From positions 1-32,926 of the IMG/VR virus record IMGVR_UViG_3300036832_001087: a DNA stretch of 32,926 bases, one strand, 5' to 3'. The DNA comes from a virus. Position 1 is the first letter of the stretch. Each line of letters begins with the position of its first letter. This document shows, one piece after another, positions 1-32,926 of this stretch. The position numbers and the translations under genes were made by a program. The notes beneath the pieces are model-generated. The model saw nothing but the letters and a program-made list of their open reading frames with translations. It was not told the origin of the DNA and ran no database searches.

Positions 1-915
1 GGCCTTTAACAACACCGTGAGCATTCGCGGGTCGTAAACTGTGGCCACTTCACCTTCGCTGAAGCCTGCAGCCATTGCGGTACGGCGCATGGACTGAAGG
101 TTTCGCTTCAGCGTCGCTTCGTCGGGAAGCGCCCGAGGGTGCATCGCGACGAACCTGGCGAATCCATCTATCGCGTATTTCTGTAAGCGTCTATCCGCCT
201 CTTGCGCGTCAATCGCCTCACGCTGCGCCCGCGCCTGCTGGGACGCGGTGAGCTTCCCATACAGAATCTGATAGACCTTCTGACTTTCACGCGCGGCGCG
301 CGGATCGCGCGCGAACTCCTGATCCCAGTTCGGTTCTCTCGGGATCATGTTGGCGAGGTCTTCTTCGTAATCCTTCCGCGCCTTGTGCCACATCTGCCAA
401 TTGTCGTTCAGGCGGCCGTGATCGGCGTCGATCTCGGTCTGGATCCCGTTGAGTTGCGCCAGCCGCTGATGGAAGGTCTGCTGACGAATGTACCCGTTGA
501 GGGCCTCCTCGAGCGTGACTTCCTGCTGTTGGCCATCAACGACGATCTCGTACTTTTCGCCGTCGTCATGGCGAGCTGGCGGCTCGCCCTCCTCATCGTC
601 GGCGCCGACCTCGGCGCTAATGTGCTCCGGCTCGCGCTCGACCTCCTCCACCTCATCGTCTTCAGGCTCACGCCTGGCCGGCGTGCGCTCGGCGCGGCCG
701 TCGGCGACCTCCCGCTCGTGCGAACGCAGCCGCTCATTGTCGCCGCCGTCGCGGGTGTCGCCGGTTAGGGGATCGCCCTCGATCTCGCGCGCGCCGAACA
801 TCGGCTCCGGCTTCTCGCGGGTGGCAACGAATTTCCCGCCCTGATCGCGCGGGCGGCTCTGCGGCGCAACCTCCGCTGCGAAGGCCGATGCGGCCTCGTC
901 GATGCCTTCAGGCAT
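1..915 (-). CDS. Scaffold-like head assembly protein, 3' end outside window
   Basis: The frame is open from an ATG at 915 to the left edge, giving 305 residues with no stop, so the C-terminus is missing. A good Shine-Dalgarno (GAGGAGAA) precedes the ATG. The first 130 residues are very acidic and charged (runs of Glu, Asp and Arg), followed by a segment starting YEIVVDGQQQEVTLEEALNG and then long charged helices. Near the edge it reads VYDPRMLTVLLKA. An acidic disordered N-terminus followed by helices, placed immediately downstream of the portal gene, fits a phage scaffolding protein that guides procapsid assembly and is not kept in the virion. The start overlaps the end of the preceding small gene by 8 bases, so the two are probably translationally coupled. 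The role is inferred from position and composition; no catalytic motif is visible. Confidence 0.6.
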   Translation of the reverse strand, partial: MPEGIDEAASAFAAEVAPQSRPRDQGGKFVATREKPEPMFGAREIEGDPLTGDTRDGGDNERLRSHEREVADGRAERTPARREPEDDEVEEVEREPEHISAEVGADDEEGEPPARHDDGEKYEIVVDGQQQEVTLEEALNGYIRQQTFHQRLAQLNGIQTEIDADHGRLNDNWQMWHKARKDYEEDLANMIPREPNWDQEFARDPRAARESQKVYQILYGKLTASQQARAQREAIDAQEADRRLQKYAIDGFARFVAMHPRALPDEATLKRNLQSMRRTAMAAGFSEGEVATVYDPRMLTVLLKA

Positions 916-1165
916 AATTTCTCCTCGGCGCGAATTCGACATCGCGCGCTGTGCTCGCCAACTTCTGTGGAATGGCCTCCAATCCCCGCAGCCGCTCGAC
1001 CAAGGCGATGATGTTGCGCTGATCCACCAGCGCCGGATCCATCAACTCGCCGAACCATTGCTTACGCAGCGCCGCGACCGCCTCGAGAAAGGCGCGGTTT
1101 TCGATCAGCTCCTTCGCCTCGCGCGCGTCCGCCTTGATCTGTTCTAGAGTTCGTTTCTCGGTCAT
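908..1165 (-). CDS. Small helical protein between portal and scaffold
   Basis: This 85-residue protein is almost entirely predicted helix (MTEKRTLEQIKADAREAKEL at the N-terminus) with many charged residues, no Cys and no membrane segment. Its ATG overlaps the portal stop codon in an ATGA junction at 1162-1165, and its end overlaps the scaffold start, so it sits in one translationally coupled head-gene string. Podoviral head operons often carry such a small helical protein here. I do not recognise a named family and assign no function beyond probable involvement in head assembly. Confidence 0.7.
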   Translation of the reverse strand: MTEKRTLEQIKADAREAKELIENRAFLEAVAALRKQWFGELMDPALVDQRNIIALVERLRGLEAIPQKLASTARDVEFAPRRNYA

Positions 1166-3906
1166 TTCTTCGGCTTCGCCTTAGCGATCTTCGCTTGCGT
1201 GTTCAGCGTCGCCGCGGTGGTGAGCGCTTGGTGATCACGGTCGAGTGAAGACTGCTGCGCCTGGTGAGCCCGGTCGGCCTGACTATCAAGCGCGCCGGCC
1301 ACCAGTTTGGCGCCCGTCTGCCCCTCCTGCGATCGCAAGCCCTGCATCGCCTGATGATGCTGGGCCGCCATCTGGGTCATCGCCTGAGTGTGCTGGCTCT
1401 GGATCTTGGCCATGTTCTGGTGGTGCTGCGCCAGTGTCTGCACCGCCTTCAACTGCGCGTCGTTCTGCGCCTGCTGCGCCTGCTGGGCCTGCGCGTCAGA
1501 ATCGTTCTGAGCCTGGGCCATGTCGACTTGGCCCTTCTGATCTTGCTGCTGCCGATCCTGCTCGTCGGAGGCCAGTTTGCTGGCCAGTGTCGTCAACTGA
1601 ACGTGATGGTCGAGCCCCGCCTTCTGCGCGTCGATGTCCATCTTCTGGATGTCGAGCTGCGTCTTGGCATGCAGTTGCTGATGCTTGAACTGGGTGTCGG
1701 CGATCAGCCTCGACTGATCGAGCTGCTGCTGCGCGAGCGCCTTGGCGCTATCTGAACGAACCTTCTCGATCTGCGCCTGCGCCGCGACCGCCATCGGATC
1801 CGGCGCCTTCGGCTGCGACATCATCTGCTGCAGTTGTTGCGGGTTCGGCGTCTTGAAGTAACGGCCGACATTCTTCACGTTGGCCAAAGCGAGAAGGTCG
1901 GTCTGGGTGTTCAGCATCTCCTGAACGCCACAGATCGGATTGTTGACGCCCATCTGCGCCACCAGCATCTGCTGCTTCTGGTCGATCTGGTTCAGCGCCA
2001 CCATCCGCACCATATCCGAGCCCTTGCCGAGGTTCGGATTGACCTCGACCGCCATCGAAGCGTCGAACGTGCCGGTGTCGTAGGGAATGAATTCGCCGCG
2101 GATCTTCAGCGTCCGTTTTTGGTTCGGGTTCTCGCAGATCTCGTTGTACAGACCGCTGAACAAGTCCTTGAAGCCGGTCTCGCACAACACTCTCGCGACC
2201 AATTCGGTGCGCTCTTGAGCGCCGTTGATCACCGCCTCGACCCCGATCCCGGTGCTCGACTGCAGCGCCTTTGGGTCGAGACCCTTGGCGGCATCCGAGA
2301 GTCCAGTGCGTCGCTGCAGAACATCGTTAAGAGCATCGATGACTGGCATCGCTTGCTGGCCGAGGAACGGAATATTGTTGTACATGACCGAGGCGCTGGG
2401 ATCGCCGCGGGTGCGGATGATTGCGCCAAGATCATCGTTGAGCGCGTCGTCGACGGTGACCATGAGCTCGTTGATGACCGTCTTCGGATTCATCGACTCG
2501 GCGGCCGAGTCGAGGATCGCCCGCATCATGTTGGTCTTGATGCGCTGGATGTCCTCGGTGTAGTCAGCCAGACTGTCGCCGACGATGGTGTGGGCGATGG
2601 GGTCGCATGAGAACAGCGCGAACTTGACCCTGTTCGCCTCCTCGTCGCTGACGATGGTGTACTCGAGGCCCATGGTGCAGATGTAGCGAAGTTCAGGAAC
2701 GCCATCGCCATCCTTGTCGATCTTCACATACCACTCGCCATACATCACCCCATCGCCCATCCGGGTGCCCATGAAGCGGCCCGGATTGCGCAATTGCGGC
2801 TCGGTGGTGAAAGTCGATTCGGAAGTCTGGATGTGGTCGAGGCAGAGCTCGCGGTCGTAGCCCATGGCGATCAACTGATCGATGGGAACAATCCGCTGAT
2901 GGCCAGTGATGCGAGAGGTCTGGAACGAGCGCGCATAGCGATCGAGCCGCATCTCCTCCGGCGGCACGCCGGCGATCTTGATTAAGGGCTTCGAGACTTC
3001 GAACTCGATCACGACATGATCGTAGATCGGCGGCGGCGGCGGCGGCGGGCCCGCGGGAGCCATGGCGGGCGGCGGCGCGCCGGCCATCGGGCCAGGCGGT
3101 GGCCCTGCGGGCGGCGGGCTCAGAGCAGCGAGCGGACCAGGCGGCGCTGGACCGGCCATCGGACCCGGGGGCGGACCAGGCGCCGGGCCCGGAGTTGGCG
3201 CATTGAGCGGACCCGGCGGTGGCCCCGCGCCGGAGGGAGGCGCCGGCGGGAGGGGCTTGCCGATGCTGACCAGCCGCGCCGTGTCGTCCTCCGACAGCAG
3301 CATCTGAATCTGATCAGCGCCGACGTTGAGGAAGCGCTTGCGCTTCTTCTCCTTGAAATCTTCGGTCCACCACTTGAGAAAGCCGGTCTTGACCGTCAGC
3401 GCATCCTTGATTGCGCCATAAAGATTAAGGAATCCCGGATTGTCGTTCCAAAACACATAATTGACGTAATCGGTCGCCTGCTCGGCCTGCAGCACCTCTT
3501 CCTGAGAGCGCGGCACCAGAAAAACCGGAGACTCGCTGGCGCCGAACAGCCGAACCAGGCTTGGCAACATCATCATGATCGCGTCGCGGACGTCGGTCGA
3601 GACGTAAGTCGAGCGATTGGGTTGGTTGGTATTGTCTTTGTTTAAAATCTCGCCAAGAGTGGCGTTCGGGTCTTCGCCGATGTAAGGCGAGCCTGGATTA
3701 TAAGGCCCAATCCAGGGCTCCATCCCATAGTAGTATAATTGTGCTTGATTGCGGTCGACCTGTAGGAAAGCGTTCTCGTAATCCCGGCTGTCGCTCATCA
3801 AGGAGCGAAGGTAATTCTCGTAGCTGTCGGGATCTGATGGGTCATATGCGGCGGACGAAAGGGGATTGGGGTCTTTACTGTGATAAAACATCCTTTCCAT
3901 TGTCAT
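1162..3906 (-). CDS. Portal protein (P22-like, large)
   Basis: The portal forms the dodecameric DNA channel at one capsid vertex. The family resemblance rests on the N-terminal half, including a YVNYVFWNDNPGFLNLYG stretch followed by a helix ending in GFLKWW, and on a middle region with conserved NEL, RTRGDP and TGLSDAAKG segments. At about 914 residues it is longer than P22 portal (about 725). The excess has two parts. A Pro/Gly/Ala insertion at about residues 219-295 is built from PPGP, PGPAPGP and GPPPGPMAG units. A C-terminal tail from about residue 680 is Gln/Ala/His-rich and probably a long coiled coil. The start is uncertain: GTG 3927, ATG 3906, ATG 3900 and ATG 3891 are all in frame and none has a convincing ribosome binding site; I chose an ATG. 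The next minus-strand gene upstream ends at 3979. Confidence 0.9.
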   Translation of the reverse strand: MTMERMFYHSKDPNPLSSAAYDPSDPDSYENYLRSLMSDSRDYENAFLQVDRNQAQLYYYGMEPWIGPYNPGSPYIGEDPNATLGEILNKDNTNQPNRSTYVSTDVRDAIMMMLPSLVRLFGASESPVFLVPRSQEEVLQAEQATDYVNYVFWNDNPGFLNLYGAIKDALTVKTGFLKWWTEDFKEKKRKRFLNVGADQIQMLLSEDDTARLVSIGKPLPPAPPSGAGPPPGPLNAPTPGPAPGPPPGPMAGPAPPGPLAALSPPPAGPPPGPMAGAPPPAMAPAGPPPPPPPIYDHVVIEFEVSKPLIKIAGVPPEEMRLDRYARSFQTSRITGHQRIVPIDQLIAMGYDRELCLDHIQTSESTFTTEPQLRNPGRFMGTRMGDGVMYGEWYVKIDKDGDGVPELRYICTMGLEYTIVSDEEANRVKFALFSCDPIAHTIVGDSLADYTEDIQRIKTNMMRAILDSAAESMNPKTVINELMVTVDDALNDDLGAIIRTRGDPSASVMYNNIPFLGQQAMPVIDALNDVLQRRTGLSDAAKGLDPKALQSSTGIGVEAVINGAQERTELVARVLCETGFKDLFSGLYNEICENPNQKRTLKIRGEFIPYDTGTFDASMAVEVNPNLGKGSDMVRMVALNQIDQKQQMLVAQMGVNNPICGVQEMLNTQTDLLALANVKNVGRYFKTPNPQQLQQMMSQPKAPDPMAVAAQAQIEKVRSDSAKALAQQQLDQSRLIADTQFKHQQLHAKTQLDIQKMDIDAQKAGLDHHVQLTTLASKLASDEQDRQQQDQKGQVDMAQAQNDSDAQAQQAQQAQNDAQLKAVQTLAQHHQNMAKIQSQHTQAMTQMAAQHHQAMQGLRSQEGQTGAKLVAGALDSQADRAHQAQQSSLDRDHQALTTAATLNTQAKIAKAKPKK

Positions 3907-3978
3907 GGCGCGCGCCGTCCGGTTCACCCGTCGGGTGTTTTATCCGGATTCAGACGCATGCGCTATAGGGCTTACGCC

Positions 3979-4110
3979 TTAAGGCTGATTGAGCTTCTCG
4001 AGCGCGACCTCGAGGCGGCCGAGGTGCTCGTAGAGCGCAGCCCAGATTTTCCCCGGCCGCTTCAAGGCGATCGCCTTGAGCGCGAAGACGATCTCCTCCG
4101 GCTCGTCCAT
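3979..4110 (-). CDS. Very small helical protein (43 aa), start uncertain
   Basis: A 43-residue ORF starting MDEPEEIVFALKAIALKRPG and ending in helical, charged sequence (EHLGRLEVALEKLNQP). It begins 15 bases after the stop of the Cys-rich gene upstream, so re-initiation is plausible, though no strong Shine-Dalgarno is visible. The same frame is open further upstream: an ATG at 4281 with GGGAG before it would give 100 residues. The extra part would overlap the Cys-rich gene by more than 150 bases and is Arg/Ala/Pro/Glu-rich in the manner of an antisense-type shadow, so I prefer the short form. Function unknown. Confidence 0.5.
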   Translation of the reverse strand: MDEPEEIVFALKAIALKRPGKIWAALYEHLGRLEVALEKLNQP

Positions 4111-4124
4111 GTCGACCAGAAGAT

Positions 4125-4391
4125 CTAGATTGGGGGTGGCTGTGGACTGGCCTCGAAATGGCGGCACGCGATCGCGTCGTGCGGGATCGGCGGCGGGTCT
4201 TTCAGGTGCTGCAGCGCCTTCCGGCAACGCGCCTCCTTCAAGAGCCCGATCCGATTCCGTTCGCCCCTCTGATTCGCCCATGAACTGCACTCCCTGCACG
4301 TGTGACTGGTGTCGACGGCAAAATGCGCTTGGCCGGGCCTGGTTGCAATATGGCTGAGATTCTCTGCGGTCAGGTGTTCGCTGCCGACCAT
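4125..4391 (-). CDS. Small four-cysteine protein, probably zinc-binding
   Basis: An 88-residue protein with Cys at 32, 35, 56 and 76 (CREC, then ARCRK, then ACRHFE). Four well-spaced Cys suggest one bound zinc ion. The N-terminus contains an IATRPGQAHFA segment. I recall a similar layout (GQAHFA, CxxCxxW, CRK, ACRxFE) in small conserved proteins of rhizobial phages, which supports this frame; that is memory, not a search. The ATG at 4391 lies 3 bases after the methyltransferase stop codon, so it probably belongs to the same transcript. The biochemical role is unknown. Confidence 0.65.
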   Translation of the reverse strand: MVGSEHLTAENLSHIATRPGQAHFAVDTSHTCRECSSWANQRGERNRIGLLKEARCRKALQHLKDPPPIPHDAIACRHFEASPQPPPI

Positions 4392-4394
4392 GGC

Positions 4395-5423
4395 TCAACA
4401 CTCGAGATAGGCTTTGATGAACTCGGCCGCGAGCAACGGGACCACGGCGTTGCCGTAGCCGCGCAGACGTCCCACTCTGGCGGTAGTCCCATTAACCAAC
4501 AAACGAATTCCGGGTTTAACCCGCCGGGCCTTGCCGTCGGCGCCGACGATCCATCCGTGGTCGCGCCATGGATTTGAGTTTGAATTTCCAGCGAGCCGCT
4601 GCCTAAGCCCTTCCCTGGATATTTCTCGTACTCGGTCGCCTTGCGCCGGTTCCAACTCTCCAGCGACTCCGCGTGACCCGTATTCGGCGTCGCCCACAGC
4701 GCCATGTCCGCCGCATCGAGCAGCGTTGTTCCTGAATGGTGCCGACTGTCGGGATTGTAGCGCATCGCCGTGGCGTTGCGAGTGTTGACGCTGTCCGTCA
4801 CCACTGGCGTTGGCCACATCGAAAGTTTCGCCACATGCCGCAGATCGACCTGACGCTTGCCGGTCGGTGTCTGTCCCGTCGCCGTCATCTGCCCATCCGC
4901 GCGCGATCGACCTCCGTTCGGCGTGTTCGGCGTCGGCCACAAACCACAGCCGGTTCCTTCTGTGCGGCGCCCCGACACTGCAAGCCGGCAATATTGCCGC
5001 CCCGACGGCGTAGCCGATTCCTTCCATGTCAGAATACACTCCATCGAGCCAGTGCGTGCCAGCCGCACGCGCAACCTGCTCGCCAAAGACGACTGCAGGG
5101 CGGCGCTGGCGGATGAGACGGAACCAGGCGGGCCAGAGATGACGCGGGTCGGCCGCGCCTTGCCGCTTACCGGCGACGCTCTCGCCCTGGCAGGGGCAGG
5201 AGCCGGTCCAGACCGGGCCGCGCCAATCAGCGAGAGAAAGCGCGCGATCCCAGCCGCCAAGGCCGGCGAAGAAATGACAGCGGGTGAAGCCCTCGAGATC
5301 GCTTGCGTCAACCTCGGTGATCGAGCGATCGTCGACGATTCCATCCGCAATCAGCCCCTCTCTGATCAGATTGCGCAGCCATTGCGCTGCAAACGGATCA
5401 TTCTCGTTGTAGTAGCTAGACAA
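4395..5423 (-). CDS. C5-cytosine DNA methyltransferase (phage type)
   Basis: This enzyme transfers a methyl group from S-adenosylmethionine to C5 of cytosine. Motif I is FFAGLGGWDRAL (residues 51-62). The catalytic loop is SCPCQGESVAGK with Cys78, where the usual PCQPFS is replaced by PCQGES. Motif VI is GEQV (114-117), motif VIII is GAPHRRNRLWFVADA (151-165), and motif X is GYGNAVVPLLAAEFI near the C-terminus. The variable region between VIII and X contains repeated ADA, VAN and GDA-type segments. No in-frame ATG exists before residue 133, so translation probably starts at TTG 5423 after a G-rich stretch, overlapping the end of the large-terminase gene by 8 bases. Its place in the packaging operon suggests the phage methylates its own DNA, probably against host restriction; no partner endonuclease is visible. 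Confidence 0.88.
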   Translation of the reverse strand: MSSYYNENDPFAAQWLRNLIREGLIADGIVDDRSITEVDASDLEGFTRCHFFAGLGGWDRALSLADWRGPVWTGSCPCQGESVAGKRQGAADPRHLWPAWFRLIRQRRPAVVFGEQVARAAGTHWLDGVYSDMEGIGYAVGAAILPACSVGAPHRRNRLWFVADAEHAERRSIARGWADDGDGTDTDRQASGRSAACGETFDVANASGDGQRQHSQRHGDALQSRQSAPFRNNAARCGGHGAVGDAEYGSRGVAGELEPAQGDRVREISREGLRQRLAGNSNSNPWRDHGWIVGADGKARRVKPGIRLLVNGTTARVGRLRGYGNAVVPLLAAEFIKAYLEC

Positions 5424-6705
5424 GCCCCCGAATCCGCCTCCGTAGCCGCTCGCCGCTGTGACGAATACTGCTAATCATCGGTATGCCGACGCAGCCCGTG
5501 CGAAAGGCGTCGGCGGCGTCTTCGGCCTCGTCGGGAATGGCGGCGCCCGATTTGCCGCGCCGGTAGGAGCGTAAGCGGGCGAGGCCCTTGCGGCAAGCCG
5601 TCTCGTCAAACCAACTGACGCCGAGAACGCTGCGCACGACGGTGATCCCGTCCTCGGTATTGTGATTGGGAACTTTGATGATGGGCTCGGCGAGGAGGTT
5701 GTTGAGCTCGTGCCGGCGGGATTGGCCGGTGGATAGTTCCCTGACCTCGACGTCATGCGGCAGGAGATGGGCGCGATAGGCGAAACCGCCGACCTTGGCC
5801 TTCAAGGCGAGCAGGTCGGTGTAGTGGGAGAGGCTCTTGCCGGTGCCCTCGATGTAATCGATCCAATGCACTTCCCGACCAGCGAGCTGGAACAGCCACA
5901 CCACCTGCAGATGGCGGATGCCCAAGTCCCAAGAGGTGAGGACGCTGGTGTTGAGATCGGGCGAGACCTTGGTGACCCGGCCTTGCAACTGCAGGGCATT
6001 GAACGCCTCGGCATAATAGGCGCCCTCCACGGGGGCCGCGAACGAATTCATCATCTCGCGCGCGAACTCGTCCGGGCTCATGAACAGCCGCATCTTGTCG
6101 ACCTCGGCCTGCTTGAGCGCTTCCTCGCCAGTGTCGGAGATCTTGATGTCGAAAATATCCCAATCGGGATCGTCCTCCGCGGTCAGCATCAATTTATGGA
6201 AGTGATCATCGCCGGCGGAAGTGCCGCTGACAATGCAGAAACCCTGATAATCGGCGAGGGCCGGGCGGACGACGCTGGTCAGCGCAGCCGGATTGAGGAG
6301 CGGAAATTCGTCCAAGACGGCGCCGTCGAGATAGATGCCGCGCATGCGCTCGTAGGCAAGCGCGCCGCCATAGAGCCGAATGGTGCCGCCGCCGGGGAAG
6401 ACCACGGTCAATTCGCCTTCAAGATGGCGGATTCCGGGGATGTTGGCGGTGTAATGCTTGAGATAGCCCCAGACCAGATCCTTGGTCTGATCGAAGCTGG
6501 GCCCGACATAGGCGTAACGAGGCGGGGGGTCTTGGCGCGGGTTCAAGAGCGCCTGAGCGATCAGCTCATTGGCGAGCGCCACCGTCTTGCCGGCCCGGCG
6601 ATGGCAGACGGCGAACTTCCAGCGTTTGGGGGATTGGTGCAGGGGTTTGAAGAAAGACCGCGGCTTGTAGGGGAGGACGATCTCCTCGGTTATTTCGGCG
6701 CCCAT
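5416..6705 (-). CDS. terL: Terminase large subunit (packaging ATPase and nuclease)
   Basis: The motor protein that cuts concatemeric DNA and pumps it through the portal. The N-terminal ATPase has Walker A CHRRAGKT (residues 34-41), Walker B GAVLDEF (Asp132, Glu133) and the coupling motif SGTSAGDD. The C-terminal RNase H-like nuclease has SWDLG (258-262) as its first metal-binding Asp and an EDAADAFRTG segment near the end as the last acidic cluster. At 429 residues it is a normal length. I chose ATG 6705. An in-frame TTG at 6762 would add 19 Gly-rich residues overlapping the acyltransferase gene and looks unlikely. The ATG still overlaps the end of that gene by 16 bases. No strong Shine-Dalgarno is visible, so coupling to the upstream gene is likely. 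Confidence 0.95.
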   Translation of the reverse strand: MGAEITEEIVLPYKPRSFFKPLHQSPKRWKFAVCHRRAGKTVALANELIAQALLNPRQDPPPRYAYVGPSFDQTKDLVWGYLKHYTANIPGIRHLEGELTVVFPGGGTIRLYGGALAYERMRGIYLDGAVLDEFPLLNPAALTSVVRPALADYQGFCIVSGTSAGDDHFHKLMLTAEDDPDWDIFDIKISDTGEEALKQAEVDKMRLFMSPDEFAREMMNSFAAPVEGAYYAEAFNALQLQGRVTKVSPDLNTSVLTSWDLGIRHLQVVWLFQLAGREVHWIDYIEGTGKSLSHYTDLLALKAKVGGFAYRAHLLPHDVEVRELSTGQSRRHELNNLLAEPIIKVPNHNTEDGITVVRSVLGVSWFDETACRKGLARLRSYRRGKSGAAIPDEAEDAADAFRTGCVGIPMISSIRHSGERLRRRIRGLV

Positions 6706-7202
6706 AAGAAAAGCTTGCCCCGCTTCACCACGCCCCGCTCCCAGCCCGCCATCAAATAGCAAAAACCGGGATTGGTCGACCGGATGGCGTCGATCTTAAC
6801 CTCGGTGCGCAAATGCTCGGACGGCAACTCGCCATAACGCGCAAGCCAATGGCGATAAGTGGCGTCGACGGCGGCGCGAATAAGCGTGGAGGAAAGGCCA
6901 GCGCCAAGATTGCGAAACATCATGTTGCGAAAAACGTAAGGCGTCGAGGCCGTCTGAGCGGTTCGCCCGCGCGAGGCGCCGGTGTTGCGCGCGGCCGGCG
7001 TTCGCTGCCGAACCGCCGCCCATACCGCCCGCCCGCAACTGGTGACGAGGACAATCTCTTGCCCGCAGCCGGTGAACGTGCGGGAGCCGGGCGTGCGGCG
7101 CGAATAATGCGGTCCAATATTGGCGAGGGTTTCATCAACGACGGTGAGCGCGCGCGGATCGGACGACGATGACAACAGCCACTCAGTCGTCGTCTCGTTC
7201 AT
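6690..7202 (-). CDS. Mom-like GNAT-type acyltransferase candidate
   Basis: A 170-residue protein with HYSRR at 32-36, FRNMMFRNLG at 91-100, SSTLIRAAVDA at 104-114 and RSTNPGFCYLMAGW at 141-154. I recall this order of motifs in a widespread phage family related to the Mom DNA-modification proteins, which have a GNAT fold. Mu Mom modifies adenine in DNA and protects it from restriction. Assignment is from motif memory and position, with no alignment. I chose ATG 7202; a TTG at 7241 would add 13 residues. The gene overlaps the small-terminase gene (20 bases) and the large-terminase gene (16 bases), so it is nested in the packaging operon. If the call is right, this phage carries two DNA-modifying enzymes side by side. 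Confidence 0.6.
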   Translation of the reverse strand: MNETTTEWLLSSSSDPRALTVVDETLANIGPHYSRRTPGSRTFTGCGQEIVLVTSCGRAVWAAVRQRTPAARNTGASRGRTAQTASTPYVFRNMMFRNLGAGLSSTLIRAAVDATYRHWLARYGELPSEHLRTEVKIDAIRSTNPGFCYLMAGWERGVVKRGKLFLWAPK

Positions 7203-7671
7203 CGCGCCAGCGGAAGGTGATGGATTTGCGCTCGGTGTCAACGGTCAAGGATTGGGCCTGGGCGCCGGCGGGGTTGGGGGCCAGCGGATGGTTGGCGGCG
7301 AGCTTGGATTTGAGCACCGTCGAGGCGGCCCATTCCTTGGCGCGCTGGTTGGCGTCCGGGGAAAAGAGCGTGCTGATGGGAAGGGCAACCGCGCGGGCAA
7401 GCACTTCATCGAGGGCCTCGCGAAGGATCGTTTGAAGGCGCGGGGAGGATCGAAGCAGCCGGTTGAGGCGGATGAAAGGAACACGAAGGAGAAGGGCGGC
7501 GGCCTGGGTGTCGCCGTGGGTGAGGTAAATGGCGGTGGCGGCTTCGTCGTGAGTGAGCGCGAGCGTGGGTGGACGCTCGTCCCAGGGATAGGCGGGGAGC
7601 GGAATGAATTCATCGTCGTGCTCATTGTGAGCCGATGGATCAACCAAAGTAAGATGAGGATGGTCTGTCAT
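7183..7671 (-). CDS. terS: Probable terminase small subunit
   Basis: This 162-residue protein is the first gene of the leftward packaging operon. Residues 40-85 (HDEAATAIYLTHGDTQAAAL onward) look like a helix-turn-helix, followed by helical sequence (LREALDEVLARAVALPIST) that could oligomerise, and a basic/acidic C-terminus (ITFRWRDERDDD). A small terminase binds the packaging site and recruits the large subunit. The call rests on the HTH, the length and the position two genes before the large subunit. A transcriptional regulator is the main alternative. The ATG at 7671 has no clear Shine-Dalgarno. A -10-like TATACT lies just upstream on the minus strand (7690-7695), without a good -35. Confidence 0.65.
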   Translation of the reverse strand: MTDHPHLTLVDPSAHNEHDDEFIPLPAYPWDERPPTLALTHDEAATAIYLTHGDTQAAALLLRVPFIRLNRLLRSSPRLQTILREALDEVLARAVALPISTLFSPDANQRAKEWAASTVLKSKLAANHPLAPNPAGAQAQSLTVDTERKSITFRWRDERDDD

Positions 7672-7712
7672 TTTATGTAAGTAAATTGTAGTATAGTTTT
7701 GGTTGTGGGACG

Positions 7713-7781
7713 ATTGGCGGGGCCCCCGGCTCCGGCACTGAAGAGAGCCTAGGGTGGGGAGGGGTTTTCGATCCCGCCAAT
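7713..7781. repeat. Inverted repeat ATTGGCGGG / CCCGCCAAT
   Basis: ATTGGCGGG at 7713-7721 and its exact complement CCCGCCAAT at 7773-7781, separated by 51 bases that include a G/C-rich run. The arms could bring two protein-binding sites together or form a large stem. It lies 40-110 bases upstream of the small-terminase start codon. Confidence 0.7.
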
Positions 7782-7952
7782 AGGATACACGCGACGACTT
7801 GGCGTGCGCAAGCGCAACGCGAGCGCGCTAATCCAGTGATGCAATCGACATTGCGTACATGATGTGTGCGCGCCGCTAGGTCGGAGGCGCGCTCCGCCCT
7901 ACTATCGCACTAAGTTACTGACTTAATGTGGATATGTAGCCTGGCCTGTTGG

Positions 7953-7974
7953 CTGGTCCACAAACTGGTCCACA
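7953..7974. repeat. Tandem direct repeat CTGGTCCACA
   Basis: Two exact copies of CTGGTCCACA, at 7953-7962 and 7965-7974, 12 bases apart start to start. They lie upstream of the promoter at 8001-8029 and could be binding sites for a regulator or packaging protein. Confidence 0.6.
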
Positions 7975-7987
7975 CACTGAAAATAAT

Positions 7988-8029
7988 TAGGACTTAGATG
8001 TTGACAAGTAGGACTGAAGGCGCTATCTC
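7988..8029 (+). promoter_or_regulatory. Sigma70-like promoter with paired TAGGACT motifs
   Basis: TTGACA at 8001-8006, a 17-base spacer and TATCTC at 8024-8029 form a good candidate promoter for the plus-strand gene at 8074. TAGGACT occurs at 7988-7994 and again at 8009-8015, 21 bases apart (two helical turns), flanking the -35 hexamer. The same arrangement recurs at other plus-strand start regions, so the motif is probably an operator. This is inference from sequence alone. Confidence 0.6.
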
Positions 8030-8073
8030 ATGATCGTCCGACTGCCACCCGGTAGTAGACCGATGAGGTTCCC

Positions 8074-8787
8074 ATGTTTCCCCGCTTCTTCTCTGTCGAC
8101 AATCTCAAAGCCATCAAGGCGCAAAAGCTCGGATGGCTAAACGCCATCAACTACATGGCGCCGCACAAGCTCGCCAGTGTTGGCAACTTGTGCCCCGATG
8201 CATCGGCTGGATGCATCGAGCTCTGCCTAGGTGTCACTAGCGGCAATGCCGCGCTCTATCCGACTGTGCTCAAGTCGCGAATCGCCAAGGCGCAATGGTT
8301 CATGAACGACCGCAAAGCGTTTATGCGCCACGCAGCCAAGCATATTCGATCGGCGCTGATCAAAGCCCGCAACAGTGATCTGAGGCTTTGCGTGCGGATG
8401 AACGGTTCGACCGACATCGCATGGGAAAACTTGCATGTTCAAGGCGAGCTCTCGCTTGTCGAGCAATTCCCCGGCGTTCAGTTTGTCGACTACACCAAAA
8501 GCGTGAAGCGCGCTTTGGCTCACGCCCGCGGACAGCTGCCGCGCAACTATCACCTGACCTTCTCCCGCTCGGAAACAAACGAGGCGCAATGCCTCGAGGT
8601 GCTCGCGGCCGGCGGCAATGTCGCTGTGGTCTCGAGCCTAGCGCGGCCGATCGCATGGCAAGGCTATCCGACGGTCGATGGCGACGCATCGGACTTGCGC
8701 CATTTGGACCCGAAAGGCGTGGTCGTTTGGCTATCGCCCAAAGGCGCGAAGGCGAAGGCGACCAAGTCAGGCTTCGTGCTGCGATGA
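8074..8787 (+). CDS. Conserved phage protein with C-x6-C-x3-C motif (DUF7227/GP88-like)
   Basis: A 237-residue protein with Cys40, Cys47 and Cys51 (NLCPDASAGCIELCLG), then RMNGSTDIAWEN, VQFVDYTKS, NYHLTFSRSE, a GDASDLRHLDPKGVVVWL segment and a C-terminal GFVLR. This series matches a protein family widespread in tailed phages that I recall being labelled DUF7227 and that resembles the GP88 domain. Its biochemical function is not established as far as I know. The three Cys could bind a metal or cluster. It is the first gene of the rightward block and is followed by a strong terminator, so it is probably transcribed alone as an early gene. A GATGAGG stretch precedes the ATG. Confidence 0.75.
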   Translation: MFPRFFSVDNLKAIKAQKLGWLNAINYMAPHKLASVGNLCPDASAGCIELCLGVTSGNAALYPTVLKSRIAKAQWFMNDRKAFMRHAAKHIRSALIKARNSDLRLCVRMNGSTDIAWENLHVQGELSLVEQFPGVQFVDYTKSVKRALAHARGQLPRNYHLTFSRSETNEAQCLEVLAAGGNVAVVSSLARPIAWQGYPTVDGDASDLRHLDPKGVVVWLSPKGAKAKATKSGFVLR

Positions 8788-8841
8788 TGATCGCCCTGGC
8801 GCTCGCCTTCGCCAGCTGGATGCTAGCCGGAGGAAAGATTT

Positions 8842-8867
8842 AACCCGCCTCTGGCGGGTTTTCTTTT
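8842..8867 (+). terminator. Strong intrinsic terminator
   Basis: AACCCGCC (8842-8849), loop TCT, GGCGGGTT (8853-8860), then TTCTTTT: a perfect 8-base-pair stem followed by a T tract. It ends the transcript from 8074 and separates it from the next unit. A 19-codon hydrophobic ORF (8784-8843) overlaps the end of the gene and stops in the stem; I do not count it as a gene. Confidence 0.9.
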
Positions 8868-8869
8868 AG

Positions 8870-9203
8870 AGCGCGCTCGCTGGACGGGGCGCCCGCAAGC
8901 CCCCTCTGACGATCGCGCGGCCCTTATGGTGAAGAAAAAGGCCTCCGGGCCCCCACAACCTCCCTTTTTGTCAAAAATGTAGGAAGTCAAAAAAGCGCGG
9001 CTTTTGCAAAAAGCAGTCCGAACACATACGGAAAGATATTTTGATCCTCAATTCTACATACTCAGCTCTGTAGACATAGGTTTTTCGCCTCAAAATCACA
9101 CAGGCGCGTAATTCTGGCTCGAAGTTGTATAACACACGCTATTATGACATCCTACATTGTTGACAGTTGACTAGTTGACATTTACAACCTATGGGAGAAC
9201 TCA
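8870..9203 (+). promoter_or_regulatory. AT-rich leader region with TTGAC cluster before the HTH gene
   Basis: About 330 bases without a convincing gene. A weak stem AAAAGC-GCG-GCTTTT lies at 8991-9005. At 9160-9180 three TTGAC units follow each other (TTGACA 9160, TTGACT 9167, TTGACA 9175). TTGACA at 9160 with a 17-base spacer gives TACAAC at 9183-9188, a usable promoter, but the transcript would start within or next to the GGGAG ribosome binding site. A TATTAT at 9140-9145 is another -10-like candidate without a good -35. The repeated hexamer could be an operator for the regulator that follows. Confidence 0.45.
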
Positions 9204-9785
9204 ATGAGCGAAGCAACCGATAACCTCAAAAAGCTTCTTGAGGAGACTTCATTCACTCAACTAAGCCGTTTGACTTTTTCCGAAAGGTGCGGCGCATTTT
9301 TCGCCCTGCAGACTGGATATTCCCAAAAAGTCATCGCCCGCGCCTTTGGCGTTCACTCATCAACCGCAAGCCTCATCGCGCATTGCCTGACGTCCAAAGA
9401 TACACGATACGCGTCGATCGCCGCCGAATTCCACAAACTTGGGCTTGAAGAATTCGGCGAAAAATACTTCACGCCCGCCATGTTCGACGCCATTGCTCTG
9501 GCGCGCCGCAATATCCCAAACGACAAACGCCGTTCAGGCCCAAGCCGCACACCGTCGAACCTGCCAGGTTTCCATTGGATCGACGGCGGAATCATCGAAC
9601 TCTGCATCGATAGCGACGAATGGATAACCCGGTCTCCGGGCGAAGCCTTTACGACCCATGCGCGAACGCCTGCAGCAGCCTTGAAGGCCTACTATCGCTA
9701 TATCGCGCTCGAAATGCCCGACCCTCATCCGGCCGGTCGGACTTGGGCTGAAATAAATCAACAAATCAGTCCTAATCACCCTTGA
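9204..9785 (+). CDS. Helix-turn-helix regulator candidate
   Basis: A 193-residue protein. The N-terminal third contains ALQTGYSQKVIARAFGVHSS (residues 35-54), whose shape (glycine-tyrosine turn, VIARAFGV, then HSSTASLI) is that of a helix-turn-helix DNA-binding domain. The C-terminal half has no motif I know. GGGAG precedes the ATG. The gene sits between a TTGAC-rich leader and a promoter carrying two AGTCCTA motifs that overlap its last codons (9768-9795), so it is a reasonable candidate for the protein reading the TAGGACT sites. That link is inference. Confidence 0.65.
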   Translation: MSEATDNLKKLLEETSFTQLSRLTFSERCGAFFALQTGYSQKVIARAFGVHSSTASLIAHCLTSKDTRYASIAAEFHKLGLEEFGEKYFTPAMFDAIALARRNIPNDKRRSGPSRTPSNLPGFHWIDGGIIELCIDSDEWITRSPGEAFTTHARTPAAALKAYYRYIALEMPDPHPAGRTWAEINQQISPNHP

Positions 9786-9810
9786 CGTAGTCCTAACAAT
9801 CCTCTATAGA
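9768..9810 (+). promoter_or_regulatory. Promoter with paired AGTCCTA motifs
   Basis: TTGACG (9782-9787), 17-base spacer, TATAGA (9805-9810). AGTCCTA, the complement of TAGGACT, occurs at 9768-9774 and 9789-9795, again 21 bases apart and flanking the -35 hexamer. The first copy lies inside the end of the HTH gene. The promoter would drive the run of small genes from 9842. Confidence 0.6.
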
Positions 9811-9841
9811 CTTCGGGAATGCCTCCCGCTGGAATACCAAA

Positions 9842-10003
9842 ATGACCAAGCAAATTTCCGGTCCTTGCGACAAATGCGGCGAATACCGCTGGTTGCGCGC
9901 GACCTGGATCGAAGACGACGAAGTCTGGCATTGCGACGAATGCCTCGGCATCGAGCCGGACCCCGACGTCGCCTGCGACGAGCGCGCATGGAGTCAAGAC
10001 TGA
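9842..10003 (+). CDS. Small zinc-ribbon protein (53 aa)
   Basis: A 53-residue ORF beginning MTKQISGPCDKCGEYRWLRA with two CxxC pairs, CDKC (residues 9-12) and CDEC (32-35), separated by an aromatic/acidic strand region. This is the classic shape of a one-zinc ribbon. A further Cys lies in the acidic tail. It lies just downstream of a good promoter. A GGAAT precedes the ATG, a weak ribosome site. The partner and function are unknown; phage zinc ribbons often bind RNA polymerase or DNA. Confidence 0.65.
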   Translation: MTKQISGPCDKCGEYRWLRATWIEDDEVWHCDECLGIEPDPDVACDERAWSQD

Positions 10004-10133
10004 TCGCCATCGGCGCCCGCCCACACGAACGCCGATCACTCCCGCGATGGAAAGGCAGGTGATGCAATCCCTGCCGCGTTGGTTCACCCGAATAACGCGG
10101 CAGTGGTGGTATCACATTGGAAGGAAAGAGAAA

Positions 10134-10439
10134 ATGATGCTGTGGATTTCAGTCGACCCGAAGGTCGATCTTGGCTTTTTGCCTGACTTGATCAGCGATC
10201 AGGATCCTCGCCCGGTCGCCGAGCAGCTGCAGGACACCTACCGCCATGGCGGCGGATGGAATCCGCAATCCGGTTTCACCTTCAAACAGGAAACGGGCGC
10301 GCTCAGTTATCCCGGCGACCCGGTGATGAAACCTCTGGCGCTGTCCAATTGCCGCGACGAAATGCTGCTGTTTTATCCCTATTCGTATTTGTTGGTTCTA
10401 CAGCAGGACGGGAACTTCGAGGTGGCTCGTGTCGATTAG
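10134..10439 (+). CDS. Conserved hypothetical protein (101 aa)
   Basis: Begins MMLWISVDPKVDLGFLPDLI and contains YRHGGGWNPQSGF, LSYPGDPVMKPLA and a C-terminal SYLLVLQQDGNFEVARVD. I recall close relatives in rhizobial genomes and their phages, with the same PRPxAEQL, RHGGGW and LSYPGDP segments, all of unknown function. The ATG at 10134 has a strong GGAAGG ribosome site; an upstream in-frame ATG at 10047 would add a basic Arg/Trp-rich stretch with no good site and is less likely. The last 11 bases overlap the next gene. Confidence 0.75.
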   Translation: MMLWISVDPKVDLGFLPDLISDQDPRPVAEQLQDTYRHGGGWNPQSGFTFKQETGALSYPGDPVMKPLALSNCRDEMLLFYPYSYLLVLQQDGNFEVARVD

Positions 10440-10626
10440 CTCCGTAGATATGGCCGCCAGCCTCGCGGCGAAGGCCAAGGAGGTCGCTGCGGCGATGGAG
10501 GTCTATGAACGCCTGCCGGCGCATCGAGGCGCTCTGGCGGCCTCCTGTGGCCTTTTAATCGAGGACATGGCCGACCTGATCGAAAGGCTCGACCAAAAAC
10601 GGGAGGCTGAGGATGGCCAAAGTTAA
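10429..10626 (+). CDS. Small helical protein, GTG start
   Basis: A 65-residue Ala-rich helical protein (MAASLAAKAKEVAAAMEVYE region, ending LDQKREAEDGQS). GAGGTGG precedes the GTG at 10429; an ATG at 10450 is the alternative start. It overlaps the genes on both sides, a pattern of coupled small phage genes. No family recognised. Confidence 0.55.
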   Translation: MSISSVDMAASLAAKAKEVAAAMEVYERLPAHRGALAASCGLLIEDMADLIERLDQKREAEDGQS

Positions 10627-10792
10627 CACCTGGGAACGTCTCTGGGGCGCCAAGCGGCGCGCCAGCGACAAAAAGCTTCTCGAAGCCTTGGAGCGCGACA
10701 TCGCCAACGAAGCGCGCGCGCCGCGGCTCGAGCGCGACGACAAGGAGGCGCGCGAGGCGATTGCCAAAGCTTTTGGCCGGCCATTGAGTTAA
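10613..10792 (+). CDS. Small basic helical protein (59 aa)
   Basis: A 59-residue, strongly charged protein starting MAKVNTWERLWGAKRRASDK and ending AIAKAFGRPLS. Its ATG follows a GGGAGG site inside the end of the previous gene, and its stop is 15 bases before the next ATG. No Cys, no membrane segment and no recognised family. The tight spacing and good ribosome site support a real gene. Confidence 0.6.
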   Translation: MAKVNTWERLWGAKRRASDKKLLEALERDIANEARAPRLERDDKEAREAIAKAFGRPLS

Positions 10793-10807
10793 GGAAGGAC
10801 TGAGATT

Positions 10808-11170
10808 ATGGAGATTACGATGAGCGCCGCGCTCGATAAGTCACTGATCTTCCGCACCAAGCGCAACGCGCGGCCGAATGGTCTCAGCGAAGACGAGCGC
10901 ATGGCGATGCGCTGGTTCTGGCACGAGGGGGTCAAGGTTCCGGTCATCGCCAAGGTGTTTGGGGTGTCGAAAAACACTGTTTATTACAAAAGCTTGACCG
11001 GCGACGCTGACTCTTATCCCACCACCAGACATTCGAACTCAGCCGCAGAGGCCAAGAAACTGTTCGATGAACTCGGCGCCGACGGCGTCCGGCGCCGCTT
11101 TGTGAGCGACAAGATGATCAAGGACATCAATGCGGAATTAACGCGCGAAGCGGCGCGGATGAAGAAATGA
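10808..11170 (+). CDS. Helix-turn-helix DNA-binding protein
   Basis: A 120-residue protein with a clear recognition-helix pattern: EGVKVPVIAKVFGVSKNTVY (residues 40-59) is a textbook helix-turn-helix (VIAKVFGV turn, SKNTVYY recognition helix). The C-terminus is charged helix ending AARMKK. AAGGAAGG lies before the ATG at 10808; an ATG at 10820 is the alternative. The end overlaps the next gene in an ATGA junction. Likely a phage transcription regulator; its target is unknown. Confidence 0.7.
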   Translation: MEITMSAALDKSLIFRTKRNARPNGLSEDERMAMRWFWHEGVKVPVIAKVFGVSKNTVYYKSLTGDADSYPTTRHSNSAAEAKKLFDELGADGVRRRFVSDKMIKDINAELTREAARMKK

Positions 11171-11640
11171 AGACGCTCGACGAACTCATGGAAGACGCGC
11201 GCCGGCACGCCGTCGAGGTGCTGGTGGGCAAGCCCGACGCCAGTCTGATGCCCACCTGGCTGATGCAGACGCCTAAAGGGGCGATCGTTGTCGGCACGCC
11301 GTGGACCAACGACGACGAAAAAGACTTGGTCGCCTTCGCGATGCGGCACATGCTCAAAAAAGAGCATGCCACTAGCTATAGTTTCCTGTCCGAGGCCTGG
11401 GTGGTCACCCAAGGCATTGGCGAGCCCTACATCCAGCCACGGCTGAGTGACAAGCGGCGCGAAGTGGTGATCATCAACGCCTTCACCCGCGAGCAGGGGC
11501 GTGTGCGGATCTACGAGATCAAGCGCGGTCCCGACGCTGTGGTGACCGAGCTCACGCCTGAGTCGGATCTGGACGGCGCCGATCACTTTGGCGGCCGGTT
11601 GCACAATTTGTTTCAACCAGAAGATTCACACGCTGAGTGA
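11167..11640 (+). CDS. Conserved hypothetical protein (157 aa)
   Basis: A mixed alpha/beta protein with segments VEVLVGKPDASLMPTW, TSYSFLSEAWVV, KRREVVIINAFT and RVRIYEIKRG. The pattern (an enzyme-like strand ending SEAWV, then a hydrophobic strand with an Arg/Asp before it) resembles hypothetical proteins common in alphaproteobacteria and their phages, but I know no function. Coupled by ATGA to the HTH gene before it. After its stop, TCACCC-TAT-GGGTGA forms a small stem just inside the start of the next ORF. Confidence 0.7.
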   Translation: MKTLDELMEDARRHAVEVLVGKPDASLMPTWLMQTPKGAIVVGTPWTNDDEKDLVAFAMRHMLKKEHATSYSFLSEAWVVTQGIGEPYIQPRLSDKRREVVIINAFTREQGRVRIYEIKRGPDAVVTELTPESDLDGADHFGGRLHNLFQPEDSHAE

Positions 11641-11659
11641 AATGTGATTCACCCTATGG

Positions 11660-11860
11660 GTGACGTCCGAACAACTCCAAGCCCGCAATGCGGCGATCAG
11701 AGCGGCGTGGGATTGCCCTCTGCGCCGCGCCTTGATGTCGGCGGCCAAGAGCAAGCCAGGATCCAAACGCTCGTCCAGAGAGGCTTACAATGGATACTAC
11801 AGGCAATATCGAGCAACTCACGCCAGAGCAGGTTCTCATTCACCTCAAAGCGGCCCGTGA
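11660..11860 (+). CDS. Possible small basic protein, GTG start
   Basis: A 66-residue ORF from GTG 11660, containing ARNAAIRAAWDCPLRRALMS and a Tyr/Arg-rich YNGYYRQYRATH segment. The GTG lies in the right arm of a short stem (TCACCC-TAT-GGGTGA), which would affect initiation. It overlaps the next gene by 71 bases in another frame. The amino-acid pattern is plausible for a small DNA-binding protein, but the evidence is thin and it may not be translated. Confidence 0.4.
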   Translation: MTSEQLQARNAAIRAAWDCPLRRALMSAAKSKPGSKRSSREAYNGYYRQYRATHARAGSHSPQSGP

Positions 11861-12023
11861 TGAGTTGTTCAAGCTTCGCGGCCGGGTGGGTAATTTGAAC
11901 AATCTCGAAGCGGCTTGCGCCTGTGGCGAGGCGCTAGGCTCAACGGTGAGGGCGATAGCTTTATTGGGGGGAAATGAACATGGTCGCAGCGCCGTCGTCC
12001 TATTGACTGCTATGCGGTCCTAA
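11790..12023 (+). CDS. Small hypothetical protein (77 aa)
   Basis: A 77-residue protein starting MDTTGNIEQLTPEQVLIHLK, with AGAGAGG-type purines (AGAGAGG) before the ATG. The N-terminal half is charged helix; CACGEALGSTVRAIALLGG follows. No family recognised. Its last codons contain the two GTCCTA motifs and a TTGACT hexamer that may control the next gene. Confidence 0.6.
   Translation: MDTTGNIEQLTPEQVLIHLKAARDELFKLRGRVGNLNNLEAACACGEALGSTVRAIALLGGNEHGRSAVVLLTAMRS
11997..12022 (+). promoter_or_regulatory. Paired GTCCTA motifs around TTGACT
   Basis: GTCCTA at 11997-12002 and 12017-12022, 20 bases apart, flank TTGACT at 12003-12008. No good -10 is found at 16-18 bases, so promoter activity is doubtful, but the arrangement matches the sites at 7988 and 9768. 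It lies about 60 bases before the ParB-like gene. Confidence 0.45.
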
Positions 12024-12080
12024 TGTAACCCTCGATTCAGCGCCAACGCAATCATGCAACAGCGCTATCGAGGTGAACAT

Positions 12081-13076
12081 ATGGCAAATCTCAAAGCCAC
12101 AAGTGCGTCCGCGCCATCATGGGCGGCCATTGCCACTGTCGACCTGGCCAAGGTCGGCGCCAACGCCTTCGCCGAGCAGATGGAAAAGCTTGACGAAGCG
12201 GGCAAGAAAATGCGGAAAGAGGGCAATCTGCCTGACATTCCGCTCAAAACCGGCAAAATGCGGTTTACCCCAGAGGACGCCGAGAAGGCGTTGCTCCATA
12301 ATGGCGGCAACCGTCGCGTTCGCCTGAGCCACGTGCAGGGCATCGCCGCACAGATGCAAAAAGGGTTGTGGCGCCTCGCGCAGCCCATCATGTTCGACGA
12401 GGATGGTGACCTCCTCGACGGGCAGCATCGCTTGCTGGCGATTTATTTCGGCAATCTCATTGCTGAATTGATGGTCATGATCGTGCCTCGTCAGGACGAT
12501 TTGTTTGCAGTGCTCGACAACGGCAATAGCCGTTCATCGGCCGACACTCTGCAGACCTCCGGCATCAACGGTGTTTCTGCCGCTGCGGCCGGCGCGGCCA
12601 AGTTCCTGTACCGCTACGAGCACAACCAGATGGGCGTGTTCAAGCAGCCGAAAGTGCTGAAGATGAGCAATTTCGAGGTGCTTAACTACGTCCGCGCTCA
12701 CCCCGAGATCGTCGAAGCGGCCCGCGAGGTCACCGACGATTATCCGACCGCTGTGACGGCGATCGGCGATCGGGGTGTGGCGGCTGCGTTTGGCTACCTA
12801 GTCAATCAGCGCTACGAAGATGGCGTCTTGCACGACTTCTTCACGGCGCTGGGTTTAGGCGCGGAAGGAGAATGGGATGATCCGATCGCCGGTCTCCACA
12901 AGCGTCTGACCGAGGTGACCAAGGAGAAGCTCGCCAACCCCCACAAACTGGCTCTTCTCATCAAGGCGTTCCAGATGGACGTCGCCAGTGAGAAGATCGG
13001 CAAGAAGGGGCTTCACATTCGCGACAATGAAGGATTCCCGCGAATCGAGGATGCCGGCAACGCGGAAGCAGCCTAG
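12081..13076 (+). CDS. ParB-like DGQHR-domain protein
   Basis: A 331-residue protein. Residues 90-150 hold the ParB/sulfiredoxin-type core: a region reading FDEDGDLLDGQHRLLAI (DGQHR at 113-117) followed by VPRQDDLFAVLDNGNSRSSA. In this fold the GxxR-type motif binds nucleotide (CTP in ParB, ATP in others) or cuts DNA. The rest is mostly helix with no second motif visible. CGAGGTG precedes the ATG at 12081, better than the in-frame ATG at 12054. A strong terminator follows. No ParA is visible, so classical partition is not supported; a DNA-binding or nuclease role in phage replication or host takeover is equally possible. Confidence 0.75.
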   Translation: MANLKATSASAPSWAAIATVDLAKVGANAFAEQMEKLDEAGKKMRKEGNLPDIPLKTGKMRFTPEDAEKALLHNGGNRRVRLSHVQGIAAQMQKGLWRLAQPIMFDEDGDLLDGQHRLLAIYFGNLIAELMVMIVPRQDDLFAVLDNGNSRSSADTLQTSGINGVSAAAAGAAKFLYRYEHNQMGVFKQPKVLKMSNFEVLNYVRAHPEIVEAAREVTDDYPTAVTAIGDRGVAAAFGYLVNQRYEDGVLHDFFTALGLGAEGEWDDPIAGLHKRLTEVTKEKLANPHKLALLIKAFQMDVASEKIGKKGLHIRDNEGFPRIEDAGNAEAA

Positions 13077-13084
13077 CATCCTGG

Positions 13085-13109
13085 GGGCGGCTTCGGCCGC
13101 CCTCTTTTT
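13085..13109 (+). terminator. Intrinsic terminator with TTCG loop
   Basis: GGGCGGC (13085-13091), TTCG tetraloop, GCCGCCC (13096-13102), then TCTTTTT. It lies between the ParB-like gene and the next ATG and should attenuate read-through, although only about 20 bases separate it from the next start codon. The next gene may therefore have its own promoter or depend on leaky termination. Confidence 0.9.
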
Positions 13110-13122
13110 CTCGGAGGGATCA

Positions 13123-14139
13123 ATGGAAAACAACGTCACGCCGATTCGTCCCGAGCGCACGCTCGAGGATTGGAAGACCTATATCGCCGAAGCAAGCACG
13201 ATGGAGATCGACGCCATTATCGAGAAAGGGCGTCGAATTATGGAGTTTCACGAAGATCATAGAATCAACGGCTGGAAATGGAATCGGACCTGGGACGAAG
13301 CCTGCAAGGATGTTGTCGGCGTTAAGCATTCAACATGCGCGCAATATGAGTTGGTGTTTTCGACCTTAAAAGAGGTTGACACGGTCAACCACTTTTTGCC
13401 TCCAGATGTCGTTGCTCTTTACAATCTCGCCCGCGCCATTAAGGCCGATCGCAAAACATTCGACGATGCGATCAAAACCGGAGAAATCTATCAGGACATG
13501 CCACGCAGCGAAGCCAAGGCGATCATGGCCCGCGCCGAGGCTCTGCACAGCGACGATGATAGCAAGATCATCGAACTGACCGGCAAGGGGTACGATTCGG
13601 CGGCGATCGCTCGTAAGATCGGTCAGACCAAGGGAGCCGGCGGCAAGCGCACCGAGCACCAGGCGCGCAGTTGGGTCAACAAGCAGCAGAAGCGTCTCGG
13701 CCTCAAGCCGCAGTCGAAGGCGGGCAAGCCGCGTGAGCCGCGCGCTCCGCCGATTGAGCAGTTCAAGGGCATGGAAAACTTTTGGGACACTCTGCCAAAG
13801 GGCGAGGAGCGCGAAGGGCTCGACCCGGTGCAGAAGGTTCATCTGTACGCGTTCAAGGTCAAACAGATGAACGACGCGCGCAGCGCTGTCTCTGAATTTA
13901 TCAGAGGCGTTGTTAGACTCGGTTCCCATACGACACCGAGCGCTGAAAAATTTGTCGAGCACATCGACCAGATGTTGGCTTGGCGGCCAGACCCGACCCG
14001 CAAAGGCACGGGCTGGGATTTTGATTTTGCCACAGATGCTCGCAAGGCGCTGGCGACACTCGATCGCTATCTGGAAATCGCCGCGGAGCGGCTAGCTGCG
14101 CTGCGATTATCAATTGAAGAGCGTAAGAAAAGGGCATGA
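13123..14139 (+). CDS. DNA-binding protein candidate, KorB/DUF3102-like N-terminus
   Basis: A 338-residue protein. Residues 30-75 (IIEKGRRIMEFHEDHRINGW, then a segment ending HSTCAQYELVF) resemble the start of DUF3102/KorB-like proteins, where a long helix is followed by a small DNA-binding unit. A second likely helix-turn-helix is ELTGKGYDSAAIARKIGQTK around residue 150, followed by a Lys/Arg/Pro-rich linker. The C-terminal 120 residues are helical (FKVKQMNDARSAVSEFIRGV). GGAGGG precedes the ATG. It directly follows a ParB-like protein, so the two may act together on DNA. Family assignment is tentative; no catalytic residues seen. Confidence 0.6.
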   Translation: MENNVTPIRPERTLEDWKTYIAEASTMEIDAIIEKGRRIMEFHEDHRINGWKWNRTWDEACKDVVGVKHSTCAQYELVFSTLKEVDTVNHFLPPDVVALYNLARAIKADRKTFDDAIKTGEIYQDMPRSEAKAIMARAEALHSDDDSKIIELTGKGYDSAAIARKIGQTKGAGGKRTEHQARSWVNKQQKRLGLKPQSKAGKPREPRAPPIEQFKGMENFWDTLPKGEEREGLDPVQKVHLYAFKVKQMNDARSAVSEFIRGVVRLGSHTTPSAEKFVEHIDQMLAWRPDPTRKGTGWDFDFATDARKALATLDRYLEIAAERLAALRLSIEERKKRA

Positions 14140-14636
14140 CCCCAGCCGAAGCTGTGGCCGTCCTGTATGAGGAGCCCGATTGGCGGGAACATTTCGAGGC
14201 GCATGTCAAGCGCTGGCCAAAACTGCCGAAATACCTCGCCGAAGACAACGCCTTCGAGGCGACCTTAAAAGACTGGCGACGTTTTCATTTCACCTGGGGC
14301 GAAGTCAACGGCAAACCGGCGCGGATTTTTCCGGACTCGTCGGCGGGCTGCATTGCGCTGGCGCAGCTGCGGATCTTCCCGTCGCGGTTCCTCATCAAAG
14401 ACGTCCCGCGCACCGATGAGATGGGTTATCAACAGGACGACCACATGTGGTTGTCAATAAATCAAGAGCAATGGCGCGTCATTGGTGTGGAAGATCGGAT
14501 GCTGCATCTGCAAAAGGATAAGCAAACGATGCAAATCGATTTGAATCGAGCGCGTTGGGATAAGTACATCGCGGCGGCGGTCGAAGTGCTTGGGGCCTCC
14601 CGCATGCCAACACAGGAGGCCCCGATGGTCCGCTGA
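14136..14636 (+). CDS. Hypothetical protein (166 aa)
   Basis: A 166-residue protein coupled to the preceding gene by an ATGA overlap. Aromatic-rich segments include WREHFEAHVKRWPKLPKYLA and DDHMWLSINQEQWRVIGVED; the C-terminus is helical. A central stretch, PDSSAGCIALAQLRIFPSRF, looks like a buried strand-helix unit. I do not recognise the family. Position before the helicase gene suggests a replication-linked role, but that is only context. Confidence 0.65.
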   Translation: MTPAEAVAVLYEEPDWREHFEAHVKRWPKLPKYLAEDNAFEATLKDWRRFHFTWGEVNGKPARIFPDSSAGCIALAQLRIFPSRFLIKDVPRTDEMGYQQDDHMWLSINQEQWRVIGVEDRMLHLQKDKQTMQIDLNRARWDKYIAAAVEVLGASRMPTQEAPMVR

Positions 14637-14754
14637 GAACGGGTGCCGCCGCCCTCGTCTCAACATCTAGTATCAATGAAGTTTTTTGGCAACTACGTCG
14701 GTTTGACAACCGCCCCCGCGAGGGTCGAAATCTCGACTCAACGGGTGCTCGACG

Positions 14755-17253
14755 ATGCCATCACAATTAACACAAACTCAACGTTTTCTGACCACTGAAT
14801 TTACCAACAAAAAGAGGCTTAATGTCGCGACGATTTGGCTAAAGCCGGAGAGCGCCAGCGCTAGCGCCGAAGACGCCATCAAGGCGCCTGGGTCGCTCGT
14901 TTGCAACCTCAACGAATGGGGCGACACTGACCGCAACGCTGGCGCGTGTCTGATCGATGGTTACGTCGAGCTCAAGATCACGTCGCCCGACGACGTCTGG
15001 TTTCGACATTTCGCGCCGCTGGTCGACGCGCGCGCGGCGTTCGGATTGAACCGGAAGCCGGTTTCTTCGGTCATCCTGAAGATCGAAGACCCGACCACGA
15101 TCGATCGCTGGGAGAATCTCTGGCCGAAGGGGCACACGGACAAAGGTGGTCGTTTCGTCAGTACAAAGTTTGTCTATTCGCTTGAGCCCACGATCCGGTC
15201 GAAGGCGATCTGGCGCTATTCGTCGCCGCTGCCGGGCTCGCGCTTCGCCGAGGATCTCGTCGTCTGGAGGCCGAAGGGCAAGCCTGCGACCGACGATTCC
15301 GAGCTCGGCCTCGAAGATCTTGAAGCACGGCCGATCCACACAGTGCAAATGGCCGATATTGTGCGCGCGATCGCCTTCGCAACACTTGGTTATTGGATTG
15401 AGATCTACCTCGAGGGGCTGACTGAGTGGGATGAGATGCTGACGCGCATTCTCGGCGGTTGGATTGCCCGCCTAGTGCGAGAAGGCACTGCGATCAACGC
15501 CCGCGGCAAGAGCCTCGAAGGTGCCTGTTGGTCGCCGATCGACAGCGTCACGACAGCGTCCGACCTGTTCACATTCCTTGAGAAGATGGGCGCCAAGAAG
15601 GATCTGGGCGTTGCTTTCTTACATGCCGAAACTGCGCTTGAGCGTGATCCTCTAGCTCCAGTGCCCGGTTGGCCATCTATCGAAAGATTGTTTGGCATCC
15701 ACGCCAAGATCGGCATCCGACGAGCCTTTCGCGCGGGGATCGACATCGATGCCATCGAACGCATGTCTGAGCGCTACGTTTATGATAAAGGAACACAGGA
15801 ATATCTCGATCGTGAGCGGCTGCTTCAGGATTTATCGCCATACGAACATAAACATGACCATCTGATTGAGCGCTACGCCACCGAGGCCATCATCATTGGC
15901 AAGAAAGCCCACAACCCCTTTAAACTCTACGCTGCCTCATCGTTGCGCACAGATGTCGACCACCGTGAATTTCGACCCGGCCATGAGCCTGGAGCCATTC
16001 TGCGTTCATCGCGGGTCTATGGCCTTCTAAACGCCGATGCTGAACCCTGTGACGATGAATATAGGCTATTCAACACATTCTCTGGATTCAGCATTAAGCC
16101 ATCTGCAGTGGTCGACCAGACGCTAATGATCGAAGTGGTTGGCATGCTCAATCAGGTGTTAGGGCTGTTAACTCAAAACAACCCTAATCAAATGAGATGG
16201 CTGCAGCAGTTTATTGCGTGGATCGTTCAACATCCGGAGAAAAAGCCGCAAGTTTGTCCAGTCATCATCGGCGGCCAAGGTATCGGCAAATCATTCTTCG
16301 GCGGCGATCTCATGGATGCGTTATTCGGCAGAATGGCAGGGACCGCTGACGCTGCTTCGCTGACCGACAATAAGTTCCTAATCACGCCATTCATCGGCAA
16401 GCTGATTACATTCATCGATGAAGTAAGGCTAGAATCGATTGGCGCGATCAACATCATCAAGCGGCTGGTACGCTCTCACAGCGTTTCTGGCCAGATGAAA
16501 TTTGGTCACCAAAAGGACTGGTATATTCCCTCACGGATCCTTATCGCTTCGAACTCGCCAGATATAGGCTTGACGCCAGCCGACGCCGCTGACCGGGCGT
16601 TCTTTTTCATTATGAGTTACACTGCGGAAAACATGCAAAAGTCCGACCTTGAGTTTTTGAACTGGGCCAACGAACTAAAACCATTTTACGCCAAGTTCAC
16701 TGAAATGCTGAAGTTAGTCCCTGTTCGTCAGCATTTGATGCGCCATTTTATGGATTTCGAGACAACGCAGATTGAGCTGGAAAATTTGCAATATTCATCG
16801 CGTAACGACGAGAACGTAGTTCGCTCGGTCATGTCAGCGCCGAGAGCTGTCGGCCGCAAAATCGTCGCCGACGCTCGCGTGCTGCAGGGCGCTGACATCA
16901 CAGCTTGGTTTAACATGGCGGCCCTCCGAGAGGCTATCAAGCGCCACGAAGGCCCACGCACCAAGATCGAGCCGCATCAAGTGCGGGAGGACTGGGAACG
17001 CTGTGGCGTGATCGAAAAACAGCGTGGCGATTGGTTCAAATTCAAATTCAAATACGGCACGCTGTTAGAACGGTTAGGCACGGCGCATGGGCTTGAGTTG
17101 CATAATGATTGGGAATACGTTCCTGATGATTATGGAGACAACGATATTGTCTCGACGCAAGGGGCACCAAATTGGCGCGGCAACACACAAAAGGGATCAT
17201 CGCGCGGACAACCGCGATCATCTTACAATCCGGACTATATGGAGCCGGAATAG
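14755..17253 (+). CDS. DUF5906/SF3-like helicase, probable primase-helicase
   Basis: An 832-residue protein, the likely main replication helicase. Walker A is GGQGIGKS (about residues 506-513), Walker B is LITFIDEV (about 549-556), and RILIASNSPDIGLTPADAAD (about 598-617) fits the sensor-type Asn and arginine-finger region of SF3 and DUF5906-type helicases. The first 400 residues may hold a primase-like domain, but I see no certain motif. The C-terminus has a likely winged-helix (RHEGPRTKIEPHQVREDWER) and a disordered tail. Family members include phage proteins like NrS-1 polymerase-helicase. The 118 bases before it hold no gene; the ATG lacks a strong Shine-Dalgarno. Codon use is AT-richer between 15800 and 16800 than around it. 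No DNA polymerase gene is seen in the window. Confidence 0.85.
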   Translation: MPSQLTQTQRFLTTEFTNKKRLNVATIWLKPESASASAEDAIKAPGSLVCNLNEWGDTDRNAGACLIDGYVELKITSPDDVWFRHFAPLVDARAAFGLNRKPVSSVILKIEDPTTIDRWENLWPKGHTDKGGRFVSTKFVYSLEPTIRSKAIWRYSSPLPGSRFAEDLVVWRPKGKPATDDSELGLEDLEARPIHTVQMADIVRAIAFATLGYWIEIYLEGLTEWDEMLTRILGGWIARLVREGTAINARGKSLEGACWSPIDSVTTASDLFTFLEKMGAKKDLGVAFLHAETALERDPLAPVPGWPSIERLFGIHAKIGIRRAFRAGIDIDAIERMSERYVYDKGTQEYLDRERLLQDLSPYEHKHDHLIERYATEAIIIGKKAHNPFKLYAASSLRTDVDHREFRPGHEPGAILRSSRVYGLLNADAEPCDDEYRLFNTFSGFSIKPSAVVDQTLMIEVVGMLNQVLGLLTQNNPNQMRWLQQFIAWIVQHPEKKPQVCPVIIGGQGIGKSFFGGDLMDALFGRMAGTADAASLTDNKFLITPFIGKLITFIDEVRLESIGAINIIKRLVRSHSVSGQMKFGHQKDWYIPSRILIASNSPDIGLTPADAADRAFFFIMSYTAENMQKSDLEFLNWANELKPFYAKFTEMLKLVPVRQHLMRHFMDFETTQIELENLQYSSRNDENVVRSVMSAPRAVGRKIVADARVLQGADITAWFNMAALREAIKRHEGPRTKIEPHQVREDWERCGVIEKQRGDWFKFKFKYGTLLERLGTAHGLELHNDWEYVPDDYGDNDIVSTQGAPNWRGNTQKGSSRGQPRSSYNPDYMEPE

Positions 17254-17330
17254 CTGACGCTCATTGTTTCCACGTCTGGCGTTATCCCTATCCACAGCGT
17301 TGTCACGCCATCGCGCTTGCGCCTGACATC

Positions 17331-17474
17331 ATGCGACGCCGCGCCGTTCACTCTCCACCCCCGTCATCGGAACGAATCGATATTCCAATACCATCTTTGG
17401 ACTGGATCGAATGTCCAGAGGCTGATTCGCGTTTCAAGGGGATTGCTCTCTTGCGCGATTTAGGCAGTAGATGA
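17331..17474 (+). CDS. Doubtful small ORF (47 aa)
   Basis: A 47-codon ORF beginning MRRRAVHSPPPSSERIDIPI in the 250-base space between the helicase gene and the next transcription unit. Its frame is open further back into the helicase gene. There is no clear ribosome binding site and no recognised family. Reported so the space is accounted for; the gap is otherwise empty of features except the palindrome at 17479. Confidence 0.25.
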   Translation: MRRRAVHSPPPSSERIDIPIPSLDWIECPEADSRFKGIALLRDLGSR

Positions 17475-17478
17475 TTCC

Positions 17479-17489
17479 GTCCTAGGACT
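17479..17489. promoter_or_regulatory. Palindromic TAGGACT-type site
   Basis: GTCCTAGGAC is a perfect 10-base palindrome containing TAGGACT (17483-17489), the motif seen at four promoter-like regions. Here it lies directly before the AAGGAG ribosome site of the gene at 17503. A degenerate copy (TAGGCAGT) lies at 17461-17468. No convincing -35/-10 pair accompanies it. Confidence 0.45.
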
Positions 17490-17502
17490 AAAGGAGAAAG
17501 AA

Positions 17503-17997
17503 ATGCCGAGAATCAAAGGTGGTTGGCTAGAATTCGACATGAGTAACGAACGCCCCGGCCAAGGACTTCCTGGCGGCAATCGTCCGGTCGATCCGGATTG
17601 GGGGATCGATGAGGGTGGCCGTCCTGATCAAGGATTGCCTCCGGGCAGCGGTCGCCCCGACAATAGTTTGCCGGAGCCGCCTCCTGGCGTCTGGCCGGGC
17701 CCGTCGCCGTCCCATCCGATCGTTCCTGTTCCGCCAGAAGAGCCGACAGAGCCCGGCACGATCTGGCCTCCAGCACCTCCCGGCGCGACCGGCAAGTTTT
17801 GGGTGGTGGCGGGGATCCCTGGCCACGGCTGGCGTTATGTCTGCATCGACGTCAGCTTGAGGCCTGACCAGGGCTTGCCGGGGCATCCTGATCAGGGTCT
17901 GCCTCCTGGGCCTGACCAGGGCCTGCCTCCGCACCCCAGCCAGCCTATCGCGCCTGGGGGGCAGCCGCAGCCTAAGCCGGGACAGATGCGGCGCTGA
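17503..17997 (+). CDS. Pro/Gly-rich protein with PDQGLP repeats
   Basis: A 164-residue protein with repeated units: RPGQGLPGG, RPDQGLPPG, RPDNSLPEP, then after a middle domain RPDQGLPGH, PDQGLPPGP and PDQGLPPHP. The middle contains a short folded-looking region, GKFWVVAGIPGHGWRYVCID. I recall similar repeat proteins, with the same WVVAGIPG and PDQGLP/PDNSLP units, encoded in many environmental podophages, always of unknown function. AAGGAG precedes the ATG. The disordered repeats flanking a small aromatic domain suggest a virion or surface-binding protein, but nothing in the sequence proves it. It opens a run of low-complexity proteins up to 20055. Confidence 0.7.
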   Translation: MPRIKGGWLEFDMSNERPGQGLPGGNRPVDPDWGIDEGGRPDQGLPPGSGRPDNSLPEPPPGVWPGPSPSHPIVPVPPEEPTEPGTIWPPAPPGATGKFWVVAGIPGHGWRYVCIDVSLRPDQGLPGHPDQGLPPGPDQGLPPHPSQPIAPGGQPQPKPGQMRR

Positions 17998-18073
17998 TCC
18001 ATTGCGCTTTCCTGTGCGTTGAGTATGGTGCGGCTCGTCTTCCCGGCGGGCCGCTCTCCATGGAGAGAAAGCA

Positions 18074-18430
18074 ATGGCCAACACACCCCAACGACCCCCG
18101 CAACGCTCGTTCCAAGACCCCTTGAGTGATTCGCGTCGGCCCGGCCCGCTGCCGGACGCCCGCACGCCGCCCCACCAGCCCGGCGTTCAACCTCAGGTTC
18201 CCCCCGAAGGCCACGACTACGCGCAGCCCGGCCCCGGCGAGCCCGGCGGACCTTCGAGCCCAGCCGATCCCAGCATGCAGACGATCGCCGACGAGCAGCG
18301 TCAGCGCTCCGAGGAGATCGAGAGCAAGGGCGTCGATCCCTGGAAGGCCGAACACGACGATCGCAATAGGCCTGACGCCGATCGCCGTCAGCGCCAGGTT
18401 CCCGGCGTCTCGAGGCACAGCGAAATCTAA
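18074..18430 (+). CDS. Disordered Pro-rich protein (118 aa)
   Basis: A 118-residue protein starting MANTPQRPPQRSFQDPLSDS, rich in Pro, Arg, Asp and Gln and without hydrophobic core, so probably disordered. The second half is charged helix (DPSMQTIADEQRQRSEEIES). A 14-base palindrome, CTCTCCATGGAGAG (18054-18067), overlaps its ribosome binding site and could regulate translation or be incidental. No family recognised. It lies between two other low-complexity proteins. Confidence 0.6.
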   Translation: MANTPQRPPQRSFQDPLSDSRRPGPLPDARTPPHQPGVQPQVPPEGHDYAQPGPGEPGGPSSPADPSMQTIADEQRQRSEEIESKGVDPWKAEHDDRNRPDADRRQRQVPGVSRHSEI

Positions 18431-18432
18431 AA

Positions 18433-19473
18433 ATGGCCGTCAATATCCCACCGGGTTTCGAAGTTAAGCCAGACGGCACCATCGGCCCGGTGGGGCCGAA
18501 TCCGGTAGGGAGCGATTGGAATGCTCCCTATCGTCAGCAACCAGTGCCTCCAGGCGGCACGCCGAACGTCGGCGGCACACCCACCGGCGCGTTAGCGCCA
18601 GCCGTCGATCTAGCGCCAAGCCCCCTTGGCACCAGCTTGACTTCCACACCGCCCGACACGGGGGCGAGCGGCCCCGGCTTTGGCGTTCCCCATGTCGATC
18701 CGGCGACCGGCCAGCCGGAGATGCTGACCGGTCCTGGCAGCATCGTCGACAGGAACACCCGCGGCGCATTCAACCCGTTTGGGTTCGTCGGCCGAGGCAA
18801 TCCTTATTGGCGCGGCGCGATCGCAGCCGGCGGTGCTCTCACGCCGACACCGACGGCAAGCGACACGGCGCCGACCAACGCTTGGTTTCAGCGACCGAGC
18901 GGCGTTGGTGGCGCGCCTGGACCGCAGGTCACCAATCCGCCGCAGCCCGCTCATCCTTCGACAATGCGCTATCCCATGTGGCCGACGCCGCCCGTGCCCG
19001 CAGCGGCTTCTTCGATTCCGATTGGCGGCGGCCCCGGCAATGTCATGGAAGCGCCTACAGGGACGCCATCGGCTACACCACGGCGCATCAACCCCAAGTC
19101 GGTCAATCTGGGAACAGGAACGCCCGGCGTGACAGCGCCCGTCGCAGCGCCCGCCAACAGCCCGTTCATCGGCATTGATCGGCCGAACTCTGGACCCAAC
19201 GAGCGCAACCGCGGCTCGCCGCAAGCCACCGCGCTCGACCTGTCAGCGCTGTTCAGCCATCCGGCGGTCGCCGCGGCTGCAGCAGCACATCCGGCGGTTC
19301 GGGCTGCAGGGCGCGCGATTTCGCCGACCACCGGCCAGCCGATGCCGATGAGTTCAGCCGACGCAGCCTATGGATTACCGGATGCGCGCGGAGCGCCTTA
19401 TCCGTATGCGATTGGCGACCCGGACAGGGCCGCAAAGATCGCCAATGCGGCGAAACGTTCCGGCTATCAGTAA
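18433..19473 (+). CDS. Large Pro/Gly/Ala-rich protein (346 aa)
   Basis: A 346-residue protein beginning MAVNIPPGFEVKPDGTIGPV, mostly Pro, Gly, Ala and Thr with few predicted helices until an Ala-rich helix near residue 270 and a C-terminal segment ending AAKIANAAKRSGYQ. It starts 2 bases after the previous stop codon. No signal peptide, no Cys and no known motif. The composition resembles extended linkers in virion proteins. I do not recognise a family; virion component is a guess from the neighbours. Confidence 0.65.
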   Translation: MAVNIPPGFEVKPDGTIGPVGPNPVGSDWNAPYRQQPVPPGGTPNVGGTPTGALAPAVDLAPSPLGTSLTSTPPDTGASGPGFGVPHVDPATGQPEMLTGPGSIVDRNTRGAFNPFGFVGRGNPYWRGAIAAGGALTPTPTASDTAPTNAWFQRPSGVGGAPGPQVTNPPQPAHPSTMRYPMWPTPPVPAAASSIPIGGGPGNVMEAPTGTPSATPRRINPKSVNLGTGTPGVTAPVAAPANSPFIGIDRPNSGPNERNRGSPQATALDLSALFSHPAVAAAAAAHPAVRAAGRAISPTTGQPMPMSSADAAYGLPDARGAPYPYAIGDPDRAAKIANAAKRSGYQ

Positions 19474-19485
19474 GAGGGCGGACCT

Positions 19486-20055
19486 ATGAGCTACATGATC
19501 AACGACTTCACTCAGCAAGTGACGCTCGTTTACATGAGCAACAAATGGGATCCGAACCGGCTTGCCATCGCCAACGCGCTAGCCGCCGCGCTCAATCCCG
19601 ATCCGACTCGATATTCGGTCGAACTGCAGGCACCAGTTCCGGGACTGATGCCCGGCAACGCCGCCAATGGCCCGATGCTCAACGACCTCTTGCGCGTCGT
19701 CAACCGCGGCAAGGCGGGCAACCTCACGCCGCTAGCGATGTCGAATGCGATCACCGCGGCGTTGAGCACGATCAACCCGCCGGCCAACACCACGGCACCT
19801 GCAGCGACGGCGACTTCATTGTCGGTGGCGACGCCCGGCGTCTGCTCGGTCACCAACGGCAATTGGAACTACGCGCCGACAAGTTACACTTATCAGTGGT
19901 ATCGAGGCGGGACGTTGATTGCAGGACAGATGGGGACAAGCTACACCCTGGTCGTCGCCGACGAAGGCTTTATGATCACCTGTCGCGTCACGGCCGAAAA
20001 TGCCGCAGGAGCGACGACCATCACCTCGAATGCGCTCGGCCCGGTGACGGCGTGA
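19486..20055 (+). CDS. Protein with C-terminal Ig-like domain
   Basis: A 189-residue protein. The first 100 residues are mixed helix and loop. Residues 105-189 have the pattern of a bacterial/phage immunoglobulin-like domain: YTYQWYRGGTLIAGQMGTSY, then LVVADEGFMITCRVTAENAA and a final TSNALGPVTA strand, with the tryptophan and Cys in the expected places. Such domains sit on capsid or tail surfaces in many phages and bind carbohydrates weakly. The stop overlaps the next gene's ATG. A virion-surface role is inferred from the domain type. Confidence 0.75.
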   Translation: MSYMINDFTQQVTLVYMSNKWDPNRLAIANALAAALNPDPTRYSVELQAPVPGLMPGNAANGPMLNDLLRVVNRGKAGNLTPLAMSNAITAALSTINPPANTTAPAATATSLSVATPGVCSVTNGNWNYAPTSYTYQWYRGGTLIAGQMGTSYTLVVADEGFMITCRVTAENAAGATTITSNALGPVTA

Positions 20056-20255
20056 TGCCCGATGAGCGCATGCTTCTCAACGACGTCGTCAAATATTTGA
20101 TGAAGACGACCGGTCGAACGCGTCGCCAGGCTGAACGCCTCCTCATCGCAAAGTTGAAGTCGGGCGAGGTTAAAGCAGAAGGCATTCCAGCCGGCGGCGT
20201 CGATCCGGAGCCGATCCCAACGAAAGTTTTCCAATCTATTCCGTGGGAGAACTGA
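20055..20255 (+). CDS. Small protein, paralogue of the gene at 25734
   Basis: A 66-residue protein with MKTTGRTRRQAERLLIAKLK followed by SGEVKAEGIPAGGVDPEPIP and KVFQSIP. The gene at 25734 has the same string with substitutions (MKATGRNRRQATSMLVQALK, then HPEPISPEVFQEILP), so these are paralogues. The first part could be a helix-turn-helix of the kind found in small excisionase-like or MerR-type proteins (GRTRRQAERLL recognition-helix pattern). Function not established. Its ATG overlaps the stop of the Ig-like gene in TGATG. Confidence 0.7.
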   Translation: MPDERMLLNDVVKYLMKTTGRTRRQAERLLIAKLKSGEVKAEGIPAGGVDPEPIPTKVFQSIPWEN

Positions 20256-20256
20256 A

Positions 20257-20448
20257 ATGCCCAAAATCCTGGACGCCGCGGTCAAGCGCATCAAAGCTAA
20301 AGGACACTCGACCTCAAGCGCCTATGCAATCGCCACTTCGACGCTGCAGAAGGCCGGCGAGCTGAAGAAGGGGCACAACACGCCAACTGAAAAGGGCGTC
20401 AAACGCGGTAAGATGACGCGCGGTCAAAGACACAGGACACCACCATGA
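20257..20448 (+). CDS. Conserved small basic phage protein (63 aa)
   Basis: A 63-residue Lys-rich protein: MPKILDAAVKRIKAKGHSTS, then SAYAIATSTLQKAGELKKG and GVKRGKMTRGQ. I recall this pattern (MPKILDxxVxxIKAKG, AYAIATxxLQK, GxMT) in many phages, with unknown function. It starts 1 base after the previous stop codon, with GGGAGA before it, and overlaps the next gene by 4 bases. The basic, compact sequence suggests nucleic-acid binding or a minor virion role. Confidence 0.75.
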   Translation: MPKILDAAVKRIKAKGHSTSSAYAIATSTLQKAGELKKGHNTPTEKGVKRGKMTRGQRHRTPP

Positions 20449-20639
20449 AGCTCGGCGGACGATTGAAGCACGGTCAGGGCGGCGAGATCGGCGGCTTTCC
20501 GGAGATGGGGAAGCGGCCGCCGAAGAAGAGCGGCCGAGTGGCCAACGACGTGGCGCCGATGGCGCGCTCGGCGGTGATGCCGCCTCCGACGTCGGACACC
20601 AAGCCGATGAAGCGGGGTGGCAAGTCCGGTCGGTGCTGA
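20445..20639 (+). CDS. Small Gly/Lys-rich protein (64 aa)
   Basis: A 64-residue basic protein starting MKLGGRLKHGQGGEIGGFPE and ending KPMKRGGKSGRC. The C-terminal MKRGG tail recurs in small phage proteins I have seen near structural genes. No hydrophobic core, so probably disordered or DNA-bound. It is coupled by ATGA to the gene before it, and its end overlaps the next start. Confidence 0.6.
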   Translation: MKLGGRLKHGQGGEIGGFPEMGKRPPKKSGRVANDVAPMARSAVMPPPTSDTKPMKRGGKSGRC

Positions 20640-20821
20640 AGCCGAACGAAAAACACGCGCTTGAATTTCTACTATCAGAGCTGCTCGACGCCAACGAGCC
20701 GATGGCGATGCTGGCGACGCTGAAGCGGATCGCCGAGCGAATGGCGTTTCGCGCCGTGAAAGCCGATGATCGTGAAGACGCCGCCAAGTGGCAAGCTCTG
20801 GTCGACCTTATTCCCGAGTAA
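20633..20821 (+). CDS. Small acidic/helical protein (62 aa), GTG start
   Basis: A 62-residue helical protein, MLKPNEKHALEFLLSELLDA then AMLATLKRIAERMAFRAVKA and a C-terminal LVDLIPE. The GTG at 20633 lies inside the end of the previous gene. The end overlaps the end of a minus-strand gene by 14 bases. No family recognised; the regular hydrophobic spacing indicates a small folded helical bundle. Confidence 0.6.
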   Translation: MLKPNEKHALEFLLSELLDANEPMAMLATLKRIAERMAFRAVKADDREDAAKWQALVDLIPE

Positions 20822-21110
20822 GAAGGTCGTGCCGCGCTGGAACGCAAGTGCATTCCCACCATGGCGTCGCGGCGTTCAGCGCGTTCAGCGCTTGATAGCA
20901 CTGTTGTGCGGCGGCTTGTTGCATCAACTGTGCGGTTTGCGCCTGCGCTCGAGCGACGTCAGGCCGCACCATGTCGCGATACCGGATTGCGATCCCTCGC
21001 CACCCGTCGCGCTCGCGCTTGAGATCATCGATATCCGCCTTCAGGGCGACGATCTCGGCGTCACGTGGCTTTGCGATGACGGCCGCAACGAGCAGGCTGA
21101 GGAGTGACAT
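20808..21110 (-). CDS. Membrane-anchored coiled-coil protein, spanin-like candidate
   Basis: A 100-residue protein on the opposite strand to its neighbours. Residues 1-13 (MSLLSLLVAAVIA) look like a short N-terminal membrane anchor, followed by heptad-like charged helix (KPRDAEIVALKADIDDLKRE) and Gln/Ala-rich helix. This is the shape of an inner-membrane spanin (Rz type), which phages use to fuse the inner and outer membranes at lysis. No partner outer-membrane lipoprotein is visible nearby, and no endolysin is in the window, so the role is tentative. The plus strand has no credible gene in this 286-base space. The ATG at 21110 lacks a clear Shine-Dalgarno. Confidence 0.5.
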   Translation of the reverse strand: MSLLSLLVAAVIAKPRDAEIVALKADIDDLKRERDGWRGIAIRYRDMVRPDVARAQAQTAQLMQQAAAQQCYQALNALNAATPWWECTCVPARHDLLTRE

Positions 21111-21157
21111 GGCGAATATTCAGCACGAAAAATGTTGGTGAGCAAGTCCATTTTCGC

Positions 21158-21220
21158 TTGACATCATCATCCAACCGTTGAATATCTCAGTCCCAGAGCC
21201 ATCCGGCTCTAAAAACTGAG
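21158..21220 (+). promoter_or_regulatory. Promoter and leader hairpin before the replication train
   Basis: TTGACA (21158-21163) with AATATC 17 bases on (21181-21186) is a usable promoter. AGAGCC-ATCC-GGCTCT (21195-21210) forms a 6-base-pair stem; an outer pairing CTCAGT (21186-21191) with ACTGAG (21215-21220) could extend it. If transcription starts near 21193 only the inner stem is made. The stem sits just before the ribosome binding site (GAGGA) of the gene at 21232 and could control its translation or stabilise the message. Confidence 0.5.
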
Positions 21221-21231
21221 GAATCGCTAAA

Positions 21232-21720
21232 ATGAACTACGACACCACTGTCGCCGCCGACTATGCCGGCAAGAAACTCGACAGTCTCTTTGAACGCGCG
21301 ACTCGCGATTCGGAGGCCGTCATCGCCACCAAATCCATTCCTGACACCGTCACGCACTTCGCGGCGCTGCGCACGACATTCAGGGAGCTGACCGCCAAGA
21401 TGGCGAAGATCCAGAGCCATATCGAGCAGTTGTCGCAAGAGAGCATCCCGACCATGTTTCTCAATCAGCGGGTGAAGAACACCACGGTCGAGGGCGTCGG
21501 CCGGGTCACCATCAATCATCGCTGGACCGCTTCGCTGCTTGAGAAGGATCAGGGCTTCGCGTGGCTACGCGCCAACAACGCCGAGGGCATAATCATCGAG
21601 ACGGTGAACGCTCAGACGTTAGGCGCGTTCGCCAAGGATCGGGCCGAGGCGAAACAGCCTCTCCCGAATGACGTGTTCAAGATCAGCACGACGCCGTTCG
21701 TGTCGGTCACCAAAGTCTGA
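21232..21720 (+). CDS. Conserved phage helical protein with C-terminal VNAQTL region
   Basis: A 162-residue protein. After an N-terminal helical region (FAALRTTFRELTAKMAKIQS) come a short strand region, NTTVEGVGRVTINHR, and EGIIIETVNAQTLGAFAKDR. I recall this combination (coiled coil, VxxxGxGxVxL strand pair, then W(L)RxNxxxxLIxETVNAQTLxAF) in a family found beside phage ssDNA-binding and recombination genes. Function is not established, but its fixed neighbourhood suggests a DNA-recombination or nuclease-inhibitor role. It is the first gene of the train that runs to 27376. Confidence 0.7.
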   Translation: MNYDTTVAADYAGKKLDSLFERATRDSEAVIATKSIPDTVTHFAALRTTFRELTAKMAKIQSHIEQLSQESIPTMFLNQRVKNTTVEGVGRVTINHRWTASLLEKDQGFAWLRANNAEGIIIETVNAQTLGAFAKDRAEAKQPLPNDVFKISTTPFVSVTKV

Positions 21721-21721
21721 G

Positions 21722-21898
21722 ATGGCGATTGTTAGGTTTGCGGATGACCAAAGCCACAAGGGAACGAGCTATCCTCCTGATAGCTGGCCAACGATTGACC
21801 TAAATCCAGAAGAGTGGACAGTCGAATGGCACGACGATGAACTTCCAAAAGCCCCATTATCGCCTCCGCGGGAAAGAGTACGTGATCATGAGCAATGA
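21722..21898 (+). CDS. Small acidic protein (58 aa)
   Basis: Starts MAIVRFADDQSHKGTSYPPD, one base after the previous stop codon, and ends with a charged tail. It contains LNPEEWTVEWHDDELP, rich in Trp and acidic residues. The last 11 bases overlap the SSB-like gene. No family recognised. The tight coupling supports translation. Confidence 0.55.
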   Translation: MAIVRFADDQSHKGTSYPPDSWPTIDLNPEEWTVEWHDDELPKAPLSPPRERVRDHEQ

Positions 21899-22763
21899 AC
21901 TCACCCAAAACGAATCGGGCGGCGTGCCTGCCTGGATGCGCGAGAAGAGCAAGGGCGTCTCGCTCGGCAATGTCGACGCCAATGATCTCAAGCCGCCGCG
22001 GCTGAAGCTCTTGGCGGGCATGTCGCCGGAAGTCATGCAGGGCACGCCCGGCGCGGTGCCGGGCAACTTCTGGCTGACGATCCACAATCTGAATCTCGGT
22101 CAAAGCGTCGTCCTCACGCCGGTCATTTTTCGCAAGAGCTATCAGCTTTGGGCGCCCAAGACGCCGGCCAACGCCGAGCAGAAAGGTCCGCTCGCATCCG
22201 CTTCCGATGGCATCCACTGGGACACCCCAAACCAAATATTCGAGGTGCGCTTTCCCAACAATCCGAAGGTCTACAAGTGGAAGATCGGCCGCGCCGTGAC
22301 CGAATTCAACATGCACCGCTTTGGCTCGAGCCAGGATGACGATCCGAAGTCGAAGCCGGCGGCGACGCTGACCTATGATTGCCTGGTGCTGGTCGACCTG
22401 CCCAACGGTTCGAAGCAATTGGCTGTTTGGACGTCGGCGCGCACCGGCGTCACGCCGACGCAGAACTGGATCTCGACCATCACTGCGATGGGCGTCGACC
22501 AGTATTATCAGCGCTACAAAGTGGTTGTGCAGCGGAAGCCGGGGCCTTCAGGCGATCCGTATTTCACTTATGACTATCAGTACATTGGAAATGTTCAGAG
22601 TGAAGCGGAGGGCGACAAGAACCGCGCGCTGTACGAGCAATACGTGAAGAGCGGCTTCGTGGTCGATCTGGAGGCCGAGGCGGCCGACCTTGCGGCTTCG
22701 AAACCTCAGAGCAGCCCAGTTTATGAAGCGCCGATGGATGACAAGGACGACATACCGTTCTGA
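21888..22763 (+). CDS. ssb: Phage single-stranded DNA-binding protein candidate
   Basis: A 291-residue protein ending in an acidic tail, APMDDKDDIPF. DDIPF is the C-terminal tip of bacterial and many phage SSBs, which recruits partner proteins. The body has strand-rich segments: LKPPRLKLLAGMSPEV, GNFWLTIHNLNLGQSVVLTP, ATLTYDCLVLVDLPNGSKQ and YFTYDYQYIGNV. This fits an OB-fold ssDNA-binding protein longer than E. coli SSB (178 residues). I chose ATG 21888; an in-frame ATG at 21837 would add 17 residues. The gene sits between recombination-type neighbours. No sequence search was done; the fold is inferred from the tail and strand pattern. Confidence 0.75.
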   Translation: MSNELTQNESGGVPAWMREKSKGVSLGNVDANDLKPPRLKLLAGMSPEVMQGTPGAVPGNFWLTIHNLNLGQSVVLTPVIFRKSYQLWAPKTPANAEQKGPLASASDGIHWDTPNQIFEVRFPNNPKVYKWKIGRAVTEFNMHRFGSSQDDDPKSKPAATLTYDCLVLVDLPNGSKQLAVWTSARTGVTPTQNWISTITAMGVDQYYQRYKVVVQRKPGPSGDPYFTYDYQYIGNVQSEAEGDKNRALYEQYVKSGFVVDLEAEAADLAASKPQSSPVYEAPMDDKDDIPF

Positions 22764-22775
22764 TCGAGGTGCCAC

Positions 22776-22976
22776 ATGCCAATCACACAGGATGAATACG
22801 AGAAGATCAGCGCCATCGTGACTCACGCCACGCTGACCAAGAGCGTCGAATATGCGTGGCCCGACATGCCGCCGAGCGAGCAGGACGCGATCGTCGTCGG
22901 CGTGATCGACCGCATGGCCCGCATGCGCGGCTGGGCAGTGCGGCGGGAGTTCGTGGAGAGCGAGGAAGAGGAATGA
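22776..22976 (+). CDS. Small acidic protein (66 aa)
   Basis: A 66-residue protein starting MPITQDEYEKISAIVTHATL and ending in EFVESEEEE. CGAGGTG precedes the ATG. The stop overlaps the next ATG (ATGA at 22973-22976). The pattern of alternating helix and charged residues suggests a small regulatory or adaptor protein. No family recognised. Confidence 0.6.
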   Translation: MPITQDEYEKISAIVTHATLTKSVEYAWPDMPPSEQDAIVVGVIDRMARMRGWAVRREFVESEEEE

Positions 22977-23218
22977 TAAAGGCTACAGGCACATTTAAGG
23001 GTCGTAAGACTCTGTTCGTCGGATTGAGCTTCGGCAATCTGGACCGTTTTCGCGCCCAGCCAATGGACACGTTCATCACCATCGATGGATGCGAAACCGG
23101 TTTGCCGTTCGATGTGCTGATCTTTTCCGGTGAGACTGAAGCGCACATGGCTGACGCGATGGTGGATAGTTTCGGTCCAGAGACCAAGGTTCATGTCGGT
23201 CCGGGATTAAAGCAATGA
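22973..23218 (+). CDS. Small hypothetical protein (81 aa)
   Basis: An 81-residue protein with an alternating strand pattern: MIKATGTFKGRKTLFVGLSF, DTFITIDGCETG, FDVLIFSGETEAHMAD and a C-terminal VHVGPGLKQ. The regular beta strands suggest a small beta-rich or alpha/beta fold. No known motif. Coupled by 4-base overlaps at both ends. Confidence 0.6.
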   Translation: MIKATGTFKGRKTLFVGLSFGNLDRFRAQPMDTFITIDGCETGLPFDVLIFSGETEAHMADAMVDSFGPETKVHVGPGLKQ

Positions 23219-23463
23219 AACAAGTCCGCGTGGGCAACGGACGAGTCTACCTCGTCCCAACAACCTACGCCGAGGGCGAGGAGATGATCACCAAGGCGAT
23301 GCGCTACCACGAAGGGCGCGGCGGCAATCTTGCCGTCCAGGCTACATGCGCTCGCGTCGCGTTTGGGCTGTTTTGCGACCAATCATTGACACCTGATCCG
23401 ACCACCGCACTCGGCTTTCTCATACAGCGCATCTGCCAACGCAAGGGCGCCGGACTTGAATGA
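23215..23463 (+). CDS. Small hypothetical protein (82 aa)
   Basis: An 82-residue protein, MKQVRVGNGRVYLVPTTYAE then GEEMITKAMRYHEGRGGN, with two Cys. The first 20 residues look like two strands, followed by helices. No family recognised. Coupled to both neighbours by ATGA overlaps, so translated as part of the small-gene train. Confidence 0.6.
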   Translation: MKQVRVGNGRVYLVPTTYAEGEEMITKAMRYHEGRGGNLAVQATCARVAFGLFCDQSLTPDPTTALGFLIQRICQRKGAGLE

Positions 23464-23882
23464 ATCCCGACAAGCTCGCCAAGATCAAAGCGCTGGCGGA
23501 AGACTCGCGCGGCGATCCGGCGACGCGGGAAATCGCGCGCCGCGCCTATGCGCGCTACGCCAAAGAGCCGTTTCAAGAGACACCGAAGTGGGAGCCGCCG
23601 CGCAATCCGCAGCACGAGGGTCTGAAGACCGGCGCGGAATACGACAGCTTCCGATTCATGGATCTCGGTTCCTGGCGCACCGCCAAGGCGACCGGCAATC
23701 CATGGCACATCACCAAACACAAAGGGATCGCCTATCATTTTGTGTTGTTTCGGCACAAGAAAAGCTCCACATGGGGTTGGGTGAGAACCAACCAAATCAC
23801 CAACCACGTCGAGTTTTCCGGCCGCTTCGCCACCCTTGCGGAGGCTCACGCTAACGCATGGACGATGCTCCAGACGATATGA
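23460..23882 (+). CDS. Hypothetical protein (140 aa)
   Basis: A 140-residue protein with a helical basic N-terminus (MNPDKLAKIKALAEDSRGDP) and a beta-rich C-terminal half: GNPWHITKHKGIAYHFVLFR, WGWVRTNQITNHVEFSG and RFATLAEAHANAW. The C-terminal part resembles a double-stranded-RNA-like or small alpha/beta fold, but I know no match. It begins in an ATGA overlap with the preceding gene. Confidence 0.6.
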   Translation: MNPDKLAKIKALAEDSRGDPATREIARRAYARYAKEPFQETPKWEPPRNPQHEGLKTGAEYDSFRFMDLGSWRTAKATGNPWHITKHKGIAYHFVLFRHKKSSTWGWVRTNQITNHVEFSGRFATLAEAHANAWTMLQTI

Positions 23883-24070
23883 ACTTTGCGTGGTCGCTGA
23901 CGCTGGGTGAGGTGCTAGAGATCGTCATCGAGCACTGTGACCACACCATGCATAGCTCCGATCCACAAATGATCGGGGTTCACCTGAAGATGGCCGCCAG
24001 AGCGATGCGATGCGCTCTGGAGATCTATGGTTCCGCAATAAAGGTGCCAAACAAAGGACCAAAAGTATGA
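23879..24070 (+). CDS. Small helical protein (63 aa)
   Basis: A 63-residue protein, MNFAWSLTLGEVLEIVIEHC then HLKMAARAMRCALEIYG. ATG 23879 overlaps the previous stop codon (ATGA); an in-frame ATG at 23858 would add 7 acidic residues. The end overlaps the next ATG in the same way. Two helices with Cys and His; no family recognised. Confidence 0.55.
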   Translation: MNFAWSLTLGEVLEIVIEHCDHTMHSSDPQMIGVHLKMAARAMRCALEIYGSAIKVPNKGPKV

Positions 24071-24438
24071 GTCAGTACACTGTCACCCTGCAGCTTTCCG
24101 ACAAGGCGCAGTTTCTTCACTTCGTTGATACGGTCGGGCCGGTCGCCGGCCAATTGGTGATCACCGTCGGGCACGACGACGTCCAGGCGCCCGCTGAGCC
24201 TCCTAAGTGGCATGAGCCGAAGGCCACCAAGCCTCGCCAGCTGCGCGGGTCGAAGGTCAACGCCACCGTCCTCAGGGCGCTCGACAGCGGCCCTCAGAGC
24301 GTCAAGGCGCTCAAGGAGGCGCTCGAGGCCAACGGCATGTCCCCGGGCTCGCTGTCGACCGGCATCGCGGCTTTGACCAAGGCCAGGCAGATCGAACGTG
24401 AATCCGAAGGCGTCTACCGCCTCGCTCAGGCGGCGTGA
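24067..24438 (+). CDS. Protein with C-terminal winged-helix-like domain
   Basis: A 123-residue protein. The N-terminal 45 residues are strand-rich (MSQYTVTLQLSDKAQFLHFV, then GQLVITVGHDD). A Pro/Lys linker follows, then KVNATVLRALDSGPQSVKAL, GMSPGSLSTGIAALTKARQI and ERESEGVYRLA, which have the spacing of a winged-helix domain. Such two-part proteins often act as phage regulators or ssDNA-binding accessories. DNA binding is inferred from the fold pattern only. Start and end are in 4-base or shorter overlaps. Confidence 0.65.
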   Translation: MSQYTVTLQLSDKAQFLHFVDTVGPVAGQLVITVGHDDVQAPAEPPKWHEPKATKPRQLRGSKVNATVLRALDSGPQSVKALKEALEANGMSPGSLSTGIAALTKARQIERESEGVYRLAQAA

Positions 24439-24665
24439 TGGTGCGTGAACTTCTCATAGAAGACGCTGAAGCGACCGCGAAACGCTATCGCGAAATGCTT
24501 TTGTCGATAGGCGTCTGCCCATCATGCATAGACAGAGCGCCGGAACCCTTCGGCTGTTCCGATTGCTTGAATACGGGCTGGGAAGGCGGCGCTCCGCGTG
24601 GGTTTGTCTCTGAGCGGTTCCATCAGGAAGAGTTAAAACGCATCAGTGAACGTCGCCAAACGTGA
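24438..24665 (+). CDS. Small four-cysteine zinc-finger protein
   Basis: A 75-residue protein with Cys27, Cys30, Cys40 and Cys43 (GVCPSC, then FGCSDCLNTGW). The CxxC-x9-CxxCxxTGW pattern resembles the zinc finger of DnaJ-like proteins. The C-terminus is charged helix. Its ATG overlaps the previous stop in a TGATG junction. It is likely to bind one zinc ion; nucleic-acid or protein binding cannot be told apart. Confidence 0.6.
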   Translation: MVRELLIEDAEATAKRYREMLLSIGVCPSCIDRAPEPFGCSDCLNTGWEGGAPRGFVSERFHQEELKRISERRQT

Positions 24666-25042
24666 ACGAAGCCCAGCGCAAGGCCAATCTGGTTGCAGCG
24701 ATCAACGCGCTGTCGGGAGGGTATGCGCGTCGATGGGAGGATAAGTGGGCGGTCGGGTTGCTTGATCTGGTGATGAAGCTGCCCGGTCATCCGCTCATTT
24801 GGGGCGAAGGAAAGATCATTGAGGGCCTGACCTTCGCCCCCACTCTCCGTCAGTTCGAAGAAGGCAACAAGATCCAAGCGGCCGGCATGCGCGCCATCCT
24901 GATCGGCTGGAAGGGGCCGACGATGTTCGTCTCGCCGTGGGTCAAGAAGGTCGATTGCGGCACCTGCTTCTACGGTACGGGACCGAATCTCGCTATCCTG
25001 CAGGAGTTTTTGAATGGACGAAAAAACCAATGGGCCGTTTGA
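24662..25042 (+). CDS. PD-(D/E)XK nuclease candidate (VRR-NUC-like)
   Basis: A 126-residue protein with the order expected for the PD-(D/E)XK fold: GLLDLVMKLPGHPLIWGEGK gives Asp35 and Glu49-x-Lys51, then TFAPTLRQFEEG gives Gln64, and a helix follows (IQAAGMRAILIGWKG). Those residues would bind the metal and the scissile phosphate. Similar small phage proteins act as Holliday-junction or branched-DNA nucleases, and the neighbouring SSB-like and helicase genes fit a recombination role. Start is GTG 24662, in a GTGA overlap. The assignment rests on motif spacing; no alignment was made. Confidence 0.65.
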   Translation: MNEAQRKANLVAAINALSGGYARRWEDKWAVGLLDLVMKLPGHPLIWGEGKIIEGLTFAPTLRQFEEGNKIQAAGMRAILIGWKGPTMFVSPWVKKVDCGTCFYGTGPNLAILQEFLNGRKNQWAV

Positions 25043-25349
25043 AGACACTTCGACCTTCGCTCAGATTCTTAAGACCGCGCTTCGCCGCGGCAAGAACTGG
25101 GACGCGCTGTCGAACGACGCTAAGGAGGCGCTCGAGCAGACGGCGACGTCGATCGCCCGCATTCTCCACGGCGACCCGCTCGAGATCAAGCACTGGCAGC
25201 GCGCTGCCAACTATTTGCAACTGCGCGCCTTCGTCATGGACAAGAAGCTGGAAAACGAGGTGAAGAGCACTGTCACCGAGCGCCTCCGGCCGCCGCCTCC
25301 GCGGCCGACGATGGTGCCGCGTCAATCTGAAGAGTTGGGCGATGCATGA
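25014..25349 (+). CDS. Hypothetical helical protein (111 aa)
   Basis: A 111-residue protein with helices ILKTALRRGKNWDALSNDAK, TATSIARILHGDPLEIKHWQ and a Pro-rich C-terminus ending in RPPPPRPTMVPRQSEELGDA. It overlaps the nuclease gene by 29 bases and the next small ORF space by a few bases. I recall a similar helical family in alphaproteobacterial phages, function unknown. Its acidic start and regular helices suggest a small folded domain. Confidence 0.6.
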   Translation: MDEKTNGPFEDTSTFAQILKTALRRGKNWDALSNDAKEALEQTATSIARILHGDPLEIKHWQRAANYLQLRAFVMDKKLENEVKSTVTERLRPPPPRPTMVPRQSEELGDA

Positions 25350-25374
25350 CCGACGTGCAACCGGAGTCAACCTA

Positions 25375-25737
25375 ATGGAAGTGCTTAGATACAAATTGCC
25401 CAACACTGTAGCCGAAGCTCACCTGGAAATTATCAATCAAGCAAGGCAAGCAGACGAGGCTGAACAATATCTCTACGATCACCCAACCAACGCTGAAAAG
25501 GAGAATGAGAAACTGAGGGAACAAAACCGAATATTGCGAGCCGAAAATCGCGGGTTGAAACTCGCGCTCGCTGAAGCGCTCAAGCCGCTCGCCGACACCA
25601 AAGACAAGAAGTTTGAGGAACTCTCCGTCATTGATTTAGCAAAAGCCATTTTCAGCGATCGCATTGCTGATGGTCCTCATATGGTGTGTGCTGAAATCAT
25701 CGCGCAGTTCCCCGGCGGTTTATGGAGAGTTGTGTGA
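25375..25737 (+). CDS. Coiled-coil protein (120 aa)
   Basis: Begins MEVLRYKLPNTVAEAHLEII. The middle is strong coiled coil: AEKENEKLREQNRILRAENR, with leucines in heptads, then LADTKDKKFEELSVIDLAKA. GGAG lies 8 bases before the ATG at 25375; an in-frame ATG at 25342 would add 11 residues and overlap the preceding gene. Probable oligomeric protein, function unknown. Confidence 0.6.
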   Translation: MEVLRYKLPNTVAEAHLEIINQARQADEAEQYLYDHPTNAEKENEKLREQNRILRAENRGLKLALAEALKPLADTKDKKFEELSVIDLAKAIFSDRIADGPHMVCAEIIAQFPGGLWRVV

Positions 25738-25943
25738 GCTCGGAAGACAAATACGAAGACTTCGAACTTTCAATCGAGCGCATCATGAAAGCCACTGGTC
25801 GCAACCGGCGGCAGGCTACCAGCATGCTCGTGCAGGCGTTGAAATCCGGCAAAGTCAGGGCGCGTGGCACGCTGCCGGGTAAGGATCATCCGGAGCCGAT
25901 TTCGCCTGAAGTTTTTCAAGAAATCCTACCGTCCGAACATTGA
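25734..25943 (+). CDS. Small protein, paralogue of the gene at 20055
   Basis: A 69-residue protein, MSSEDKYEDFELSIERIMKA then GRNRRQATSMLVQALKSGKV and HPEPISPEVFQEILP. It shares the GRxRRQA...LKSG(E/K)V...PEPI...VFQ string with the gene at 20055. I chose GTG 25734 because GGAGAG lies 4 bases ahead and the GTGA overlaps the previous stop; ATG 25722 is the alternative. The basic, Arg-rich helix may contact DNA. Role unknown. Confidence 0.65.
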   Translation: MSSEDKYEDFELSIERIMKATGRNRRQATSMLVQALKSGKVRARGTLPGKDHPEPISPEVFQEILPSEH

Positions 25944-25945
25944 GC

Positions 25946-27376
25946 ATGAGCACCCTCGATCCGGTCCAGATTGCCGCGTTGGATTTCGCTCGCGACAAGC
26001 GCGGCGTCGGTTGGTTCTTAGAACAAGGGCTTGGCAAGACCCTGTGCGCGCTAGCTGAGTTCTCTTGGTACAGCAACCTCGGCGAGGCGGATCGGATGGT
26101 GATCGTCTGTCCAAACAGTTTCAAGCGAGGCTGGATTGACGAAATCGAGAAGCACGGTTTCGATTTCGATTGGCATATTTTCAGATCGCTAAAGAAGGCG
26201 GACGCGGCGAAATTCATCAATGTCCGCCAGCGCCACCGGCCGCCGGTGTTCGTCCTGAATTACGAAGCGTTGCGGATGCCCAACGTGCTCAAGGCGATGT
26301 GCGCCTGGGCGGCGCGCGGCAAGACCTATTTCGCCATCGATGAATCGATCCAGATCAAGAGCAACCGCTCGGCTCAAACCAAGGCGGTGCATAAACTCGC
26401 GCCGCTCTGCGCCTGGGTGAGGCTCTTGACCGGCCGGCCGCAGACGCAAGGGCCGCATGACCTGTGGGGCCAATTGCGCGCCATTGGCCTCGTGCCCGAG
26501 ATGAACTTCTACGCCTTCCGCGGCCATTTTTGCCAGATGGGCGGCTGGATGAACAAGGAAGTGGTCAGGGCCAGGAATACCGAGGACCTAGCTCGATTGA
26601 TGGCGCCCTTCGTCTTCCAGGCGAAGAAGTCCGCCTGGTTGCCGGAGCTCCCGCGCAAGGATTACACCATCCGCGACTATGCGATGTCGCCGAGGCAGAC
26701 AGCGCAATATGCGTCGATGGAAGAAGACTTTCTACTCGAGATCGAACGCGGAGACACCGTCACAGTAGATGTCGCGATCGCTAAATACGCGAAGCTGGCC
26801 CAAATCCAGACGGGTTTCATATATGACGAGACTGGCGCCGTTCATCAGCTTGTCGATAATTCCGAGAATCCCCGGCTCAATCTCCTTCGCCAGCTTTTGG
26901 AAGAAGAGGTCGAGGGCAAGGTTTGCATCGTCTATCGGCATCGGGCGGTACTCGACATGCTGGCCAAGACCATGCGCCCATATAATGCGGCCTGGATCAT
27001 GGGCCGGATGAAACCGGAGGATATCGAGGACCAGAAACGACGCTTCAATGAAGAGCCTTCTTGTCGGATCATCTTCCTGCAAGCCGAAGCTTCAAAATAC
27101 GGCCATACCTTATTGGGCGGACCAGGCCCCGACGATCTCTGTCGGACAATGATCTTTTTCGAAAACAGCTACTCGGCCGACACGCGCGATCAGATCGAGG
27201 ATCGAATTCATCGCCGCGGCCAGACCGGTGAGCGGGTGCTCTATATCGACCTGTCGGCTAGCGAGCTTGATCGGCGGATCGTCAAGGCGCTGCAGCGCAA
27301 GGACGAGCTTTACAAGTCAGTGTTTCGCAATCTCAAAGCTGCCTTGCCTTCCGAGAACGAACCGGCGATGAAATAG
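25946..27376 (+). CDS. SNF2-type DNA helicase/translocase
   Basis: A 476-residue superfamily 2 enzyme. Motif I is EQGLGKT (residues 26-32), motif Ia is VIVCPNSFKRGW (52-63), motif II is FAIDESIQIKS with Asp132-Glu133-Ser134, motif III is LLTGRPQTQGPHDLW, and motif VI is DQIEDRIHRRGQTG near the C-terminus. SNF2-type phage enzymes usually remodel or unwind DNA junctions; the usual DEAH box is DES here. Motif II still has both acidic residues, so ATP hydrolysis is expected. I chose ATG 25946; a TTG six bases earlier is a weaker start. It directly follows the small paralogue and ends 2 bases before the tail-fibre gene. Confidence 0.9.
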   Translation: MSTLDPVQIAALDFARDKRGVGWFLEQGLGKTLCALAEFSWYSNLGEADRMVIVCPNSFKRGWIDEIEKHGFDFDWHIFRSLKKADAAKFINVRQRHRPPVFVLNYEALRMPNVLKAMCAWAARGKTYFAIDESIQIKSNRSAQTKAVHKLAPLCAWVRLLTGRPQTQGPHDLWGQLRAIGLVPEMNFYAFRGHFCQMGGWMNKEVVRARNTEDLARLMAPFVFQAKKSAWLPELPRKDYTIRDYAMSPRQTAQYASMEEDFLLEIERGDTVTVDVAIAKYAKLAQIQTGFIYDETGAVHQLVDNSENPRLNLLRQLLEEEVEGKVCIVYRHRAVLDMLAKTMRPYNAAWIMGRMKPEDIEDQKRRFNEEPSCRIIFLQAEASKYGHTLLGGPGPDDLCRTMIFFENSYSADTRDQIEDRIHRRGQTGERVLYIDLSASELDRRIVKALQRKDELYKSVFRNLKAALPSENEPAMK

Positions 27377-27378
27377 AT

Positions 27379-28134
27379 ATGACCGACCTCATCGTTCGCC
27401 AGATCATGGACGACGTCAACCACGACGATCTCGCCACGCCTGGCGACTTCCCTGAGCCGCCGATCACCGGGCTGACCTATGGCCGCGGCGGCGGGACGTG
27501 GTCGCCGGTGCTGCCGCTGCTCTCCAATCAGGTCAATGACGTTCGTGGCCCGATCCTTATCCCGTACGGGACGCAGGGTGTGCCAGCGCTGATGATCGGC
27601 TCTAACGACAGCGGATTTTATCGCCAGAGCACGATCACCTATTTCAGAGCCAGCGGCGCCTTCTGCATGGCCTGGCATCCCAGCGGGGTCCAGTCCTGGG
27701 TGCCCATAAACATGGGCAACCAAAAGATCAGTGCGCTGGCTGACCCGACCGCGTTCGACGACGCGCTTAATGTGCGCACCGCCGACGCTCGCTATGCCGG
27801 CCTCACCAATCCGTGGTTCGACTTCACGCCCGACCCAGGCTGGCTGAACAGCACCGTCCGATTCCGGGTGCTGGACAACGGTAAGAATCTACAGATCGCC
27901 GGCGACATTCAGGCGCCCCTTCCCGCCGGCGCGCGGGCGCGCATGGGCGTGTTGCCGGAAGGCGCGCGGCCGACACGCGCTTGTCGCACTGCGGGCATCT
28001 GCTCGAGCGGGGTGCTATTCGGCTGGGCGATGTTCGAAGTCAGCCCGAGCGGCGAGGTTTGGGTTGTATGGTCGATCGGCAATCCGCCCGACAACGGCGT
28101 CGGTTCAATCAACGCCATCATTCCGATGGACTGA
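27379..28134 (+). CDS. Tail-fibre-like receptor-binding protein
   Basis: A 251-residue protein. Residues 108-140 (VPINMGNQKISALADPTAFD, then DALNVRTADARYA) match the NLGNxKISNLADPxxxxDAVN pattern found at the joints of many phage tail fibres. Upstream is a beta-rich N-terminal region (GPILIPYGTQGVPALMIG). The C-terminal 110 residues, with WLNSTVRFRVLDNGKNLQIA and RVxG-type strands, look like a jelly-roll head that contacts the host. At 251 residues it is short for a whole fibre, so it may be a small fibre tip. It is on the plus strand, apart from the structural genes on the minus strand. Confidence 0.75.
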   Translation: MTDLIVRQIMDDVNHDDLATPGDFPEPPITGLTYGRGGGTWSPVLPLLSNQVNDVRGPILIPYGTQGVPALMIGSNDSGFYRQSTITYFRASGAFCMAWHPSGVQSWVPINMGNQKISALADPTAFDDALNVRTADARYAGLTNPWFDFTPDPGWLNSTVRFRVLDNGKNLQIAGDIQAPLPAGARARMGVLPEGARPTRACRTAGICSSGVLFGWAMFEVSPSGEVWVVWSIGNPPDNGVGSINAIIPMD

Positions 28135-28147
28135 AAAGGAGAGGAAC

Positions 28148-28861
28148 ATGAAATTTATTCTCAGCGCAGCGCTTTTGGCAGCGATCGGCGTGACGCCGGC
28201 GAACGCCACGTTGCAGATCGCCTTCGGCAATGGCGCATCCACGTTCACCTGTCAGGATCAGACGGCCTGCGATTTGGACGGGGCGGCGAAGAATTTGTTG
28301 CTGCTCAACACCTTCGTCGGCGACATCAAAGTGGTCGGCACCTTCGCCGCCTCGACCACCCACCCCGACGAGCTGTCGGTCTCCAATCTCACCATTACCA
28401 ATCTGGGCAGCGGGATCGAGACGCTGTTCATGGCGGTCGGCGACACCAACTTCATCGGGCCGGTCAGCTCAATCCTCGCCTCCGGTTCGGGCACCTTCAA
28501 CAACGACGTCGGCGGCAGCGCATCCGTCTCGTTCTTCGCCTCGCCCACCAACACCCAGCCCGCCGCCAACGCGACCGACCTGCCGGGCGCGATGCTGTTC
28601 ACGACCGGCGAGACGGTCACTTCGGCGCCGACTTCTTTTTCCGGCACCAAGGATTCGCTGTTCTCGGCGCTGGGGCCGTTCTCGATGGCGGAAGGCGCGA
28701 GCTTGACTTTGCTTCCTGGCGCGTCCGTCACTGGCTTCAATGAGTCGATGGCGGCGCAGGCGATCCCCGAGCCGCGCACTTGGGCGATGCTGCTGATCGG
28801 GTTCGGCCTGATGGGGTTCGCCGCGTTCCGGCGTCGACGTACACAGCACTTCGCGCTCTAA
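28148..28861 (+). CDS. PEP-CTERM secreted protein (first of two)
   Basis: A 237-residue exported protein. Residues 1-20 (MKFILSAALLAAIGVTPANA) form a classic signal peptide with a PANA cleavage site. The mature part is Ser/Thr/Asn/Gly-rich and beta-like. The C-terminus (about 206-237) is a PEPxxWA-type CTERM tail: IPEPRTW, then a hydrophobic helix MLLIGFGLMGFAAF, then RRRR. In Alphaproteobacteria exosortase/EpsH-type systems cut after PEP and attach the protein at the envelope. AAAAGGAGAG precedes the ATG, and the same sequence precedes the next gene. The codons are as GC-rich as the neighbours. PEP-CTERM proteins are expected in host genomes, not phages, so this one is unusual. Confidence 0.85.
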   Translation: MKFILSAALLAAIGVTPANATLQIAFGNGASTFTCQDQTACDLDGAAKNLLLLNTFVGDIKVVGTFAASTTHPDELSVSNLTITNLGSGIETLFMAVGDTNFIGPVSSILASGSGTFNNDVGGSASVSFFASPTNTQPAANATDLPGAMLFTTGETVTSAPTSFSGTKDSLFSALGPFSMAEGASLTLLPGASVTGFNESMAAQAIPEPRTWAMLLIGFGLMGFAAFRRRRTQHFAL

Positions 28862-28873
28862 AAGGAGAGATCC

Positions 28874-29569
28874 ATGAACAAGCTATTGATGACTGCAGCG
28901 CTACTGGCGGCGGTCGGCGTGACGCCAGCCCGCGCGGTGACGGCGACCTTCTGCGGCCCTCAGTCTGAGGGCAACGCACCCGCTGGATGCTCGGGGACCA
29001 ATGAAAGCATGGTGTTCCTTGATGCCGCCAAGGACGTTACGCTCGGCTTCGGACAGGTGGGCGGGAACCACGCTGTCCCAACCATGTTCCTTTCATCCGA
29101 TGGCGGCGCATTGAACATGACAATCGATCTTTCCAATGGCTTCGGGACCATCACCCCGGCGCATGGCTTTGTCGATTTTAACGGCTTGGACATCACCATT
29201 CCGGGGTTCACGTTCACCGACATTCTGTTCGACGCGCAATTAACGCCGACTTCCAGCGCGACGGACAATTTCAGCATCAGCGCTTTCTCGGGAGCCCATA
29301 TCCTCGATGGCGTTGGCAATGAAACGGACGCGGCGGACACCGACAAGCAGTTCGCGGCCTTCGCGGTCGGCGGCGCGTTCGACGAGGTCAACATCCAGTC
29401 GACGACCGGCTTCGACGAGATCAAGCATATCGAAATCAGCGGGCTTGCGCCGCTGGCGGCAGTGCCAGAGCCTCGCACTTGGGTTATGATGCTGCTTGGG
29501 TTTGCGAGTCTCGCCTATGCAGCGCGCCGAAGAATCACTCGTCAACGGGATCTTGGCGCTCGCGCTTAG
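28874..29569 (+). CDS. PEP-CTERM secreted protein (second of two)
   Basis: A 231-residue paralogue of the gene just upstream. Residues 1-21 (MNKLLMTAALLAAVGVTPAR onward) nearly repeat the first signal peptide. The body is beta-like (GGALNMTIDLSNGFGTITPA). The tail at about 197-231 is VPEPRTW, MMLLGFASLAYAA, then RRR with a longer basic end. The PEPRTW motif is intact; W is followed by V rather than A. It has the same AAAAGGAGAG ribosome site as its partner. The 3' end overlaps a small membrane ORF by 53 bases in another frame. Likely a tandem duplication followed by divergence of the body. Confidence 0.85.
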   Translation: MNKLLMTAALLAAVGVTPARAVTATFCGPQSEGNAPAGCSGTNESMVFLDAAKDVTLGFGQVGGNHAVPTMFLSSDGGALNMTIDLSNGFGTITPAHGFVDFNGLDITIPGFTFTDILFDAQLTPTSSATDNFSISAFSGAHILDGVGNETDAADTDKQFAAFAVGGAFDEVNIQSTTGFDEIKHIEISGLAPLAAVPEPRTWVMMLLGFASLAYAARRRITRQRDLGARA

Positions 29570-29675
29570 TCTCGTCCTTTGGCGGTTGACCGGCAGCTTT
29601 CTCGGCTGGCTGGTTTTGGCCGCGCCGGGGAGCGCCTTGGTGATTTGGGGCTGGGTTCTGGCGCTGCGGGATTGA
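29517..29675 (+). CDS. Small two-span membrane protein, holin-like candidate
   Basis: A 52-residue protein nested in and extending past the end of the second PEP-CTERM gene. MQRAEESLVNGILALALSLV leads into one hydrophobic span and GSFLGWLVLAAPGSALVIWG forms a second, with a charged tail LRD. Two spans and small size are typical of holins or holin-like regulators. The frame was read by hand and has no stop before 29673. There is no strong Shine-Dalgarno. No endolysin is seen in the window, so lysis function is speculative. It may instead help the PEP-CTERM proteins or be chance. Confidence 0.5.
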   Translation: MQRAEESLVNGILALALSLVLWRLTGSFLGWLVLAAPGSALVIWGWVLALRD

Positions 29676-29752
29676 ACACGTTGGCTTGAGGCTGCTTAGA
29701 TCCCCCTTGTGGCCAAAGGCTCCCTTTTTGGGACCGTGTCAGACCAACGTCA

Positions 29753-29779
29753 GGGAGGGAGAGCGCGCCTCTCCCTCCC
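29753..29779. repeat. Perfect 11-bp hairpin without T tract
   Basis: GGGAGGGAGAG (29753-29763), loop CGCGC, CTCTCCCTCCC (29769-29779): a perfect stem. No T tract follows on either strand, so it is a weak terminator at best. It could block read-through or form a cruciform. It lies directly before the promoter at 29786. Confidence 0.7.
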
Positions 29780-29785
29780 GCCCGC

Positions 29786-29814
29786 TTGACTAGGACTGAC
29801 ATTAGGACTATGTG
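29786..29814 (+). promoter_or_regulatory. Promoter with two TAGGACT motifs
   Basis: TTGACT (29786-29791), 17-base spacer, TATGTG (29809-29814). TAGGACT occurs at 29791-29797 and 29803-29809, 12 bases apart, overlapping the -35 and -10 hexamers. This would drive the small membrane gene at 29848. Confidence 0.6.
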
Positions 29815-29847
29815 ACTGGCACCGAATGCCAAACTAAGGTGCCGAAA

Positions 29848-30099
29848 ATGACTTGGTCAATCTGGTGGATAATAGTTCTTCTCACCGCCATTCTTCTTCA
29901 CAATCCCATGTTTGTCTTAGCGATGGCGATCACTGCCGCCGTTTGCCAACTCGTCTTTTTCGTCCCTGATCTCTTTCGGATCTGGTTCGCCTTCGCTAGT
30001 CAGCCGGTCAAGGACGAGCCATGGACAACCAAGCGGACCGTCTGCGCGGTCATCATATTTGGCCCCACAGTGCTACACTTAGTTGGCTGGACCCACTAA
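29848..30099 (+). CDS. Small membrane protein (83 aa), three spans
   Basis: An 83-residue protein with three hydrophobic segments: MTWSIWWIIVLLTAILLHNP, then MFVLAMAITAAVCQLVFFVP, and a C-terminal CAVIIFGPTVLHLVGW. The middle loop after the second span is charged (QPVKDEPWTTKR). AAGGTG lies 7 bases before the ATG, and a promoter sits just upstream. Size and topology fit a holin, but no lysin is visible and a membrane exclusion role is equally possible. Its stop codon overlaps the stop codon of the convergent minus-strand gene (30096-30099). Confidence 0.65.
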   Translation: MTWSIWWIIVLLTAILLHNPMFVLAMAITAAVCQLVFFVPDLFRIWFAFASQPVKDEPWTTKRTVCAVIIFGPTVLHLVGWTH

Positions 30100-31460
30100 A
30101 GCCGCCCGCTGCCGCCAAGCCCGTAGACGCCCTGCCGCGCTTCATTGGCCGTATTGGATAGCCACCCAGGTACGTTTGAGCCGAACGGAAGCGGCTTCCC
30201 TGTCGCGTTGAGATATTGCGCAGCGCGCAGTTTGTTCGCGGTTGGGATGGCCATACCTTTAGACCATAGCATCGGGAAAGCTGCCCCAACTGCGGCACCA
30301 GCTAGATCTCCAGGCATACCTTGCCCGGTTAGCGCCCCCACGGTTCCTCCGATTGCCGCGCCCGCAAGATGCTTGGTGACCGCCTTGCCCACGTTCCCTG
30401 CGACTGTCGGATCTCCCGCTCTCGCCGCGATCGAGCTTAGAATTTCTCTCACGCCTGGCGTTGCATTGTAGAAATCAGGGTTGTCGGCCAAGGCACCCTT
30501 GATCCGGGTAGGCGCAGAAGACGGAGTCGATATCCAATCGCTGATGTCCTGATGCGTCTTTAACTGGCTCGTCGCATTGTTGGCGGCATCGGCGATCGCC
30601 TTGTTGGAAGGGCCTAATGCGGTGTCGAGTGCGTCCGAATAAGCTCCAGCGACCGGATTGTCGGCGGGCGCGCGCTTCGCGTTCTGCAGGGCCGCTTTCC
30701 ACTTAGCGACGTCGTCGACGCTGAAATTATTGGCCTGAGAGGCGTTTTTGATCTGATTGACCCGGCTCTGCATGGTGTCGCTCATCGCCCCCTGCGCACC
30801 TGGGCTGACCCGCGTATTGTTGACTGCCCCCTTGACTGCATTGATGTCGACCGGCGTGTTCTCCGCGACGTCCCAGGCCGACTTGTTTTTGGCCAGCAGG
30901 TCCGCTTCCTGTTGCGCCGAGGATGGTTTCACGTTCGAGCCTGGGCCCGTGACCGCGCCAGTCACACCGCCGATCAGCATGCTTTTCCCGACGTCGCTGG
31001 CGCTGCCGCCGTGGCCTGCTGTTCCGGCGCCAGCGAGCGCGCTCTGCTCAGTCCCGCCCCCGATTATGCGCGCGAGCAGATCTCCGGTGGTCGGCGCAAC
31101 CTTGCCGGCGATCGCCCGCCCGACGCCGACCGCCTCTGTGCCCGCGCCTAAGCCCGCCATGCCGAGCGCCTCCCCGGCGCCCTGATAGGGCGTGCCCTGG
31201 AGCCGCTTCTGCGCGCCCGCGACATCGACGGCGTTGCCGAGGAACGGCGCCTGATCGGCCGCCACCCGGCCGACATCGGCGACGTCTTGAACTTGCTGGC
31301 CGATGCTCTTGGGCGGGTCGCGCTGCTTGTAGCCGAACATGGCGGCGAATGGGCCCAACTGGTTTTCAATGGTGAAATAGCCCGGCGGGGTGTCGCTGGC
31401 GTTGCTGGAGGACTGCGCTGGAGCCCCGCCAACCGGAGTCGAAAGATCCTGCCAGCCCAT
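30096..31460 (-). CDS. Internal virion/ejection protein candidate (454 aa)
   Basis: A 454-residue protein starting MGWQDLSTPVGGAPAQSSSN. The first 200 residues are Ala/Gly/Gln-rich with a glycine-zipper-like stretch (MLIGGVTGAVTGPGSNV). The C-terminal part has another, HLAGAAIGGTVGALTGQ, followed by helices. Such Gly/Ala-rich helical segments in a protein of this size, located next to a very large helical gene, fit podoviral internal virion proteins that form a channel for DNA ejection. The start at ATG 31460 has GAGGAAC before it; upstream in-frame residues lack a better start. It begins 1 base after the stop of the larger gene upstream. Inference only; no named family confirmed. Confidence 0.55.
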   Translation of the reverse strand: MGWQDLSTPVGGAPAQSSSNASDTPPGYFTIENQLGPFAAMFGYKQRDPPKSIGQQVQDVADVGRVAADQAPFLGNAVDVAGAQKRLQGTPYQGAGEALGMAGLGAGTEAVGVGRAIAGKVAPTTGDLLARIIGGGTEQSALAGAGTAGHGGSASDVGKSMLIGGVTGAVTGPGSNVKPSSAQQEADLLAKNKSAWDVAENTPVDINAVKGAVNNTRVSPGAQGAMSDTMQSRVNQIKNASQANNFSVDDVAKWKAALQNAKRAPADNPVAGAYSDALDTALGPSNKAIADAANNATSQLKTHQDISDWISTPSSAPTRIKGALADNPDFYNATPGVREILSSIAARAGDPTVAGNVGKAVTKHLAGAAIGGTVGALTGQGMPGDLAGAAVGAAFPMLWSKGMAIPTANKLRAAQYLNATGKPLPFGSNVPGWLSNTANEARQGVYGLGGSGRL

Positions 31461-31461
31461 T

Positions 31462-32926
31462 TCAGTTCCTCGTATGAATCTTGCCGTCCGGACCGCGGAA
31501 CTTGGTTCCAGTCGGAAGGGACTCAACCGCCCTATCGGCGTCCGGACCGCTCATCTTACTGAAATCCGGCACGCTCTCCACCGTCGCGCCATTATAGAGC
31601 GGGCTGTTGTGGTCAAGATAATCCCCAGTGACCCGATCGGCATATTCGGCCGGAACTATGCCGCCCGCCGCCGCGACAGCGTTGGCGTGCGACAGTTCGA
31701 TCTTCGTCTTGAGATCCAGAAGCGCCTGCTTGATGGCGGTCTGGTCGGACGTCTGACTGAAGAGCGGCCCCGCAGCCGCGCCAGCAATGGTGTTGAACTC
31801 CCGCTGAGTGCGGATGTTCTTCATTCCCTTGAGCCCCTCACCAGATAGCTGGTTCTGCAGCTGACCGAGCGCGACTTTCATATTGAGAGCGTTCTGATCG
31901 ATACCCCCGACGCCCGTCGCCCCGATGATCTCGCCAAGTGAATTGGTCGTGAATGCGCTCGGCGTTCGAACCGCCATCGTCGTGGCGTCGAGATTGGCGA
32001 GCAGTTTGTCGATATTGGTGCTGATCGGCAGAGTGCTCTTCTCGACGTCGGCGAGGTTCGCCTTCGCCCCGATCTTGTCAGTCGCCGCGACCGCAGCGGC
32101 CTTGGTCGCCTCGGCCTTGTCGGCGGCGTAGCCGGTCAGCGTCGTCCAGTTGGGGTGTTCGGCATACATCTGCTCCGGTGTGCCGCCAGGGTGCTGGTTC
32201 TGCCACATCCGGATTTCGTTGCGCAGGTCCTTCTCGACCGGCGTCTGGCCGCCAACAACGCCGCTAAACATGTTCGACTTATAGTCCGCGACGTCCTGTT
32301 GCTGCTCCGCTGTCCATTTCGCCGGGTTGGGATCGTAGCCCTTCGACTGCGCATAGGCGGTTGCCGCGGCGCCAACGTTCTTCACCGCTTCGGTGGGCTC
32401 CAGGCTCCTCATGTGCGAGCTGACCAAATCTTGCATCGCCGCCGGGTTTTTCGACAGCCATTGCAATTGCTGCGGCGTCATGCCGGGGAACATCGCCGCC
32501 ATGCCGGCCGCGCCGGCCTGGAATTGCGCCGCGTTGTTCTGCGCCGTCTGTTCGGCGGTGATCTTCTCGATTTCCCCAAGCGCCCTCAGACGATCGTCGC
32601 CCGGGCCCATCTGCGCGAGCGCCGCCTGCTTGCTCGCCTGCTGCTGCGCGGTGCCGAAGCCCGCGGCGATGCCCTGAATGTTGCGATTGAGATCGTTGGA
32701 GATCGCATCCTGCTGATGCACCTTGAGCAGAAGCGCAATGGTGTTGGCGTTCTGCGGATCTGGGGCGTAGGTCTGGGCCTGCGCCTGTCCAGGGGCTGGG
32801 GCTGCGGGACCCGCCGAGGGAGCTCCGGGGTTCGGGTTGGGGGTGCCCTGTCCGGCGAGTGCGCGCGCCAGCTGACCATTGAGATCACCGCCGATCGCAT
32901 CCGTGAGGAGACCGCCGATGCCGACG
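31462..32926 (-). CDS. Large internal virion protein candidate, 5' end outside window
   Basis: The frame is open from the right edge to a stop at 31462, giving 487 residues plus an unseen N-terminus. It starts in the window with VGIGGLLTDAIGGDLNGQLA, then a Pro/Ala/Gln-rich segment (TPNPNPGAPSAGPAAPAPGQ), then long Ala/Gln-rich helices (AGFGTAQQQASKQAALAQMG) and helical sequence with few Cys or Trp. The last part (TKFRGPDGKIHTRN) is basic. The composition and the position directly upstream of a second glycine-zipper protein suggest a coiled-coil virion or ejection protein. I do not recognise the exact family. Confidence 0.55.
   Translation of the reverse strand, partial: VGIGGLLTDAIGGDLNGQLARALAGQGTPNPNPGAPSAGPAAPAPGQAQAQTYAPDPQNANTIALLLKVHQQDAISNDLNRNIQGIAAGFGTAQQQASKQAALAQMGPGDDRLRALGEIEKITAEQTAQNNAAQFQAGAAGMAAMFPGMTPQQLQWLSKNPAAMQDLVSSHMRSLEPTEAVKNVGAAATAYAQSKGYDPNPAKWTAEQQQDVADYKSNMFSGVVGGQTPVEKDLRNEIRMWQNQHPGGTPEQMYAEHPNWTTLTGYAADKAEATKAAAVAATDKIGAKANLADVEKSTLPISTNIDKLLANLDATTMAVRTPSAFTTNSLGEIIGATGVGGIDQNALNMKVALGQLQNQLSGEGLKGMKNIRTQREFNTIAGAAAGPLFSQTSDQTAIKQALLDLKTKIELSHANAVAAAGGIVPAEYADRVTGDYLDHNSPLYNGATVESVPDFSKMSGPDADRAVESLPTGTKFRGPDGKIHTRN

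Follow-up and report, generated by a model that had tools for sequence, protein, structure and literature searches.

Phage genes with complete PEP-CTERM tails: putative exosortase substrates in uncultured viruses

Background

Exosortase sorting is widespread in environmental outer-membrane bacteria and is linked to the formation of matrix and flocs. The biology of PEP-CTERM proteins and of their exosortase (EpsH) was described by Haft et al. in 2006, in a text that does not mention phages (PMC1569441). The bacterial substrates (covered by PEPxxWA-CTERM, NF035944, and PF07589) consist of a signal peptide, a body without membrane segments and a C-terminal tail with a PEP motif, a hydrophobic helix and a basic cluster. 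Most of their genes form single-gene operons behind large intergenic regions (PMC1569441).

Phage proteins that the host sorts to its surface are also known. SasX of staphylococcal prophages is a substrate of the LPXTG sortase. Llp of phage T5 is a superinfection-exclusion lipoprotein that blocks a receptor, acting on FhuA (PMC9586334).

Here we analyse two adjacent genes, A and B, in a 32.9-kb virus contig from IMG/VR (the whole of this stretch is called the window below). Their products have all the parts of the bacterial substrates listed above. They differ from these in being encoded by a phage without an exosortase gene, in belonging to ectodomain families that were not found in bacteria, and in being packed into phage operons with a small membrane partner where the bacterial genes mostly stand in single-gene operons. 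By analogy with T5 Llp, A and B would be phage proteins sorted by the host to the cell surface during lytic infection, possibly blocking adsorption, but they lack the lipobox cysteine and use a C-terminal tag. SasX is likewise the product of a phage-borne gene with a C-terminal sorting tag for a host enzyme; there the enzyme is a Gram-positive sortase and the carrier a prophage, whereas here it would be the exosortase of outer-membrane bacteria and the carriers are mostly phages without an integrase. Going by the literature searched, in which we found no paper describing phage PEP-CTERM genes or exosortase substrates and no virus on record as using exosortase sorting, it is the phage-encoded exosortase substrates that are new; PEP-CTERM proteins and phage proteins sorted to the surface by the host are already known. 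A paper on a Microcystis phage was considered as a precedent and set aside, as it concerns host genes.

Results and discussion

The phage and its insertion site

The window is a single linear metagenomic record that includes genes for a portal, terminase, primase and SNF2 helicase, together with other phage genes. Its portal, primase and helicase are 39%, 31% and 43% identical, respectively, to those of Ochrobactrum phage vB_OspP_OH (Wolominvirus, here phage OH), and the portal also matches that of Sinorhizobium phage phiM5. Judged by its genes, it is a real Wolominvirus-like phage. The features at and around the two genes are as follows.

25940-27376, plus strand: SNF2-type helicase, the last gene common to the window and phage OH before the cargo; left insertion border
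27379-28134, plus strand: upstream cargo gene of unclear function, with a weak match to a head-decoration PHROG and partial relatives in a few viral loci
28134-28143, plus strand: ribosome-binding site of gene A, AAAAGGAGAG
28148-28861, plus strand: gene A (237 amino acids), with a predicted signal peptide (about 28148-28207), a predicted beta-sandwich ectodomain (about 28211-28762) and a PEPxxWA-CTERM tail (28763-28858)
28860-28869, plus strand: ribosome-binding site of gene B, AAAAGGAGAG, overlapping the stop codon of A
28874-29569, plus strand: gene B (231 amino acids), with a predicted signal peptide, an ectodomain unrelated to that of A and a PEPxxWA-CTERM tail from 29462
29517-29675, plus strand: small membrane protein (SMP; 52 amino acids, two hydrophobic segments), in a frame different from that of B, whose tail-coding end it overlaps
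30096-31526, minus strand: end of the convergent late operon; right insertion border

Phage OH has the same backbone of primase, helicase, convergent late operon, portal and terminase but is without the cassette. Its helicase ends at 20108 and its late operon at 20234, leaving an empty junction of 126 bp, while the corresponding junction of the window extends from 27376, where the helicase stops, to 30096, where the late gene stops, and is filled by 2.7 kb of cargo, comprising the upstream gene without clear function, genes A and B, and two small ORFs for membrane proteins. In a closer relative of the window (L003), A lies directly behind the helicase at the same junction and is followed by a proline-rich repeat protein. 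This comparison of the window, phage OH and L003 identifies the cassette as accessory cargo at an operon boundary. The upstream gene had been taken for a tail-fibre-like gene, a description that its only match, a weak one to the head-decoration PHROG (E = 0.0014), does not bear out.

Some other genes of the window deserve mention. The proline-rich protein, whose repeat units include HPDQGLPP and PSHPIAPGG and which has no obvious signal peptide, is found at 17503-17997 of the window, 10 kb away from the cassette, and adjoins CTERM genes in several other phages (L003, 10663-11160; L004, 3434-4075; L007, 9067-9825). A protein with an Ig-like C-terminal domain (window 19486-20055; weak matches to PF13895 and to Hoc-like or virion-protein PHROGs) has a relative just upstream of the B gene in L004 (1721-2131). 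A C-5 cytosine methylase-like gene (PF00145; 4395-5423, minus strand) lies between portal and terminase; it belongs to an overlapping frame pair (4370-5350 and 4395-5423) and may be frameshifted.

Two genes with complete sorting tails

The ORFs of A and B, separated by 12 bases, are confirmed as a pair of PEP-CTERM genes. Both exceed the cut-off of NCBIfam NF035944 (35.5 bits for A and 36.0 for B, against 35), the curated cut-off of TIGR02595 and that of Pfam PF07589 (29.9 and 27.1 bits, against 20.7), so rejection of the C-termini by profiles, which the original prediction had named as grounds for abandoning it, did not occur. The same ribosome site, AAAAGGAGAG, precedes both genes as had been claimed. 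By our own hydropathy rule, each protein begins with a signal peptide made up of a hydrophobic N-terminus, a basic residue and an AxA-type end, modelled as a helix in A. Neither has a cysteine at the predicted end of its signal peptide and hence neither has a lipobox of the T5 Llp type. There is no membrane segment between signal and tail: the model of A has only beta strands in this region, and that of B, although poor, likewise has no helix there.

Signal peptides and tails are alike in the two proteins, and this resemblance had suggested a tandem duplication. Profile comparison of the ectodomains (hhalign, probability 0.1%) indicates no relation between them, so the pair is not a plain duplication and the derivation of B from A can be discarded. 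We also considered membership in the flocculation protein family PepA (NF033554) or other named PEP-CTERM families. Both proteins score below the curated cut-offs, and the sub-threshold full-length matches are gone once tail and signal peptide are removed.

The AlphaFold model of A (mean pLDDT 88) comprises an N-terminal helix, a beta ectodomain and a long C-terminal helix that starts at the PEP motif. Its fold neighbours are Bdellovibrio Bd1399 (Z 9.3), a Bacteroides surface glycan-binding protein (8.7), CBM61 (8.2) and the tip, or C-terminal part, of phage tailspike K2-2 (8.1), Z values of 8 to 9 that reflect a common beta-sandwich arrangement and indicate neither a particular ligand nor proof of glycan binding. 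Matches in BFVD are generic tail-fibre and lectin-like sandwiches, and no sequence match to A was found in the PDB. As modelled, the ectodomain of A is a carbohydrate-binding-like beta-sandwich. The 'low-complexity body' of the original prediction is, in A, a well-predicted folded domain under purifying selection.

Relatives in other viruses

Relatives of B were found in eight viral contigs of IMG/VR at the first search and in ten with alignment. A scan for relatives of A with a tail pattern gave 156 candidate loci, of which the best 80 were kept. Clustering of the ectodomains produced families A (54 phage sequences), D (11), B (9) and C (9), as well as singletons, and a fifth family, E, came from a scan with the pattern PEPxTWAM. 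In this last scan, 68 of 78 newly fetched loci contained a complete ORF with signal peptide and CTERM tail, but as some of these may be host genes in provirus flanks the figure is no clean prevalence count. At least five ectodomain families recur, therefore, often in tandem. The A-B pair itself occurs in three other loci (L005, L006 and L014), and in L011 A has a different partner.

Selection by the tail would bias any count of tails, and the scan for A was repeated with patterns from the ectodomain only, which covers its closer subgroup. All 42 complete relatives retrieved in this way carry the tail; 40 pass the strict rule, and the remaining two have the ending PETSTWVMM, which differs from that tail by a single change. 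Ectodomain patterns for B gave the tail in 9/9 complete relatives, and no tail-less relative was seen among the loci examined. Across these sequences the association of tail and ectodomain is far beyond chance. In close pairs of A the ectodomain dN/dS is mostly about 0.06 to 0.3, and in most close pairs the ectodomains are more constrained than the tails.

We found no convincing relative of the ectodomains in the bacterial genomes, phage records and PHROGs searched. A search of 50,697 phage records with members of families A, B, C and D gave no match, and neither A nor B has a family in PHROGs. Bare tails used as queries against the phage collection also gave no match, a result without weight, as the low-complexity filter probably masks such sequences. 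In bacterial genome contigs no relative of B was confirmed, and the best matches listed for A were mostly to the tail only, with two weak whole-length matches in Bradyrhizobium (26-27%); 337 Alphaproteobacteria gave two marginal matches for A and none for B, and eight host-type genomes gave none for A, although an empty result without a positive control is weak evidence of absence. Nor were ectodomain relatives found in the tail fibres of the same phages.

Beside the CTERM genes of most of 12 viral loci, within about 2.5 kb and on either strand, lies a small secreted-looking protein of about 97 amino acids, with the sequence MKSTIIALGAILLSQPTSAHCF... or MRIALALTFMLSAQPALACH... (for example, L066 9385-9711 and L036 2494-2787, with ten others).

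Tail class, exosortase and host

Within each of families A, B and D, two tail classes are found, PEPxxWA and a form without the W (PEPxxLxLLG). Both genes of one phage agree: in adjacent pairs of families A to D and their partners, the tail class is the same in 20/20 (17 W/W and three non-W/non-W), with a chance of about 1 in 1,140 if the pairs are independent, a figure that the relatedness of the phages weakens. This count leaves out the pairs of L249 and L273 and the mixed-class pairs of L258 and L269. The two mixed pairs each join a tail to a false positive of the tail rule and fall in none of the five families. From this agreement we infer that the tails follow the exosortase of the host.

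Between the W and the basic cluster, the spacing is 15 in 71/96 phage tails and 80/84 Rhizobiales tails, and 14 in 15/18 Sphingomonadales tails and in B of the window, the bacterial tails being a sample drawn by similarity to the window tail and not at random. The nearest isolate phages infect Ochrobactrum and Sinorhizobium. Taken together, tail spacing and nearest isolates point to Rhizobiales hosts for most of these phages, as far as such sequence features can tell.

No exosortase was found in 35 virus records, many of which are incomplete, while each of eight bacterial (host-type) genomes with such tails has one. The phage must therefore rely on the host exosortase, if the tail works as a tail. 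A tyrosine integrase is present in only 3/35 records, and the genes thus probably act within lytic infection.

A small membrane protein beside the CTERM genes

Two small membrane genes had been noted downstream of the pair. The first, SMP (ATG at 29517), is conserved in other phages; the second is not. With a profile seeded from four copies of SMP, 34 occurrences were detected among the fetched loci, on a smaller number of contigs because certain loci overlap. In a search that covered loci around CTERM genes only, all 34 are on the strand of the CTERM gene and within 0.8 kb of it, 31 being directly downstream. SMP adjoins members of all five families, and a search of 1.4 Mb surrounding the PEP-CTERM genes of bacteria did not find it. 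Its position varies in a few loci: in L052 (6276-6554 and 5650-7264) it lies between two CTERM genes instead of following the two, and in L020 and L222 it is upstream. SMP lacks known relatives. When ten SMP sequences were compared with PHROGs, none gave a match below E = 0.05 and no holin PHROG was found, holins being too diverse for this to exclude one. SMP may take part in sorting as a partner protein, or it may be a small protein for lysis.

Proposed role and alternatives

We consider A and B very probably to be phage-encoded exosortase substrates. Display through the host exosortase, as originally proposed, is still the most economical reading of phage genes with complete PEP-CTERM tails. 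The signal peptide would send the protein through Sec, and the C-terminal helix and basic cluster would retain it in the inner membrane. The host exosortase would then recognise the PEP motif and cleave there, and the ectodomain would be passed to the outer surface or to the host exopolysaccharide. SMP would probably be a dedicated partner of the exosortase step or of its timing. That such substrates also have some role at the surface or in the matrix is a reading we hold with rather less assurance, though we lean towards it. For the purpose of A and B, the carbohydrate-binding-like sandwich of A makes masking or remodelling of surface glycans our best guess, a tentative one that we would not be surprised to see replaced: the displayed domain would most likely bind surface or matrix polysaccharide and mask or remodel it, so that further phages could not adsorb and released progeny would not be trapped on the dying cell and on debris from it. 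A block of superinfection is compatible with the glycan-binding-like fold modelled for A. Cleavage, display, glycan binding and exclusion by A and B are steps that we infer.

Several alternatives deserve consideration. SMP, short and with two hydrophobic segments, may be holin-like, and the genes could form a lysis cassette in which the CTERM proteins assist an endolysin in opening or weakening the outer envelope and the matrix when the cell lyses. In nine of the 10 distinct loci that bear an M15 endolysin, this gene is within 1.2 kb of a CTERM gene, in orders such as A - C - SMP - endolysin (L037) and endolysin - A - SMP (L017), and such adjacency in several phages fits a role at the time of lysis as well as, or better than, masking. 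However, most loci have no M15 endolysin, and none was detected near the genes of the window or of L003, which lie behind the helicase as part of the replication operon. In addition, SMP is without a holin PHROG, and folded, conserved ectodomains need not belong to lysis. We regard a lysis cassette as unlikely overall. Position behind the helicase suggests early or middle expression in the window, and position next to the endolysin suggests lysis timing in those other phages. About equally unlikely, in our view, is that the displayed proteins alter biofilm or floc formation by infected cells or lysogens, holding or spreading phage and host. A link of bacterial PEP-CTERM proteins to exopolysaccharide and to the formation of flocs is on record (PMC1569441, PMC9850573) and the glycan-binding-like fold of A would suit this role, but the ectodomains have no sequence relation to floc proteins and, with an integrase in so few records, an advantage to lysogens cannot account for the genes in general.

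The complete tails, their apparent match to the host in class and the presence of two substrates per phage would also be expected of a decoy that floods the host exosortase and halts the sorting of the host's own surface proteins. A pure decoy needs no ectodomain, whereas here there are distinct conserved families, under tighter constraint than the tails in the majority of close pairs, and we think this improbable. Scarcely credible is that the genes are a host fragment joined in error, or that they encode a virion protein that merely resembles a CTERM protein. The window is indeed one metagenomic record, but the genes recur in phage contexts on many contigs of different samples, A stands at the same junction in L003, and the ectodomains lack a convincing bacterial relative. 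On the strength of the independent contigs and of L003 we reject misassembly and host contamination, and the joining error that the original prediction had asked to be checked is very unlikely. A virion protein would be at odds with the signal peptide, as virions are assembled in the cytoplasm.

Returning to exosortase substrates, their occurrence in dozens of uncultured viruses of IMG/VR, often in pairs and in the company of the tiny membrane protein, suggests that phages commonly borrow host exosortase sorting to remodel the surface of the infected cell. The fullest form of this proposal is a widespread module in which one or two exosortase substrates, drawn from several phage-only ectodomain families, and the dedicated partner SMP commandeer the host exosortase during lytic infection and bring phage proteins to the cell surface or matrix, the tails of the substrates being adapted to the exosortase type of the host; our opinion on it is evenly divided. 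If phages do this routinely, the host type of uncultured phages could be read from the sorting tag, and surface modification by sorted phage proteins would reach beyond lipoproteins and the Gram-positive sortase. The genes would also provide small single-domain test proteins, and in SMP a candidate partner, for asking what surface proteins delivered by exosortase do.

Three further PEPxTWAM matches (L186, L214 and L240), with CTERM genes that fit none of the five families, are in IMG/VR records that look, from the format of their numbers, like isolate genomes and not metagenomes, and these may lead to named hosts.
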